Assembly (NCBI GenBank): GCA_019721035.1
Contig: JAHEAA010000018.1
Coordinates: 1-42,518 of the forward strand
Source: Candidatus Sysuiplasma acidicola
Lineage (GTDB): Archaea; Thermoplasmatota; Thermoplasmata; Sysuiplasmatales; Sysuiplasmataceae
Length of the DNA stretch: 42,518 nt
Direction of reading: 5' to 3'
The notes below the pieces were generated by a model that was not told the origin of the DNA, searched no databases, and saw only the letters and a list, made by a program, of their open reading frames with translations. Position numbers and translations under genes: made by a program. Below, piece by piece: positions 1 to 42,518 of this stretch; within the stretch, counting starts at the first letter, position 1; each line of letters opens with the position of its first letter.

Positions 1-53
1 CATCCAGAAGCCAGTTTTCGAGCTCATGCTGGTCGAAGCCTGAGCCGACGTAT

Positions 54-473
54 TTAGCGAGATAGAACGCCTCGCTGTTGAGCGTAGTGGTAAACGAGAT
101 AACTTCCCGCTGCTCCCAGTGCGGAGGCAGTCGGCGGATATATAGTACTATTGGCGGCAAAACTCGCCGGCAAATGTGCAGACAGCTCCAGCTGTGCGGA
201 ATAAGTGTCTTCGGTGGGAGCATAGAAGGAGAGAGGATTGTGGAATATAAGCACAGGCGATAGAATCGTCATCCCCACAAAAAATACCAGCATGTAAAAG
301 CCGACCTTCCCGTAAGTCGACCTGTAGTAAACTTTCCACTGCTTCTTGAACCTCAGATATTGAAAATGTGCACGCTCTCGTCTGAAACTCTTTTCCCTTG
401 GACTTACAGCGTCTGCCAACCGGAACACCTCAGAGGCTAATTCGGGGGTCAAGCCAGGCGTGAATGAAATCAA
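54..473 (-). CDS. Peptide-type ABC transporter permease (DppC-like), N-terminal part, probably frameshifted
   Basis: This is the start of the second membrane permease of an oligopeptide-type ABC importer. A cytoplasmic basic segment (about residues 20-52) leads into one clear membrane helix (about 56-78). An extracellular stretch follows, where these permeases normally have a periplasmic loop. The frame ends at a TAA at 54-56, far too early for a family of about 300 or more residues. From about position 165 down to the window edge another frame, shifted by one base, stays open. It encodes a plausible sequence with better G/C third positions (ending ...GSGFDQHELENWLLD), so the gene probably continues through a frameshift off the window. 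It overlaps the end of the upstream permease by 44 bases, which suggests translational coupling. The role is inferred from position and the helix. The frameshift could be a sequencing error or real decay. Confidence 0.6.
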   Translation of the reverse strand: MISFTPGLTPELASEVFRLADAVSPREKSFRRERAHFQYLRFKKQWKVYYRSTYGKVGFYMLVFFVGMTILSPVLIFHNPLSFYAPTEDTYSAQLELSAHLPASFAANSTIYPPTASALGAAGSYLVYHYAQQRGVLSR

Positions 474-1413
474 TTATGGAATATGCTATGATTACAATAA
501 TGGATATGACAAACAAGGCGCCTTCGCTGAGCGGATAGTCTTCAGTTAACGTCGCTTCATAAAGCTTGTGGCCGATCCCGGGCCAGGAAAAAATTATTTC
601 CACGATGACTGCACCACTCGTCAGCAAGGCGAATTCAAGGGCCATTCTGGTGGAAACAGGTATCATTGCATTCCTTGCTGCGTGGTGGAACATTATTGTT
701 CTCTCCGGTACGCCTTTAGCCCTGGCAGTGGCAATGTAATCTTCGCCAAGCACCGAAACCATCGCGGCACGCATTGTCAGCACGTGTGCCGCAAGCTCGA
801 CTACCACCAGACTGATGAGAGGCAACGACATTTTGTAAAGAATGTACTCGAATGAAGCAAACGTGAATTGATGAAAATAAGACGGACTGAAACCCGAGGT
901 CACCGGAAAGAGGTGATAATACGCAACAAAATAAACATAGAGCAGAATGCCGAGGATGAAAAATGGAATCGAGTTGAGTATCAGGCTCGATGTGTTTATC
1001 AGAGCTTCGCTCCTTTTCCCTCTCTTCCATGTTGAGATGATACCTACCGGTAGGCCAAACAGGAATGAAAGCACCGCAGCCGTTCCCAGCAGGAGTAGGG
1101 TATATGGCATCGATGAAGCGATAATATCCCAGACGGTGGTGCCCCTGTAATAGTCAAAACCGAAATTAAATGTGAACATATCTTTGAGATATATTACAAA
1201 ATTTGCGAAATTCCACTTTCCCCCGGCAAGTCCCAGAGACTTTTCAATCGCGGCGAGGGTTGTCTTCGAGACGTTCTTTCCCCTCGCTCCGATTAGAAAC
1301 AGCTGAGCAGGATTTCCTGGCATGAGTCTGTAAATCACATAAATGAAAATAACGGTGGACACAATCAAGACCAAGGCCTGAATGATTTTTCGCGCAATGA
1401 GATAGACATTCAT
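430..1413 (-). CDS. Peptide-type ABC transporter permease, DppB/OppB family
   Basis: This 327-residue inner-membrane permease belongs to a peptide/nickel-type ABC importer. The N-terminal helix and the RLMPGNP signature (29-35) are typical of DppB/OppB. About six membrane helices follow. The EAA loop that docks on the ATPase is visible at about residues 224-241 (EDYIATARAKGVPERTI). The C-terminus (WLDPRISL) is also characteristic. The gene lies downstream of the binding-protein gene on the same strand and overlaps the next permease gene. A GGTGTAAT element just before the ATG may serve as ribosome binding site. The ATPase subunits are not in the window and presumably follow beyond the left edge. 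The substrate cannot be read from sequence; peptides are the usual one for this family. Confidence 0.93.
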   Translation of the reverse strand: MNVYLIARKIIQALVLIVSTVIFIYVIYRLMPGNPAQLFLIGARGKNVSKTTLAAIEKSLGLAGGKWNFANFVIYLKDMFTFNFGFDYYRGTTVWDIIASSMPYTLLLLGTAAVLSFLFGLPVGIISTWKRGKRSEALINTSSLILNSIPFFILGILLYVYFVAYYHLFPVTSGFSPSYFHQFTFASFEYILYKMSLPLISLVVVELAAHVLTMRAAMVSVLGEDYIATARAKGVPERTIMFHHAARNAMIPVSTRMALEFALLTSGAVIVEIIFSWPGIGHKLYEATLTEDYPLSEGALFVISIIVIIAYSIIDFIHAWLDPRISL

Positions 1414-1480
1414 TGATTACACCGCACAAGAGCTTTTGACCCTTCAACTGCCGATGGCACGTATACTTCGTCTTGCTATT

Positions 1481-1520
1481 AGAAAATAATTAATTTCCGG
1501 AGACAGAATGGTCTCCGGAA
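1481..1520 (-). terminator. Hairpin with T-rich tail between binding-protein and permease genes
   Basis: Positions 1495-1504 (TTCCGGAGAC) and 1511-1520 (GTCTCCGGAA) form a perfect 10-bp stem with a 6-nt loop. Read on the minus strand, the hairpin lies just after the stop of the binding-protein gene and is followed by the T-rich tract ATTAATTATTTTCT. It is probably a partial terminator or RNA-stabilising stem that lets the binding protein be made in excess over the permeases. That function is inferred. Confidence 0.6.
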
Positions 1521-1540
1521 TTCCAAGAAGTTTCACCTAT

Positions 1541-4500
1541 TCAGGGATTGGTTGTGTTTCCTCCACCAGTGCTGCCGCCTTTTTTACCTCTTGATGAAAC
1601 ATAGAGGACTGCAAAGATGACAGTCAGTATGACAAATATGCCGATAAGGCCAAACGCATACAGTGGAACAGACACAACTGTTTTTGTCTTTGTCACAGGC
1701 GGTGATGTGACCGTTGTTGTAATTACATAGTGCGGAACGAGGTATACTGTCTGTGTAGTGGTTCCAGAGCTTGTGGTTACACTGATTGTTACTGCGGTCA
1801 AAACAGACACATTCGGTGCATTATAGAGCAGCACAAAGCTCCCGTTGCTTGCAGTAGTACCGCTGGAAACACTCACATTTCCCAGACTCACGCTGACAGA
1901 GACGGTTACGCCTGATGCAGATGGGCCAGCGGCAGAATTTAGCGTGGAATTGACATACATGGTATAGGTGCCGTTAGCTGGGAGGACTGTGACGCCGTTT
2001 ATTGAGCTCTCACCTGAGATATAAGCGGCAACGACAGGCGAAGGTGCAACGCTATTCACGCTCTGGTTGGAATAAACGAGAGCAGAGGCAACCTCGCCGC
2101 CCATACCAACAGCGGAAAGCTGGAATTCGTCGTAGGGTATGAGATAGTTATCAGTGTATGGTGCAATGTTGTAGCCAACAAAGGTTCCGCTTGGCGCATA
2201 TGCGGGCTGATACAGCTGTGGTGTAAAGGTCAGATTTGCGTTGCCGGTTGCATTAGTAACAACAGAGATGCCTGGCAGATAGGTACTTCCGAAGAAGACA
2301 TTGGGATTGAATGCCTGAAGTTCAACACCGGAACTGTTGAGGAGCAATCCGCGATTCGCACCGAGCGCGTTTTGGCTGGCAGCGACTACAGTGTAATTGG
2401 CCACAGGCTTACCGGTGGTTGAGTTTGTTACGGTTAGTGTTACAGTGGTCTGACCGTTTGGAGAGATGGTGGAGTTCACAACAGTCATAGTGATTGAAAC
2501 ATTTGGCGCGACTGTAGTTTGTTCAACCTGAATCGGAAGCTCTACCGGTTGCTGAACGCCAAAGCCCTCAGGACCGAAAATCGGGTTGTTGTTTGTCGCA
2601 GAGGTCATCTCACCTATGGTGCCGTATGGGGCTATGCCTCCGACAGCACCGCCGGCAGCATAGTTGCCCAGGAATACGTAAGATTCGAAAACACTGCCTG
2701 CAACGCTGAAATTAGTAGTTGGAGCAGCGCTCAGGAGTACGGATATCGTTCCGTTGCCGGGCGTAACTCCGGAGATTGAGGTAAGGCCGTAGTCCTGAAC
2801 AGTGTTGACGTTCACTTCAGTGATATTCATTGTCCCGGTTACCGGAAGAATCGAAAGTTGCGTGAGGTTGTATGACTTCATGTTAGCCACATAGACCTGG
2901 TTCGCTGGGCTCTCTGCCAGTGCAACAGGATCGATGCCTGTAAGGTTTGAAAACACTGTTTTCATCATTGTAGTGTTTACGACAGTGACATTGTTTGAAA
3001 GAGCGTTGGCAACAAGCGTGTAGTTAGCGGAAACGGGTAGAATTGAATCTGGCGAGGTGCCCACGTGTACGCTGCCGATAGGAGTGTTACCTGCAGCCGA
3101 ATACACTGACAGGTTGCCGGTTCCCTTGTTAGCAACCATCAGATCTCCGGAAGCGTTGACAGCGAGAGCGTCAGGTCCGCTAACTCCAGCCGTTATAGGT
3201 GTGACCGCTTTTGCGCTTGTCGTGTTAATTACAGTGAGATTGTTTGAGAGTTCATTGGCAACCACCAGGAAGCCTGTCGCATTGAACGCTAACGCAGACG
3301 GGTCTGTGCCCACTTTATATGTCGCATTGACCACACCAGTTGTGTTGATGACTGAAACGTTGTCGGACCCGTAGTTGGCTACGAAGACGAAGCCTGTCGC
3401 ATTCATTGCAAGTGCAGAAGGTGCAAGGCCGACGGATATGTTCATCATGGTTGCCAGTGTTGTGGTGTTTATCACTGTTACATTATCAGAGCCCTTGTTT
3501 GCCACGTACAGCTGACCAAGTCCATTGGCCAGCAGCGCATCCGGATTCTTTCCGACAGTTATGCTGCCCACCATCTGAGGTATTCCAGAAGGATTGGATG
3601 GATTGATTGCATAAACCTCTCCTGTAGAGTTGCTTGCGACAAACAGCAGTCCGCTTGCCGGGTCGAAGGCCATAGATGTCGGAGCGGGAACTGCCGAACT
3701 GGTCACAGGAATGGTTGAGTTGACGATCAGAGGATTGGTTATTGGTGCGCTGTCAAATCCGAAGCCGTAAACCGGATTGTATGACGAAGTGTTGGAAATG
3801 CTCTGATTCGCGCTGGTGTTAAGCATGTAGACTGCACCGTTCAGCGATTGAATCGTGTACTGGTAACCGGAAATCGGAGCTCCTGTCATCGGATTGTAAA
3901 CTTCTACCTCGATCTTTTTCCATCCGGCTCCATTCACCAGCGTCGGCGATGAAACAACTTTGTAGGCAACAGGCTGACTGGATACCGCTACGTGTGTCCA
4001 GCCGATTCCTGGAACTGAAGTCCCGGTGTAACTCGGCGGCATGACAGCCGCGGCAGATATGTTGATTTCCGACACATAATCGGAAGTATATATCAACGGA
4101 TTGTTGTCTAGAACTTTAAACTGCCATACAGCTTCGCCTGCCGAATTTGTGATCAGTTTGTATGAAGTAATGTTCACAAGTGCTCCCTGGGGAGAGTAAC
4201 CTACGTCGACCTCAGCACCAGAGACCGGCTGCCCGTACTGGTTTCTGACCTGTATCGTGGCATTTGCAATTTGTCCATTGAAGTAAACAGTTCCGGGGGT
4301 TACAACACCCACATGAAGCTGTATTGGAACGGTCTTGGGCGGAGTCACTTTAACAACGGCTGTCCTGAGGTGCAGAGACAGGAAATTCCAGTACATGAAG
4401 CCCAGGTACGGAAGCGAGTCCTTGATTACGCCGGTAAAGGTAGAGTTTGTGAATGGCAGGATATCGATCGGGTAACCCAGATTAATCATAGTCGACTCCT

Positions 4501-6544
4501 GTGCGGCTATTCCCTGGATCTCATACGCAATCGACAACCTTTGAGAGAAATTTGTCTGAACATTCAACTCATTGGTGAGATTGTTCATCAGGCTGTCAAC
4601 CTGACTTCCAGTGAGAAGCTTTCCGTTTATGGTCAAGCTGGAGAACGGACCAAGATAGAAACCCGTGCCCAGACCGACCGTTGAATTGTAGAAGGAGAAG
4701 AAATCGCCGGTAGGATCGCCGAATATGCCAGTTATACCCAGATTTATGGAGCTGTATGAGTAGGTTATGAGGTTGGAAACGAGTGTGGTAAAGGCCTCTT
4801 GGGTAATTGTCGTAGGCACACCTATAGCGTTCCATTCCTTGGCTATGATAAGTGCACCCTCAACACCCAGTGGATCTTCGCTCGCGACTGTTATCTGCAT
4901 ATTGGCAGTAACGGCCGTGGCTTTGGTAGGCGATGTTCCGTAATACCACTGACCGGGTTGTGGATAAGTTGTTCCTTTAACTGCTGGATGCCAGTAGAAA
5001 CCCGGTGTGCTGTTTATCATACTCCAGGCGAGAGCGGGATTGTAAGAGTACTGGGGTGTGCTGTAATTGTGCCAGACGCTGTCGGATACTGGAATTATAG
5101 GCTGACCGAGCACATCATATCCTTCATCAATAACAGATGCGAGATATGCCTTGTCCGTTGCATAATTAAGTGCTTGACGGAAGGCAGTTACATTATACGG
5201 TGAATTTGTAGAGTAGCTGTTGAGCTGCATATACCCGTAACTGGTCGATTTCTTGTGATAAATGTAGGTACTGGGCATCGTCTTTATCGTAGGAAGGAAC
5301 GTCGGGGGCAGACCGAACTGTATCGTGTCGACTTGTCCGAGTAATTCAGCTGTCGCTGCAGCAGAAACAGACAGATACTGCGGAGTGTGAAGTTCATAAA
5401 ACTTGGGGGTATATTGTCTCATCCAGGAAGGACCGTATTGGACAAAGTAGTGAGGATTAACATATTCGGTCCAGTATGCGTCCGGTATCCAGCTGCCCTT
5501 GGGCATACCGTAACCGCCGTTGAACATGAACGGACCGCTACCAACGAGACCCGACGCAGTGCCTGTAGTCGGATTGTAATTCATATTCCATGTGTCATAA
5601 CCATTCTTGGCACCTGTGTAGTTCCAGGCGGTGGTTATCGACGAGGCAAAGTCGTGATTCACCCATATGTGGTATGGAAGAACACTAGATTCGAGAGTGT
5701 AAAACAGGAAGCTCGCAGACTGTGCACTGAGGTAAAACTGCACTGTAAGATTGCTTGTAGGCACAACATTTACCACATTAATGTAATCGCCGCTGAAGTC
5801 AAGTGAAGATTGCAGTATCTTCCATGTAAGGATAACATCGGCCGACTGGACATATTCTGTCCTCATCGTTACGGACGGCCACTTATACTGATGAGTGTAA
5901 GACTGTACAGCACCTGTGGACGCATTGAACGCGTTGAATGTAGTGGTGTTGCTGAATGTATACGTGCTGGCGGCATTTGCCGGCGTCCAGTCAGTCCACT
6001 GAACACCAGGCCTGAGATTAACAGTCCATATGTATGCAACTGGCATAGTCTGCCCGGTAACCGGGTCAAAAGTGGTCATATTTGCACTCGCAGGCGCCTC
6101 AGACCAGCTTGTAGCGAGCCATGGCATGACAGCGGGGGTTGCATTCGGAGAAAGCTGGGTAAGAGGATCGTAAACCTGGTCCAGAAGAGCAAAACTGTAA
6201 GCATCAGTCGCCAGATAAATGTTAAGATGTTCGACAGATGCCGTTGCTGCCCAGTTATAGGTACCATTAGTATAACCAGGTTCCTGCATCGTGGTAGTAG
6301 GGTAAGTCCATGCGGTCGAAGAAGCGCTGGAAGTCGCTGCCTTTGAAGCGGCAGAAAGTCCTGCACCTCTCACGGCGTATGCGCTCAAACCCCCTGCAAA
6401 AAAGGCAGCGCCCATCATCACAGCGACTGCCAGAATCGATATTGCTATTTTCGTCTTACCGTTCATCGAAAGCGGCTGCCTGAACATACTTATCTTGGAC
6501 TTTTGCATTTCAATCAACCCAATTTTTATCATTTTCAGACACAA
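1541..6544 (-). CDS. Giant surface-anchored family-5 solute-binding protein with embedded beta-propeller and Ig-like domains
   Basis: This is the extracellular binding protein of the ABC importer encoded downstream. The frame has 1667 residues, two to three times the usual length. In order there are a signal/anchor helix (31-58), an SBP_bac_5 peptide-binding domain (about 105-725), an Ig-like domain (about 742-880), and seven repeats of about 41 residues (about 953-1235). The repeats contain LYVANKGSDNVTVINT-type units, as in YVTN/NHL beta-propellers. Two further Ig-like or Thr/Ser-rich regions follow (about 1345-1600). A C-terminal membrane helix (1626-1650) and a short basic tail RGKKGG end the protein. 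Dozens of N-x-S/T sequons suggest a glycosylated surface protein. The frame opens with TTG at 6544. ATG at 6508 (residue 13), preceded by GGTTGAT, is a likelier start. A TATA-like box lies at 6572-6580. Confidence 0.9.
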   Translation of the reverse strand: MCLKMIKIGLIEMQKSKISMFRQPLSMNGKTKIAISILAVAVMMGAAFFAGGLSAYAVRGAGLSAASKAATSSASSTAWTYPTTTMQEPGYTNGTYNWAATASVEHLNIYLATDAYSFALLDQVYDPLTQLSPNATPAVMPWLATSWSEAPASANMTTFDPVTGQTMPVAYIWTVNLRPGVQWTDWTPANAASTYTFSNTTTFNAFNASTGAVQSYTHQYKWPSVTMRTEYVQSADVILTWKILQSSLDFSGDYINVVNVVPTSNLTVQFYLSAQSASFLFYTLESSVLPYHIWVNHDFASSITTAWNYTGAKNGYDTWNMNYNPTTGTASGLVGSGPFMFNGGYGMPKGSWIPDAYWTEYVNPHYFVQYGPSWMRQYTPKFYELHTPQYLSVSAAATAELLGQVDTIQFGLPPTFLPTIKTMPSTYIYHKKSTSYGYMQLNSYSTNSPYNVTAFRQALNYATDKAYLASVIDEGYDVLGQPIIPVSDSVWHNYSTPQYSYNPALAWSMINSTPGFYWHPAVKGTTYPQPGQWYYGTSPTKATAVTANMQITVASEDPLGVEGALIIAKEWNAIGVPTTITQEAFTTLVSNLITYSYSSINLGITGIFGDPTGDFFSFYNSTVGLGTGFYLGPFSSLTINGKLLTGSQVDSLMNNLTNELNVQTNFSQRLSIAYEIQGIAAQESTMINLGYPIDILPFTNSTFTGVIKDSLPYLGFMYWNFLSLHLRTAVVKVTPPKTVPIQLHVGVVTPGTVYFNGQIANATIQVRNQYGQPVSGAEVDVGYSPQGALVNITSYKLITNSAGEAVWQFKVLDNNPLIYTSDYVSEINISAAAVMPPSYTGTSVPGIGWTHVAVSSQPVAYKVVSSPTLVNGAGWKKIEVEVYNPMTGAPISGYQYTIQSLNGAVYMLNTSANQSISNTSSYNPVYGFGFDSAPITNPLIVNSTIPVTSSAVPAPTSMAFDPASGLLFVASNSTGEVYAINPSNPSGIPQMVGSITVGKNPDALLANGLGQLYVANKGSDNVTVINTTTLATMMNISVGLAPSALAMNATGFVFVANYGSDNVSVINTTGVVNATYKVGTDPSALAFNATGFLVVANELSNNLTVINTTSAKAVTPITAGVSGPDALAVNASGDLMVANKGTGNLSVYSAAGNTPIGSVHVGTSPDSILPVSANYTLVANALSNNVTVVNTTMMKTVFSNLTGIDPVALAESPANQVYVANMKSYNLTQLSILPVTGTMNITEVNVNTVQDYGLTSISGVTPGNGTISVLLSAAPTTNFSVAGSVFESYVFLGNYAAGGAVGGIAPYGTIGEMTSATNNNPIFGPEGFGVQQPVELPIQVEQTTVAPNVSITMTVVNSTISPNGQTTVTLTVTNSTTGKPVANYTVVAASQNALGANRGLLLNSSGVELQAFNPNVFFGSTYLPGISVVTNATGNANLTFTPQLYQPAYAPSGTFVGYNIAPYTDNYLIPYDEFQLSAVGMGGEVASALVYSNQSVNSVAPSPVVAAYISGESSINGVTVLPANGTYTMYVNSTLNSAAGPSASGVTVSVSVSLGNVSVSSGTTASNGSFVLLYNAPNVSVLTAVTISVTTSSGTTTQTVYLVPHYVITTTVTSPPVTKTKTVVSVPLYAFGLIGIFVILTVIFAVLYVSSRGKKGGSTGGGNTTNP

Positions 6545-6571
6545 AATTTAGTCCCCAAATGGCATTAGTTG

Positions 6572-6580
6572 TATTTAAAC
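6572..6580 (-). promoter_or_regulatory. TATA box of the ABC transporter operon
   Basis: On the minus strand the sequence reads GTTTAAATA. It lies about 25-30 bases before the TTG at 6544 and about 70 bases before the favoured ATG at 6508. The 6545-6828 gap otherwise holds no gene that I can support. Confidence 0.45.
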
Positions 6581-6828
6581 AATAGGGATAAAGGTTTGTT
6601 ATTTAACATTATGAATAAATATTCGAAAGAGTCGTAGAGGGAGAACTATGCTCTCTTTGAGTTTATTCATCTCACCACTGCCGGTATTTTCATGAGTACT
6701 GAGATTGATCGCTCACAGTGTATCCGTAAATCGCTAACAATACCATAGCTAACCTTGTTTGCAAACTTCCAGCTATCACGATGCCATGGAAGTGGTGTTT
6801 CCCAGCACTACCTGCAGGAAAGAAATCA

Positions 6829-8061
6829 CTATATTTTAAGTTCCCTGTTCTCCATAAGCAGCCGGCCGTCGATAATCGTTGTGACCACATCCGATCCCTG
6901 TGCAGAGTACACGATATTGTTGAGTGCATTACTTCTGGTCAGGGGATGGAGACGTGGGCTTAAGGCGTCGAGGATTACAATGTCTGCCCTCTTGCCTTTT
7001 TCAATCGTGCCGATGACATCTCCCTTCAATATGGACTGTGCTGCATCCCTCGTTGCCATATCCAGTACAGTTTGCGCATCCATCAGTCCTGCGTCCCACT
7101 TATTGACTTTCTGAAGAAGGGAAGCAGTTCGCATCTCTTCGAACATGTCAAGATTGTTGCTTGTCGTTGCACTGTCTGTCCCTATGGATACGTTCACTCC
7201 CTCATTCTTCAACTCGACCACAGGCGCGATGCCCGAGCCGAGCTTCATGTTAGACCTGGCGCAGTGAGCTACGGACACGTTATGCGTTTTCAACATACCT
7301 ATTTCCGCCTTGGTCAGCCATGCGCCGTGTGCGGCAACAATATCGCAGCCGTCGAAAAACGAAAAACTGTTGAGCCATTCTGCGGGCCTCATGCCAGTCC
7401 CCCTCTGATGGGAGTATACTTCATGCCTTGTTTCCGCAAGATGCGTGTGAAGCAGAGTGTTATGCGCAATGGCCATGTCCTTGGCACTATTGCACGTTTC
7501 GCGGGAACAGGCGTACACGCCTTGAAGACCGACTGAAGGCGTAATCAATCCATTTCGCGGACACTCCCTTATGAATCGTTCTGCATTTGCTATCGGCTTC
7601 CCTTTCTGCGTGGTTTTGTCTTCGTCGAGAACTGCCCATGAAAGAAAGGCCCGGATACCGAAATGCCTGCAGACCTCCGCAACCAGATCTTCGCCGTAAT
7701 ACATGTCCAGAAAAGATGTGGTACCGCTCATCAGCATTTCCCGGATAGACAGTTCGGTCGATGCCCTTATGGATTTGTCTGACCTGTGGGCGTCGAGCTC
7801 GAAAGTCTTCTCCAGGAATTCCTCGAGCACTATGTCGTCGACCATTCCCCTGAATTCTGTCATCGCCACATGTGTGTGCGTGTTTATGAGTCCGGGCATC
7901 ACGATACCATTCTTGGCGTCTATCACAACGTCCGATGTATGACTCACTTTGCCAATCTCTGAGATGACGCCGTCCTCGATCCAGACGTTCCCTTCAACGA
8001 CACTTCTTTTCGAATCCTGTGTAACTGTTATGCCGTTCTTGATCAGAATATCCGTGTGCAT
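6829..8061 (-). CDS. Amidohydrolase, nucleoside/SAH/5'-deoxyadenosine deaminase family
   Basis: This 410-residue cytosolic metal-dependent hydrolase belongs to the TrzA/AtzB-MtaD branch. Relatives deaminate S-adenosylhomocysteine, methylthioadenosine or 5'-deoxyadenosine. The metal-site pattern is complete: H62 and H64 (NTHTHVA), H205/H207 with E210 (HTHLAETRHE), H245 (AAHGAWL) and D296 (IGTDSA). The N- and C-terminal composite beta-sandwich segments (ILIKNG; KGKRADIVILD) are present. The segment AHCARSNMKLGSG replaces the AHNPTSN form common in MTA/SAH deaminases, so the exact substrate is uncertain. The gene is monocistronic, between the transporter operon and an intergenic region. Salvage of SAM-derived nucleosides is the likeliest role, by family inference. 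Confidence 0.85.
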   Translation of the reverse strand: MHTDILIKNGITVTQDSKRSVVEGNVWIEDGVISEIGKVSHTSDVVIDAKNGIVMPGLINTHTHVAMTEFRGMVDDIVLEEFLEKTFELDAHRSDKSIRASTELSIREMLMSGTTSFLDMYYGEDLVAEVCRHFGIRAFLSWAVLDEDKTTQKGKPIANAERFIRECPRNGLITPSVGLQGVYACSRETCNSAKDMAIAHNTLLHTHLAETRHEVYSHQRGTGMRPAEWLNSFSFFDGCDIVAAHGAWLTKAEIGMLKTHNVSVAHCARSNMKLGSGIAPVVELKNEGVNVSIGTDSATTSNNLDMFEEMRTASLLQKVNKWDAGLMDAQTVLDMATRDAAQSILKGDVIGTIEKGKRADIVILDALSPRLHPLTRSNALNNIVYSAQGSDVVTTIIDGRLLMENRELKI

Positions 8062-8382
8062 GCACCAGCCTGATGGTCTGATCGGGACATGACGGGCAGA
8101 TAATAAAAATCATTGTACGGTGATGCGAAGAATCCTCCGCAGACATATAGCTAGCGAAGACGCCGATGTGCAAGGCAGATGATACAAGCTAACAGAGAGT
8201 CAAGAACAGCAACGGTCCACTGTACTGAACAAAGTTGACATCACGGTGCTTCCTCAGAAAGAGCGCGCGCATGCACTGAAAAGTTGCGCAATCTGCCGCT
8301 GCCGTTGATCATATCGACACGGGTCAGGATTAAATATTACGAAGATCATATCGTCAGACATACGTCGGACCGGTGGTAATTT
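8062..8382. other. Intergenic region with promoter of the downstream membrane-protein gene
   Basis: These 321 bases separate two divergent genes. I see no credible reading frame, tRNA or repeat. GGATTAAATATTACG near 8327-8341 contains a TATA-like TTAAATA. GGTGGTAA (8372-8379) lies just ahead of the TTG start at 8383 and could be its ribosome binding site. Confidence 0.5.
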
Positions 8383-9678
8383 TTGAAGCATTACTACGAA
8401 CAGCCATTCAGCGAAGAAGACCTGTACAGGATACCACAGGGAGTAGTTGGTCAGGCTCCATCCGTTTATCAGCTCCCAAAAACGGACAATGCAAAGAAAA
8501 CAGGTCTTGGTTCCGGGCATAAACCATACAGCATATGGAGTGCTGCCAAGTACATTCTGATGATATCGCTGATGCTCTACTGGCTACCGCTTGTAGGACA
8601 GATGATAGGTGGCTTCATCGGAGGCAGGCGGGCGGGCTCGCCGTGGCGTGCGATAATCGCGGCCATGCTTCCTGTTCTGGTTCTTTACGGTTTGTCCTCG
8701 GCGCTTACTACGGGGCTGATTCCAATCAGATTCCAGAATGCAACATTACTGACATACGTGCTTATCAAGGATGCCCTGGAAAAGCTTCCTATTGCGGCAC
8801 CTTACATCAGTTTCGCCACGACATATGTCGGCTCATTCATAGACGAGTTGAGGACAGCCGCCTCATTCAAGGTTGGCAATTACCTCTTAACCATAGCATT
8901 TGCGTATATCGGCGGCATACTGTCTGATCAGAGCAGGAGAGAGCTTGAGTACGTCTCTAGATTTGGAGCGCCCACGACAAACATACTCGTGTCAGGGCGC
9001 GACGGGGGTCAGGAATCGCCGAGGCAGCACATCAACTTTACAAGACCTCTTGGTATGCTTCGATCATTCTTTCCCGCGAGGAGTAGAGGACCGTATGGAT
9101 TTGACAGCATGACACCCGTTTACCCGTCCCTGCCGCCGGGAGGAGGTGGCGCGTATGCTTCACCCGGAAGAACGATGCAGGCGCAACCCCGTGGCAGGTT
9201 TGAGGAGATGCGCGCGGCGCCGGGTGGGATGCCCGGACCGCAAGCCAAATATGCCCGGAACAGTGATTATCAGACCGGGGCAAACACATCGCCCCGTCAG
9301 CCACAAGATGCCTACTTCGCCCCTCCCCTGGAAAACATCTACCGGAGAAGGATGCCCGAAGATGCGGGTAAACCGTCAATTATGCGGAATACAGGAAAGG
9401 CGGACAAGTCGACAAGAATGTACGCAGGGGCGCCACAAGTCAGGCTCCACAGAGCCGCAGACGGCGTTGACATGTCAACACTGCGGAAGGACAGGATCAA
9501 GGCAGAGAGCACACGGAAGCTCGTCGAGAGGGCGCTGGGCAAAGACTACCTGAACACTGTCGGGAAGCGAAGTGTTCAGCATGGTAGCATGATCGCTGCA
9601 AGAGCACCTTCAGGCACATTCGTGCAGCCAAATATTCAGAGAGAGGAGAAGAAGACAAGTCAGTGGGACCTTCTTTAG
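8383..9678 (+). CDS. Unknown multi-pass membrane protein with long disordered C-terminal tail
   Basis: I do not recognise this 431-residue protein. Residues about 51-185 form a hydrophobic domain with probably four membrane helices, including a Gly-rich GGFIGGRRAG turn of the kind seen in small archaeal membrane domains such as DUF5518. Residues about 190-431 are rich in Pro, Gly, Arg and Gln, and look disordered. They contain clusters such as RGRFEEMRAAPGGMPGPQ and a basic stretch near 380-410. The likely start is TTG at 8383, supported by a GGTGGTAA element four bases upstream. The gene ends with TAG, 116 bases before the TFS gene. A membrane anchor with a cytoplasmic scaffold-like tail is possible, but no function can be assigned. 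Confidence 0.7.
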   Translation: MKHYYEQPFSEEDLYRIPQGVVGQAPSVYQLPKTDNAKKTGLGSGHKPYSIWSAAKYILMISLMLYWLPLVGQMIGGFIGGRRAGSPWRAIIAAMLPVLVLYGLSSALTTGLIPIRFQNATLLTYVLIKDALEKLPIAAPYISFATTYVGSFIDELRTAASFKVGNYLLTIAFAYIGGILSDQSRRELEYVSRFGAPTTNILVSGRDGGQESPRQHINFTRPLGMLRSFFPARSRGPYGFDSMTPVYPSLPPGGGGAYASPGRTMQAQPRGRFEEMRAAPGGMPGPQAKYARNSDYQTGANTSPRQPQDAYFAPPLENIYRRRMPEDAGKPSIMRNTGKADKSTRMYAGAPQVRLHRAADGVDMSTLRKDRIKAESTRKLVERALGKDYLNTVGKRSVQHGSMIAARAPSGTFVQPNIQREEKKTSQWDLL

Positions 9679-9725
9679 TCAAAGACCATCTGTTTTCGGG
9701 TTTGGCTGGCAAAGCACCACCGACG

Positions 9726-9751
9726 ATTCAGCCATGGCATTCAGCCATGGC
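9726..9751. repeat. Tandem 13-bp direct repeat containing GCCATGGC palindromes
   Basis: ATTCAGCCATGGC occurs twice back to back (9726-9738 and 9739-9751). Each unit contains the 8-bp palindrome GCCATGGC, so two palindromes are spaced by 13 bp. The repeat lies 44 bases before the TFS start and may be an operator, or a simple duplication. Confidence 0.75.
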
Positions 9752-9794
9752 AAAGTGTTAAGAGCAGGTAGTCTTTGATCTAAGAGGAACCAGA

Positions 9795-10100
9795 ATGTTT
9801 TGCTCAAAGTGCAAATCGCTTATGTTCCCTGAAAACGGGAAATTCAGATGCAGAAGATGCGGCAATGAAGAGGGCATTGGTAAATCTTCCAAAAACACGG
9901 TCCGTTCCGAAATGAACGCAGACCGGGAGCTATTAATTGTTGAAGGGCGATCCGACACACTGCCCAAGACAGACATCAAATGCATCAGGTGCGGTAACAA
10001 CGAAGCATACTGGGTGCTCAGACAGACAAGGGCCGCCGATGAACCCGAAACCAGGATCTACAGGTGTACTGAATGCAGTTACTCGTGGAGAGAATATTGA
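9795..10100 (+). CDS. tfs: Archaeal transcription cleavage factor TFS (TFIIS-like)
   Basis: This 101-residue factor binds RNA polymerase and stimulates cleavage of backtracked transcripts. It has two zinc ribbons: an N-terminal one with C3, C6, C19 and C22, and a C-terminal one with C63, C66, C91 and C94. The catalytic acidic pair at the hairpin tip is present as D82-E83 within RAADEPETR. Length and motif spacing match archaeal TFS. An AGAGGAACC element sits a few bases before the ATG. It is probably transcribed separately from PCNA, which has its own TATA-like box. Two-ribbon RPB9/RpoM proteins look similar, but the D-E pair favours the cleavage factor. Confidence 0.94.
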   Translation: MFCSKCKSLMFPENGKFRCRRCGNEEGIGKSSKNTVRSEMNADRELLIVEGRSDTLPKTDIKCIRCGNNEAYWVLRQTRAADEPETRIYRCTECSYSWREY

Positions 10101-10276
10101 GTCGCTGTACGCAGACACGCGCGAGCGATTGGATGTTGCACCGCGATACTCCTTCAGATGCAGTAACCCGCCTGCGGCATAACAGTTTGGCAGACGATGC
10201 AGAAGAGTGGTTTTAAGCCCAAGCAGACATAACAATTATATTTTGATAGCATTCTACCCGCAGAAGGAGTTAACAG

Positions 10277-11011
10277 ATGTTTAAAGCCAGTGTGAAAGCC
10301 GAAGTACTGAAGCAGATTGTAGAAGTGGTTTCGACACTCGTTGATGAGGCGAAGTTCAACATAGATGCAGACGGAATATCGCTCAAAGCCGTTGACCCGG
10401 CTCACGTCGCGATGGTTGAACTCACGCTTACCAAGGAAGCGTTTGAAGGGTACGAGGGAGAGGAATGTGAACTTGGAATAGACCTTGAAAAGCTCAGGGA
10501 TATACTCAAACTCGCCCATTCGGGTGATGAGGTCAAGCTGGAGCATAATGAAGACAAAAACCAGCTCATTATCAAAATAGGCAGTGTTACGAGAAGGATG
10601 AGCCTTGTAGACACGGCAGGCATGTCTGATCCGAAAGTGCCCAATATCGAGCTTCCCACGACGATGAAAATCTCCGCCGATGAGCTGAATTTCGGCATAA
10701 AGGCATCGGAGAGCGTTTCCGATCATATCGCGCTGGTTGCCGACGAGGATTATTTTGAAATGAGTTCAGAGGGCGATTCAGACTCCGTTGATTTCCGGCT
10801 CCCGAAGGATAAGCTTCAGCTGCTGGAATCAAAGGGGAAGGTGCGCAGCCTCTTCCCTCTCGATTACTTTTCCAACATGGCCAAAGCCATTTCCGGCAAC
10901 AGTGAAATCAAGATTAACCTGGGCAACAACTATCCGGTCAAACTTGAATTTGAAATTGCCGGCGGCAGCGGACGTGTGAAGTACCTTCTCGCACCGAGGG
11001 TAGAAAGCTGA
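10277..11011 (+). CDS. pcn: DNA polymerase sliding clamp PCNA
   Basis: This 244-residue protein is a full-length PCNA monomer. It forms the homotrimeric ring that tethers DNA polymerase, ligase and other replication proteins to DNA. The N-terminal half begins FKASVKAEVLKQIVEVVSTL and includes the DPAHVAMVEL segment. The interdomain connector falls around residues 115-130, and the C-terminus ends with KYLLAPRVES, as in archaeal clamps. GAAGGAG lies seven bases before the ATG. AATTATATTTTG around 10230-10242 is a likely TATA box. PurN follows after only 6 bases, so the two are probably co-transcribed. Confidence 0.97.
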   Translation: MFKASVKAEVLKQIVEVVSTLVDEAKFNIDADGISLKAVDPAHVAMVELTLTKEAFEGYEGEECELGIDLEKLRDILKLAHSGDEVKLEHNEDKNQLIIKIGSVTRRMSLVDTAGMSDPKVPNIELPTTMKISADELNFGIKASESVSDHIALVADEDYFEMSSEGDSDSVDFRLPKDKLQLLESKGKVRSLFPLDYFSNMAKAISGNSEIKINLGNNYPVKLEFEIAGGSGRVKYLLAPRVES

Positions 11012-11017
11012 ACTGCC

Positions 11018-11626
11018 ATGAGTTCCAGCGGATACCGGATATGCGTCCTGGCATCGGGCAATGGTTCCACCTTTCAGGCCATTGTTAATGCCTGCAGAAG
11101 CGGTTATCTGCAGGGTAAAGTCATAACACTGATATCGAACAAACCGTCCGCATTTGCACTGAAAAGGGCGGAGAAGGAGGGCATAGAATCCATTGTCATA
11201 GATTCCGCAGCAGTTCCGCGGCAGGAATATGACGCGCGACTTCTTCACGAACTCAGCATCAGGAAGCCGGACATCATCTGTCTCGCTGGATACCTGCGAA
11301 TACTCCCTGCATCTACCATTTCTTCTTTTCCCCTAATACTGAACATACATCCTGCTTTGCTGCCGAAATTCGGAGGCAAGGGCATGTACGGCATAAATGT
11401 TCATCAGGCGGTGATTGCAGCGGGTGAAAAAGAAAGCGGATGTACGGTTCACATTGTGACGGAGCGCGTTGATGATGGCCCAACAGTCGTACAGAGAAGA
11501 GTGCCCGTGCTACCCGGCGACAACGCCGAGAGCCTGAAGAACAGGGTGCACGCGGAGGAGCTTATGGCATATCCGGAAGCCATAAAGAAATTGATGGAAG
11601 AGAACCATCCCGGACGGTTGAAGTAG
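11018..11626 (+). CDS. purN: Phosphoribosylglycinamide formyltransferase (GAR transformylase, PurN)
   Basis: This 202-residue enzyme transfers a formyl group from 10-formyltetrahydrofolate to GAR in purine synthesis. Visible motifs are the phosphate-binding LASGNGSTFQ (11-20), catalytic N109 and H111 in NIHPALLPKFGGKGM, and D152/D153 in the VDDGP loop. Length matches bacterial PurN. The gene starts 6 bases after pcn and ends in TAG. That shows TAG serves as an ordinary stop in this genome, which matters for the interrupted transposase at the right end. A folate-dependent PurN rather than formate-dependent PurT is indicated; no other purine genes are nearby. Confidence 0.95.
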   Translation: MSSSGYRICVLASGNGSTFQAIVNACRSGYLQGKVITLISNKPSAFALKRAEKEGIESIVIDSAAVPRQEYDARLLHELSIRKPDIICLAGYLRILPASTISSFPLILNIHPALLPKFGGKGMYGINVHQAVIAAGEKESGCTVHIVTERVDDGPTVVQRRVPVLPGDNAESLKNRVHAEELMAYPEAIKKLMEENHPGRLK

Positions 11627-11693
11627 AGTGCTGCTGTTGGCTTGACCGACAGACAAATTTCATTGTATACTAAAAGGGAAATTGTTCAAAAGA

Positions 11694-11723
11694 TTATATA
11701 CACGAATATATTCGCTTTAAGCG
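11694..11723 (+). promoter_or_regulatory. Leaderless promoter with two overlapping palindromes ahead of the transketolase operon
   Basis: TTATATA (11694-11700) is a clear TATA box. Its expected start point, 22-27 bases downstream, coincides with the GTG start at 11725. Between them lie CGAATATATTCG (11703-11714, perfect palindrome) and CGCTTTAAGCG (11713-11723, perfect arms around one T). This is where a repressor would block polymerase loading. Confidence 0.6.
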
Positions 11724-11724
11724 G

Positions 11725-12576
11725 GTGTGGAATCAGTTGATGGAGCATTCTGCGGAAACGCGCTCTGTGCCTGAGCTTCGCCGAATTGCCAGAGAGGTCA
11801 GGAAAAGCATTATAAGAATGACGAATGCCGCAGGCTCCGGGCATCCCGGAGGCTCGCTCTCTTCCGCAGACATAATGACAGCACTCTACTTCGGGCTTCT
11901 GAAACACGATCCGAAGAATCCGCGCTGGGAAGGGAGAGACATTTTCATACTAAGTAAAGGACATGCGGCGCCCGGATACTATTCCGTTCTAGCGCAGGCC
12001 GGATACATACCCGAATCGGAACTCATGACGTTAAGAAAGCTTGGCAGCAGGCTGCAGGGACATGCACATACCGGAGTGCCTGGAGTGGAGCTGTCCACGG
12101 GCTCGCTCGGCCAGGGGCTCTCCGTTGCTTGCGGCATGGCGCTTGCATCCAGACTCGACGGAACGAAACGAAGAATTGTCGTTCTGATGAGCGACGGCGA
12201 GAACGATGAAGGCGAAACGTGGGAGGCGGCGATGTTTGCAGCATACAGGAAACTCGACAACATCACAGCGTTCGTCGACAGAAACGGCATTCAGAATGAC
12301 GGTTTCACAAAAGACATACTTGACACATCCGTGCTGGAGGAAAAGTGGAGGGCCTTCGGATGGAATGTCATAACAATTAACGGTCACGATTTCAGCGAAA
12401 TCATCGATGCTTACGGCAAATCGCTGCAGCAGACAGGACGACCCACGGTGATAATAGCCAATACCGTAAAGGGAAAGGGCGTATCTTTCATGGAAAACAA
12501 CGTCGCATTTCACGGTAAGGCGCCGACGGCAGAGGAAACGGTAAAGGCACTTGCGGAACTGGACAGGGCGGGCTGA
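11725..12576 (+). CDS. Transketolase, N-terminal (thiamine pyrophosphate PP-binding) subunit
   Basis: This is one half of a split transketolase that moves two-carbon ketol units between sugar phosphates in the non-oxidative pentose pathway. The 283-residue subunit has the AGSGHPGGSLSSAD start, the KGHAAP substrate-binding segment and the GSLGQGLSVACGMA block. The cofactor-phosphate motif reads SDGENDEGETWEA (156-168), continuing to VDRNGIQ. The usual first Gly of GDG is Ser156. The start is GTG at 11725, apparently leaderless, or ATG at 11740. The C-terminal subunit gene follows after 5 bases. Split transketolases are normal in archaea and some bacteria. Confidence 0.93.
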   Translation: MWNQLMEHSAETRSVPELRRIAREVRKSIIRMTNAAGSGHPGGSLSSADIMTALYFGLLKHDPKNPRWEGRDIFILSKGHAAPGYYSVLAQAGYIPESELMTLRKLGSRLQGHAHTGVPGVELSTGSLGQGLSVACGMALASRLDGTKRRIVVLMSDGENDEGETWEAAMFAAYRKLDNITAFVDRNGIQNDGFTKDILDTSVLEEKWRAFGWNVITINGHDFSEIIDAYGKSLQQTGRPTVIIANTVKGKGVSFMENNVAFHGKAPTAEETVKALAELDRAG

Positions 12577-12581
12577 CCGAG

Positions 12582-13535
12582 ATGGAGGCGGGTAGCCTGA
12601 AGCTTGAGAGTCAGAGAAAGGAGTACGGCAGAGCGCTGACAGAGCTCGGCGCAAAAGACAAGGACGTTGTGGTGCTCGATGCCGACCTCTCCGTGTCCAC
12701 ACGGACTGCAGATTTCGGAAAGATATACAAAGACAGATTTTTCAACTGCGGCGTTTCTGAAGCGAACATGATGGCAACGGCAGCGGGACTTGCGATGGCC
12801 GGGAAGACTGTGTTCGCCTCAACCTTCGCAGTGTTTGCAACAGGTCTCACTTACAATCAGATCAGACAGTCGATAGCTTATCCGTCTGCAAATGTGAAGA
12901 TCGTCGCGAGCCACGCCGGCCTCTCCGTCGGACCTGACGGAGCAACTCATCAGATGTTTGAGGATATTGGCCTGATGCGAGGCCTGCCGAACATGACTGT
13001 GGTCGTCCCCGCGGATGCGGCTGAAACACATCAGGCGACGTTCGAACTTGCCGGAATGAAGGGACCGGCATACATGAGATTCGGAAGGGCGGACGTGCCG
13101 CCCGTTGGCGCCGGACAGGTTCCGTTCAGGATTGGAAGGGCCCAGGTACTCCGTGACGGGAAGGATGTTGCAATCATTGCCACGGGCCAGCTGGTTCACG
13201 CTGCACTGCGCGCGTCCTCCATGCTCGGGGAGCGTGGAGTCGACGCCTGCGTCGTCAATATGAGCACGATAAAACCGCTTGATACAAGCACCGTTCTTGC
13301 ATGTGCAAGAAAGACCGGTGCCATCGTGACTGCTGAAGAGCACAGCATCATCAATGGACTCGGCGATGCCGTGTGCTCGGCAGTTGCTGGCAATTATCCC
13401 GTCCCGGTATGGAAGTTGGGCATCAATGACACTTTCGGGGAATCGGGACAGGCGGAAGAGCTTATGGTCAGATACGGCCTTACAGCAGAAGGTATAGTAG
13501 ACTCTGTTGTGAAGGTCATGAAGCTGAGGCAGTGA
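12582..13535 (+). CDS. Transketolase, C-terminal (pyrimidine-binding) subunit
   Basis: This 317-residue partner completes the split transketolase. It contains the pyrimidine-binding domain, with catalytic E60 in GVSEANMM that activates the thiamine ring. [15 protein letters not shown] (110-124) forms part of the active site. The C-terminal domain begins around residue 185 ([13 protein letters not shown]) and includes [13 protein letters not shown]. It is encoded 5 bases after the N-subunit and 10 bases before transaldolase, so equimolar expression is expected. The fold is shared with 1-deoxyxylulose-5-phosphate synthase and pyruvate dehydrogenase E1 beta. Gene order with the N-half and transaldolase makes transketolase the best call. 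Confidence 0.94.
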
Positions 13536-13545
13536 GCGTGGCGTT

Positions 13546-14190
13546 ATGAAAATTTTCCTGGATACTGCAAACATTGCGGAAATCAGAGAGGCGTGGGATC
13601 TTGGTGTGATAGACGGCGTGACGACGAATCCCTCGCTCGTGTCCAAAGAACATAAAAAATTCGACGAAGTGCTGCAGGAGATTTGCAGAATAGTCGACGG
13701 TCCTGTAAATGCCGAGGTTGTCAGCACCGACTACGACGGTATGATGAAGGAAGGAAGACAGCTCGCCAAAATCAACAGGAGGATCGTCGTGAAGGTTCCG
13801 ATGACGCCGGAAGGGCTGAAGGCGGCGAAATCACTGCACGGCGAGTGCATTAAGACCAACATGACACTAGTGTTCTCTGCGAATCAGGCATTGCTCGCGG
13901 CGAAGGCCGGTGCTTCGTACGTCAGTCCGTTCATAGGCAGGCTGGACGACATGGGGAACGAGGGCATGCAGATCATCAGGGAAATCTCGGAAATATACGG
14001 GCACTATGATTTCAGGACAGAGATACTCGTCGCAAGCGTCCGCAATCCCATTCATGTGATTGAAGCGGCAAGACTCGGGGCACATGTGTCCACCATTCCG
14101 TACACCGTTCTGAAACAGATGATGAAGCATGCGCTAACAGACACGGGACTCGAGCGATTTTTGAAGGACTGGGAAAAGGTGCCGAAGTGA
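13546..14190 (+). CDS. Transaldolase, small (MipB/TalC, fructose-6-phosphate-aldolase-like) type
   Basis: This 214-residue class I aldolase probably transfers dihydroxyacetone units between sugar phosphates. The N-terminus [16 protein letters not shown] and the [10 protein letters not shown] segment are diagnostic. The Schiff-base lysine is K83 in [11 protein letters not shown]. The short length places it in the TalC/FSA subfamily of about 215 residues, not the long transaldolases. It sits 10 bases after the transketolase C-subunit, giving a compact non-oxidative pentose-phosphate operon for making ribose-5-phosphate and erythrose-4-phosphate. Whether it acts mainly as transaldolase or as fructose-6-phosphate aldolase cannot be settled from sequence. 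Confidence 0.93.
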
Positions 14191-14206
14191 AAAGGGCGGT
14201 GCCGTA

Positions 14207-14437
14207 TTGAAGGACGGAGAAGGGAGTCAGGAACCGCAGGAGAGGGACGGTCTTGACGAATGGGTGGATGAGCTCGACAGGCTCATCGGCGTAGAGGAAA
14301 TGACGGAGGAGGAAGTGCGTGCAGCCCAGGCCGCTCAGAATGAGCAAAAACGCGGCATTGACATCACGCTTGTCATTGTTGCAGCAATCATCGTCCTGAT
14401 AGTCATTGCGGCGCTTCTCTTTTTCAGAGTACTGTGA
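14207..14437 (+). CDS. Small tail-anchored membrane protein, unknown function
   Basis: This 76-residue protein has an acidic, charged N-terminal half (about residues 1-48) rich in Glu and Asp, which is probably helical. One C-terminal membrane helix follows (about 52-73) and ends FFRVL. That is a tail-anchor topology with the acidic domain in the cytoplasm. The start is TTG at 14207, preceded by GGGCGGTG. It follows transaldolase by 16 bases and is probably the last gene of the pentose-phosphate operon. Its stop directly abuts the stop of the convergent Nramp gene, with no intervening base. I cannot name a family. Confidence 0.65.
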   Translation: MKDGEGSQEPQERDGLDEWVDELDRLIGVEEMTEEEVRAAQAAQNEQKRGIDITLVIVAAIIVLIVIAALLFFRVL

Positions 14438-15697
14438 TCAGAAAGCTGTGAGGATGTAATAGGCGTTGAACATGATTATTATCGAAGCTGTGACGACCGC
14501 CAGCAGCGTAGTCACCCTTCTGTTCACAAAGGGACCCATGAGTCTTCTGTCTGCGGAATAGAGTATGAGCGGTATCATCGGCAGCGGTATCATGATGCTC
14601 AGAACAACCTGGCTGTAGAACAGTATGAAGAACGGGTTGAATCCCAGAAGCAACGCGAATGTTGTCGGAAAAACGTTGATGATCCTGGTGACGATACGCC
14701 GCTTCCATGGATTCACTTTTCTTCCGAGGAGGCCCTCCATGACTGTCTGCCCGGCAAGGGTCCCTGTGGTGGAGGAAGAGAGACCGGAACAGAGTAGTGT
14801 GGCAACAAACGCATAGCCCGCTATCGGGCCGAAGAGCGGCACGAGTGTCGCGTATGCGCTGTTAATCGTCAGCACGAATGTGAGATGACGTGAAAAGAAG
14901 CTTCCCGCCGCAACGAGAAGAATTGCGGCATTGACGAATGACGCCATGGTGAGGAATATTATTGTATCATACTTGTGGAAACGCAGCATCTCCCGCTTTT
15001 CAGCCGGATCCGAGCCTCTGATCTTGTTACGCGTGAGGTCTGAATGCAGATAGAGCACATGCGGCATCACCGTTGCGCCGATGATTGATATGATGAAGAC
15101 GGCGAATTCCGCATTCACCGAGGGGATGAACGAACCTTTCAGGACTGCGTGCAGGCCCGGTCTTGCAAGGAACAGCTCGTAGAGATAGCCGACGCCAATC
15201 ATACCGACGAAAAGCATGAAGGCCTGTTCCACCCTGCGCATTCCCTTGTTTGCAAGATAAATGAGCAGAAAAACGTCGAATACACCAATGAGGGATGCTT
15301 CGATATAGGGAATGCCGAACAGGAGATTGAGTGCCAGGACTGTTCCGAGGAATTCTGCAAGGTCGACAGAGGCTGATGCCGCCTCCGCTCCCAGCCAGTA
15401 CGGTAAAATATAGCGCCTTCGCTTCAGAGAATGACCGACGAGTTCAGGAAGCGATTTTCCCGTTGCTATGCCAAGTTTGCCGGAAAGGTACTGCAGCAGC
15501 ATAGCCATAAGACCCGCAAGCCACACTACCCAGAGCAGCACGTAACCTGTTTTCGAGCCTGCTGCAATGTCAGAGGCGAAATTGCCCGGATCCACGTAGG
15601 CGACGCTGACTATGAGGGCGGGTCCCATGTAAGCCACGAGGCGCAGCAGGCTGCCAAGCGGGCTGTTCTCCTTGCGTCTGCTTTTGAAATTGAACAT
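14438..15697 (-). CDS. Nramp-family divalent metal transporter (MntH-like)
   Basis: This 419-residue proton-coupled Mn2+/Fe2+ importer has about eleven membrane helices. The metal-site motif of helix 1 is intact: D36-P37-G38-N39 in AYVDPGNFASD. The helix 6 motif has M211-P212-H213 in GATVMPHVLYLHSDL. The methionine favours transition metals over Mg2+ or Al3+. Helix 3 carries AEAASASVDLAEFLGT, also typical. The PadR-type regulator gene lies 39 bases upstream on the same strand, so the two probably form a metal-responsive operon. The C-terminal end abuts the convergent small-protein gene. Confidence 0.94.
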   Translation of the reverse strand: MFNFKSRRKENSPLGSLLRLVAYMGPALIVSVAYVDPGNFASDIAAGSKTGYVLLWVVWLAGLMAMLLQYLSGKLGIATGKSLPELVGHSLKRRRYILPYWLGAEAASASVDLAEFLGTVLALNLLFGIPYIEASLIGVFDVFLLIYLANKGMRRVEQAFMLFVGMIGVGYLYELFLARPGLHAVLKGSFIPSVNAEFAVFIISIIGATVMPHVLYLHSDLTRNKIRGSDPAEKREMLRFHKYDTIIFLTMASFVNAAILLVAAGSFFSRHLTFVLTINSAYATLVPLFGPIAGYAFVATLLCSGLSSSTTGTLAGQTVMEGLLGRKVNPWKRRIVTRIINVFPTTFALLLGFNPFFILFYSQVVLSIMIPLPMIPLILYSADRRLMGPFVNRRVTTLLAVVTASIIIMFNAYYILTAF

Positions 15698-15736
15698 TCA
15701 GATCGTCGCCTTTTACAGAAATGCCTGATCGGAAGG

Positions 15737-16078
15737 TCAGGTGGGAACCGCGCCGCCTGAAGCATCCAGCCACTCTTCCAGAAAATGCTTCATTGGCGGA
15801 CCAAGATCTGTGCGAAGTCTGCTGAGCATCTCCTCACCGAGCCTGGTTGTTGAGTAATACTTGTGCACCTTTCCGTGCTCTATTCGCTCTTCCTCCTCCA
15901 GCATCCCTTCATCCATCAGCTTGTGGAGGACAGGATAGAGCTTGCCCGGGCTCAGTGTGTGGTTGTGCATGCGCTCCACATTCAGCAGATCCGTTCCAGA
16001 AATAGGCGATTTGGAGCATACCCACAGTACATAGGGCCTGAACAGACCCCGTTCCATATATCTGGTCAATTCATCCAT
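15737..16078 (-). CDS. PadR-family winged-helix transcriptional regulator
   Basis: This 113-residue regulator shows the PadR core: an N-terminal helix (YMERGLFRPYVLWVCSKS), the recognition helix region (LSPGKLYPVLHKLMDEGMLEEE) and the wing (GKVHKYYSTTRLGEEML). The last 25 residues are short, so dimerisation relies on a minimal C-terminal helix, as in PadR subfamily 2. It is the first gene of an operon with the Nramp transporter and probably controls it together with itself. GGGGAG lies about seven bases before the ATG. An inverted repeat covers the upstream region. The ligand or metal sensed is unknown. Confidence 0.9.
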   Translation of the reverse strand: MDELTRYMERGLFRPYVLWVCSKSPISGTDLLNVERMHNHTLSPGKLYPVLHKLMDEGMLEEEERIEHGKVHKYYSTTRLGEEMLSRLRTDLGPPMKHFLEEWLDASGGAVPT

Positions 16079-16096
16079 CGTCTTCTCCCCGGATTA

Positions 16097-16140
16097 ATAT
16101 CTATTTTAGATAACAATAATAGATATCTGTCTCAGATATT
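16097..16140 (-). promoter_or_regulatory. Operator-like inverted repeats upstream of padR-nramp
   Basis: ATATCTATT (16097-16105) and AATAGATAT (16118-16126) are perfect 9-bp inverted arms with a 12-bp spacer. Nested inside is ATCTA-TTT-TAGAT (16099-16111). AGATATCT (16121-16128) is itself a palindrome, and AGATAT recurs at 16134-16139. The array lies 19-62 bases before the padR start and overlaps the probable TATA region. It is the natural candidate site for PadR autoregulation. Confidence 0.6.
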
Positions 16141-16225
16141 AAAGATTGCGGAGAACTTTCACGCTACAGAATAACAAACTCAAGAACATTTTCCAGACGT
16201 TTCAGCGTGGCGGGAAACGCCATAC

Positions 16226-16996
16226 CTACTGGCCGGTAAATTCCGGCTGCCGCTTTGCGGAAAAAGCCGAACGGCCCTCGTCAAAGTCGTGCGTGTGACC
16301 GAGCTCTCCCTGCACCTCTGCCTCCAGATCGAGGAATTCTCCCATTCCTTTGAAAAGCGATGCATTGAGAAGGCGCTTGCTCTCTGCAAACGAACGGTAT
16401 GGTCCGGTTGAAATTTCATGCGCGGCTTTCATCGCTTCGCTGAGCGGATCGTCGGATACAGAGAACAGAGACCAGGAAGCAGCCTGTGCTGCGGAAAATT
16501 CTCCTCCTCTCAACAGCAGATCGAAAGCTGCGGCGGCAGGCATCAGGCGGGGCAGCATGAACGAGAGGCCGGTATCAGGCGCCAGACCGATGCGGTGAAA
16601 TGCCGTGACAAATCTTGCGTCCGGAGAGGAAAAGCGCAAATCGCATGCAACAGCCAGGCTCAAACCCGCTCCTGCAGCCACTCCCCTGACCGCACAGACA
16701 AATATCTTCCTGCCGAAACGAATCTCCCTCAGCAGCGGATGAAAAGTGTCTCTAAGATCCGTCTTCAGATCGCTGCTTACTGAGGACAGGTCGGCACCTA
16801 CGCAAAAGCCCCTTCCGCTTCCGGTCAGCAGCACGACCCTGATATCATCGTCTCCGTTGGCCCTGCGCAATTCCTCGTGAAGCTCGGAGCGCATTTCACT
16901 GCTCAGTGCATTGAGCTTTTCCGGCCTGTTCAATGCGATTGTCTCGATATGGCCATCCTTTGAACAGGAAAGTGTATGCATTTTCTCATCCGACAC
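16226..16996 (-). CDS. Crotonase-family protein, PaaG-like enoyl-CoA isomerase
   Basis: This 256-residue protein acts on CoA thioesters. The N-terminal NRPEKLNALS and oxyanion-hole loop GFCVGADL are clear. Neither catalytic glutamate of enoyl-CoA hydratases is present: the first position is S113 (AAGAGLSLAVACD) and the second is F133. D141 in IGLAPDTG instead matches the aspartate of PaaG-type ring-opening isomerases (IGLVPDSG). An isomerase rather than a hydratase is therefore likely. It lies 139 bases downstream of another crotonase gene on the same strand. No paa or beta-oxidation cluster surrounds it, so the pathway is unknown. Confidence 0.86.
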   Translation of the reverse strand: MSDEKMHTLSCSKDGHIETIALNRPEKLNALSSEMRSELHEELRRANGDDDIRVVLLTGSGRGFCVGADLSSVSSDLKTDLRDTFHPLLREIRFGRKIFVCAVRGVAAGAGLSLAVACDLRFSSPDARFVTAFHRIGLAPDTGLSFMLPRLMPAAAAFDLLLRGGEFSAAQAASWSLFSVSDDPLSEAMKAAHEISTGPYRSFAESKRLLNASLFKGMGEFLDLEAEVQGELGHTHDFDEGRSAFSAKRQPEFTGQ

Positions 16997-17135
16997 GACG
17001 GTGCGTGCAGGCGCTCAATCGGACGCGCTGCGACGAAGAGCAGTGCGTCACACGTCAGCCTGTTAACCATTCCCTGAGTATATCACGATTGTTGCGTCTT
17101 CTGTTTATGCGTCCGGTGCACCAGTCTCCTGCCAT

Positions 17136-17939
17136 TCAGACCGAGGAATCGGGCTCATTCCACTTTGCCTTCCGCTTTTCCAGAAACGCACTTATGCCCT
17201 CCTTTCCGTCGGGATGTGAAATGGAGAGAATGAAATTCTTACGTTCCAGTTCCAGTCCCTGGGTGAGCGTGGTTTCATGCGCCCTGTTTACGCTCTCCTT
17301 TGCGAGCTCAAGCGCGAACACCGGCCGCTCAGCAATCTGTGCGGCGAGAGTTAGTGCCTCTTCCATCAGCAGCTCGTCTTCGCAGACACGGCTTACGAGG
17401 CCACAGGACGCTGCTTCTGCAGCATCGATCAGCTTGCCGGAAAGGACGAGTTCCATTGCCCTGGACTTGCCTATCGCACGTGTCAGTCTCTGCGTTCCGC
17501 CGGCGCCCGGCATTATGCCGAGATTTATTTCAGCCTGACCAAACTTTGCGCTTCTGCCGGCAATGCAGATGTCACATGCCATAGCAAGCTCGAGTCCTCC
17601 TCCGACCGCTGCGCCGTTTATTGCCGCGATCAGCGGCTTCCTGAAACGCCTTATGCAGTCCCACAGCGGCAGATGGCCGCCCCGGACGAGTTCGGAGACA
17701 GACATGCCTGAAAGTTCTTTCACGTCCGCGCCTGCCGAAAATGCCTTTCCGTTTCCCGTGAGAACGACCACGCGAATTTCTCTATCTGCTGCGCACCGAT
17801 CTAGAGCATCGACAAGCCCCTGCACCATTGCCATGTTTATTGAGTTCAGCTTCTCAGGCCTGTTCAGTCTGATAGTGCATACACTGCCCTTCTTTTCTGT
17901 TGAAACTGTATCGTTCACCGGAACCACGTCCTGTATCAC
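17136..17939 (-). CDS. Enoyl-CoA hydratase (crotonase)
   Basis: This 267-residue enzyme should hydrate trans-2-enoyl-CoA to 3-hydroxyacyl-CoA. The family signatures are complete: NRPEKLNSIN, the oxyanion loop FSAGADVKEL, and both catalytic glutamates. These are E117 in VGGGLELAMACD and E137 in KFGQAEINLGIMPGAGG. The C-terminal helical region (from about residue 200) and length are normal. It is divergent from the diiron-protein gene, with 149 bases between them, and upstream of the PaaG-like gene on the same strand. Substrate range cannot be read; 3-hydroxybutyryl-CoA dehydratase or branched-chain roles are possible. Confidence 0.92.
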   Translation of the reverse strand: MIQDVVPVNDTVSTEKKGSVCTIRLNRPEKLNSINMAMVQGLVDALDRCAADREIRVVVLTGNGKAFSAGADVKELSGMSVSELVRGGHLPLWDCIRRFRKPLIAAINGAAVGGGLELAMACDICIAGRSAKFGQAEINLGIMPGAGGTQRLTRAIGKSRAMELVLSGKLIDAAEAASCGLVSRVCEDELLMEEALTLAAQIAERPVFALELAKESVNRAHETTLTQGLELERKNFILSISHPDGKEGISAFLEKRKAKWNEPDSSV

Positions 17940-18088
17940 CCTGCAATTGAAATCATGAGCCCGAATGGTTTCATGCAGGTGATGACCTTATATCCTTTCG
18001 AATAAATGTTTTTGGCGCCCGAACCGCAGAATCGTCAGGCCAGTTCACTGTATTATTTATAGCTTCTACAGCACTATCTCCTTCCATC

Positions 18089-19105
18089 ATGAAAAAGGAA
18101 AAGGTGGAGCTTCCGGAGTTTCCGCCGAATAACATCTATCCCGCTGAGTGGGAGTTCACCGGCGATTTCGAATGGAGGCTGTACGAAAGGTCAAAGAGGG
18201 AACAGTGGGACGAGTCCTCGCTTGACTGGGCGAAACTGGATGATTTTGTTTCCGGACTGGAGAGAAAGGAGCGACTGGCCATGGCATACTGGTGGGCACT
18301 TCTTTCCACGTTCGATAATGCCAATCCCGTCTTTTCCTACGCCGTCGTGAAAGCTCACGAACTCAAGGAAAAGACAGCAGTTCGGTGCCTGCTGAATACC
18401 ATCGCATATGACGAAAACAGGCACAACATGGTGTGCGGCATGTGCATAAACAAACTGTGCCCTGGTTTTCCGACGAAATTCAAACCGGCAAATGACCTGG
18501 AGGCGAGGGCTCAGGCCAACATACTCTGGACGTGGTACAACGGTGCCAGATACTGGAAGGCGTATCTGGATTCCTACAACAAGTACAGTACCGATGTGCT
18601 GTTCACGTCTTTCATGATGGGCGAGGCTGCGGCAACTACCGTATTCACCCAGATGTCGAAGAACACGAAGGTGGAAACATTCAGCCAGGCATTTGGCAAC
18701 ATAGCAAGGGATGAAACGAGACACTATGCGTTCACTCAACTCGTGATGGCCGACGGCGCCGGGAAGATGAACAAGGAGAGGAAGGCTCTAGTCACCAGGC
18801 AGATTAAAGCTGGCTTTATCTTCCTCTCGCTCATTACATACAAGCTGCCTACAACGTCCAACACATTCTGGAAGCTTCCGCACTACTTTGGTGAAGTGAA
18901 CGGGAAAATGGAGGACATAGCGAGGGATGCAGGTCTTGGCATCCCTTTCATCGGCGAAAAAGAGGAAGCCTGGCGATCGGCCGTTCTCAAGGTCGGTGCG
19001 TCTCTGAAGAGATATGACATACGGCTTCCCGAGATCCCGGAGCTTGGAATAAGCGGAGAAGATGTGGGCGATGTTGACGGAGACGAAGTGATACCTGTCT
19101 TCTGA
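18089..19105 (+). CDS. Ferritin-like diiron protein resembling acyl-ACP desaturase / R2-like oxygenases
   Basis: This 338-residue, mainly helical soluble protein carries two ExxH metal motifs: E109-N-R-H112 in AYDENRHN and E209-T-R-H212 in ARDETRHYAF. E179 lies in the intervening helix (TSFMMGEAAATT). D76 is a possible first-helix ligand. The pattern and spacing recall plant-type acyl-ACP desaturases, whose motifs read EENRHG, SFQERAT and ADEKRHE. R2-like and AurF-like oxygenases share the fold. The likely chemistry is O2-dependent oxidation or desaturation of a lipid-like substrate (inference). A TATA-like ATTATTTATAGC about 30 bases upstream suggests a near-leaderless mRNA. A geranylgeranyl-reductase-family gene follows after 24-30 bases. 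Confidence 0.75.
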   Translation: MKKEKVELPEFPPNNIYPAEWEFTGDFEWRLYERSKREQWDESSLDWAKLDDFVSGLERKERLAMAYWWALLSTFDNANPVFSYAVVKAHELKEKTAVRCLLNTIAYDENRHNMVCGMCINKLCPGFPTKFKPANDLEARAQANILWTWYNGARYWKAYLDSYNKYSTDVLFTSFMMGEAAATTVFTQMSKNTKVETFSQAFGNIARDETRHYAFTQLVMADGAGKMNKERKALVTRQIKAGFIFLSLITYKLPTTSNTFWKLPHYFGEVNGKMEDIARDAGLGIPFIGEKEEAWRSAVLKVGASLKRYDIRLPEIPELGISGEDVGDVDGDEVIPVF

Positions 19106-19129
19106 CAGGCCGGATAACTTCATGGTGAT

Positions 19130-20302
19130 GTGCGCATGCACCGTTCAGAATACGACATCGTAGTGGTGGGAGCTGGCCCCGCAGGAAGCAGATTCGCGGC
19201 AGCTTCGGCCGGCACAAGAAGCGTGCTGCTGCTCGAGGAAAACTTCGAAATTGGGAAACCGGTGCAGTGTTCCGGCCTCGTCAGTCCGCGTGTGATTGAA
19301 ATGAGCGCGCTGCCTTCATGGTTCAACGTCATAAATTCCGTGAGATTCCATTCGCCTTCTGGAAACGAGCTTTCTCTCTCCGGCACTGAACCCAAGGGAT
19401 ATGTGATTGACAGGAGCGGCCTGGACATCCATCTTGCGGGGAAAGCGGCGAGAGCCGGTGCAGACATGATCCTCGGCGCCACATTCACCGGCGCCGAAAG
19501 ACAGGACGGGCATCTTGTCATATCCTTTATGCACCATGGTGAGGCAAAAAAGGTGAAATGCAGACTGCTCATAGGCGCAGACGGCATGTCCTCGTCTGTT
19601 TCGAGGGCATTCAGACTGGCAAGGTATGAAGAGATGGTTTCCTGCGTTCAGACAGATGCGTTTGCTGGGGAACTGAACAGGGGAGATGCTGTGCGCCTCT
19701 ATTTCGGCAGCGGCATCGCGCCGGGCTTCTTCGCCTGGGTGATACCTTCGGGTGACTTCACCCGCATCGGACTTGGGACAGCAGTAACCGATGCGCCGGC
19801 ATCCCTCTACTTCGAACGGTTTCTGAAGAAGCTGGGCGTGAAGAGGACGCTGAACATAACTGCCGGACCCATTCCGCTCGGCAACAGGGGGAGGATGGTG
19901 GACGACGGCGTCATGCTCATAGGCGACGCGGCAGGGCAGGCCAAACCGATATCAGGCGGAGGCATATTCACGGGAATGGCTGCTGCAGATATAGCAGCAG
20001 GCATAGCCCTGGAAGCGTTCGAATCCGGCGATTTCAGCCGCAGATTCCTCTCACGGTACGAAAAGGAGTGGAAGAGGGGGATCGGCAGGGAGCTGGAACG
20101 GGCTTCCCTTGTCAGGAAGATATTCCTGGAAATGGACGACAGGCACCTGGACATGCTGTTCAGGACCCTTGAAGAGAGTTCTCTGAAGGATCTCCTCAGC
20201 AAAGGCGACATAGATTTTCCGACGGAACTTTCGCCTCTCGTCCTCTCCAGAGCTCCGGGACTGCTAAGATATTCGCCGCAGCTGATAAAGGCGCTTCTGT
20301 GA
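19130..20302 (+). CDS. Geranylgeranyl-reductase-family FAD oxidoreductase
   Basis: This 390-residue flavoprotein belongs to the family that saturates the geranylgeranyl chains of archaeal ether lipids or related isoprenoids. FAD-binding motifs are GAGPAG near the N-terminus (DIVVVGAGPAGSRF), the LIGADGMSSSVSR segment and GDAAGQAKPISGGGI. QCSGLVSP, just after the first Rossmann unit, is typical of the family. The frame begins with GTG at 19130. ATG at 19136, preceded by GGTGAT (19124-19129), is the likelier start. It probably forms an operon with the diiron protein upstream. Several paralogues occur in most archaea, so lipid versus quinone or other isoprenoid substrate is unresolved. Confidence 0.88.
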   Translation: MRMHRSEYDIVVVGAGPAGSRFAAASAGTRSVLLLEENFEIGKPVQCSGLVSPRVIEMSALPSWFNVINSVRFHSPSGNELSLSGTEPKGYVIDRSGLDIHLAGKAARAGADMILGATFTGAERQDGHLVISFMHHGEAKKVKCRLLIGADGMSSSVSRAFRLARYEEMVSCVQTDAFAGELNRGDAVRLYFGSGIAPGFFAWVIPSGDFTRIGLGTAVTDAPASLYFERFLKKLGVKRTLNITAGPIPLGNRGRMVDDGVMLIGDAAGQAKPISGGGIFTGMAAADIAAGIALEAFESGDFSRRFLSRYEKEWKRGIGRELERASLVRKIFLEMDDRHLDMLFRTLEESSLKDLLSKGDIDFPTELSPLVLSRAPGLLRYSPQLIKALL

Positions 20303-20312
20303 TGGTTCGGCA

Positions 20313-21053
20313 TCAGCTGCGCTTGCGCCTGTGGGTTCTTCTGAAGGAGAGGGCGGCGGCAGCCGCGAATCCGGCTGCGAGCACGCCTGATGCAAAGAAA
20401 ATGGACCATGGCGCAGGCGTATTCACACCGAAGGAAGTATCCGGGAGTATCCCTGCAAAACCAAGCGTGTTGTTGAGATAGGTGTAGTTCAGAGAAGCGG
20501 AACTGCCGTTCTGAACGTATATTTTCTGCCACTGGGCAGGAGAGAAATAACCTTTTGAAGCCATTCTGTACACAGTGGATACGATGAGAAAGGTGAGCGA
20601 CATCGACACCATGTATGTCCCTTCGTTGAAAAACGTACCGTGCAGCGTGTTATAATCCGTCTGGAACGGGAACGTGAAATTGTGAAGGGCACCGGCCCCG
20701 ATCGATTTGGCTGTCAGCGTTTCTGCAGGCTGTCCCGTGCCGATGAAATATGGCAGGCGGGAAGAGGTAACGGATGATGAAGGCACGGGAACGAACGAAG
20801 AGCCGTCCACAAATGCATAAACAGTCAGTGTGAGCAATACTTCGGTTATACTGCTGTTGAATACATTCTGAACCTCGACGTTGAGCGTGCCGCTCTGTCC
20901 GGGCTGGATATCGGGTGATGAAACCGACCGTATCATTCCGTTTGCGTACGACTGCTGTCCATAGGCTGGAGATGCGAAGGGCAGGAACAGAAGAATTGCG
21001 GCGCAGACAGTCAAAAGCTTATTGCGTAGCACGAATTCATGATTTTGTGTCAC
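20313..21053 (-). CDS. Surface-anchored protein with signal peptide, Ig-like ectodomain and C-terminal membrane helix
   Basis: I do not recognise a named family in this 246-residue protein. The N-terminus has a clear signal peptide (about residues 10-33, ending ASPAYGQQ). The ectodomain (about 35-205) starts with VSSPDIQPGQSGTLNVEVQN, a CARDB/Ig-like strand pattern, and carries several N-glycosylation sequons. A membrane helix near 217-238 and the basic tail FRRTHRRKRS anchor it in the membrane. It is convergent with the flavoprotein gene, 10 bases apart, and divergent from the Taw2-like gene. A cell-surface or adhesion role is possible but unproven. Confidence 0.75.
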   Translation of the reverse strand: MTQNHEFVLRNKLLTVCAAILLFLPFASPAYGQQSYANGMIRSVSSPDIQPGQSGTLNVEVQNVFNSSITEVLLTLTVYAFVDGSSFVPVPSSSVTSSRLPYFIGTGQPAETLTAKSIGAGALHNFTFPFQTDYNTLHGTFFNEGTYMVSMSLTFLIVSTVYRMASKGYFSPAQWQKIYVQNGSSASLNYTYLNNTLGFAGILPDTSFGVNTPAPWSIFFASGVLAAGFAAAAALSFRRTHRRKRS

Positions 21054-21118
21054 ATATTAAAGACTCGCCGAAACGCGGCATGCCCGGGCATGAGCCGGCG
21101 GTCGAGGGCCGGTGAACG

Positions 21119-21961
21119 ATGGGCGGCAGTGAGACAGGCGGCGTCGCCAGATCGACGCCTTACACTAAGGCGGTGTCAATTGCGAACGTGCCGCCTGAAC
21201 TTAAAAAGCTCCTTCCAGGGAAGTGGGAGATGATCGGGAAGGTTGTCATACTGAAACTCAGGAAGGAACTGGAACCGTTTGACGATCAGGTGGGCGAGGC
21301 CTATGCTGAAGCGCTTGGAGCCGACAGCGTGTTTGCGGTGGACGGTATGATCAGCGGCACATACAGGAGGCCGGCGCTTCACCGGATATACGGCCACGAC
21401 GGTGAGACCGTGCATCATGAGAACGGCGTCAATTACGTCATAGACGTCTCGACCGTGATGTTTTCGTCCGCCAATCATGATGAGCGCATCAGAATGGCCG
21501 GTCTCGACTGCGATGGTGAAACAATCGTGGATATGTTCGCCGGTATCGGACATCTTTCCATGCCAATTGCGGTGCACTCTGCTCCAGCGAAAATAGTGGC
21601 TTCAGAGGCAAGCGAAGCGACGTACCGCTATCTGCTGAAAACGATCGAGGCAAACGGCGTTCAGGATGTTTATGATGCGTTGAACATAGACAACAGACTA
21701 CTCGACGTGAAGGGAGCGGACAGGGTGATCATGGGATATCTGATGAACACAGGCGAGTGGCTCGGCCATGCAATAAGCATGTGCAGAAAAGGCGCCACGA
21801 TTCATATGCATGAGGCTGTGCGCCGCAACGCCCTGAGCGAGTGGAAAGAGACATTGACGGCACATTACGGCGGTGGCAGGGTGACTATTTCATCGGTGCG
21901 CAAAGTCAAGGGATACTCTGCTCTTTTCGACCACATGGTCGCGGACCTCACTGTCTGCTGA
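21119..21961 (+). CDS. Taw2-like tRNA aminocarboxypropyl transferase / Trm5-family enzyme
   Basis: This 280-residue class I SAM-dependent enzyme belongs to the Trm5/TYW2 group that modifies G37 of tRNA-Phe in wyosine synthesis. The SAM motif is FAGIGHLSMPIAV, after the conserved MFSSANHDERIRMA block. Where Trm5 methyltransferases carry an Asn-Pro motif, this protein has RVIMGYLMNTGEWL. That favours the Taw2 branch, which transfers the 3-amino-3-carboxypropyl group from SAM. GGTGA precedes the ATG by five bases. It is divergent from the surface-protein gene. Trm5 itself is the main alternative; no other wyosine genes are in the window. Confidence 0.8.
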   Translation: MGGSETGGVARSTPYTKAVSIANVPPELKKLLPGKWEMIGKVVILKLRKELEPFDDQVGEAYAEALGADSVFAVDGMISGTYRRPALHRIYGHDGETVHHENGVNYVIDVSTVMFSSANHDERIRMAGLDCDGETIVDMFAGIGHLSMPIAVHSAPAKIVASEASEATYRYLLKTIEANGVQDVYDALNIDNRLLDVKGADRVIMGYLMNTGEWLGHAISMCRKGATIHMHEAVRRNALSEWKETLTAHYGGGRVTISSVRKVKGYSALFDHMVADLTVC

Positions 21962-22045
21962 TGAACTGACTGTGAGCGCGCCGGGAGTCTTGGCTTCCAA
22001 AAAGTAATTAGTAGTAAAAGCGAATTGAATACGAGAAGGTTTCCG

Positions 22046-22765
22046 ATGGGAGAGCGCGAAGACTATGCACGGGGTTATCTCAAGGGATTTGAAGACGCCC
22101 TGAATGAAGTGTGGACAGAAGTTCTCTCTTTCGGGACCAGGGCATATTCGCCGCATGAGCTGCAGATCCTCGCCAGAACGAGGAAGAACATGATCCAGCA
22201 GACCGTCGACGTAAAGAGACAGGAACTGCAGAAGATGTTCGGCGTGATTCTGACGAAACCGAACAGGGAAGTGCCGTCGGAGTTTACAATCAGGGCAGGC
22301 AGTTCAATCGTGGTGAGGGAGGAGAGACCTGACAGGGCGTTTTCAATTTTCGCTTCGATGCTCTCCGGCGGTTCGGCCGGCATGTCCGTCACACGTACCG
22401 ATCCTTCCAGGGTAATAGAGAAATATCATCTGGATGCAGGCAAAACAACATTTATCTGGCTGACCAAGATTGAAAAGGACGAAATAGTGCAGGGAGACAG
22501 AAGATACCTGATAAGAAACAACCTGCCGAACCTCGCGGCGGAGATACGCTCGTTTTACAGTCGCGTGAAAGGCGGAATAGTCATACTGGAAGGGCTCGAG
22601 TACCTCGTGACGCAGTATGAATTCAGGCCGGTGCTGAGATTCATACAGATGGTGAACGAGCAGACCGAGTACAGCAGCGGCTACTTCATCATCACTGTCG
22701 ATCCGCAGACGATTGAAGACAGAGACTACAGGCTGCTCGAGAAGGAAATGAGTCTGACAGTCTGA
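22046..22765 (+). CDS. DUF835 domain protein
   Basis: The C-terminal half contains the DUF835 signature: TTFIWLTKIE, then GGIVILEGLEYLVTQYEF and a final SGYFIITVDPQTIEDRD. DUF835 occurs mainly in archaeal signalling proteins and resembles a degenerate RecA-like or receiver-associated fold; its biochemical role is unknown. The N-terminal third is helical and charged (YARGYLKGFEDALNEV...). The frame is open from a TTG at 22025. ATG at 22046, with AGAAGGT (22034-22040) five bases ahead, is the better start, giving 239 residues. No kinase or membrane segment is attached. It is convergent with the PPDK gene, nine bases apart. Confidence 0.85.
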   Translation: MGEREDYARGYLKGFEDALNEVWTEVLSFGTRAYSPHELQILARTRKNMIQQTVDVKRQELQKMFGVILTKPNREVPSEFTIRAGSSIVVREERPDRAFSIFASMLSGGSAGMSVTRTDPSRVIEKYHLDAGKTTFIWLTKIEKDEIVQGDRRYLIRNNLPNLAAEIRSFYSRVKGGIVILEGLEYLVTQYEFRPVLRFIQMVNEQTEYSSGYFIITVDPQTIEDRDYRLLEKEMSLTV

Positions 22766-22774
22766 GCGCTGCAC

Positions 22775-25456
22775 TCAGTCCTGATCTGTCCCCGATTTTG
22801 CGCCCTTCCCGCCGAATTTTATTGCAGCCTGAGCGGCCGCCAGCCTTGCGACGGGCACCCTGTACGGCGAACAGCTGACGTAATCCAGTCCGGCAACCTG
22901 GAAGAAGTCGATGCTACTGGGATCGCCGCCATGCTCGCCGCATATGCCTATTTCGAGGTTGCTCTTTACCTTCTTCCCTTTCTGGATGCACATCTTGACC
23001 ATGGCGCCTACGCCCTTGACGTCTATGCTCTGGAACGGATCCGATGGCAGCAGATTGTTGGCCACGTAGTCTGGCAGGAATCTGCCTGCATCGTCCCTGC
23101 TCAGTCCGAGCACTGTCTGTGTCAGATCATTGGTGCCGAGCGAGAAGAAGTCCGTGACCCTTGCAATCTCGTCGGAGAGGATTGCGGCCCTGGGAAGTTC
23201 AATCATCGTTCCGACCATATACTTCAGTGTGACGCCGTGCGCTCCCATGACTTCAGCCGCCACCGCATCGATCTGGGGTCTGAGCAGGTCGATCTCTTCC
23301 CGTCCTTCAACAAGCGGTATCATTATTTCCGGTGTCACCTCGATGCCTTCGTTCTTCTTCAGTTCGCAGGCAGCCTCGAATATCGCCCTGTACTGCATTT
23401 CGTAGACTTCCGGGAAGGTTACTGCCAGCCTGCAGCCCCTGTGCCCGAGCATTGGATTCAATTCATGAAGCGCGACCGTCCTTGCACTGACCTCTTCCGG
23501 TGCTAAACCCATATCCGCCGCGAGTCTTGACACCTCTTCAGTCCCTTTTGGAAGGAATTCATGAAGCGGAGGATCGAGCAGCCTTATGATTACCGGATAT
23601 TCGCCCATTTCACGGAACAGCCCCATGAAATCCTCCTTCTGATAGGGCAGAAGCGCCTTCAGCGCATCTTTCCTGGCATCTGTCGTGTTCGCGAGTATCA
23701 TGCGGCGCATGTGCGGCAATCTCTTTTCCCCGAAAAACATGTGTTCCGTTCTTGTCAGACCTATGCCGTGCGCACCGAATTTTCGTGCAATCCTTGCGTC
23801 CTCAGGCAGATCGGCGTTGGCCCGTATCCCCATGGTTTTGATTTCGTCCGACCATTTCATGAACGTATCGAAATAAGAATCCAGCTCCGCTGCCTTTGTT
23901 GGCAGTTCACCGAGATAAACGAGCCCTGCCGTTCCGTCCACGCTTATGTAGTCGCCGGCTGAGACCACCCTGCCGCCTTTGGCCCTGAACGTGCCGCTGG
24001 CGCTGTTGATGGAAAGTTCGGAGCATCCCACAACGCAGCACTTACCCATGCCTCTGGCGACCACGGCCGCATGAGAGGTCATGCCGCCAGTTGCGGTCAG
24101 TATGGCCTGTGCCACAGCCATGCCGTGTATATCATCTGCCGATGTTTCGTTCCTGACGAGCACTACTTTACTGCCTCCGGAGGAAAGCGCCACGGCCTGC
24201 TCCGCGTCGAACACCACCTTACCGGATGCAGCGCCGGGAGAAGCTGGGAGTCCCGAGGCTATTTCTGTTCGCTGCGCAGTTTCATCAAACACCGGATGCA
24301 GCAGCTGCTCCAGTGTCGAAGGGTTTACAGACATGAGAGCCTGTTCCTTTGTCAGCAGTCCTTCGCTCACCATCTCCACTGCAGCCCTCACTGCCGCCTG
24401 TGCAGTTCTCTTTCCTGCCCTCGTCTGCAGAAGATAAAGCTTTCCGCGCTGAATCGTAAATTCGATGTCCTGCATATCGTGGTAATGGGACTCCAGAAGC
24501 GTTTTGATTTCAATCAGCTTCGCATGCGCTTCGGGCATCCTTTCCTCGAGCGATACACCAGGTCGGGAAGCATCCCTGTTTATCGGTTGGGGAGTCCTGA
24601 TGCCTGCGACGACATCTTCGCCCTGGGCATTGGTCAGGAATTCGCCGTAGAATCTGTTCTCTCCGGTGGAGGGGTTCCTGGTGAAGGCGACACCAGTGGC
24701 ACAGTCATCGCCCATGTTGCCGAACACCATGCACTGAACCGTAACGGCGGTTCCCCATTCTTCCGGAATGCCGTTAAGCTTTCTGTATGTGACGGCACGC
24801 TTGTTGTTCCATGACTCAAACACCGCCCCGATTGCATTCCACAGCTGTTCCATAGGATCTTCCGGAAAAGGCTTGCCTGTCAATTCGCCTATCCTGGCCT
24901 TGTATGCGCCAACGAGCTGCCTCAGTTCCTCCTCGTTGAGATCGGTGTCGAGCTTCACGCTTCTCGCGCGTTTTGCTTCCTGTAACAACTCTTCGAATAC
25001 ATGGTGCTCCACACCCATGACAACATTCCCGTACATCTGAACGAACCGTCTGTATGTGTCATATGCCCATCTGCCGTCACCGGTTTCGGCTATGATCGAC
25101 GCTACTGTCGCGTCATTGAGGCCGAGATTGAGAACGGTGTCCATCATGCCGGGCATCGAAACGCGCGCACCCGAGCGCACTGAAACGAGCAGAGGTTTTT
25201 CCTTCCCGCCGAACTTCCTTTCCATCTTTGCCTCTGTCTTATGAAGCGCCTCCATGACCCTGCGTCTGAGTCCCGGCGGAAACTTGCGGTCGAGTTCATA
25301 ATATGAGTTGCATACCCTGGTTGTGATAGTAAAACCAGGTGGAACAGGCAGCCCGAGTCTGGTCATTTCTGCCAGTCCGGCACCCTTTCCACCAAGCAGA
25401 TTTCTCATCCCGGCGTCTCCTTCCTCGAAAAGATAGACAAGTTTTCGCTTTACCAT
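22775..25456 (-). CDS. ppdK: Pyruvate, phosphate dikinase
   Basis: This 893-residue enzyme interconverts pyruvate + ATP + Pi and PEP + AMP + PPi, linking glycolysis and gluconeogenesis. The N-terminal ATP-grasp domain begins VYLFEEGDAGMRNLLGGKGA and contains SVRSGARVSMPGMMDT. The swivelling phosphohistidine domain has H462 in GGMTSHAAVVARGMGK. The C-terminal PEP/pyruvate barrel has GIGLTRTEHMFF and a final ICGEHGGDPSS block with the catalytic cysteine. Length is that of bacterial-type PPDK, so it is not the shorter PEP synthase. It is monocistronic, convergent with the DUF835 gene. Confidence 0.97.
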   Translation of the reverse strand: MVKRKLVYLFEEGDAGMRNLLGGKGAGLAEMTRLGLPVPPGFTITTRVCNSYYELDRKFPPGLRRRVMEALHKTEAKMERKFGGKEKPLLVSVRSGARVSMPGMMDTVLNLGLNDATVASIIAETGDGRWAYDTYRRFVQMYGNVVMGVEHHVFEELLQEAKRARSVKLDTDLNEEELRQLVGAYKARIGELTGKPFPEDPMEQLWNAIGAVFESWNNKRAVTYRKLNGIPEEWGTAVTVQCMVFGNMGDDCATGVAFTRNPSTGENRFYGEFLTNAQGEDVVAGIRTPQPINRDASRPGVSLEERMPEAHAKLIEIKTLLESHYHDMQDIEFTIQRGKLYLLQTRAGKRTAQAAVRAAVEMVSEGLLTKEQALMSVNPSTLEQLLHPVFDETAQRTEIASGLPASPGAASGKVVFDAEQAVALSSGGSKVVLVRNETSADDIHGMAVAQAILTATGGMTSHAAVVARGMGKCCVVGCSELSINSASGTFRAKGGRVVSAGDYISVDGTAGLVYLGELPTKAAELDSYFDTFMKWSDEIKTMGIRANADLPEDARIARKFGAHGIGLTRTEHMFFGEKRLPHMRRMILANTTDARKDALKALLPYQKEDFMGLFREMGEYPVIIRLLDPPLHEFLPKGTEEVSRLAADMGLAPEEVSARTVALHELNPMLGHRGCRLAVTFPEVYEMQYRAIFEAACELKKNEGIEVTPEIMIPLVEGREEIDLLRPQIDAVAAEVMGAHGVTLKYMVGTMIELPRAAILSDEIARVTDFFSLGTNDLTQTVLGLSRDDAGRFLPDYVANNLLPSDPFQSIDVKGVGAMVKMCIQKGKKVKSNLEIGICGEHGGDPSSIDFFQVAGLDYVSCSPYRVPVARLAAAQAAIKFGGKGAKSGTDQD

Positions 25457-25618
25457 TCAACCACAGCCTCATCGGACAGTATACGTTCAACTAATTAAAA
25501 CCTTAAAGGATCAAAAGTTGCTCTAACGGAAAACGCTGCCGCTTTCTTTATTTGACTGCGCCTGGTGCCGCCGCTGCGGGCAAAGCATGCACAGCGACTA
25601 CGGATGTGCCGGAAAGGG

Positions 25619-25891
25619 CTACTTGCCGAGGACGATTTCTATGGACGAAACGTTTGAAGTGGTGCCGTCCTCTTCCTTCAGATTCTCTGTCGATATCCTG
25701 ATGTTCTTAACGACAGAATCCTTAAGGAATCTGTTACGCGTTATTTCGGCAACGTCGACGGCCCTGCTGATGGATTTTCCGCGTGCCTTTATCGTCACGT
25801 CCTCTCCCGCACTGTTGAACTGCGTGATAACTGCAAGAACGTAGTTCATTGCGGGCTTCTTCCCTATATATATAGTGTTGTTTTCTGCCAT
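25619..25891 (-). CDS. albA: Alba, DNA/RNA-binding chromatin protein
   Basis: This 90-residue protein is an Alba-family nucleic-acid-binding dimer. The N-terminal [14 protein letters not shown] includes the lysine pair (K11-K12) that contacts DNA and is acetylated in Sulfolobus. [20 protein letters not shown] is the other family signature. The gene has a strong ribosome binding site, GAAGGAG, ahead of the ATG, and a TATA-like TTAAATATT at 25958-25966 on the minus strand. The transcript therefore has a leader of about 40 nt, unlike several leaderless genes here. This suits high expression. Confidence 0.96.
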
Positions 25892-26155
25892 GATATTATT
25901 CTCCTTCTTACGTTGTGACTGGATGTGATTGTGCGCCTCCGATGGATTACGTCATCAATATTTAACTTCGTCGCCGTTTCACCAGAAGCCGGAACCTGCA
26001 GAAACTCGATCTTCGACAGTAAACAGGACATTCCGTCCAATGGCCAGGCCGTGCAGGTTTCCCTCGGGAAGCAGTTCCGGCAGAGGATGCGGCGGGATAA
26101 AATAACGCGAAAGATTGAAGTTCAGGGAATGTTTGGAACGGAAGGTGGTGCTGGA

Positions 26156-26716
26156 TTGAAGGCGCTCATTATAACCGGAATGGCCGGAGCCGGCAAGACG
26201 GAATTTGCCAACTGCTGTACATCGCTCGGGATACCGGTGGTGCAGATGGGCGATGTCGTCAGGGAGAGGGTGAGGCAGCTCGGCCTTCCGCTCAACGGCC
26301 AGTCTGTTGGAAGAATCGCGAGCGCGGAGAGACTGAAATTCGGAAACGATATCTGGGCGAAACGCACTGCGAAAATCGTCAGCGCCGCCATGCAGAACAC
26401 GGTGATCGACGGGACAAGGAGCGAGGCGGAAGTCGCCTATTTCCGCCGCTTCTTCGGTGCAGATGCTACCGTTGTGACGGTATATGCATCAGCTGTAACA
26501 AGATATAACAGACTGATGTCGAGAGGCAGGGATGACGTGCCGCTGAGTCATGGCGAATTTGAAGAGAGAGACAGGAGGGAGCTGGGCTGGGGACTGGGGA
26601 ATGCAATAGCGCTCTCCGACAGAATAGTGGGCAATGAAGGCGCAATAGATGAGTTTCGCGTTTGTGTGAAACACATGCTGTCCGAACTCGGCTTCACTGT
26701 GAAGAAGGAAAAGTGA
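26156..26716 (+). CDS. UPF0200 family P-loop NTPase (dephospho-CoA-kinase/adenylate-kinase-like)
   Basis: The P-loop GMAGAGKT lies at residues 8-15 when translation starts with TTG at 26156. That start is chosen because GAAGGTGGTG sits about six bases ahead and gives 187 residues, the normal size for UPF0200. The frame is open further upstream, but that extension has no recognisable domain and runs back through the divergent Alba promoter. Other family marks are VVQMGDVVRERVRQLGLP, FGNDIWAKRT, VIDGTRSEAEV and FEERDRRELGWGLGNAI. The fold suggests nucleotide or CoA-precursor phosphorylation, but the substrate has not been established for the family as far as I know. The next gene follows within five bases. 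Confidence 0.88.
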   Translation: MKALIITGMAGAGKTEFANCCTSLGIPVVQMGDVVRERVRQLGLPLNGQSVGRIASAERLKFGNDIWAKRTAKIVSAAMQNTVIDGTRSEAEVAYFRRFFGADATVVTVYASAVTRYNRLMSRGRDDVPLSHGEFEERDRRELGWGLGNAIALSDRIVGNEGAIDEFRVCVKHMLSELGFTVKKEK

Positions 26717-26720
26717 TCCT

Positions 26721-27038
26721 TTGGCGGAAATGAAGCTCGGCACAGTCAGGCCATGCACGGGGGAGTCCTATGTCGTTTATCCCGCGCCGATATATGATCT
26801 TCCGCTCAGGGATTGTGCAAAGGCACTCAGGCGGCACGGGTTCGCGGCGAGGGAGGAGGGGGCGATGGTGGTCGTTCAGAAGGAGGATGTCTCCTTCACG
26901 CTTTACAGGACAGGCAGGCTGCTGGTGCTGCCGTGCAGAACTGCGGAGGAAGCAGTGCGCAGATCCAGGGAGATATTCAGTGTGCTGGAAGATGACAGGA
27001 GAGTTTCGCAGGCCATCGGATCCGCAGAGCTGATTTGA
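26721..27038 (+). CDS. Small conserved-looking protein of unknown function
   Basis: I do not recognise this 105-residue protein. It is probably a compact alpha/beta domain. The second half reads VVVQKEDVSFTLYRTGRLLV, followed by LPCRTAEEAVRRSREIFSVL. That alternation of strands and a helix resembles one repeat of a TBP-like fold, though the match is only by pattern. The likely start is TTG at 26721, with GGAAAAGTGAT spaced suitably upstream; ATG at 26730 is the alternative. It begins four bases after the UPF0200 stop and precedes the DUF92 gene by 38 bases, so all three may be co-transcribed. Confidence 0.65.
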   Translation: MAEMKLGTVRPCTGESYVVYPAPIYDLPLRDCAKALRRHGFAAREEGAMVVVQKEDVSFTLYRTGRLLVLPCRTAEEAVRRSREIFSVLEDDRRVSQAIGSAELI

Positions 27039-27076
27039 AATGCACCCTATGATGATGACGGGAGGATATCTGACGG

Positions 27077-27814
27077 ATGATTGCCGCCGCTGACAGTGAT
27101 ATCATTTCCATTGTGCTGAGCATTGCCCTGAGCTATATCGCATACTGGCAGGGAATGCTCACGGCAAAGGGATCAGTGGCTGCATTCGCAGTCAGCGCCA
27201 CGGTGGGAGTACTGGGCAATCTATCCTGGCTCCTGGTCATACTGACGTTTGTCCTTGCCGCGTTCATTACCACAAGATTCAAAATACTTGAGAAGGCAGG
27301 AAGAGGACTGCAGGAAGGTAAGAAAGGCGAAAGGGGAACAATCAATGTAATAGCCAACAGCCTGCCTGCGGTAGTCGTATCGGTGGCGGGTTACATCTTC
27401 GTAAAAAGCATGCCGGGCTGGTATTTCGCTATCGTCTTCATAACAGCGATAAGTGCTGCAGCTGCAGACACACTGGCAAGCGAAGTCGGTGTCCTTGATC
27501 GCAATACAAGGCTCATCACAAACCTCAAACGCGTGCCGACGGGAACGGACGGCGGCATATCTTTGACGGGCACGCTCGCGGCACTGGGGGGAGCTGTTTT
27601 CATTTCGCTTGTCGGCTTTGTGATGACAGGATGGATTGGTTATCCGATTCCCTTCTGGTCTGTTCCGCTTATCTCATTCCTTGGTTTTGCGGGTTCGAAT
27701 GTGGACAGCCTGCTGGGTGCCACGCTGGAGCGGAGGGGAATCATAGGAAAGCAGGTGAACAACATTGCATCCATTACAATTGTGGCACTAACTGCTGCGC
27801 TGCTGCTGCTTTGA
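27077..27814 (+). CDS. DUF92 family membrane protein (VTE6-like)
   Basis: This 245-residue protein has about six or seven membrane helices. It carries the DUF92 signatures: KKGERGTINVIANSLPAVVV, AAADTLASEVGVL and VPTGTDGGISLTGTLAALGG. Plant VTE6, a member, phosphorylates phytyl phosphate. Archaeal members may therefore be polyprenyl-phosphate kinases in isoprenoid salvage, which is inference here. The ATG is preceded by a strong GGAGGATAT ribosome binding site. It closes the cluster starting with the UPF0200 gene, and the 5S rRNA gene follows after about 135 bases. Confidence 0.88.
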   Translation: MIAAADSDIISIVLSIALSYIAYWQGMLTAKGSVAAFAVSATVGVLGNLSWLLVILTFVLAAFITTRFKILEKAGRGLQEGKKGERGTINVIANSLPAVVVSVAGYIFVKSMPGWYFAIVFITAISAAAADTLASEVGVLDRNTRLITNLKRVPTGTDGGISLTGTLAALGGAVFISLVGFVMTGWIGYPIPFWSVPLISFLGFAGSNVDSLLGATLERRGIIGKQVNNIASITIVALTAALLLL

Positions 27815-27915
27815 GCCCCGGAGCGCTATGAAGCACTGGAGCGACGTACGACGTGCAGCGCCAGAATTGAAGCTCAGCCCATGCGCGGTTCGCCAGCCTG
27901 ATGCCCCTAGAAAGG

Positions 27916-27923
27916 AATAAATA
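27916..27923 (+). promoter_or_regulatory. Probable TATA box of the 5S rRNA gene
   Basis: AATAAATA, preceded by the purine-rich GAAAGG that can act as a BRE, lies about 27-34 bases before the inferred 5' end of 5S rRNA. This supports independent transcription of the 5S gene. Confidence 0.5.
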
Positions 27924-27949
27924 CAGATTGCTTTTAACACTTCACAGGA

Positions 27950-28084
27950 ATGGTACGACGGCCACAGTGGTGGGGCTACACCTGGTCTCGTCCGATCCCA
28001 GAAGTTAAGCCCACCTACGTTCCCTGTGGTACTGTTGTGCGCGAGCCAACGGGAAGCTTGGCCCCGCAAGGGGTTATGCATCAT
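27950..28084 (+). rRNA. rrf: 5S ribosomal RNA
   Basis: The invariant core is clear: CCACAGTGGTGGGG, then GATCCCAGAAGTTAAGCCCACC forming helix II/III, then GGTACTG, GCGCGAG and CGGGAAGC. The ends were set by pairing ATGGTACG with TGCATCAT as helix I (one A·C mismatch). The result is about 135 nt, roughly 12 longer than usual archaeal 5S. The excess lies between CGGGAAGC and the 3' arm and includes CCCC-GCAA-GGGG. No 16S, 23S or tRNA genes adjoin it, as in Thermoplasma, where rRNA genes are unlinked. Ends are accurate to a few bases. Confidence 0.93.
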
Positions 28085-28092
28085 AGGGCCCA

Positions 28093-28140
28093 GGCAAATT
28101 AGTTGAGATCCTTCGGGAAATCGATGAAGTTTGCCGTTTT
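28093..28140 (+). terminator. Possible 5S rRNA terminator hairpin
   Basis: GGCAAA (28093-28098) pairs with TTTGCC (28130-28135), followed by GTTTT. Between them an inner hairpin with a CC-TTCG-GG tetraloop can form. A stem followed by T residues just after 5S suggests a terminator, but the stem is short. Confidence 0.35.
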
Positions 28141-28144
28141 AAAG

Positions 28145-28162
28145 GCTCTATGATCATAGAGC
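28145..28162. repeat. Perfect 18-bp palindrome
   Basis: GCTCTATGATCATAGAGC is a perfect palindrome between the 5S gene and the zinc-ribbon gene. It has no loop bases, which suits a dimeric DNA-binding protein better than an RNA hairpin. The next TATA-like sequence (AACTTTATTTC) is about 50 bases further on. Confidence 0.6.
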
Positions 28163-28254
28163 GCTGTCGGCCATTCCATCGCGATTATTTCGTCTGAGAA
28201 TAGGCAGATAAACTTTATTTCAGCGGCCGCGTTTTTGAACTCGGTGCAGCGCGG

Positions 28255-29115
28255 TTGATCTTCAACACTGAAACGTCGTTTCTTGTAGCTCTTGTCATAG
28301 CGGTTGTCGTTTTCATAGGCTACCTTGAATGGAGCAGTGCAAAAGGGAGGCTTATGAGAAAGAGACAGGTGAAGATGGCCGCCACCCTTGTCAAGGACGA
28401 TGCATATAACGCCACAGTGACGGCAAAGGCAATATCCAGGAATCTGAAGACACAGGGTTACGATGTTTCAGGAGTGGAAAGTTTAATCAGGCAGGCTGAA
28501 TCAGCCATAGACCTGGGCAATTTCAAGGCAGCCAAGGGGTATGCGGACGATGCGAAAACAGCACTGTACGCGTTGAAACAGAGGGGAATCGCTCAGGCGA
28601 TGCCGGTTTCCGGCCATGGTCAGGCGGCTCAAACAGTATTCTCTGGCGACGCATCGGCCGACCGCCCCGGGGCACATGACAGATTGCAGAAGCGGGAATT
28701 GCCCAGAAACTACGCGCAGGCGAGTTTCGCTATTTCCACACTCAAGGAGGAAACAGGTAATGCACTGGCAGAAGGCTCCGACACTTCAGCAGTCGTCGAG
28801 CTTCTGGCACAGGCGGAGGAGGAATTCAGGCAGGGCAATTACGATGCAGCACTCAATACAGCCCTGAAGGCGAGAAAGGAAGGCACGTTACAGCCTGTAG
28901 GTGAGCGGGGCGGCCTTGGAACCGTAAAATATACGAAGGAGAAGGAAACCGCTCCGAAGTCAGAAATCTGTCCAGCGTGCGGTGCGGAGATAAAGGAAGG
29001 CGACTCATTCTGCAGAAAGTGCGGGACAGCTTTCAATTTCGTCTGCCCGGACTGCGGTGGTACACTCGAAGCAGGTGACGTTTTCTGCGGCAAATGCGGT
29101 GCAGGCATAAAGTGA
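28255..29115 (+). CDS. Membrane-anchored protein with helical repeats and C-terminal double zinc ribbon
   Basis: This 286-residue protein begins with one membrane helix (about residues 8-24). Two alpha-helical units follow that resemble each other, with SLIRQAESAIDLGNFKAAKG and ELLAQAEEEFRQGNYDAALN as matching parts. The C-terminus carries two adjacent zinc ribbons with four CxxC pairs (CPACGAEI, CRKCGTAF, CPDCGGTL, CGKCGAGI), like a double zinc ribbon (DZANK). The start is TTG at 28255. No specific family name is certain. The roadblock gene follows after 89 bases. The zinc ribbons probably mediate protein contacts at the membrane (inference). Confidence 0.72.
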   Translation: MIFNTETSFLVALVIAVVVFIGYLEWSSAKGRLMRKRQVKMAATLVKDDAYNATVTAKAISRNLKTQGYDVSGVESLIRQAESAIDLGNFKAAKGYADDAKTALYALKQRGIAQAMPVSGHGQAAQTVFSGDASADRPGAHDRLQKRELPRNYAQASFAISTLKEETGNALAEGSDTSAVVELLAQAEEEFRQGNYDAALNTALKARKEGTLQPVGERGGLGTVKYTKEKETAPKSEICPACGAEIKEGDSFCRKCGTAFNFVCPDCGGTLEAGDVFCGKCGAGIK

Positions 29116-29204
29116 GCGTTTGGCAGCGTCAGATCGTTCACAAATAGGAGGAATATTATATTCGAACATCATAATCAGAAAAGCCAGAAGGAGAAGTCCT
29201 GGAA

Positions 29205-29594
29205 ATGGTGGAGGGCAAGGTTCCAAACAAGAAGACAGAGGAGAAGACTCTCGATCGGATTGTTTCCGAAGCCCAGCTCGTGTCGTGCTCCATAGTTTCC
29301 AAGACCGGGCTCCACGTTGCCGGTGATTCCAACAGCCCCCAGAAGAAGGAGACGTTTGCAGCGATGGCCGCAATCGTTTTCAGCGCCGCGGAGGCACTCA
29401 AATCCGACGTCAAGGACGGACGTGTTACAAACATTGTTACTTCTTTTGACAGCAGCAAGATTGTTTTTGCGCCGATAAATTCGAATTACATACTCGTCGG
29501 CATAACGAGGGAAGCGGATGTCGGGGAGAAGGTTATCAAGTCAATGGACGAGGGAGCGGCGAGACTGAGGAAAGAAGCGCCGTGGCTGAACTGA
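29205..29594 (+). CDS. Roadblock/LC7 (MglB-like) domain protein
   Basis: This 129-residue protein consists of a single roadblock/LC7 domain. The pattern SCSIVSKTGLHVAGD followed by ETFAAMAAIVFSAAEALKSDV and a strand pair (IVFAPINSNYILVGITRE) is typical. In bacteria MglB of this fold is a GTPase activator for the small Ras-like MglA. No small GTPase is seen here, so the partner is unknown. An ATATTATATT sequence around 29150-29160 may be its TATA box. AGAAGGAG then precedes the ATG by about ten bases. Its stop is four bases from the convergent pyrI stop. Confidence 0.88.
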   Translation: MVEGKVPNKKTEEKTLDRIVSEAQLVSCSIVSKTGLHVAGDSNSPQKKETFAAMAAIVFSAAEALKSDVKDGRVTNIVTSFDSSKIVFAPINSNYILVGITREADVGEKVIKSMDEGAARLRKEAPWLN

Positions 29595-29598
29595 TAGC

Positions 29599-30057
29599 TC
29601 AGATGACGTATTCCTCTACCTTCGACTGCACCCTGTCGCAGTAATGGCACTTGAGCGTGAGGGGCCTTTCCCTGTACACGGAGAAGATGCTTTCGGCCGG
29701 CTCATTGCCGTTTGTGATGCAGTTGGGATTGGCGCATCGGACGATGCCCCTGACAAGCGCCGGTATCTTCACCTTTCTCTTTTCTGCAACATTGTAATCC
29801 CTGATGATGTTGATCGTTGCCCGCGGCGCTATGAGCGCTATTCGGTCCACTTCCTTGGCATACAGTTCCCTGTCCTCTATCTTCACTATGTCCTTCCACT
29901 CCTCCTTCTTGCTGCGCACGTGCATTACAACACTGATCGTGCTGTTCACGTTCTCGCCGGTGATGCCCAGTATGCGCAGAACATTCAGCGACATGCCCGT
30001 GTCTATATGGTCTATAACTGTGCCGTTCCTGATCGGCTGTATCTTGAGTTCTTTCAT
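29599..30057 (-). CDS. pyrI: Aspartate carbamoyltransferase regulatory chain
   Basis: This 152-residue chain binds nucleotide effectors and holds the catalytic trimers of ATCase together. The N-terminal allosteric domain begins LKIQPIRNGTVIDHIDTG. The C-terminal zinc domain has all four cysteines: C108, C113, C137 and C140. The start codon overlaps the end of pyrB in an ATGA arrangement, so the two are translationally coupled. Presence of PyrI implies an allosteric ATCase of the E. coli type, as in most euryarchaea. Confidence 0.97.
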   Translation of the reverse strand: MKELKIQPIRNGTVIDHIDTGMSLNVLRILGITGENVNSTISVVMHVRSKKEEWKDIVKIEDRELYAKEVDRIALIAPRATINIIRDYNVAEKRKVKIPALVRGIVRCANPNCITNGNEPAESIFSVYRERPLTLKCHYCDRVQSKVEEYVI

Positions 30058-31004
30058 ACATCCAGCCCCATAAGCATGCAGAGTATCGCCATTCTGACAG
30101 GTATGCCGTTGGCCGCCTGCCTGAAATAGAGCGAGTGTTCCGTGGCGTCGACCTCGGGTGAAATCTCATTGATGCGGGGGAGCGGATGCATCACAGACAT
30201 TGTTGATTTCGCGTGCGCAAGGAGTTTCATGTCGATCCTGTAGCTTCCGGACACCTTTGCGTATTCAGCGGCATCAGGGAAGCGCTCCTTCTGTATGCGC
30301 GTTACATACAGTATATCTGCATCCTTCACCGCATCCTCCAGCGAAATTCCGGTTTTCGGCTTCACGCCGTTCAGCTCAATCTGCGCAATGACATCCCTTG
30401 TCATCTGAAGAGATTGCGGTGCGACAAGCGTTATGTTTGCGCCAAACATTGAAAGAGCTTCTGCAAGCGAGTGAACCGTGCGGCCAAATTTAAGATCACC
30501 GAGAAGGACGACGTTCAGGCCCTCGAGCTTTCCCTTCGCCTCTATCATAGTATACAGATCGAGCACAGTCTGGGTGGGATGCTGCCCTGCGCCGTCTCCG
30601 GCATTGATGACTGGCTTGGAACTCAAATCCGCAGCGAGTCTGGCAGCCCCTTCGAGCGGATGCCTTATCACCAGCATGTCCGCATACGATTCGGTAACGC
30701 GAATCGTGTCCGAAAGAGTTTCCCCCTTCTCCACAGATGTTCCCATTGGAGTCGAGAATCCCATGACCGAACCGCCCATCCTCAGCATGGCCGCCTCAAA
30801 TGAAAGCCGCGTTCTCGTAGAAGGTTCGTAGAAGAGCGTTCCCAGTATCCTTCCTCTCATGACATCGGTTCTCTTCTCTGCGGAGGCGTACGGCACCATC
30901 TGACTCGATCTATTGAGCACTGCGTTTATCTGCTCCTTCGTGAAATCCCTTATAGATACGAAATCCGAAAACTGCGCCCTTGCCATCCGAACCAACTGCG
31001 ACAT
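30054..31004 (-). CDS. pyrB: Aspartate carbamoyltransferase catalytic chain
   Basis: This 316-residue enzyme joins carbamoyl phosphate and aspartate in the first committed step of pyrimidine synthesis. The phosphate-binding motif is PSTRTR (61-66, in YEPSTRTRLSFE). RHPLEG, GDGAGQHPTQ and the aspartate-domain signature MHPLPRINEIS are also present. The frame begins at ATG for MSQLVRMARAQF; ATG seven codons later is possible. pyrI follows with a 4-base overlap. The gene is divergent from arcS, with 65 bases between them. Confidence 0.97.
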   Translation of the reverse strand: MSQLVRMARAQFSDFVSIRDFTKEQINAVLNRSSQMVPYASAEKRTDVMRGRILGTLFYEPSTRTRLSFEAAMLRMGGSVMGFSTPMGTSVEKGETLSDTIRVTESYADMLVIRHPLEGAARLAADLSSKPVINAGDGAGQHPTQTVLDLYTMIEAKGKLEGLNVVLLGDLKFGRTVHSLAEALSMFGANITLVAPQSLQMTRDVIAQIELNGVKPKTGISLEDAVKDADILYVTRIQKERFPDAAEYAKVSGSYRIDMKLLAHAKSTMSVMHPLPRINEISPEVDATEHSLYFRQAANGIPVRMAILCMLMGLDV

Positions 31005-31069
31005 ATCTTTGAAGTATTAGTTTTTAACGAGTGCGATCATACGGTTGAGAGAAAGGTCCGGAACATCAC

Positions 31070-32944
31070 ATGAATGAAAACCAAATTAATGAGGTTGACA
31101 GGCCTGTGTTTCAAATCAATAGCCGCGACTTCGCCGCCAGGACAGGCACATTCGGCCTTGGGCGCTTCTCACTGTCTGTCCCTGCGGTGCTTTTTGCAGC
31201 AGGCACCCATGACGAGTACGGCAAAGAGTTCGAGACGCTGCTCACAAGCAGCAGGATTGAGACAGAAAAGGTTCAGTTCATGTCTTCGCGGAATACCATG
31301 TTCCACGGCGAGAGGGTTTCGGAGATTGGGGAAAGACATGTGCTAATGCCCAATGTCATACCGTTCTCATCGAGTTTGAGCGGTGTCGCCGAGGCAGCGA
31401 AACAGAAACGGGTGGAGCGCGTTTTCGTTTCCACCGCCTCTCCGGAAGAAATGGACGGCGTGCTCGACAGAGATTCGGACATATACGTGATGGCGAACGC
31501 TGCAGAACTCGTGAACTTTCCCGATCAGCTCGCCGGAGCCATAATTGCGATGAGGGAAAAGATCGGATGGAGAAAACTCATATATGTTCCCGGAGTCGCC
31601 AGGCCGTCCAACCTCGCACTGCTGATGTACGCAGGCGTGGACATCGCAGATTCCCTCCTCACCGAAATGGATGCTGCCCGCGGCAGGGTGACAGTTGACG
31701 GGGATGTGCGGGAGGCCGGTGCCCTTGGTGAAGGCATCTGTCATTGCGTCGCTTGTGCAAACGGTATGGAGAGAGTCGTGCACTGGCACAGCAGGTATCA
31801 GCTTCTGGACGAACTGAACCGTGTGAGATCGGCTATTCGCAGGGGACACATCAGGGAGATGGTCGAAAGAAGAGCCGTCCAGCACTCATGGAATGTTCAG
31901 TTTCTGAGATATCTGGATACTGAACACCATGATTATTTCGAAAGAGTCTGCACGAATGCCGGCGGCTCGATAATAGCCACATCGGAGACATCGCTAAGAA
32001 GGGCAGACATACTTCGCTATGTCAGGCGCATTGCAGCGCAATACGTGCCGCCGGCAGGCATGAAAATAGCGCTGCTTGTTCCGTGTTCCAGGAGGAAACC
32101 GTATTTCCGCTCCAAATCACACAGAATATTTCGCGATGCGGTTATGTCGTCGCAGTCGGCAACAGCTGTTCACATGCTGACAGTGACATCACCCATCGGC
32201 ATCGTGCCGGAAGAGCTTGAAACAGTCTATCCGGCTGCCCACTACGACATACCTGTTACCGGCCAGTGGTCTGCCGACGAAAAAGCGAGAGCGGCAGACA
32301 TGCTGCTGGAAATACTTGGAAAGGGCGGATACGAGGCGGTCGTGTCCCACCTCGAGGATGAGAGGGATTTTGTTAACGCCGCACTCCGTGGAGCAGGAAT
32401 TGAGTTCACAGACACGTCCGAAGGCAGGACGCGCGAACACGCATCTGTTGAGAGGCTGAAGAGCGTGCTTGCAGCCGTGAAGATTAGCGGTGTTCCCGGC
32501 TGGAGAGAAAGAAACAGACAGTTCCTCGAGAGTATGGCGCGTTACCAGTTCGGACCGTATGGAACACGGCTGCTCGAAGGAGTCACGGTGCTGGGAAGGT
32601 ATCCCAACGTCAGAATCATTCTGAATGGCGTGCAGCTGGGCATGCTGACAGAAGACAGGGGACTCATCTCCCTGACACTGAAGGGCGCGGAGCGCATATA
32701 CGAAGGGATACCGGAGTACTGCGTGGAGATACAGAATTTCGTGCTGCGCAGCAACCTGTTTGCCGCGGGAGTGAAGCGCGCCGGATCGTGCATAAGGACA
32801 GGCGACGAGGTCGTTGTGACACAGAATGATCGGGTTGCGGGTGTGGGAGTGGCCATGATGCCGGGCGATGAAATGAACGAGAGAGGGAAAGGGGAGGCGG
32901 TTCGCATAAGACATTATTCTTCGCACGATGCAGGAAAGCGGTAA
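31070..32944 (+). CDS. arcS: Archaeosine synthase ArcS (TgtA2)
   Basis: This 624-residue tRNA-modifying enzyme acts on preQ0 at position 15 of archaeal tRNAs to build archaeosine. The ArcS-specific motif PCSRRKPYFRSKSH is at 338-351. The N-terminal third is a degenerate tRNA-guanine-transglycosylase-like domain, which keeps a CxCxxC zinc cluster (C224, C226, C229). The last 80 residues form a PUA RNA-binding domain (GVQLGMLTEDRGLISLTLKGAE...). In Thermoplasmatota and others ArcS works with a radical-SAM partner; I see none in the window. The gene is divergent from pyrB and upstream of radA. Confidence 0.93.
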   Translation: MNENQINEVDRPVFQINSRDFAARTGTFGLGRFSLSVPAVLFAAGTHDEYGKEFETLLTSSRIETEKVQFMSSRNTMFHGERVSEIGERHVLMPNVIPFSSSLSGVAEAAKQKRVERVFVSTASPEEMDGVLDRDSDIYVMANAAELVNFPDQLAGAIIAMREKIGWRKLIYVPGVARPSNLALLMYAGVDIADSLLTEMDAARGRVTVDGDVREAGALGEGICHCVACANGMERVVHWHSRYQLLDELNRVRSAIRRGHIREMVERRAVQHSWNVQFLRYLDTEHHDYFERVCTNAGGSIIATSETSLRRADILRYVRRIAAQYVPPAGMKIALLVPCSRRKPYFRSKSHRIFRDAVMSSQSATAVHMLTVTSPIGIVPEELETVYPAAHYDIPVTGQWSADEKARAADMLLEILGKGGYEAVVSHLEDERDFVNAALRGAGIEFTDTSEGRTREHASVERLKSVLAAVKISGVPGWRERNRQFLESMARYQFGPYGTRLLEGVTVLGRYPNVRIILNGVQLGMLTEDRGLISLTLKGAERIYEGIPEYCVEIQNFVLRSNLFAAGVKRAGSCIRTGDEVVVTQNDRVAGVGVAMMPGDEMNERGKGEAVRIRHYSSHDAGKR

Positions 32945-33102
32945 ATGAGCCGGCCGCCTGACATACAGGTTGCCCATGGCGCCACTGAAATGCAGTAACA
33001 TGATTGTAGAGTACAGCTATCAGCTGAGAGTGAGTGATCATGCGCATCCGACGGCTGAACCTTTGAGGACGGGCATCTTTCGGCCTACTCCCCCTGATAC
33101 GC

Positions 33103-33111
33103 ATTTAAATA
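33103..33111 (+). promoter_or_regulatory. TATA box of radA
   Basis: ATTTAAATA lies about 40-48 bases before the radA ATG, predicting a short leader of about 15-20 nt. Confidence 0.55.
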
Positions 33112-33150
33112 AGAACAGCCGATGATTCAGGGCAACTGAAGGCAATTCGG

Positions 33151-34092
33151 ATGGCAGAAAAAAAGCTTGAAGAAATTAACGGAATAGGACCTGCGACGGC
33201 CGAAAAATTGAGAGAGGCCGGTTACACAGATTTGATGTCGATAGCAATAGAGTCGCCAAGGAATCTGGCGGAAGTATGCGAAATAGGCGAATCGACTGCT
33301 GCAAAGATCATCAACTCCGCGAAGGAGGCCGTCGATATCGGCGGTTTTGAGACAGGCGACGAGATCATGGAGAGAAGGCGCGGAGTACGCAGACTCGCGA
33401 CCGGCTCTAAGGCGTTCGATGACCTGATCGGGGGCGGCCTGGAATCGCAGGCCATAACTGAACTGTACGGCGAGTTCGGCAGCGGAAAAACACAGATATG
33501 CCACCAGGCTGCCGTCAATGTAACACTGCCTGAGGAAAAAGGGGGACTGAACGGCGAAGTCGTGATAATCGACACGGAAAACACATTCCGCCCGGAGAGG
33601 ATAACGCAGATGTCGATCGCAATGGATCTCGATCCTTCCGAAACGCTGAAGAAGATACATGTCGCGCGTGCATACAATTCGGCTCACCAGATGCTGCTGG
33701 TCGACAAGGCATCAGAACTGGCGAAGGAGAAGCCGGTCAAGCTGCTCATCGTGGACTCGCTCACTGCTCATTTCAGGGCTGAATACGTCGGACGCGGTTC
33801 GCTTGCAGAGAGACAGCAGGCATTGAACACACACATGCACGCTCTACTTAGATTCGGCGATCTGAACAATTCGGTCATACTGTGCACAAATCAGGTGGCT
33901 GCGAAGCCTGATGCATTTTTCGGCGACCCGACCAGGCCCATTGGGGGCCACATCGTTGGCCACACAGCGACATACCGTGTGTACCTGAGAAAGAGCAAAG
34001 CGGGAAAGAGGATTGCGAGGCTCGTCGACTCCCCGAGTCTTCCTGAGGCTGAGTGCGTTATTACAGTGAGTGAGGAAGGCATAAGAGACTGA
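33151..34092 (+). CDS. radA: DNA recombinase RadA
   Basis: This 313-residue RecA/Rad51-family recombinase forms filaments on single-stranded DNA for homologous recombination. The N-terminal helix-hairpin-helix domain covers residues about 5-60 ([13 protein letters not shown]). The linker GGFETGDE matches the oligomerisation motif (GFxTA-like). Walker A is GEFGSGKT (107-114). Walker B is LLIVDSLT, and L2-region residues follow in [15 protein letters not shown]. No intein is present. Length is slightly short at the C-terminus but normal for RadA. The tRNA methyltransferase gene follows after 20 bases and may be co-transcribed. Confidence 0.97.
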
Positions 34093-34112
34093 ACCCGCTT
34101 ATCGCACTCTGC

Positions 34113-35138
34113 ATGCCCGCCGTGGAAGAGAGACAGGTTGTGGTGGAACTCTCGCTCGAACACGAACTTTTCCCGGCGGCAGAAGTCGAAGCACTATCCG
34201 GTATTGCCGCATTCACTACAGCGAAGATGCACAGGGAACTGGCGATTCTCCGCAGCCGCGATGCGGACCTCACGGCCGGGAAGCTTTGCTCCAGACTCGC
34301 ATTTTCCCACAGTGTCTCCTTCCTGCTCGGCGATTATTCGACCTGGGCAGAGGTCCTGAAATCCGCACAGTTGTGCGGCAGGGAACTCGGGGGAAACACG
34401 TTCAGGGTAAGGGTGGTGACCAGAGACAGGGAGATGAAACGCATCGTTCCGTCAATGGAAAGAGAGCTGGGAGGTGTGATAAGCAGATACGGGAGAGTTG
34501 ACATCAGCAACGCCGGCACCGAATTCAGGGTCTTTTATAGCGACGGACGTTTTATGCTGACCATGTTACGCTGCGCCGTAGACAGGCGCGCGATTGACAG
34601 GAGGAGTGCTTCGAACAGGGTGTTCTTCTCACCCGTATCCCTTCCACCAAGGTACGCGAAGGGACTGCTGAATCTCTGCAGAGTCTCGGAGGGGGAAAGA
34701 GTTCTCGATCCTTTCTGCGGCACCGGCGGCATCGTCATGGAATCGATGCTCATGGGAGCGGATACGGTGGGAACAGACATAGACGGTGCGATGATAAGCG
34801 GTACGATTGCAAATCTGAGACAGATAGGCATAGACGGAAAATACGAACTGCACGTACTCGATGTTTCCGACATTCCGTCGCTTGGCAGATTTGATGCCAT
34901 TGTAACTGATCCGCCGTACGGCAGATCGTCATACATGAACAGAGAACAACCGGAGTCGCTGTATGCGAGGGCAATGACGGCCTTTGCCCAGTGCCTCAAA
35001 AGAGGCGGCAGACTCGGCATCGTTCTTCCGGACCCGTCGCTTGTTGACGGTGGAAAGGCATTCACTCTCGAAACGTGCATCAGGCAGAAGGTGCACAGAT
35101 CCCTCACGAGGAACTACATGGTGTTTTCCAGGAACTGA
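34113..35138 (+). CDS. tRNA (guanine10-N2)-methyltransferase, TrmG10/Trm11 family
   Basis: This 341-residue enzyme should methylate N2 of G10 in tRNAs. The N-terminal half (about 1-150) is a THUMP-type RNA-binding region. The C-terminal Rossmann domain has the SAM motif VLDPFCGTGGIVMESMLMGA and catalytic TDPPYGRSSY. A gene 20 bases downstream of radA suggests co-transcription. In archaea the enzyme makes m2G10 or m2,2G10. The family resembles other THUMP methyltransferases, but DPPYG followed by RSS fits the G10 group. Confidence 0.9.
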   Translation: MPAVEERQVVVELSLEHELFPAAEVEALSGIAAFTTAKMHRELAILRSRDADLTAGKLCSRLAFSHSVSFLLGDYSTWAEVLKSAQLCGRELGGNTFRVRVVTRDREMKRIVPSMERELGGVISRYGRVDISNAGTEFRVFYSDGRFMLTMLRCAVDRRAIDRRSASNRVFFSPVSLPPRYAKGLLNLCRVSEGERVLDPFCGTGGIVMESMLMGADTVGTDIDGAMISGTIANLRQIGIDGKYELHVLDVSDIPSLGRFDAIVTDPPYGRSSYMNREQPESLYARAMTAFAQCLKRGGRLGIVLPDPSLVDGGKAFTLETCIRQKVHRSLTRNYMVFSRN

Positions 35139-35168
35139 GGCCGTTGCGTCCGCTCCGCCCGCAACTGC

Positions 35169-36650
35169 TCACTGAGCAGTAACAGAGATTGTAAATACGG
35201 TTCTGAAACCAGAAGCAACTCCGAACACTTCCAGCGTGTAGTGTCCTGGCGGCACGGGATTGGAGCTCGGATTGATCTCGGCAATAGAAACTGTCACGTT
35301 TGTCTCTGTGGCTGCCGCTAATTTAAAGGTGAGCGAGCCTTTGTATGCGGAGCTGTTGGGCGGAGCGGATCCGGGTGCAAAAAGCATCAGGAAATAAGGA
35401 TATCCGCTCGTGCTCTGGACGGAAGACAGCGTTATGTTTTCGACAGTATTGCCGGTGCTTTTGACGTTCAGCAGAAACGTCTGCGTGCTCGTATTGTTAA
35501 CCATGACGGATGTAGTGGCAGAAGTCATGGAAAAACTCGTGTGTGCTGGTATGGTTGTGACCGGGATTGGCGTGAATGAAATCAGGAACATGGCGGCGGC
35601 TATAGCTCCGAGCATCTTCCTGTCAATTTTCAGCTTGGATATGTCGTTAAGCGGGGGCGGATGCCTCACACCGAGAATCATCACGAAAAACGCTATGAAT
35701 ATCCAGCTTGTGAAATTGAGCGACAGGACAATCAGCACAGCGAGCGTTGCCCAGCCGAGATAGCGTGCATTATCGCCCAGCAGCGCCCTTGCGACGTGAC
35801 CCCCGTCCAGCTGTCCTGCAGGCAGCAGGTTCAGCGCTGTTGCGAAAAATCCTACCCACGCTGCGAAAGCGGTGGGAAATATTATGAATGAGCCGGATGA
35901 GAAAGGGAAAAATGACATCATGAAGTCATAAAGGAAAGGCGCCTTGAATACTGGCGTACCGGGCACCACGATTACATGAACGAGGTTCATCTGTGTGAGC
36001 ATGAAACCGGCGATTGCCACAGGTATCGAGACTAGGAAGCCGACGATGGGCCCGGCGATCCCTATCTCCAGCAGCGCCTTTCTGTTCGGAAAAGGATCAC
36101 GTATTGATATGAAGGCGCCGAGCGTGCCAAGCGGCGGTATGGACGGCAGGAAATAAGGAAGGGATGCATTCACATGGTAACGCCTGGCCACGATAAAGTG
36201 GCCCATCTCATGGGATGCCAGTATAAGCATGAGGGGGAAAACAAAGAATATGATGCCGTTCACGATGCTGTCAGGCGTGAACGTGTTCGCCTGATTGTAG
36301 TAATTTGACCAGAGTATCGCCCCGGTCACCGTCGTGGAAACAAGTGTGACCGCGAGCAGAACGATGTTTGGAATATTGCCGTGACGCCCCGTGGGCCTGC
36401 GCTTTCCGACTATTATTGCAAATTCGCCGCCGCGCTTCTGCAGGAAGGGAACATAATTCTTCGGAACGAGTTGTTTTCTAACCTCGTCAAACTTACTCTC
36501 CAGTTCTGACGGAGTGCATCTCACAAAGAATGCCACGGTCTCGTACGTCACCCGTATATCGTAGACATCGAAATAATTCGAAACCGCCGACTTAAGCATC
36601 TCGACTTCCGCACCCAGCGATCCGGACGCGGCGTAGTGGCCATAGTTCAC
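35169..36650 (-). CDS. Site-2-protease-family (M50) membrane metalloprotease with extracytoplasmic C-terminal domain
   Basis: This 493-residue intramembrane protease has the zinc motif H147-E-M-G-H151 and the second motif LDGGH (from residue 291). About eight membrane helices span residues 95-370. The N-terminal 90 residues are soluble and precede the membrane core. The last 120 residues (about 375-493) are an extracellular Ig/CARDB-like domain with sequons (FSMTSATTSVMVNNTSTQ...; PPGHYTLEVFGV). Members cut membrane-bound regulators or signal-peptide remnants. The target is unknown. It is convergent with the tRNA methyltransferase gene. Confidence 0.92.
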   Translation of the reverse strand: MNYGHYAASGSLGAEVEMLKSAVSNYFDVYDIRVTYETVAFFVRCTPSELESKFDEVRKQLVPKNYVPFLQKRGGEFAIIVGKRRPTGRHGNIPNIVLLAVTLVSTTVTGAILWSNYYNQANTFTPDSIVNGIIFFVFPLMLILASHEMGHFIVARRYHVNASLPYFLPSIPPLGTLGAFISIRDPFPNRKALLEIGIAGPIVGFLVSIPVAIAGFMLTQMNLVHVIVVPGTPVFKAPFLYDFMMSFFPFSSGSFIIFPTAFAAWVGFFATALNLLPAGQLDGGHVARALLGDNARYLGWATLAVLIVLSLNFTSWIFIAFFVMILGVRHPPPLNDISKLKIDRKMLGAIAAAMFLISFTPIPVTTIPAHTSFSMTSATTSVMVNNTSTQTFLLNVKSTGNTVENITLSSVQSTSGYPYFLMLFAPGSAPPNSSAYKGSLTFKLAAATETNVTVSIAEINPSSNPVPPGHYTLEVFGVASGFRTVFTISVTAQ

Positions 36651-36913
36651 GCTGGAAATTAAGATGCTCTTGGTAATTAAGCATTGTCAACGGCTACGCG
36701 ATAAATCAGATGGCTTGATTCGCCTCTTCCGGTTTTCATTAAGCTGCTGATTCTACTTGTAACGCCTCCTTGAAGTGAGACCGCAACTTGATAATTCAGG
36801 CCAGTACCTGCCGCTGCATCGCATCCATCACAAATGCAAATCAAGCCGGGAGTCGATGGCATTAAATTCTAATAATATCTGGCACTCCCGCCCAGCGCAC
36901 GGAGCATGATCAA

Positions 36914-37759
36914 GTGTCGGACGGAATCGGCGGAATGTTTCGCAACTATCTCAGGCTGATCAGGTATGGCAACTGCGCCATGTCCGGGGTAGCTGCTTTC
37001 CTTGGAGCGTTCGTCGTATCCGGGACTCGACTATACAGTCACGTGCCGGCAGTATCGGCGGCCATAGTCACTGTTTTCCTGTTCACCGCAGCGGGCAACA
37101 CGCTGAACGATTTTCTGGATGCAGACATAGATGCGAGGGCGCACCCGGAGCGCCCCATACCTTCGGGTTTTATCGCCAGGGAGAAGGCACGCAGGCTTGC
37201 GTATCTGCTTTTTGCGGCATCCGTCATCTCATCACTCTTCATAAACGCCCCGGCGCTGATGATCGTCATACTCTCGCTCATCATAATGCTCGCCTACGAG
37301 TTCAGGCTGAAGAAGCTTGGTCTTACGGGCAATTTTTCAATAGCATGGCTCACAGCCTCACTCTTTCTGTTTGGAGCGGTATCAGTGGGCACGCCACTGC
37401 CCGTGTGGGCGCTGTTTGCGACATCGTTTGCCGCCACGCTGGGCAGGGAGATCATAAAGGACATTCAGGACAGGGAGGCAGACTCAGGCATCAGGAAGAC
37501 GCTGCCCATGAAGATAGGTGATCGTAAATCGATGCTCATTTCATCGATTGCACTGCTTTCCGCAATCGCAGTGAGTCCGTTTCCATATCTGCTGCATCAG
37601 TTCGGCACCGGCTATCTGCTGATCGTCATTGTGGCAGATGTCCTCTTTGCAGAGTCCGCGGTACTGCAGGTGCGAAGCGCGGCAAGGGCACAGTCAACTA
37701 CTAAAATAGCGATGTATGTTGCCCTTCTTGCATTCCTTGCCGGAGCATTGGGTGGCTGA
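36914..37759 (+). CDS. Digeranylgeranylglyceryl phosphate synthase (UbiA-type prenyltransferase)
   Basis: This 281-residue membrane prenyltransferase attaches the second geranylgeranyl chain in archaeal ether lipid synthesis. The first aspartate motif is N65-D66xxD69xxxD73 (NTLNDFLDADIDARAHPERP). The second is KDIQDREAD near residue 186. About eight membrane helices are seen. The start is GTG at 36914; an internal ATG occurs seven codons later. The GGGP synthase gene, which makes its substrate, starts two bases after its stop. Other UbiA enzymes share these motifs, but the neighbour strongly supports DGGGP synthase. Confidence 0.93.
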   Translation: MSDGIGGMFRNYLRLIRYGNCAMSGVAAFLGAFVVSGTRLYSHVPAVSAAIVTVFLFTAAGNTLNDFLDADIDARAHPERPIPSGFIAREKARRLAYLLFAASVISSLFINAPALMIVILSLIIMLAYEFRLKKLGLTGNFSIAWLTASLFLFGAVSVGTPLPVWALFATSFAATLGREIIKDIQDREADSGIRKTLPMKIGDRKSMLISSIALLSAIAVSPFPYLLHQFGTGYLLIVIVADVLFAESAVLQVRSAARAQSTTKIAMYVALLAFLAGALGG

Positions 37760-37761
37760 AT

Positions 37762-38514
37762 ATGCCGAAGGTCATAGATTACATACATTCGAGGTTGAAA
37801 GAAGGAACGCTGCACATGACGCTGATAGATCCGGACAAGCAGACGGCCGCGGCGGCCGGAAGGATTGCCGGGGAAGCGACGGCGTGCGGCACATCCGCAA
37901 TAATGGTTGGCGGCTCCACGGGAATAGAGCAGAATAGTCTCGACAGGACAATTGCCGCGATAAAAGCATCTTCTGACAGACCGGTGATATGTTTCCCGTC
38001 CAACGCCTCCAGTCTCAGCGGCAGCTTCGATGCCATATATTTTCTATCCATGCTCAATTCTGCTTCGCCGAGGCACATAACTGGGGAGCAGGCGGCCGGA
38101 GCGCATGCAGTGAAGAGTTTAGGCATCGAACCTATCGGCATGGGCTACGTGATTATCGAGCCGGGAATGAAGGTTGGCGAGGTCGGAAAGGCGGAACCAA
38201 TCCGGAGGACGGACATAAAGTCAGCCGTGGGGTATGCACTTGCTGCAGAATATTTTGGCATGAAACTCGTATATCTTGAAGCAGGTAGCGGTTCACCGGA
38301 GCCGGTGCCCGGAGAAATGATAAGGGCAGTGAAAAAAGCCATAACTGTCCCGCTGATCGTCGGCGGAGGTATCAGGGACGGCAGTGCTGCCAGAATGGTC
38401 GTTGCAGCGGGAGCCGACATCGTTGTCACCGGGACGGTTGTTGAGCGGGAGAACGGAACGGAAAACCTCTGCGAAATAATCAGCACGATCAATACAGCTG
38501 GGAAGCGGGCATGA
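37762..38514 (+). CDS. Geranylgeranylglyceryl phosphate synthase
   Basis: This 250-residue TIM-barrel enzyme joins geranylgeranyl diphosphate to glycerol-1-phosphate, the first ether bond of archaeal lipids. Typical elements are HMTLIDPDKQ near the start, IMVGGSTGIEQ, YLEAGSGSPEPV and the phosphate-binding VGGGIRDGSAARMVVAAGAD. It is encoded two bases after the DGGGP synthase, so two consecutive steps are coupled. The family also includes bacterial PcrB heptaprenylglyceryl phosphate synthases, which are shorter and lack this context. Confidence 0.96.
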   Translation: MPKVIDYIHSRLKEGTLHMTLIDPDKQTAAAAGRIAGEATACGTSAIMVGGSTGIEQNSLDRTIAAIKASSDRPVICFPSNASSLSGSFDAIYFLSMLNSASPRHITGEQAAGAHAVKSLGIEPIGMGYVIIEPGMKVGEVGKAEPIRRTDIKSAVGYALAAEYFGMKLVYLEAGSGSPEPVPGEMIRAVKKAITVPLIVGGGIRDGSAARMVVAAGADIVVTGTVVERENGTENLCEIISTINTAGKRA

Positions 38515-38544
38515 TGCGTTACCCGGCAAAGCCGTAAGGCATAG

Positions 38545-39132
38545 TCAGATCGCGAGAAATGCTTCGTGCAGTGCCGTCGAACCTGAGAGTTCTGGATGAA
38601 ACGCGAGCGCCATAAGGCTGCCCTGCTTGGCCATGACAATTTTATCGTCGAACCTGGAAAGCGGCCTGCAGTCACCCCACACTTCCGTAATGGCTGGAGC
38701 GCGTATGAATACACCCGAGAAGTGGTCGACTATGCTGTCTATGGAGAGGCTCGCTTCAAACGATTCCCTCTGCCTTCCGAAGAAATTCCTGTCGACCTTC
38801 ATATCCATGAGACCCAGCAGCCTGGTGCCTGTTCTGCCTACCTGCTCATCCCCCTTCTTTGCCATCAGTATGCATCCGGCGCACGTGCCCATGACCGGCA
38901 TGCCCTCATCTGCTCTTTTCACTATTGCGTCAAAGAGGCCGAAACGCACTAGCAATTTTGAAATGGTGGTGCTTTCACCGCCGGGGATGATGAGGCTTTC
39001 GACTGTTTCGAGGTCTTTCGCGCTCCTCACCATGACCGCTCGCCCTCCTGGACGACGTATGTCGATAGCCGCCTGAAGCGTGTTGATGTGCTCGCTCACA
39101 TCACCCTGTACAGCGACAACGCCTGCCTTCAT
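38545..39132 (-). CDS. pdxT: Pyridoxal 5'-phosphate synthase glutaminase subunit PdxT
   Basis: This 195-residue class I glutaminase feeds ammonia to PdxS for PLP synthesis. The catalytic triad is C84 (MGTCAGCIL), H180 and E182 (LAFHPELSGS). PGGEST at 50-55 and the start VAVQGDVSEHINTL are typical. PdxS is not in the window, so the two genes are unlinked here. A CATAAA element about 25-30 bases upstream on the minus strand suggests a leaderless transcript. It is divergent from the HIT gene. Confidence 0.95.
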   Translation of the reverse strand: MKAGVVAVQGDVSEHINTLQAAIDIRRPGGRAVMVRSAKDLETVESLIIPGGESTTISKLLVRFGLFDAIVKRADEGMPVMGTCAGCILMAKKGDEQVGRTGTRLLGLMDMKVDRNFFGRQRESFEASLSIDSIVDHFSGVFIRAPAITEVWGDCRPLSRFDDKIVMAKQGSLMALAFHPELSGSTALHEAFLAI

Positions 39133-39251
39133 CGTCCCGGAGAATATTGAATCTGTTTATGGCTTTTCCGATCCGGTTTTCCTGTTTTCAGAGAATTATT
39201 TCGATTGGGGAGCATAAGAAATTAAGACTGCATCCTTTTACCCCTGAAGAG

Positions 39252-39689
39252 ATGATGAACAGCACAGGACATGATGCAGACTGCCTCTTCTGCAAACTTA
39301 TTCGTGGAACCATGCCATCGTTCAAAGTGTACGAAGACGACTTTGTATTCGCATGCCTCGACAGATTCCCAATAACTGCGGGACATACGCTCGTGATGCC
39401 TAAGAGCCACCATAGCAGACTTGTTGACCTGCCGTTTGACCTGACCGCCAAGATGTTCGACGTGACACGCCGTATTGGCAGGGCATTCTATGCTATGAAC
39501 TACACGGGAGTGAATTACTTTGTAAACGAGGGTTCTGATGCCGGTCAGGTAATATTTCATGTGCACTGCCACGTGATACCGCGTCGCCCTTCAGACGGTT
39601 TGGACTTCCGCGTGAGAAGAAAGGGGCTGACTGAATCAGACATGGAGGATGCTGCGGGCGGCATCAGGGAGCATATGAAGCATGACTGA
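39252..39689 (+). CDS. HIT-family nucleotide hydrolase/transferase
   Basis: This protein of about 145 residues has the histidine triad HVHCHVIPR near its C-terminus. The N-terminal pair CLFCKLIRG, with later histidines, is the HINT-type zinc/structural signature. Family members hydrolyse dinucleoside polyphosphates or nucleoside phosphoramidates. The frame is open from 39147, but the extension has no family similarity. ATG at 39252 or 39255 is the likelier start, with TATA-like AGAAATTAAG about 25-30 bases ahead. It is convergent with the tRNA-Tyr gene. Confidence 0.9.
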   Translation: MMNSTGHDADCLFCKLIRGTMPSFKVYEDDFVFACLDRFPITAGHTLVMPKSHHSRLVDLPFDLTAKMFDVTRRIGRAFYAMNYTGVNYFVNEGSDAGQVIFHVHCHVIPRRPSDGLDFRVRRKGLTESDMEDAAGGIREHMKHD

Positions 39690-39747
39690 CGAAATGCTGT
39701 CCTTTGGTTCAGGAACATAACGGTACGCTGTTTCGGTTTTAGGGAAG

Positions 39748-39856
39748 TCCCGACTCCCGGATTTGAACCGGGGACCTGCTGATATCAGCGGCCAATATCG
39801 GCTTTGCCGATAACACAACTACAGTCAGCCGCTCTGCCAGTCTGAGCTAAGTCGGG
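39748..39856 (-). tRNA. tRNA-Tyr (GTA) with a 35-nt intron
   Basis: The minus strand folds as a tRNA: acceptor CCCGACT/AGTCGGG, D-arm GCTC/GAGC, anticodon stem GCTGA/TCAGC, T-arm CCCGG-TTCAAAT-CCGGG and discriminator A. The anticodon GTA is at 39820-39822. The 5' exon is 39819-39856 and the 3' exon 39748-39783. The intron occupies 39784-39818, at the canonical position after G37. It contains a perfect hairpin TATCGGC-AAA-GCCGATA. CCA is not encoded. AT-rich TAATTAATAATTATTG upstream holds the probable TATA box. Confidence 0.95.
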
Positions 39857-39921
39857 CTTATCTGAAAATACAATAATTATTAATTACTTGTTGTCGAAAG
39901 CGACTGAACTGCACCGCGCCG

Positions 39922-41298
39922 TCAGCCTTGTCGCGTTGCCACAATAAGCATGTCAGCGGCTTCTCCGATGCTCAGCACATGTTCCTTTCCGGTGTCCATA
40001 TCATGAACCGTGACTTTTCCTGTCTCCAGTTCTCTCCTGCCGACGACCATCACATACGGTATGCCGTTCCTGTCCGCGAATTCAAACGCCTTGCCTATGC
40101 TCTTTTCGAACGCTATGTCGCAATTCAGGCCGCGCCTTCTGAGTTCGTCTGCCATGCGTAGACAATCGTCAAGCGTCTTCAGCGGAACTATCAGCACAAA
40201 GGGAACATGAGACAGCCTGGCCGAAAAACCTTCGAACTTGCGTTCCTCGAGAACGGCAAAGATGACGTCCAGTCCGAACGTCATGCCGGTTGCAGGAAAC
40301 ACTTTGTTTCCTCCCGCAAAACTGTCTACCATGCCGTCATACCGGCCTCCGGCAGCCAGCGAACTCGTGATGGCGTTCTGTCCTTCCTTCACGTAAACTT
40401 CCCACATCGGCCCTGTATAGTAGCTCAGTCCTCTTGCCAGCGTCGGGAGGAATATTACATCGCTCGACTGCCCGAAACTTTCCAGGAATCGGAAGAGCTC
40501 CTTCAGCTCGGTGATGCCCTCACTGTCTTTTCCGCCAGAAAGAATACGCTCGAAGAATCCCAGCCTGTCCTGATAGTTGTCGATGAGCAGCGCTTCGTTC
40601 AGGAGCGACATAAGCTTATCTGCTGCGCCATCAGGTACGCCCTTCTGCGCCAGCTCAGTCCTGACACTCTTCTCGCCGAACTTCACGAGCTTATCGAGAG
40701 AAAGCGCTGTCTCAGTGTGCATATCATCCGGAATAGAGCAGTGACGGAACAGCTCGAAGAGAAGTTTTCTGTCATTGACGAAAACGCACACATTCAGTCC
40801 GAGCTCGGCGAATATGTCGAACGTCATCCGGATAATCTCCGCATCGGCAACCACACCACTCACGCCCACGACATCTGCATCGCATTGTGTGAACTCCCTG
40901 AGTCTTCCGGCGCGGACAGGCCCGTCTCTGAACACCTTGCCGATCTCATACCGCTTGAACGGCATCTTCAGCGTGGGATTCATGGCGACAAGCTTTCCAA
41001 GTTTGAACGTGAGTTCATATCTCAGGCAGAGATCTCTTCCTCCCTGATCCTTCAATCTGTAAGTTTCCTTGAGTATCTCAGACCCGCCTGCGTATTTGCT
41101 CGCGGCCACTTCGTAGTGCTCCAATATGGAGGTCTCGGCCGGACCGTACCCGTATTTCATGAAATTGGATTTCATCACGCCCGCTATAGATTCCCTGATA
41201 AGCTGTTCACGCGGAAGATAGTCCTTCGTTCCCTTCACTTCCAGAGTATCGGAAGGAATGCCTCTGATTTTTCCGGCTTTGCCTGACTCCGCTGACAT
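39922..41298 (-). CDS. hisS: Histidyl-tRNA synthetase
   Basis: This 458-residue class II synthetase charges tRNA-His. Motif 1 surroundings KGTKDYLPREQ, motif 2 FKRYEIGKVFRDGPVRAGR and the HisRS-specific ARGLSYYTGPMWEVY are present. The C-terminal anticodon domain starts near residue 355 (FVLIVPLKTLDDCLRMA). Length is normal. CTTAAAAC about 20-25 bases before the ATG on the minus strand suggests a leaderless promoter. It is on the same strand as tRNA-Tyr downstream, with 65 bases between. Confidence 0.96.
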   Translation of the reverse strand: MSAESGKAGKIRGIPSDTLEVKGTKDYLPREQLIRESIAGVMKSNFMKYGYGPAETSILEHYEVAASKYAGGSEILKETYRLKDQGGRDLCLRYELTFKLGKLVAMNPTLKMPFKRYEIGKVFRDGPVRAGRLREFTQCDADVVGVSGVVADAEIIRMTFDIFAELGLNVCVFVNDRKLLFELFRHCSIPDDMHTETALSLDKLVKFGEKSVRTELAQKGVPDGAADKLMSLLNEALLIDNYQDRLGFFERILSGGKDSEGITELKELFRFLESFGQSSDVIFLPTLARGLSYYTGPMWEVYVKEGQNAITSSLAAGGRYDGMVDSFAGGNKVFPATGMTFGLDVIFAVLEERKFEGFSARLSHVPFVLIVPLKTLDDCLRMADELRRRGLNCDIAFEKSIGKAFEFADRNGIPYVMVVGRRELETGKVTVHDMDTGKEHVLSIGEAADMLIVATRQG

Positions 41299-41723
41299 AT
41301 TGCAGACCCGCTTGCTGTTTTAAGCAGATATACTACCGTTTCATAAAGGTAGAGTACGGATAGAAGTGTACATAATCTGAAGTAATTTATATAGACATAT
41401 TCATATAAAATATTTAACGATCGGTGCTGGCGTGACTTTATTGCTTTTTTATGATTTTGATTCGGAAAGTATTGCAGAAATGGCTTCAGGAACCTGTCAA
41501 AATCACTATCTGATTTGTTGAAGGCTTTGATAGCAAAAAATGGACGGAATTACCTGGTTTTTCACGTCTGCCTCAGTAAATTCACAACACGAAGCGTACT
41601 TTTACGATAGATATTTCTTTCACAAAACCCGGCATCAGTACATGAGCAAGACATGCTTGCTTCATTGAAATTTTCACAGAATTTCTCGTAAAAACAGTAT
41701 TGGAAAGGATTACATTGCGGGAA
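41299..41723. other. AT-rich intergenic region at the left flank of an insertion sequence
   Basis: About 425 bases hold no supportable gene. Base composition is clearly more AT-rich than the flanking genes, with runs such as AATTTATATAGACATATTCA. It includes the hisS promoter at its left end and a small hairpin CTACC...GGTAG (about 41333-41352). The left boundary of the transposable element probably lies in here, but the terminal repeat cannot be identified without the right end. Confidence 0.6.
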
Positions 41724-41790
41724 GGCATCTCATCCCGTTGAAAAGAATTTTCTCTCTCTCTTTAAACGTCTTCGAACGGGATGGGATGCC
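41724..41790 (+). promoter_or_regulatory. Inverted repeat enclosing the TATA box and covering the transposase start
   Basis: GGCATCTCATCCCGTT (41724-41739) and AACGGGATGGGATGCC (41775-41790) pair over 16 bp with a single T·G wobble. The 35-nt loop contains TTTAAA (41761-41766). Expected transcription starts near 41786-41790, at the ATG at 41786. A transcript from this promoter would lack the left arm; a transcript from outside would carry both arms and bury the start codon. Confidence 0.7.
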
Positions 41791-42082
41791 CATGAGTGAG
41801 AGGAAGATAGAGAACGAAGTACAAAAACATATTCTCGGCTATTTGGGCAGTGGTTTTTCACTGCCGCTGAGTGCGTGCGCGCAGTATACGGAGAAGGAAC
41901 ACCTTGATGTGCTCATCAAGTGCGCAATGGATCACGGCTACATACAGGGAACGGCCAGGAGGCTCAGGAGCAACTGGGAACTGCCGCTGCCGTCCGGCTG
42001 GACGGTCAGACGGCTGCTGATCAGAAAGGACGCGGGCCGGCTGGCGGAAGAACTGCAGGCGGTAAATTTGGCAGTGCTCTAG
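41786..42082 (+). pseudogene. DDE transposase, N-terminal part, ended by in-frame TAG
   Basis: This is the first part of an insertion-sequence transposase. The frame is open from TTG at 41738. ATG at 41786 or 41792, fitting a leaderless mRNA from the TATA box at 41761, is likelier. The sequence (NEVQKHILGYLGSGFSLPLS, then YIQGTARRLRSNWELPLPSG) matches by eye the helical N-terminal region of archaeal IS4-like/ISH transposases. It ends at TAG (42080-42082). The very same frame continues after the stop into the catalytic domain, so this looks like one gene with a nonsense codon. Confidence 0.7.
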
Positions 42083-42518
42083 AGTGCACGCAGGATGGGG
42101 CTGTTCAGGAATCCTGTCGTATGTGCAATAGACAGTTCAGACACAGAGTATTACGGCGAAGGGGATACGCTTGTTGTCGGTGGAAAGCAGAAGAACGGAA
42201 CGAACAGTTTCCACCGTGTCAGCACGACCGTACCCGTCTCCGGAGGAATAAAGTTCGACCTCGGCATGGTTGTGAGGAAGCCGATGGACAGCGACACGGA
42301 CGCGATAGCCGCACTCATCGGAAGTTCGTCCGTGTATGTCAATGTCTGGCTCTATCTGCTGGACAGGGGTTTCCGTTCTGCAGAGAACTGGAAACTGTTC
42401 GACGGCATGGGGAAGCATTACCTCATGCCCTATCCCCACGACGACAGGATAGAGAGGGAAATCAGGAAGACAGCGGGGCTGTCCATGCGCATAATCGGCA
42501 ACTACGAGGTAAAGGGCA
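42083..42518 (+). pseudogene. DDE transposase, catalytic part, continues beyond the window
   Basis: In the same frame after the TAG the sequence reads SARRMGLFRNPVVCAIDSSD, then EYYGEGDTLVVGGKQKNGTN. It goes on to YLLDRGFRSAENWKLFDGMG and KHYLMPYPHDDR. AIDSSD holds the first catalytic Asp and LLDRGF the second. The final Glu would lie past the right edge. GGKQKNGTNSF and DRGF are strong marks of archaeal IS4-type DDE transposases. ATG at 42095 could permit separate initiation of a truncated product. The right end, terminal repeats and target duplication are not visible. Confidence 0.8.

Follow-up and report, generated by a model that had tools for sequence, protein, structure and literature searches.

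A co-varying hairpin at the transposase start of archaeal ISH3-like and IS256-family insertion sequences as a candidate lock on read-through translation

Near one end of a contig of Candidatus Sysuiplasma acidicola, a transposase gene begins beside a long inverted repeat, and this raises the question of whether the repeat could keep the transposase silent when transcripts enter the element from the host. The initial annotation of the 42,518-nucleotide stretch of DNA analysed here (the window) had proposed such a function. By sequence, the element is an ISH3-like insertion sequence (IS) of a Ca. Sysuiplasma-type archaeon and a divergent relative of ISH3: the model NF033541 (ISH3) matches the partial frame in the window (E 6.3e-13, 48.5 bits) and the transposases of a related group, group B below (E 2.8e-36 and 2.1e-40), in all cases below the 225-bit equivalog cut-off. 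The nearest relatives of the window transposase are found in Ca. Sysuiplasma superficiale and in another Thermoplasmata MAG, and no relative of the element was found in the viral contigs searched. The window copy has the following features.

41631 to 41635, no strand: GGCAT, a possible 5-bp target duplication, judged from the adjoining left end
41636 to 41648, forward strand: left terminal inverted repeat CAGTACATGAGCA, complementary to right-end TGCTCATGTACTG / GCTCATGTACTG in L011 and L083
41724 to 41739, forward strand: left arm of the hairpin, GGCATCTCATCCCGTT, by pairing; kept as GGCATTCCATCCCGTT in G001:C13 and G003:C27
41740 to 41774, forward strand: 35-nt loop, containing a pyrimidine tract
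41761 to 41766, forward strand: TTTAAA in the loop, probable TATA box of the transposase promoter, at -31 from the ATG at 41792
41775 to 41790, forward strand: right arm of the hairpin, AACGGGATGGGATGCC, by pairing
41786 to 41788, forward strand: in-frame ATG inside the right arm (ATGCCCATG, found in all four group A 5' ends), possible alternative start
41792 to 42082, forward strand: 5' portion of the ISH3-like transposase gene, 96 codons between the conserved ATG and an in-frame TAG
42080 to 42082, forward strand: the in-frame TAG that breaks the window copy; related copies have a sense codon here
42083 to 42517, forward strand: transposase frame continued (DDE region) to the contig end, NF033541 matching over residues 36-226 of the read-through frame

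Homology between the window element and the copy in G003:C27 starts at about 41636, and 5-bp target duplications are present in related groups. The idea that the left arm of the hairpin is itself a terminal inverted repeat was ruled out, since the left IS end lies at about 41636 and the arm is internal. Only the left end of the window copy is present in the assembly, the matching right end being absent. Contig C10 ends in a 3' fragment that was considered as the continuation of the window copy and ruled out by its flank (ATACA, not GGCAT); this fragment is probably another copy. The transposase frame is open on both sides of the TAG at 42080-42082 and the contig stops inside the gene at 42518, so that the window copy is broken and the hairpin observed in it belongs to a dead element.

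The 16-bp inverted repeat described in the initial annotation is real: 15 of the 16 positions of its arms form Watson-Crick pairs, and the remaining pair, T41730/G41784, would be a U·G in the sense RNA. It is the sole inverted repeat scoring at least 12 in the whole window with loops of up to 60 nt, and when the local sequence was shuffled 300 times with dinucleotides preserved, its score of 15 was never reached. When repeats overlapping the start codon were scored in 319 host genes, drawn from the window and a further 400 kb of its genome, none reached 15; the maximum was 13 and only two genes scored 12 or more, one of them an IS256-family transposase (see below) and the other a misplaced start within a purH-like gene. 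An Rfam search gave no match at gathering score, the only hit being a chance-level microRNA match (21 bits vs. 86). The annotation had also placed the start codon in the right arm, which applies to the in-frame ATG at 41786 and not to the start codon conserved in relatives, ATG 41792, which lies just 3' of the arm with one base between. The TATA box that it placed in the loop is probably the TTTAAA at 41761-41766. This hexamer lies 31-26 nt 5' of ATG 41792, and TATA-like words in the host peak at about -32 to -27 in a positional count, which was used in place of motif learning because the latter yielded no clean host motif. From the position of the box, transcription is predicted to start at about 41788-41792.

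The best explanation of these features, which we hold with moderate confidence, is that the start hairpin would act as a read-through-proof lock on translation of the transposase, as in IS10, IS50 and IS200. We infer use of the promoter in the loop, folding of the RNA in the cell and an effect on translation, as follows. A polymerase starting from the element's own promoter would begin at about the ATG and would produce a leaderless mRNA that lacks the left arm and could be translated. RNA arriving from a host promoter would contain both arms and could fold into a 16-bp stem ending 1 nt 5' of the AUG, with the second in-frame AUG inside it, hiding the start region. Insertion beside an active host promoter would then not switch on transposition. 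In related groups the hairpin would instead cover a start led by a Shine-Dalgarno sequence (SD), with the start codon lying in the right arm or the loop and the SD within the loop or next to it.

Comparison with the closest copies (group A) agrees with this picture. Both arms are kept in all related group A copies with an intact 5' end (G001:C13 and G003:C27), in which the single U·G sits one position from that of the window copy, and the TTTAAA is found at about -31 in all three copies that retain the promoter. The absence of the left arm from other copies, which the initial annotation had named as evidence against its proposal, is seen only in G003:C53, which has lost all sequence upstream of the TATA box together with part of the right arm and is therefore a truncated relic. 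Within group A the loop is nearly as conserved as the arms, and evidence from co-variation is accordingly thin at this level. Several further features of group A were observed. The arm motif occurs a third time, as a direct copy immediately 3' of the stop codon (GGCATTCCATCC, GGTATCCCACCCC and GCATCCCTATCC; L083, which is the end of G000:C10, L011 and L008). In the elements for which the distance was determined, this copy lies 178-181 nt from the right end, and as RNA it might base-pair with the start region. A small hairpin after the stop codon, with compensatory changes, is conserved in groups A (L083, L011, L008) and B (L018, L015, L020): ACTGTTCATGACAGT, GCTGTTCATGACAGC, ACGGTCCATGACCGC. 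In L009 (G003:C27), an unrelated open frame resembling a surface protein continues in frame from a 5' fragment of a group A transposase (about 190 codons).

Group B, a sister ISH3-like subgroup from the same genus and a neighbouring one, has transposases about 40% identical to those of group A, terminal inverted repeats CAGTAGTCCCGCATA/TATGCGGGACTACTG and target duplications TACCC and TCAGG. Its hairpin (AGAGTGCATTCCAGTG-TTTGGAGG-CATTGGGATGCACTCT) lies directly over the ATG with a stem of 11-16 bp, and in most copies the 8-nt loop contains the SD GGAGG. The group B copy in the window's own genome folds at -30 kcal/mol (z -5.5), and one G004 copy has a weakened stem. The arms of groups A and B look homologous (GCATTCC...GTTG), with an inter-arm spacing of 34-43 nt in A vs. 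8-14 nt in B. No clear third arm copy was seen in group B.

The more distant ISH3-like group E comes from a different family within the phylum (G487, G506, G420, G566 and G401) and has the target duplication TAGTA. A strong start hairpin is present in every group E copy with a complete 5' region, deletion derivatives excepted; distinct hairpin sequences have folding energies of about -25 to -38 kcal/mol, and their stems, some with one-sided bulges, differ in sequence yet pair. In a MAFFT alignment of seven sequences, from which the G401 hairpins were excluded for the covariation count owing to a shift of one base, 94.6% of the cells in the outer helix are paired and four of its eight pairs have changed on both sides. 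The covariation score was reached in one of 500 shuffles and falls when the helix is slid. The deletion derivatives L138, L140 and L144, found at several sites, have lost the start hairpin and start codon between GGCAAA repeats. Among them, L138 (G401:C2) is a miniature element of about 0.45 kb that retains both terminal repeats and shows the 5-bp duplication AAAAT. That it has lost the hairpin is what one would predict for a structure with a role in expression rather than in transposition.

The main surprise is that the start hairpin, as far as sequence can tell, recurs in two unrelated IS families, ISH3-like and IS256. The IS256-family transposase emerged as a high scorer in the host-gene control without having been selected beforehand, and is useful evidence for that reason. 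The element (G000:C5, comparison element M) matches Transposase_mut (PF00872) with an E-value of 2.2e-73, over the curated cut-off, and its start-codon hairpin CCCTGTRCCTTCA...TGGAAGYACAGGG is found with compensatory changes in most relatives from the genus and family, 83.8% of the cells being paired, with further double changes. A TATA-like box lies upstream, and the outer left arm falls between this box and the predicted start, which would lie in the loop. The check that the initial annotation had suggested, conservation and compensatory changes of both arms in related copies, is thus strongly borne out between IS groups. A universal presence of the hairpin in ISH3-like elements is not supported: most distant copies from the phylum Thermoplasmatota score at chance with the assigned start, many of these having longer frames and uncertain starts, and of seven haloarchaeal ISH3-family elements only two are above local controls. 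One haloarchaeal ISH3-family element, L192 on a Natribaculum luteum plasmid, has near position 641 a 10-bp hairpin without mismatches, whose short loop holds the ATG, together with the terminal-repeat-like CAGTAGTTGC.

The predicted geometry is shared by all four groups (A, B, E and IS256), although the promoter assignment is weak in B and E: judged by the TATA-box position, transcription would start either past the left arm or inside the hairpin, so that an RNA started internally would lack all or most of the left arm. With assumed leader lengths for the internal transcripts, the predicted cost of opening positions -12 to +10 in read-through vs. internal RNA is 11.5-12.1 vs. 0.5-2.1 kcal/mol in group A, 20-21 vs. 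9-10 in B, 14-26 vs. 6-9 in E and about 14 vs. 4-6 in IS256. The median for host genes is 8.7 kcal/mol, and group A falls between the host 75th and 90th percentiles. By predicted opening cost group A would be the weakest lock and, being leaderless, it may also need a lock least; since any 5' extension already hinders leaderless initiation, the hairpin of group A may be a second, partly redundant lock. Groups B and E and the IS256 elements look SD-led, with the logic as in the bacterial cases. The adaptation to leaderless translation put forward in the initial annotation thus fits group A only, while most relatives have the SD in or beside the loop.

Co-variation by itself fits both an RNA hairpin and a palindromic operator whose half-sites evolve together, and the operator is the main rival to the RNA lock. 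According to this explanation, which the initial annotation had also offered and which we consider unlikely and less likely than the lock, the arms are half-sites in the promoter at which the transposase or a host regulator represses transcription, and they change together with the specificity of the protein. Palindromes near the start site are typical of archaeal operators, and short ones lie between the TATA box and the ATG in two other IS-type genes, L008 (TGACTGCAG/CTGCAGTCA; minus strand near 1369-1400, TGACTGCAGTATACTGCAGTCA) and L185 (TACTGCA/TGCAGTA; near 80-100, TACTGCACCCATGCAGTA). The third arm-like copy, towards the right end of the group A elements, has the look of a DNA site, and the RNA lock has no need of it. 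An RNA hairpin should also tolerate G·U over A·C, and the mismatches over all groups are about equally common (27 G·T vs. 33 A·C); with no such bias, as an operator would have it, the strand test does not decide between RNA and DNA. The points for RNA are of another kind. The constant spacing expected of half-sites is not found between groups A and B despite their homologous-looking arms, and the one-sided bulges in group E would move one half-site only. The stems of 11-18 bp exceed what half-sites need, and the right arm is always placed on the start codon or SD region, running into the coding sequence.

Other explanations appear weaker. The arms might be subterminal transposase-binding sites required for transposition, as both lie at most 155 bp from the left end and group A has its third copy 178-181 bp from the right end; this is quite improbable, given that group B has no clear third copy and that the group E derivatives without the palindrome are found at new sites, one of them with both terminal repeats and a target duplication, so that the hairpin is probably not a transposition site. 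It is very unlikely, in our view, that transcription normally begins upstream of 41724 and gives a 5' leader whose hairpin is opened with the aid of an RNA or protein, a model put forward for ISPpu9. ISPpu9 does have such a leader (PMC8450116), and in Halobacterium salinarum loss of SmAP1, which may melt hairpins, lowers ISH3 transposition (PMC10134880); but the conserved position of the TTTAAA in group A fits a start after the left arm, and no comparable conserved box was established upstream of that arm. Finally, a chance repeat with no function is hardly credible. The fold of the whole region in its window context (-31 kcal/mol, z -1.5) stands out only slightly, but the repeat scores above all shuffles and all host genes, is kept in sister copies and co-varies in related groups, and the between-group co-variation already contradicts chance.

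Protection from read-through by a start hairpin is textbook knowledge for a few bacterial elements. In IS10 and IS50 of E. coli, one arm of an inverted repeat lies outside the native transcript, so that the initiation region is concealed by folding in read-through RNA only. The window element resembles them in that one arm is predicted to lie outside the native transcript, so that read-through RNA alone would fold. It differs in that IS10 and IS50 are bacterial and hide an SD, whereas here the element is archaeal, with the TATA box in the loop and a predicted leaderless start; the elements studied here also belong to other groups, ISH3-like and IS256-family. In IS200 of Salmonella, a stem-loop occludes the ribosome-binding site and the element is shielded from impinging transcription, while another stem-loop terminates incoming transcripts (PMC3196728); no such terminator was identified in the archaeal elements here. 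The transposase start region of ISPpu9 is likewise buried in a hairpin of the tnp leader, whose weakening raised reporter activity 26-fold (PMC8450116), but ISPpu9 has a long native 5'-UTR and two small RNAs, whereas the native mRNA of our elements is predicted to lack the left arm.

With the archaeal DDE elements of the ISH3 family (NF033541), our elements share a transposase match, below the equivalog cut-off, and, in related groups, terminal repeats and 5-bp target duplications, which lie in the 4-5 bp range of the family. No mention of a start-codon hairpin in the ISH3 family turned up in a literature search, nor, with most subscription papers beyond reach, any account of read-through protection by start hairpins in archaea. 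In an atlas of Halobacterium salinarum, the translation of IS transposases is argued to be under post-transcriptional control, and effects on ISH3 and IS4 transposition are reported with the mechanism left open (PMC10134880). The co-varying start hairpin of ISH3-like and IS256 elements offers a concrete and testable mechanism for such post-transcriptional control, and its leaderless form would be a new twist. As a more tentative proposal, start hairpins with the left arm outside the native transcript may be a general and repeatedly evolved safety lock of archaeal IS (ISH3-like, IS256 and perhaps IS5-type), serving SD-led genes and, with the TATA box inside the loop, leaderless ones. If true, a general lock of this kind would help to explain abundant archaeal transposase mRNAs whose proteins go undetected.
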